Shown in pieces: positions 1 through 12,577 of a stretch of DNA of 12,577 nt. The notes beneath the pieces were generated by a model, which did no database searches, was not told where the DNA came from, and saw nothing but the letters and a program-made list of their open reading frames with translations. This stretch comes from Armatimonadota bacterium. Lineage in GTDB: Bacteria; Armatimonadota; Zipacnadia; Zipacnadales; UBA11051. How positions within the stretch are numbered: the stretch's first letter is position 1; every line of letters begins with the position of its first letter. The position numbers were made by a program, and so were the translations under genes. The stretch lies in NCBI GenBank assembly GCA_003542955.1, contig DPJP01000094.1, positions 595-13,171 of the forward strand. Reading direction: 5' to 3'.

Positions 1-2287
1 CCTTCTCCGGCGGCAGGTAGATGTTCTGCAGCAGCGCGGCCGTGGCATCAGCGTACTTCTGCTCACCGGTCATGCTATAGGCCATTGCCGACAGGATCAG
101 CGGCAGGTACCCGGCATCGTCCCATGCGCTCATGAAAACCGGGTAGAGGGGGTCCATACTCCTGATGATGGCCTCGCGCAGGGCCTGCGAGTCCTCCGGC
201 GGGGCGGCGTAGTAGTAGTGCATGAGGCTCTTGGAGGTGTTCGAGACAAAGCGGAAGTGCCGCCTGGTGACAAAGCGCCACTCGCTGTCCGGCGCGACCT
301 GCAGTTCCGCCGCCAGCAACTCGTCGGCCCGCTGCTTCCAATGCTCATCTCCGGTGATCTCCCAGTAGCGGATCAGCCCTCCGATGCGGTCCTCGTTCTC
401 CGCCGAGACTCCCGTGTCATGGTAGCGGGCATACTCACCGATAACATCCAGCGCGCGCTCGTCGCCGGTGAGCAGGTAGTAGTCTATCGCCCCGTGGGTG
501 GCCGTCCCGTAGCCACGCACGCCGTTGCCCCAGTGCTGCTGATCGTGCCGGTGGCCGCCGCCGACATGCCCCGGCTCCGCCGCGCAGTGGTGGCATGTAT
601 CGACATCCATCACGTGCCTGGCCATCGCCTCGGCCATCAGCCAGGCGCCGTAGTCGCCGCTGCGCAGATACTGGATGAACAAGGAATCCGTCAGCGTCCC
701 GTCGTTGTTCAGCCAGCCGACATATCCCCGGCTGCACCATGCGTTCTCGCCCCGGTAGCCGTAGTGGCTCGGCGTGTTGTAGCCATGGAACAGCGTATCG
801 CCGAAGTCGATCATGCCGTCCCAGTGGAATGCCGCCTGGTTCTGCCCGATCCACGCCACGCCCACATCGAGCAGGCCCTCCAGACGCGGGTACGCGCCCC
901 GGTTCGCGGGCGCGAATGGCCCGAAGGCAAGGGTCTCTGAGACATACCGGGGCGAGCACTCGAGCACCAACGGGGCGTTCAACTCCGCCACCATCTGCGG
1001 CCCGACATCTTCGGATGCCGGGCCGAAGCGCAGCGCGAACTCGTGCGTCACGGCAACACCCTCGCCGCCGTACTCCCACAGGCTCAGATCGTAGTGGTAA
1101 GTGTTTTCGATGTAATCATAGCGGCGCCGGAAGTCGAGGACCTTGCCGCCTTCCTCCGGCCACAGGTAGAACGTGACGCCGTCGCCCCCGATCTCAAGCT
1201 GCTTCGGGTGCATCTGCCAGAAGTTGCGCACACCCAGGTGCATCGCCCACTGCGCGCTCGACAGCCGTGCCCACCCGGCGGCCCGGGTGCCTTTGGCCTG
1301 CGGCTCGCTGTTGCGGGTGATGGTGTAGCCCACGCTCTTATCCTGCGTGTACGGGGCGAGATGGTAGATCTTCTCCGGGCCGGTCTCGACCATCGACATG
1401 GTCACACCGGGGCGCAGGTCGCCCGCGTGCCGCGCCTGGCCGCCGAGAGACCACGTGGCGCCCGGTTGCGCGGAGGGGAACTGGAGGTACATCGAGCGGA
1501 TGAAGTCCTCGTGCGGCTTCCCCGCGTAGATGAAGGTCGGGAGGATGCGCAGCTCGGAGCTGCCTGCCACTGCATGGGCGCGGATGATGTACTGGATCAG
1601 CCTGCGGCCCTCGTCATTGACCAGCCAGCCGCTGAGCTTGATCACCGCGCGCAGGTCGTTGGCGCTCTCGACCTCGGCCGCGTACCCGCCCTCGGCGCTA
1701 GCCGAGAAGCTCTCGCGCGGCCCGCCCGCGGCATCGCGCAGCCAGTTCTCCTCCTGCGGCTCCCCGGGCGGCGTGTGTTCGACCTCGCAGATGAACTCCC
1801 CCGGCTCAGAGACGACCTGGGTATCATGGGCGCCATCGCCATCGAGGTCCGCCCATGCCGCCGCGGGCAGCCCGAACTTCGTCTTCGAGAAGATGAACAT
1901 CCCCGCGCCGGTGTTGACGACGATCTCGTCCTCGTCCTCCCCGACACTCACCCGGCGCAGACACTCCGACTGCTCGCCGGGCGTGAGCGTCAGCGCGAGG
2001 CTGCCATTCGCCGGCAAGTCCACCTGCGTATCGAGCAGGAGGAACTTGACGCTGCCGTCATGCCAGCGCGAAATCGGCCGCACGCGGCAGGGGAGCGCAG
2101 TGCCGGCCGCATCGACCAGGCCCGCGGATGCGCACTCGGGGAGCGCGCCGAGGGCAAACGGCACACCGCCGCGCACCGGCGCCGCCGTCCGCGCAACGCC
2201 GCCATGCTCCCGAACCGTCAGACTGACCGGTGCGGCGAGGCTCAGACCGGCCACGGCGACAGCAAGCACGATCATCTCTATACGCAT
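1..2287 (-). CDS. Secreted PcRGLX/YetA-like (exo-rhamnogalacturonan lyase-like) protein, 3' end missing
   Basis: The minus-strand frame stays open from 2287 to the left edge (762 residues, no stop), so the C-terminus is missing. Residues 1-19 form a Sec signal peptide: a short charged start, a hydrophobic MIVLAVAVAGLSLAA core and a likely cut after SLAA, so the protein is exported. Residues about 24-110 match the N-terminal RIFT-barrel domain of the PcRGLX/YetA family (G-V-P-F-A-L-G, then RWHDGSVKFLLLD at 74-86). Residues about 200-421 resemble the second domain and end in THEFALRF. From about 465 on, helical-toroid-like sequence contains a His/Cys-rich stretch at 565-587 and GYGTATHGAIDYYLLTGD. 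An inserted D-x-D-x-D-G-x-x-D loop (D147, D149, D151, D155) looks like a calcium site. Characterised relatives include a fungal exo-rhamnogalacturonan lyase (PL26), but many bacterial members are uncharacterised, so the substrate is inferred. The ATG at 2287 lies 7 bases from GGAG; an adjacent in-frame ATG at 2290 is also possible. It is divergent from the XRE-cupin gene. Confidence 0.85.
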   Translation of the reverse strand, partial: MRIEMIVLAVAVAGLSLAAPVSLTVREHGGVARTAAPVRGGVPFALGALPECASAGLVDAAGTALPCRVRPISRWHDGSVKFLLLDTQVDLPANGSLALTLTPGEQSECLRRVSVGEDEDEIVVNTGAGMFIFSKTKFGLPAAAWADLDGDGAHDTQVVSEPGEFICEVEHTPPGEPQEENWLRDAAGGPRESFSASAEGGYAAEVESANDLRAVIKLSGWLVNDEGRRLIQYIIRAHAVAGSSELRILPTFIYAGKPHEDFIRSMYLQFPSAQPGATWSLGGQARHAGDLRPGVTMSMVETGPEKIYHLAPYTQDKSVGYTITRNSEPQAKGTRAAGWARLSSAQWAMHLGVRNFWQMHPKQLEIGGDGVTFYLWPEEGGKVLDFRRRYDYIENTYHYDLSLWEYGGEGVAVTHEFALRFGPASEDVGPQMVAELNAPLVLECSPRYVSETLAFGPFAPANRGAYPRLEGLLDVGVAWIGQNQAAFHWDGMIDFGDTLFHGYNTPSHYGYRGENAWCSRGYVGWLNNDGTLTDSLFIQYLRSGDYGAWLMAEAMARHVMDVDTCHHCAAEPGHVGGGHRHDQQHWGNGVRGYGTATHGAIDYYLLTGDERALDVIGEYARYHDTGVSAENEDRIGGLIRYWEITGDEHWKQRADELLAAELQVAPDSEWRFVTRRHFRFVSNTSKSLMHYYYAAPPEDSQALREAIIRSMDPLYPVFMSAWDDAGYLPLILSAMAYSMTGEQKYADATAALLQNIYLPPEK

Positions 2288-2294
2288 CATCAAT

Positions 2295-2298
2295 CTCC
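2295..2298 (-). promoter_or_regulatory. Ribosome binding site of the PcRGLX/YetA-like gene
   Basis: GGAG on the minus strand. It lies 7 bases from the ATG at 2287 and only 4 from the ATG at 2290, which favours the second of the two tandem start codons. Confidence 0.55.
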
Positions 2299-2433
2299 AG
2301 TGACGGAATACGTCTTGCGATTCAGCTATTCGCTGCCAGGTGCTCCATTCCATTCACCGATGAGAAGGACGGACAACGGAAATCGCCGCTCAGGTCAGGC
2401 CCATGCCCCCTGTAATCCCCTTCCCGGTTGTGC

Positions 2434-2439
2434 TACAAT
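2434..2439 (+). promoter_or_regulatory. Possible -10 element of the XRE-cupin operon
   Basis: TACAAT differs from the TATAAT consensus at one base and would place transcription start near 2446, leaving a leader of about 45 bases before the ATG at 2493. No good -35 sits 16-18 bases upstream, so this is only a candidate; a regulator-dependent or non-standard promoter is possible. Confidence 0.25.
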
Positions 2440-2492
2440 CGGCAGCGCTGTTGTGCCTGGTCGTTGAGACTGTGCCCGAAGGGGCGAGAGCT

Positions 2493-3047
2493 ATGGCCGT
2501 GGACCTGAAGCAGATTGCCAGCCGCATCCGCGCGCTGCGCGAAATCGCGGGCGTCTCGGTCGAGACCGCCGCACGCGAGTTCGGCATCCCCGTTGAGACC
2601 TACCGCCAGTACGAGAGCGGTGAAACCGACATGCCCGTGACTTTCCTCACCCAGGTGGCCGACCGCTTCGACGTCGAGCTGACAGCCATCCTCACGGGAG
2701 ATGAGCCGAGGCTGCACACCTATGCGCCCGTCCGCAAGGGCCACGGTGTCGCGGTGCAACGCCGCGCAGCATACGACTATATCGATCTCGCCTACAACTT
2801 CGCGGACAAGGACGTAGACGTCTTCCTCGTCACCGTCCAGCCGTCTGACTCCCCGTCGCCCCCCTCGCTCAACACCCATCCCGGGCAGGAGTTCGAGTAC
2901 GTGCTCGAGGGCACCGTCAAGATCACGATCGACGGCCACGAGGTCGTACTCGAGGAGGGTGACAGTATCTACTTCAACGCACGCCTCCCGCACGGCATGG
3001 TCGCGGAGGGCGGAAAGCCCGCGCGTTTCATTGCCGTGGTCACCTGA
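2493..3047 (+). CDS. XRE-family transcriptional regulator with C-terminal cupin domain
   Basis: This 184-residue protein has the usual length of the XRE-cupin family. Residues about 5-65 are a Cro/C1-type helix-turn-helix ([20 protein letters not shown], then [12 protein letters not shown]). Residues about 108-184 are a cupin beta barrel with H129-x3-E133 followed by G140 and a second motif with [13 protein letters not shown] (H167). Proteins of this type bind DNA and sense a small molecule or metal-bound ligand in the cupin pocket. The frame is open further upstream to an ATG at 2403, but the homologous sequence begins at the ATG at 2493, and the upstream residues resemble no HTH sequence. 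The Shine-Dalgarno before 2493 is weak (GGGGCGAGAG). The gene leads a same-strand cluster with an AMP-forming acyl-CoA ligase 50 bases downstream; to my knowledge this regulator-ligase pairing recurs in other anaerobic bacteria. It probably regulates its own operon and perhaps the divergent lyase-like gene (inference). Confidence 0.88.
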
Positions 3048-3097
3048 TCCAATCCACGCACAGACATCAGCTTCCACCTGACGGGAGGGCGCTCACA

Positions 3098-4759
3098 ATG
3101 CTCGAGAAGTACCTGTCCGCAACTGAGTTCTCCTCATACGAGGACTTCGCGTCGCGCTGCAGGATCGTCGTGCCGGACAACTTCAACTTCGCCTGCGATA
3201 TCGTTGACGAGTGGGCCCGCACCGAGCCCGACAAGCTCGCGCTGGTCTGGGAGGATGTCGAGGGCAACAGCCGCCGCTACACCTTCTCCGAACTCAAGGA
3301 GCAGGTGGACCGCACCTGCACGTGGCTCAAGCAGCTCGGCATCGGCAAGGGCGATTCGGTGATGCTGATTCTCAAGCGTCACTACGAGTACTGGTTCTGC
3401 CTGCTTGCACTGCACAAGATCGGGGCCATCGCGATTCCGGCCACGCACCTGCTGACCGCCAAGGACATCATCTACCGCTGCAATGCCGCCGACATCCGCA
3501 TGATCATCTCCGTCGATGAAGAGCGCGTTCTGCAAGCGGTCGATGACGCCCAGCCGTCGGCCGGGACGCTCCAGCACAAGGCCGTCGTGCGCGGGCAGCG
3601 CGCCGGATGGCTCGACTACACCACGGATGCGGCGAACGCCTCGGCCGACTTCCCCCGCCCCACGGGCGACGAGGCGACCTGCAACGACGATATCATGCTG
3701 CTCTACTTCACCTCCGGCACCACGGGAATGCCGAAGATGGTCACCCAGGACTTCACCTACCCGCTGGGCCACATCCTCACCGCGGCCTTCTGGCAGAACG
3801 TCCGCAACGACGGCCTGCACCTGACCGTCTCTGACACCGGCTGGGCGAAGGCGGCCTGGGGGAAGATCTACGGTCAGTGGATCGCCGGGGCCTCGATCAT
3901 GGCCTACGACATGGAGCGCTTCGATCCCCACGAGTTGCTGGAGGTCGTGGTGCGCAACAAGGTCGTGACCTTCTGCGCACCGCCCACGGTCTACCGCTTC
4001 CTCATCAAGCACGACCTGAGCAAGTACGACCTGAGCAGCCTCGAGTACTGCGTTACCGCGGGCGAGCCGCTCAACCCGGAGGTCTATAACCGCTTCCTGG
4101 AGATGACCGGGCACCGCATCATGGAGGGCTTCGGGCAGACGGAGACCGTCGTCGCCCTGGCGACATTCCCCTGGGTCGAGCCGCGCCCCGGCTCGATGGG
4201 CAAGCCGTCCCCCGGCTACCACATCGACCTGCTTGACGATGAGGGCAACGTCTGCGAGGTTGGCGACGAGGGGCAGATCGTCATTCGCACGCACGAGGGC
4301 CGCCCCCCCGGCATGTTTGTCCACTACCATCGCGACGAGGAACTCACTCGCGCCATGTGGCATGACGACATCTACCGGACCGGCGACATGGCCTGGCGTG
4401 ATGAGGACGGCTACTACTGGTTCGTCGGCCGCGCCGATGACCTCATCAAGAGCTCCGGCTACCGCATCGGGCCGTTCGAGGTCGAGAGCGCACTGATGGA
4501 GCACCCGGCGGTGCTCGAGTGCGCGGTCACCGGCGTGCCCGATCCCGACCGAGGCCAGATCGTCAAGGCCACGATCATCCTCGCCCCCGGCTACGAGGCC
4601 GGCGCGACACTCGTCGATGAGCTTCAGGAGCACGTCAAACGCACCACGGCGCCCTACAAGTACCCGCGCCTGATCGAGTTCGTCACCGAGCTGCCCAAGA
4701 CGATCAGCGGCAAGATCCGCCGCGTCCAGATCCGCGAGGAGAACGGGCACATCGAGTAG
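3098..4759 (+). CDS. AMP-forming acyl-CoA synthetase (ACS/MACS-like)
   Basis: The 553-residue product is a full-length member of the ANL superfamily, which activates a carboxylic acid with ATP to an acyl-adenylate and then to acyl-CoA in the cytoplasm. Core motifs are intact: the phosphate-binding loop [11 protein letters not shown] at 203-213, GFGQTET at 344-350, YRTGD at 426-430, the hinge region [15 protein letters not shown] at 444-458, and PKTISGK at 533-539 whose Lys539 would be the adenylation lysine. The segment [19 protein letters not shown] (243-261) resembles short- and medium-chain (ACSM-like) acyl-CoA synthetases more than the longer acetyl-CoA synthetases of about 650 residues. 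The acid used cannot be read from the sequence. The ATG is preceded by GGGAGGG (3083-3089) with 8-base spacing. It lies 50 bases after the XRE-cupin gene and 31 bases before the glycosidase-like gene, so co-transcription is likely. Confidence 0.93.
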
Positions 4760-4790
4760 CGCCGCAGCCGGCGACACGGAGGGGATACCC

Positions 4791-6812
4791 ATGGCACGAT
4801 GCGACTGGTTCACAAAGCACATCCGGCAGGTGCACATGGACTTTCACATGCCGGAGTTCCCACCGGAGGCGATCAAGAGCTTCCGCGCCGATGAGTTCGT
4901 GGCTCATCTGCTCCACGGGCGCGTCAACATGGTCGCCCTGTTCGCCAAATGCCACTTCGGCAACTCGTTCTACAACACCACAGTCGGCCACAAGCACAGC
5001 GGGCTGCCGAATGACTTCCTCATGGAGGCCGCCGTCGCATGCCGAGAAGCCGGCATCCGCACATTGGCATACTACTCCCTTTGTTGCGATATCCGTGTCT
5101 GCTGGGAGCATGACCACTGGCGCGCGACAGAGGAGGACGGGACGCCGACGCCCACTACCGGCTGCTGGGGGCCAGTCTGCATTAACACCCCCTATCGCGA
5201 GGAGCTGGTGCTGCCGCAGCTTCAGGAAATCGCGCAGGGCTACCCGGTGGATGGCTTTTTCATAGATATCCCGATGGTCGCCAAGTGCTACTGCCGCTAC
5301 TGCAAGCAGAAGTTCCAGGCCATGTATGGCTATGAACTGACCCCGCAGCTGCCGGAGAACGAGCGCCAGGCGTTCCTCTACAACTCCACGGGAAGACTGC
5401 TGCGCGAACTGCGGGCCATCTGTGAGGAGCACAACCCCGAGCTGGTAATCGTGACTAACCGCTCGGGCCGCATCGACGCCCCGCAGACATTCCGCGAACT
5501 CAATGATTGCGGCGTGTGGGAGAGCCAGCCGCACTCGAACTACCTCTCGCATAGCTTCGCCGCGCGCACGGTGCGCACGTACAACTACCCCGTGCAGGTG
5601 ATGTCGGTCCGCTTCTACCAGGGCTGGGGCGACCTGACGCTCAAGCCGGCCGCCCAGATGACAACCGAGTTCGCCGCGATGATCGGCAACGGTTGTGTAG
5701 CAAGCTCCGGCGACCAGGTCAATGTCGACGGCACGCTTCAGCCCGCCGTCTACGACATGTTCGACAGGGCGTTCGGCTTCGTCCAGCAGCGTGAGGAGCT
5801 ACTCGCGGAGGCCGCTACCGTGCGGCATGCCGCCCTGCTCGCACCCGTACCGCGCCGCGACCACCCGGCTCCCGACGCCCTGGGCCCGACCATGCAGGGC
5901 GCCCACAAAGCCCTTGTCGAGAGCCACGTGCAGTTCGACATACTGCCGTCACTGGATCTGGGCAAGCTCTCCGACTACCGCTACGTGGTGCTGAGCGGCT
6001 CACCGGAGTACGCCCCCGAGGTCTATCCGGCTCTCCGTGACTGGGTATCCGCCGGCGGCACGCTGGTGGCCTGCGGCACCAGCCTGCTGCGAGATGGCGG
6101 CGTATTCGAGCTGCAGGATGTGCTGGGGATCGAGTTCCTGGAGCCTTCCGTGTTCTCGGTCAGCCATTTCAGGCCGCGGCCGGAGGTGCGGGGCGAGGCC
6201 GATGACCTGCCGCTGCAGTGCCGGGGCCGCAGCCTCAAGGCCATCCCCCGCGGGGCGCAGGTGCTGGCCGACTACATCTACCCGCAGATCGAGACGACAA
6301 AGGACTACGCGTTCCGCCACACCTGCCCACCTCCCTCACTGCATTCGTCGCCCTACCCTTTCGCCACGATCAACGATTTCGGCGACGGGCGCGGCGTCTA
6401 CATCGCAGGCTCGATCTTCCAGATCTACTGGGAGACCAACCATCACTGGCTGCGGCAGTTCGTGAGCGGGCTGTGGGATTACATCGACGCGGAGCCGCCG
6501 TACCGCGTCGACGCCTCCGGCATCATCGAGAGCAACCTGATGCGACTCTCGGATGGCGACCTGCTGCTGAACCTGATCCACTACCAGGTCGGCCACCAGG
6601 GCGCGGCCAGCGCGATCCCCTCCATCGAGCGGGTGCACCCGCTACGCGGGCTCGCGTGTCAGGTGAAGGCCCCCGGCGCGACGGCAGTCATTCTCGAACC
6701 GCAAGGCGAGTCCATCCCATTCAAGCTGGATGGCGACTACGCAACCTTTACCGTCCCTGAAATCGAGTACCTGGGCATGGTGAGGGTGGTTGCCCGGCAG
6801 GGGGCGTCGTGA
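4791..6812 (+). CDS. GHL6-type putative glycosidase with GATase-like (beta-galactosidase trimerisation-like) domain
   Basis: This 673-residue protein has no signal peptide or membrane segment and is probably cytoplasmic. Residues about 10-330 form a TIM-barrel-type domain resembling hypothetical glycosyl hydrolase family GHL6: an N-terminal block around HGRVNMVALFAKCHFGNSFY, then DGFFIDI at 154-160 with Asp159 at a strand end where these families place a catalytic or substrate-binding acid, directly followed by the cysteine cluster CYCRYC at 166-171. Residues about 345-460 look like the class-I amidotransferase-like domain found in beta-galactosidase trimerisation regions (YRYVVLSGSPEYAPE, then WVSAGGTLVACGTS). 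Residues about 565-673 form a C-terminal beta domain. The substrate is unknown; an oligosaccharide or glycoside is expected from the family. The start is supported by GGAGGGG (4778-4784) with 6-base spacing. It is the third gene of the regulator-ligase cluster and is followed by a strong terminator-like hairpin. Confidence 0.85.
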   Translation: MARCDWFTKHIRQVHMDFHMPEFPPEAIKSFRADEFVAHLLHGRVNMVALFAKCHFGNSFYNTTVGHKHSGLPNDFLMEAAVACREAGIRTLAYYSLCCDIRVCWEHDHWRATEEDGTPTPTTGCWGPVCINTPYREELVLPQLQEIAQGYPVDGFFIDIPMVAKCYCRYCKQKFQAMYGYELTPQLPENERQAFLYNSTGRLLRELRAICEEHNPELVIVTNRSGRIDAPQTFRELNDCGVWESQPHSNYLSHSFAARTVRTYNYPVQVMSVRFYQGWGDLTLKPAAQMTTEFAAMIGNGCVASSGDQVNVDGTLQPAVYDMFDRAFGFVQQREELLAEAATVRHAALLAPVPRRDHPAPDALGPTMQGAHKALVESHVQFDILPSLDLGKLSDYRYVVLSGSPEYAPEVYPALRDWVSAGGTLVACGTSLLRDGGVFELQDVLGIEFLEPSVFSVSHFRPRPEVRGEADDLPLQCRGRSLKAIPRGAQVLADYIYPQIETTKDYAFRHTCPPPSLHSSPYPFATINDFGDGRGVYIAGSIFQIYWETNHHWLRQFVSGLWDYIDAEPPYRVDASGIIESNLMRLSDGDLLLNLIHYQVGHQGAASAIPSIERVHPLRGLACQVKAPGATAVILEPQGESIPFKLDGDYATFTVPEIEYLGMVRVVARQGAS

Positions 6813-6826
6813 GCGGGGAAGGCAGA

Positions 6827-6866
6827 CCGCGCGTGAGGCCCTGGGCCCACGCGCGGCTTTCATTCT
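6827..6866 (+). terminator. Strong stem-loop terminator after the glycosidase-like gene
   Basis: CCGCGCGTG (6827-6835) pairs perfectly with CACGCGCGG (6848-6856). Inside, GGCC (6837-6840) pairs with GGCC (6844-6847) around a three-base loop, with A6836 as a bulge. A pyrimidine-rich CTTTCATTCT follows. It starts 14 bases after the stop at 6812, as expected for the end of the three-gene operon. The T tract is short, so termination strength is uncertain. Confidence 0.65.
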
Positions 6867-6878
6867 GCTCTCTGCTCC

Positions 6879-6898
6879 CCGGGCGCATACCCGCCCGG
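6879..6898 (-). terminator. Possible second hairpin between convergent genes
   Basis: CCGGGCG (6879-6885) pairs with CGCCCGG (6892-6898) around a six-base loop, 9 bases past the stop of the minus-strand DUF1080 gene. No T run follows on the minus strand, so it may only stabilise the 3' end or act as a weak or factor-assisted terminator. Confidence 0.35.
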
Positions 6899-6907
6899 AA
6901 CCGCCGT

Positions 6908-7654
6908 CTACCCCTCGGGATAGCCCTTCAGCGGCCGGTACCAGATATTGCGGAAGCGCACCAGGTCGCCGTGGTCCTGCAGTGCCAGCGGACCGACCTC
7001 CGGGTGCGGCTCATACACCCCGACCTCCCTGTGCGTCGTCTTCCCGATCAGTTCGGTCGCGTAGTGAAGCAGCACACCGTTGAAGATGACGGTGATGCGG
7101 GCTGGCCTGACGACGGTCTCCCCCTCGAACCGCGGGCCCTCCCAGATGATGTCATACGTCTGCCACTCGCCGGGCTTGCGGCAGGCGTTGGCCAGCGGCG
7201 GAAACTGCCCGTACAGCGCCCCGGTCGTGCCGTCCGGGTAGGTCGGGTTGTCGTAGCAGTCAAGCACCTGGACCTCGTAGGCCCCCATCAGGAAGACCCC
7301 CGAGTTGCCACGGCCCTGGCTCTCACCCTTGATCTCGGTCGGAGCAGCAAACTCGATGTGGAGCTGGCAGTCACCGAACTGCTCCTTCGTCTGGATGTAG
7401 CCCGTGCCGGGGACGACCTCCATGTAGCCGTTCTCGACCTTCCACGCCGCCGGGCTGCCGTCGGCCTTGCTCACCCAGCCTGACAGATCGGTGCCCTCAA
7501 ACAGAATGACCGCATCCGAGGGCGGCCCGACCAGCACGCAGTCACAGCACGCCGCGCCGGGGGTGACAATCGGCGGTTGCGGCCGCGTGCTGTCATGCAC
7601 GCGCCACTTGCCGTCCGGCAGGAACGGTGTATCGTCATAGCCCAGATTGCCCAT
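6908..7654 (-). CDS. DUF1080 (3-keto-disaccharide hydrolase-like) protein
   Basis: The 248-residue product is a full DUF1080 (PF06439) domain, a concanavalin-like beta sandwich; some members act on 3-keto-glycosides. Diagnostic pieces are SDAVILFEGTDLSGW at 46-60, GRGNSGVFLMGAYEVQVLD at 114-132 followed by DGTTGALYGQ, PGEWQTYDIIWEGPRFEG at 161-178, and GPLALQDHGDLVRFRNIWYR at 221-240. The N-terminal stretch (GYDDTPFLPDGKWRVHD, then RPQPPIVTPG) also resembles a recurrent DUF1080 subgroup, and there is no signal peptide, so a cytoplasmic location is likely, unlike many exported DUF1080 proteins. The cysteines at 36, 37 and 39 are unexplained. The start at 7654 is backed by GGAGG (7667-7663) with 8-base spacing. 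It stands alone on the minus strand, convergent with the glycosidase-like operon and divergent from the duplicated papain-like gene. Its link to 3-keto sugar metabolism is by family only; no partner oxidoreductase is in the window. Confidence 0.92.
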   Translation of the reverse strand: MGNLGYDDTPFLPDGKWRVHDSTRPQPPIVTPGAACCDCVLVGPPSDAVILFEGTDLSGWVSKADGSPAAWKVENGYMEVVPGTGYIQTKEQFGDCQLHIEFAAPTEIKGESQGRGNSGVFLMGAYEVQVLDCYDNPTYPDGTTGALYGQFPPLANACRKPGEWQTYDIIWEGPRFEGETVVRPARITVIFNGVLLHYATELIGKTTHREVGVYEPHPEVGPLALQDHGDLVRFRNIWYRPLKGYPEG

Positions 7655-7733
7655 GGTGAAGACCTCCAGTGATCACAGCGCGGAGCGCCACACGCGCGCT
7701 CCTGCGTCAGTATGCGTGTCCGGCCGCCTGTTT

Positions 7734-7750
7734 CCCGCCGGGCAGGCGGG
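7734..7750. repeat. Small GC-rich inverted repeat
   Basis: CCCGCC (7734-7739) and GGCGGG (7745-7750) are perfect arms around a five-base loop, mid-way between two divergent genes. With this base composition such a hairpin can arise by chance; no function is assigned. Confidence 0.3.
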
Positions 7751-7889
7751 GCACCTTCTCTGCCGACGTGGGCGGGGCGGCGGGCCGACGCAACGCAGAC
7801 AGTATCGCGCGAGCCCGGCCACGGCCGCACTGAACGGTCCGGCATGCAGGACGATGCGCCCGTGGCGCAGAAGTGTTGTACGTCAACGT

Positions 7890-7908
7890 TCTACTGGCCC
7901 ATAGTAGA
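7890..7908. promoter_or_regulatory. Candidate operator dyad upstream of the duplicated papain-like gene
   Basis: TCTACT and AGTAGA form perfect six-base arms separated by seven bases, 28 bases before the ATG at 7937, in an AT-richer patch. It overlaps a weak -10-like CATAGT, so a bound repressor would block the promoter. No second copy was noticed elsewhere in the window. Confidence 0.3.
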
Positions 7909-7923
7909 CTTCCTGCAATGCCA

Positions 7924-7930
7924 GGGAGAG
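7924..7930 (+). promoter_or_regulatory. Ribosome binding site fixing the start at 7937
   Basis: GGGAGAG lies 6 bases before the ATG at 7937, and the protein from that ATG begins with a clean signal peptide. This rejects the longer in-frame starts upstream. Confidence 0.65.
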
Positions 7931-7936
7931 TGCACG

Positions 7937-10273
7937 ATGAACAGGCTTGTTGCCGTCACGATGCTGGCCGCGGCCGCGACGCCGCTGTGTGCGCAGCGAG
8001 GGGAGGGCGTAGAGATGCAGAAAGGCGCTTCGGACCCGACGGTGCGGTGCGTCATCCAGGGCGTGCCGTGGATCGGCTTCTACCGTGGAACAGGCGCGCC
8101 CCAGGACGATCCCTTTCCCGGCTGTGTTCGGGCCATTCTCCAGTTCCGGGGCGAGGACCCCGGCATCAGCACGACGTCGGGCCGCAGCGACCCCTGGCAC
8201 AACGTCCACAAGCATGTGCTGGGCACATCCGGGCTGGCCTTCCGCCTCGGCTGGAATAGCGATGCCTGGGACTGGGACGCGCTTGAGCTCTGGGGCATGC
8301 CAGAAGACCCGGTGCCGGTCTTCCAGGACGGCCTGGAGTCCGTCGGATACTCGTGCGAGGTGATCCTGCGGCAGGACTTCGCCCGGTCAGTGGGCGTGGA
8401 GCAGGAGGTCGAGTATGACGAGGCGGCATTCCGCGAACGCACCATGGCGAGCATTCGCGCGGGGATGCCGGTCATCGGCATCGGTGTTGTCGGCCCGCCA
8501 GATTGCTGCCTGATCACCGGCTATGACGATGGCGGGCAGGTGCTCATCGGGCGCAGCTATTTCCAGAATGAGGGGGACTTCGCGGCGGGGCTCGAGTTCG
8601 AGGAAGCTGCCCCCGGCGACCCCGATCTCTACTTCCGCAAACGCGACTGGTTCGCCGACACGCGGGGGCTGGTCGTCGTCAACGAAAAGCAGCCGCGCCC
8701 ATCAGAGCGTGAGATCCGCGTGAAGGCGCTCCGGCGGGGGCTCGAGATCATGCGCACACCCGTGGTGCGCGGGCACTGGGCGGGTCAGGCGGCCTTCACC
8801 ATGTGGGCCGATACGCTGCTCAGGGATGACCTGTTCACAGGCGACGACGCAACGGCACGGCGCAGGCGGCTTGATGTCCACCACAGCGCCGGGGGTGCGC
8901 TCGCGGAGGCGAGGGCATACGGCGGGGACTTCCTCCGAGGTCTGGCCGGCGCCGAGCCGGCAGCCGCGGGGGAGCTGCTCGAGGCCGCCAGGTGCTTCAA
9001 CGACGAGCACGACCTCGTCTGGGCCATCTGGGAGTTCACCGGAGGGATGATCACCAACGACGTCGGCGCCGAGACGTTCGACAAGGGCCACATCCGGCGC
9101 CGCATCGTGCCGCTCATCCGCATTGCGCGCGGACGCGACGCCGAGGCAGCCGAGCACATCCAGCGCGCCCTCGAACTGATGGGCGACGGCACCTCCGGCA
9201 CGCAGACACCGGGCACCTTCGGCCGCGTGGTGCTCGACGGCGTCCCGCAGATCGGCTACCACGTGCACTCGTGCCCATTCGCCGGCTCCCTGTGCGCCGT
9301 GCTCGAGTACCTGGGTGACCCCGTCGACTACGACTACCTGATGGGCGCTTGTGGCGCGGCCTTCCGCCGACTCTGGAACCGCGACGACGGCGGCAACGTG
9401 GACCTGGGCTACCTGGCGCCGAAGCCGTTTGATCTCGCAGCCGATGCCACCGGCTACGAACTGCGCGTAGTGCGGCGAGACAAGGCACGGATGATCGAGG
9501 CCATCCAGCGAAGCATCGCCCGCGGCCGCCCTGTCATCGGCTTTGGCCTCATAGGCCCGCCGGAGGCCGGCGTCATCACCGGCTATAGCAGCGGCGGCGA
9601 GGTCCTGCACGGCTGGAGCTACTTCCAGCCCGCCGAGTTGAGAGACTACTACGAGGACAGCGGATGGTTCGAGAAGTTCGACCGCTTCTCCCAGGCCCCG
9701 GACGCCGGCCTCGGCCCCGTCGATACGGAGCCGGTGGGGCTCGTCCTCGTCGGCGACAGGATGAGCCGGGGGATGTCGGAACGGGATGCCACGATCTGCT
9801 CACTCGAGTACGCCATCGACCTCGCGCGTAAGCCCGGGCGCCCACACCTGCCGGACCACGTCAGCGGCCTGGCTGCGTATGAAGCCTGGGCCGCGGCGTT
9901 GGAGGTGGATGCCGACTACCCGGCCGATGACGCAGAGGCGATGGAGCTGCGGATCATGGTCCATGGCGACCAGTGCACGATGCTGAGCGAGCGCCGGAGC
10001 GCCGCGGCCTACCTCCGGCGTGTGGCTGATGCCGAGCCGGATGCCGCCGAGCATCTGCGCGCCGCCGCCGACCTCTATGACCAAGTTGCCGACATCAACC
10101 CCAGCCTGTGGTTCTGGGGCGGAGGCGGCCCCACCATCGCTGATGCGCTCAAGGACCCGCAGAAGCGACGCGAGATGGCCGGGCACGTTCGCACAGCCGC
10201 CGCGAAGGAAACGCAGGCTGTGGAGCACCTGGAGCAGGCCCTTGAAGCCATCAAGGCCGCTCCCGCCCAGTAG
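7937..10273 (+). CDS. Secreted tandem-module protein with papain/C39/BtrH_N-like repeats, function unknown
   Basis: The 778-residue product starts with a Sec signal peptide (MNRLVAVTMLAAAATPLCAQ, likely cut after LCA; the lipobox is poor). The rest is two copies of one module, about 38-415 and 431-772. Each copy has an alpha/beta domain (GVPxIG; PFxG then a helix; SGLAFRLGWN or CGAAFRRLWN; then PVIGxGxxGPPxxxxITGY, GG, VL, SYFQ) followed by a helical domain (GLAAYEAW or GQAAFTMW; an Ala-rich helix pair; a C-terminal Ala/Glu/His helix). The conserved block at 176-210 is identical to 530-564 at 22 of 35 positions. The alpha/beta part resembles the papain-like fold of C39-type and BtrH_N domains, from memory and shape only. 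Possible nucleophile Cys453 in copy 2 aligns with Arg65 in copy 1, where a Cys sits two residues earlier (Cys63). The His expected before the ITGY strand in C39 enzymes is absent in both copies. Peptidase, acyltransferase or non-enzymatic binding roles are all open. It lies 24 bases before the Fpg-like gene. Confidence 0.82.
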   Translation: MNRLVAVTMLAAAATPLCAQRGEGVEMQKGASDPTVRCVIQGVPWIGFYRGTGAPQDDPFPGCVRAILQFRGEDPGISTTSGRSDPWHNVHKHVLGTSGLAFRLGWNSDAWDWDALELWGMPEDPVPVFQDGLESVGYSCEVILRQDFARSVGVEQEVEYDEAAFRERTMASIRAGMPVIGIGVVGPPDCCLITGYDDGGQVLIGRSYFQNEGDFAAGLEFEEAAPGDPDLYFRKRDWFADTRGLVVVNEKQPRPSEREIRVKALRRGLEIMRTPVVRGHWAGQAAFTMWADTLLRDDLFTGDDATARRRRLDVHHSAGGALAEARAYGGDFLRGLAGAEPAAAGELLEAARCFNDEHDLVWAIWEFTGGMITNDVGAETFDKGHIRRRIVPLIRIARGRDAEAAEHIQRALELMGDGTSGTQTPGTFGRVVLDGVPQIGYHVHSCPFAGSLCAVLEYLGDPVDYDYLMGACGAAFRRLWNRDDGGNVDLGYLAPKPFDLAADATGYELRVVRRDKARMIEAIQRSIARGRPVIGFGLIGPPEAGVITGYSSGGEVLHGWSYFQPAELRDYYEDSGWFEKFDRFSQAPDAGLGPVDTEPVGLVLVGDRMSRGMSERDATICSLEYAIDLARKPGRPHLPDHVSGLAAYEAWAAALEVDADYPADDAEAMELRIMVHGDQCTMLSERRSAAAYLRRVADAEPDAAEHLRAAADLYDQVADINPSLWFWGGGGPTIADALKDPQKRREMAGHVRTAAAKETQAVEHLEQALEAIKAAPAQ
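8048..9181 (+). repeat. Module 1 of the intragenic tandem duplication
   Basis: Residues about 38-415 of the secreted protein. Compared with module 2 it carries roughly 40 extra residues in its first half (around 75-90 and 110-130). The best conserved segment is 8462-8566. Confidence 0.8.
9227..10252 (+). repeat. Module 2 of the intragenic tandem duplication
   Basis: Residues about 431-772 of the secreted protein. The segment 9524-9628 is the counterpart of 8462-8566 (22 of 35 encoded residues identical). The helical second halves also align (for example VADAEPDAAEHLRAAADLYD with LAGAEPAAAGELLEAARCFN). The DNA has diverged clearly, so the duplication is old. Confidence 0.8.
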
Positions 10274-10297
10274 CCACACCTTCTCTGAGGTGACGCC

Positions 10298-11161
10298 ATG
10301 GCACTGTCCTACCCCGAGTGCGTCTGCCTGCGCGAGCAGATGGAAGAGGCCCTCGTCGGCAAGCAGATCGAGAGCATCTGGGTCCTCGACATCACCCAGG
10401 TCGAGGGGAGCTGGCGCTTCGGCGCCATCAACCAGCCGCCTGCAGTGTTCGATCTGCGGCTGCGCGGGGCGACTATCTGCGCGGCGGAGAGCGTCGCGAG
10501 CAGCGTGTTCCTCCCCACCGACACCAACCATAGCCTTGTGTTGGGCTACATCTCAGGCAGGGCGCTCTATCACCAGCCCGGCGAGGGCCCGCCCGAGCGA
10601 AGTTGCCTGCGCGTTTGCTTCACCGACGAGAGTCATCTGTCCGTGGCGATCTCGCTGTGGGGACTCATCAGGGTGCTCGACGATGCGGAGAGAAGGCGGT
10701 ATGTGGAGAAGTGGTATGGGCGCGGCATTGAGCCACTCTCAGACGCCTACACCTGGGAGGGCTTCCGCGACGCAGCAGCCGCCATCGACGACCGGGGCCT
10801 GAGCGCCAAGAAGTTCCTGCATGCCTTCGAGCCCGGCTACTACCTGAGCGGTCTGGATGCCGGCTATGCCATCGAGGTGCTCCATCGCGCCTGTATCCAC
10901 CCCAAGCGGGCGCTCGTCTCCCTGAGCACGGATGAGTTGCGGGCCTGCTGCGAGTGCGTCAACACCGTCTGCGAGGAGGCGGTCGCCCGGGGCGGTCGCT
11001 ACAGCGATGGGGACCTCTACGGACGGCCGGGCGGCTTCATTCCGCGCGCATGCGAGGCTACTCTGGGCACGCCCTGCCTCGAGTGCGGAACACCGCTAGT
11101 GAAGATCAAGTTCGAGGGCGGGACCTCCTACCTCTGCCCAACCTGCCAGCCGGCGCCGTAG
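10298..11161 (+). CDS. Divergent Fpg/Nei-like DNA glycosylase-family protein, key residues altered
   Basis: The 287-residue product has the layout of the formamidopyrimidine-DNA glycosylase/endonuclease VIII family: an N-terminal beta domain (about 1-135), a helix-two-turn-helix region (about 165-235, with ACIHPKRALVSLS at 198-210), and a C-terminal zinc finger C260-x2-C263-x16-C280-x2-C283 ending in CPTCQ. In classical enzymes the processed N-terminus is the catalytic Pro followed by Glu. Here the Pro-Glu pair is at 6-7 (MALSYPE), so the nucleophile is not terminal unless the protein is trimmed. The GxGNxY loop that contacts DNA is GLDAGY (about 184-189), losing the Asn, and the zinc-finger Arg is Gly. 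Related bacterial proteins starting MIELPE form, as I recall, a paralogous group of unclear function. DNA binding is plausible, glycosylase activity doubtful. GAGG (10287-10290) lies 7 bases before the ATG, and the gene follows the secreted protein by 24 bases. Confidence 0.85.
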   Translation: MALSYPECVCLREQMEEALVGKQIESIWVLDITQVEGSWRFGAINQPPAVFDLRLRGATICAAESVASSVFLPTDTNHSLVLGYISGRALYHQPGEGPPERSCLRVCFTDESHLSVAISLWGLIRVLDDAERRRYVEKWYGRGIEPLSDAYTWEGFRDAAAAIDDRGLSAKKFLHAFEPGYYLSGLDAGYAIEVLHRACIHPKRALVSLSTDELRACCECVNTVCEEAVARGGRYSDGDLYGRPGGFIPRACEATLGTPCLECGTPLVKIKFEGGTSYLCPTCQPAP

Positions 11162-11183
11162 TGCGACATGACCGCATCAGCAT

Positions 11184-12577
11184 CTACTCAGCCGCATCGG
11201 GATCGAACACCGGCTGCAGCTCGACGAAGTTGACCATCATCTGCTGGCCGACCGGGCCGCCCGGCGTGTCGACGTCGGCCCAATCGCTCAGCCTCAGTGT
11301 CGCGGTCTCTCCCTGCGCGCGAAACTGCAGCCAGTGATAGGTCATCCAGAAGCGATTTGACGTGCTGAACGGCTGCGGGCCGCGGGCGCTGCAGAACGGA
11401 TGGCTGAAGCCACCCGGCAGTACTTCGGCCCCATCCAGCCCAATCGACAGCACCTGCCGGTCCTTGCGGCTCGCACCCGCGGTGAGGTCCGCGTAATCCC
11501 CGGTAAAGACTTTCAACGAGTAGAGCCGGCCCGCTTCGAGCCCCTGCACCTGCTGGCTGAGCAGATTCGGAGCCTTCGCGTTGCGCGTGAGCAGGAGGAA
11601 CGTGTCGCCCATCGTGCCCACCGGGTAGCGCCCCTGAAGCTGGCCGTAGCCATCGAACTTCCCGGCGCTGACGCTGCCTTCCTCCGCCGGGGTCACCTGC
11701 CACTTCGCCATACCCTCCGCGAAGTCAGGGTCGGCTACATGGCACAGCTCGTACGGGTCGCCGAGCATCCTGTCGATCCTGCCCTCGATGCAGTAGTGGC
11801 GCAACAGCAGTGCCATGGTGTTGAGTATCTCTTCATCCACGTAGTTGGAGCGATACGGCTGCACACCCCACAGGCCGAACATCGACGGCTCGTTCGCGAG
11901 TACCTGCATCTGCATATCCAGGTGCACGCGGAAATCCGCCTGTGGGTAGCAGTTGGTGGTGCAGTACGGGAGATAGGAATACATCGGGGTGAAGATTGCC
12001 CGCCGCATCGAGCCCGGATAGGCCTGCTCCCATTCCGCGGCCACGCTATCGAAGCGCCCACGCATTGCAGCGAGGTTCTCCGCCTCGGTGGGCGCCTCGG
12101 GCTGGTAGACCTCGACAGAGAACGGCCAGCCGCTCCCCATCGACGTCTTCATCAGCAACTCCGCCGCCCCACTGCCGTACATGTTGACCGCGAACGGAAT
12201 CCACAGCTTCCCGGCGTAGGCGGGGTGCTCGGATGCTCTTGCGATGGAGAGCGCCGTCGTCAGGACGTTGGGTGTCGAGGGCTTGCCGGGTACGTACTCA
12301 TCGACCTGTACGCCGGAGAGCTTGTCGAGGGCGAAGCCCTCCCTCTCGGCCCATGCCGTCGGCTTGCCGGGGTTCAGCCACACATCGAGCATCGTCTCCG
12401 GAGTCCACTCGGTCTGGTCGATGAGGCCGGGCGCCTGCACGTTGCCAAGCCACATCCTCCCCTGCCCAAGCCACTCATCGCGCTCCGGAATGTCCACCTG
12501 CTGGCTCTCGATCGTGTTCGTGTTTGCCAGAGTGTGCTTGCCCAGCCGCTCCCAGCTGTTGCTGCCAAAGGGCGTGA
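11184..12577 (-). CDS. Uncharacterised probable TIM-barrel protein with C-terminal carbohydrate-binding-like domain, 5' end missing
   Basis: The minus-strand frame is open from the right edge to a TAG at 11186-11184, giving 463 visible residues. An internal GTG at 12497 could be read as a start, but the frame runs on upstream to the edge with sensible coding sequence, so the N-terminus is probably outside the window. Residues about 30-275 look like part of a TIM barrel: GVQVDEYVPG (88-97, acidic pair D92-E93 after a strand), KLWIPFAVNMYGSG, WPFSVEVYQPEAP, and FGLWGVQPYRSNYVDEEILN. Residues about 278-458 look like a CBM4/9-type beta sandwich (DPDFAEGMAKWQVTP; LLSQQVQGLEAGRLYSLKVF; a final strand MMVNFVELQPVFDPD). 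This pattern fits a secreted glycan-active enzyme, though no signal peptide can be seen here and I cannot name a glycoside hydrolase family. Its stop is only 22 bases from the stop of the convergent Fpg-like gene. Confidence 0.8.
   Translation of the reverse strand, partial: TPFGSNSWERLGKHTLANTNTIESQQVDIPERDEWLGQGRMWLGNVQAPGLIDQTEWTPETMLDVWLNPGKPTAWAEREGFALDKLSGVQVDEYVPGKPSTPNVLTTALSIARASEHPAYAGKLWIPFAVNMYGSGAAELLMKTSMGSGWPFSVEVYQPEAPTEAENLAAMRGRFDSVAAEWEQAYPGSMRRAIFTPMYSYLPYCTTNCYPQADFRVHLDMQMQVLANEPSMFGLWGVQPYRSNYVDEEILNTMALLLRHYCIEGRIDRMLGDPYELCHVADPDFAEGMAKWQVTPAEEGSVSAGKFDGYGQLQGRYPVGTMGDTFLLLTRNAKAPNLLSQQVQGLEAGRLYSLKVFTGDYADLTAGASRKDRQVLSIGLDGAEVLPGGFSHPFCSARGPQPFSTSNRFWMTYHWLQFRAQGETATLRLSDWADVDTPGGPVGQQMMVNFVELQPVFDPDAAE

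Follow-up and report, generated by a model that had tools for sequence, protein, structure and literature searches.

A predicted exported protein with two diverged modules of the BtrH/CcbD fold from an Armatimonadota bacterium, a candidate for small-molecule recognition

The locus and its two-module protein

The window analysed here, a stretch of 12,577 nucleotides from an Armatimonadota bacterium, contains an open reading frame (ORF) for a putatively exported protein, P0001, which is built from two papain-like modules and is preceded by an RBS-like AGGGAGA at positions 7923-7929 (Table 1). By eye, its N-terminus, MNRLVAVTMLAAAATPLCAQ, reads as a predicted Sec-type signal peptide. Residues 1-31 have pLDDT values below 50 in the full-length AlphaFold model (the source of all structure models used here), and similar leaders are found in some homologues (e.g., P0003, P0005 and P0010) and are missing from others (e.g., P0008 and P0017-P0026). 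Comparison of P0001 with Pfam and NCBIfam gave no match up to E = 1. Upstream, at 2403-6812 on the plus strand, lie three consecutive genes for an HTH-cupin regulator, an AMP-binding acyl-CoA synthetase-like protein and a GHL6 glycosidase-like protein. The Fpg/Nei-like gene that follows the module gene has its own Shine-Dalgarno-like sequence, GAGGTGA, and a further ORF on the minus strand (11184-12497), of 437 aa, lacks Pfam matches up to E = 1.

Table 1. Features of the two-module gene, its product and the adjacent gene, in window coordinates.
Feature	Residues	Position	Strand	Remark
ORF of the exported two-module protein (P0001)		7937..10273	+	778 aa
Predicted signal peptide	~1-20	7937..7996	+	read from sequence
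Copy 1 (type-1 module)	31-414	8027..9178	+	
Copy 1 subdomains	~38-252; ~257-414			papain-like alpha/beta; helical
Asp58, putative papain nucleophile slot of copy 1	58	8108..8110	+	precedes helix 59-71
Cys63, copy 1	63	8123..8125	+	within helix 1; aligned to Ser451
Asp189, putative papain histidine slot of copy 1	189	8501..8503	+	precedes strand 190-197
Linker	~415-428	9179..9220	+	pLDDT <50 at 419-427
Copy 2 (type-2 module)	429-778	9221..10270	+	
Copy 2 subdomains	~430-608; ~615-774			papain-like; helical
Cys446, putative nucleophile slot of copy 2, conserved	446	9272..9274	+	precedes helix 447-458; C101/S17, n=118
Cys453, copy 2	453	9293..9295	+	variable position
Glu543, putative papain histidine slot of copy 2	543	9563..9565	+	precedes strand 544-551; E 118/118
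His641, helical domain of copy 2	641	9857..9859	+	H in 118/118 one-module type-2 relatives
Fpg/Nei-like gene (H2TH and FPG zinc finger)		10298..11161	+	24 bases past the stop codon of the module gene

The original prediction of a duplicated module behind a single signal peptide agrees with the comparison of the two halves, residues 31-428 and 429-778, which align nearly end to end (37-415 with 430-772, 31% identity, E = 2e-35). In the models, both halves consist of an alpha/beta domain and, C-terminal to it, a helical bundle (full length, 28 sequences, mean pLDDT 85.2 and pTM 0.86; copy 1 alone, 32 sequences, mean pLDDT 91.0 and pTM 0.91), and the full-length pTM fits a defined arrangement of the halves. 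A tree of 278 modules places the two copies in separate clades (support of 0.66 on the copy 1 side and 0.999 on the copy 2 side), each of which also holds one-module proteins. Therefore, the copies are not sister duplicates; two module types, both old, are paired in the tandem. Three-module proteins exist as well (P0024, P0025 and P0027-P0029).

Predicted fold and active-site positions

Both modules can be assigned firmly, on the basis of their models, to the BtrH/CcbD/CtaG/AziU3 fold, that is, a papain-like alpha/beta domain joined to a helical domain. Fold searches with the models returned full-length matches to AziU3, CcbD and CtaG, and every one of the closest solved structures is that of an enzyme. 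At the level of sequence profiles, BtrH_N (PF14399) reaches type-2 modules below its cut-off of 29.7 bits (14.4 for P0026 and 12.7 for P0024). The profile A3, built from ten modules, and the profile A6, built from four TPR-fused relatives, matched at 98.6% (E = 9.5e-16, 310 columns); A6 leaves out L040, which is not TPR-fused and lies near the modules, and the value becomes 99.7% when L040 is included. One member of A6, L033, matches BtrH_N with E = 1.3e-5 and 25.8 bits, under the cut-off, and its reading frame scores 29.8 once neighbouring matches are summed. A model built from modules only matches the TPR relatives directly (L033 at 86 bits, L034 at 62 and L039 at 88), and the direct comparison of A3 with a profile of seven BtrH_N proteins (A2) gave 52% (E = 1.4e-4, 238 columns). 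The fold searches and the profile-profile comparison thus uphold the link to the papain-like/BtrH family that had been proposed; the predicted fold is papain-like and not an unrelated one.

In papain-like enzymes, the nucleophile lies just before helix 1 and the histidine at the start of the central strand. Assigning the equivalent slots from secondary structure, aligned ranges and conservation, we placed them at Cys446 and Glu543 in copy 2 (helix 1 at 447-458, strand at 544-551) and at Asp58 and Asp189 in copy 1 (helix at 59-71, strand at 190-197). In the fold-match ranges, residue 10 of CcbD and residue 3 of CtaG both fall at model residue 437, which would put Cys19 of CcbD near 446 and Cys11 of CtaG near 445 if the ranges are gap-free. 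Judged from sequence, neither copy has an intact Cys-His pair at the standard slots. The histidine of C39 peptidases had been reported as missing before the ITGY strand of both copies, and acidic residues indeed occupy both slots; given this assignment, the loss of the catalytic histidine is firm. The conserved motifs named in the earlier work are present in P0001, and our results support its view that the cleft is strongly conserved without being a standard protease site.

The cysteines, on the other hand, call for a different reading. Cys63 and Cys453 had been singled out as non-equivalent cysteines displaced by two positions. The underlying pairing of PFPGC with PFAGSLC is reproduced (Cys63 with Ser451, Cys453 with Arg65); both cysteines, however, occupy variable helix positions, 453 being mostly Tyr (74) or Phe (15) and 451 being Ser (81), Ala (23) or Thr (11) among 118 one-module relatives. 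The putative nucleophile slot is that of Cys446, which had been overlooked, and Asp58. Since position 446 is Cys or Ser in all 118 of these relatives and Asp in copy 1, the difference between the copies appears to be that copy 1 has lost the nucleophile, rather than that a cysteine has moved by two residues.

In these 118 type-2 relatives (334-453 aa), position 446 is Cys in 101 and Ser in 17, Glu543 and His641 are found in every sequence and His444 in 108, and several further polar residues are invariant. Across the 278 modules, which remain of 298 after identical sequences were dropped, 187 carry Cys or Ser at 446, and 184 of those 187 have Glu or Asp at 543. Position 543 is acidic in 253 of the 278 and His in a single one; five modules, including that one, have a His within two residues of it. 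It should be noted that 118 of the 278 stem from a single search, whose profile was mostly type-2; when they are set aside, Cys or Ser at 446 is found in 69 of the 160 remaining modules, which were cut from related proteins or loci with partial mutual repeats (six pairs among the 58 loci are probably the same contigs). The 261 representatives at 90% identity keep the pattern (Cys or Ser at 446 in 176, Glu or Asp at 543 in 173 of those, His543 in one), indicating that redundancy is not its cause, while common descent contributes. In two-module proteins, position 446 of the first module is Asp in 27 and Cys in 3 of 47, and that of the second is Cys in 32 and Ser in 3 of 46.

Relatives, fusions and gene neighbourhood

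The first protein search yielded 40 proteins and the module-profile search 294 matches, both scoring only the candidates with the most shared words; no precomputed Pfam domain was present among the 120 matches listed. At least 54 of 291 Armatimonadota genomes match the module, a lower bound because at most three candidates were scored in most genomes, and the host genome of P0001 encodes more relatives on five other contigs. Nineteen loci belong to Armatimonadota, Chloroflexota, Lentisphaerae, Phycisphaeraceae and one unclassified bacterium; a one-module relative, P0042, is from Caldilineaceae. The Phycisphaeraceae module protein (L020, 488-1912) has an N-terminal region with an LTEVQFALA motif and no Pfam match at E 0.01.

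Several relatives are fused to other domains. Six proteins combine an ECF sigma factor with a module (P0039, P0040, L106, L107, L114 and L123), the last four of them from genomes of three Armatimonadota families. P0041 joins M56/BlaR1 and Cass2 domains to two modules, P0160 joins a GyrI-like/Cass2 domain to modules, and TPR fusions are recognised by Pfam in L033 and by resemblance in L032 and L034-L039. Position 446 of the six sigma-fused modules is Cys in two, Ile in two, Val in one and Phe in one, with a Cys one residue later in three, and Glu543 is kept in five of the six. At L114 (6061-9913, plus strand), the sigma fusion and the two one-module ORFs directly after it share a strand and look like a single operon. 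The TPR proteins L032-L039, which are found in the genome of P0001, elsewhere in its genus and in further genera of that order, appear to be lipoproteins and have a BtrH_N-like module without the Cys. The catalytic Cys of BtrH_N we take to lie within an HC motif; among nine BtrH_N proteins of other Armatimonadota genomes (L045-L053), seven (L045-L051) have HYET at the HC site and therefore also seem to lack it.

PMC3426412 offers a precedent for the sigma fusions in ECF41, with a regulatory domain fused at the C-terminus of the sigma factor. In ECF41 and the six relatives alike, an ECF sigma factor is extended at its C-terminus, whereas P0001 has no sigma domain. The C-terminal domain of ECF41 is of another kind than the module. 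In the literature that we searched on BtrH/CcbD/CtaG/AziU3 and on ECF extensions, we found nothing on the module family, which does not prove it unpublished, and nothing on C-terminal extensions of ECF sigma factors in Armatimonadetes.

Among 58 module loci, no general neighbour emerged that would define an operon common to the exported tandems. Fpg-like genes lie near five of them (the window, L096, L120 and, in Chloroflexota, L010 and L012), which correspond to about four independent cases because L096/L120 and L010/L012 look like close pairs. Of the ten Armatimonadota Fpg-like genes closest to that of the window (E ≤4.4e-28), four adjoin a module gene, including the window's own, and one of the six unlinked genes lies at a contig end; none of 13 control genes from the next ranks is beside a module gene. 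One of these controls, L147, closely resembles the Chloroflexota Fpg-like gene (E = 1.9e-55) and has to be grouped with the linked genes, a point against the association. Overall, the association is suggestive but not general. The nucleophile of Fpg is Pro2, and the window's protein, which starts with MALSYPE, lacks it; its close relatives, some of which adjoin module genes in two phyla, seem to start with MIELPE, MIEYPE or MYELPE. Sulfatase-like genes are likewise found at 5 of the 58 loci (L010, L012, L020, L101 and L102), possibly by chance. At L010 and L012 the sulfatase is upstream of the module gene, and at L010 a DUF6144/V4R-like gene (2776-3312) separates the module gene from the Fpg-like gene.

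Ligand recognition, catalysis or scaffold

AziU3 acts as the partner of AziU2 and activates an amine, which displaces sulfate. Known from the AziU3/U2 complex of azinomycin biosynthesis (PDB 7WUW, 8GS1), it has the same fold as P0001 over the full length at 12-14% identity, and is a biosynthetic enzyme whereas P0001 is an exported tandem. The fold is shared with the lincosamide condensing enzymes CcbD/LmbD (PDB 7YN1, 7YN2, 9DKR) and with the closthioamide enzyme CtaG (PDB 9QVJ; variants C11A, H128A and D144N). For CcbD, PMC12945683 describes a Cys-His-Glu triad containing His131 and acyl groups that come from a carrier protein; for CtaG, the residues C11, H128 and D144 in the PDB titles suggest a Cys-His-Asp site. 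Relative to that description of CcbD, the modules depart in having a Cys/Ser and Glu/Asp pair, with Glu or Asp at the putative slot of His131, and a counterpart of His128 of CtaG is missing in the same way. BtrH_N, the butirosin acyltransferase family, is linked to the modules by profile-profile comparison, but P0001 lacks the catalytic histidine.

We suggest that P0001 probably recognises a small molecule. More specifically, we infer, with a rough probability of 0.48, that it is an exported intramolecular pseudo-dimer with a cleft for a specific small molecule, which it would bind outside the cytoplasm. This reading is favoured because relatives are fused to ECF sigma factors, to M56/BlaR1 with a GyrI-like domain and to TPR proteins, so that the module family would represent a ligand-recognition domain joined to ECF sigma factors and a BlaR1-type membrane receptor. 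Copy 2 would be the main binding half, retaining a nucleophile without the usual base, with Cys446 opposite Glu543 in place of His. Copy 1 would be a degenerate partner that shapes the site of copy 2 or, by analogy with the second, neighbouring monomer of CcbD, may complete it. Among the options listed in the original prediction, ligand binding is thus favoured by the sigma and BlaR1-like fusions, and copy 1 fits a pseudoenzyme; copy 2 keeps a conserved, putative nucleophile. Counting against ligand recognition, most of the listed relatives are free-standing rather than fused to a regulator, and the modules fused to sigma factors rank with the less conserved ones. In addition, the invariant Cys/Ser446 and polar residues of the type-2 relatives look like catalysis as much as binding, and the invariant His641 could replace the missing base.

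The conservation of the copy 2 site makes a rewired enzyme nearly as likely as ligand recognition. Under this explanation, which we regard as tentative yet serious, copy 2 would work through Cys446 (or Ser) and Glu543, perhaps with His641 or His444, in acyl or amide transfer or an AziU3-like substitution, and copy 1 would be a non-catalytic partner. Consistent with it, all four of these positions are conserved in the type-2 relatives, 446, 543 and 641 in each of the 118 and His444 in all but ten, and the closest solved structures are enzymes throughout; the sulfatase-like genes at 5 of 58 loci recall the chemistry of AziU3, although this may be chance. On the other hand, the standard slot is without His in 277 of 278 modules, and 18 modules with Cys446 and Asp543 that lack His444 also lack a conserved His641, so that no family-wide base is evident. 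Nor was a carrier protein found among the seven window ORFs run against Pfam; the AMP-binding acyl-CoA synthetase-like protein is encoded on the strand of the module gene, about 3 kb upstream of it and separated from it by other genes. Between binding and turnover lies a covalent one-shot sensor, for which BlaR1, which traps beta-lactams, provides the analogy: with Glu or Asp replacing His, Cys/Ser446 would accept an acyl or alkyl group from a reactive natural product without turnover. Such a trap, which we consider improbable, would be exported in P0001, joined elsewhere to ECF sigma or BlaR1-like proteins, and encoded in part together with a DNA-repair-like (Fpg) protein.

Alternatively, both copies might be inert scaffolds, dead papain-like domains that serve protein-protein contacts only, as such domains are described to do in PMC10318531. 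Modules of the copy 1 type have indeed lost the nucleophile, with 27 Asp and 3 Cys at position 446 among 47, but the many polar residues of copy 2 that are invariant in 118 relatives and the acidic residue at 543 in 253 of 278 modules make this explanation unlikely. An ordinary cysteine peptidase of the C39/papain type is less probable still: such peptidases share the alpha/beta fold with P0001, yet their Cys-His pair is not present in it, the His being missing at the slot in both copies, and the extra helical domain and the full-length matches to AziU3, CcbD and CtaG argue against a peptidase.

Based on these findings, the modules constitute a large family without a Pfam name, in which the fold of antibiotic-assembling transferases carries Cys or Ser with Glu or Asp where Cys and His are expected. 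As sensors, they would define a domain through which ECF sigma factors and BlaR1-like receptors bind ligands and which is kin to enzymes of natural-product biosynthesis; as enzymes, they would have an active site that is unusual for the papain fold. In either case, the concrete prediction concerns residues 446, 543 and 641.
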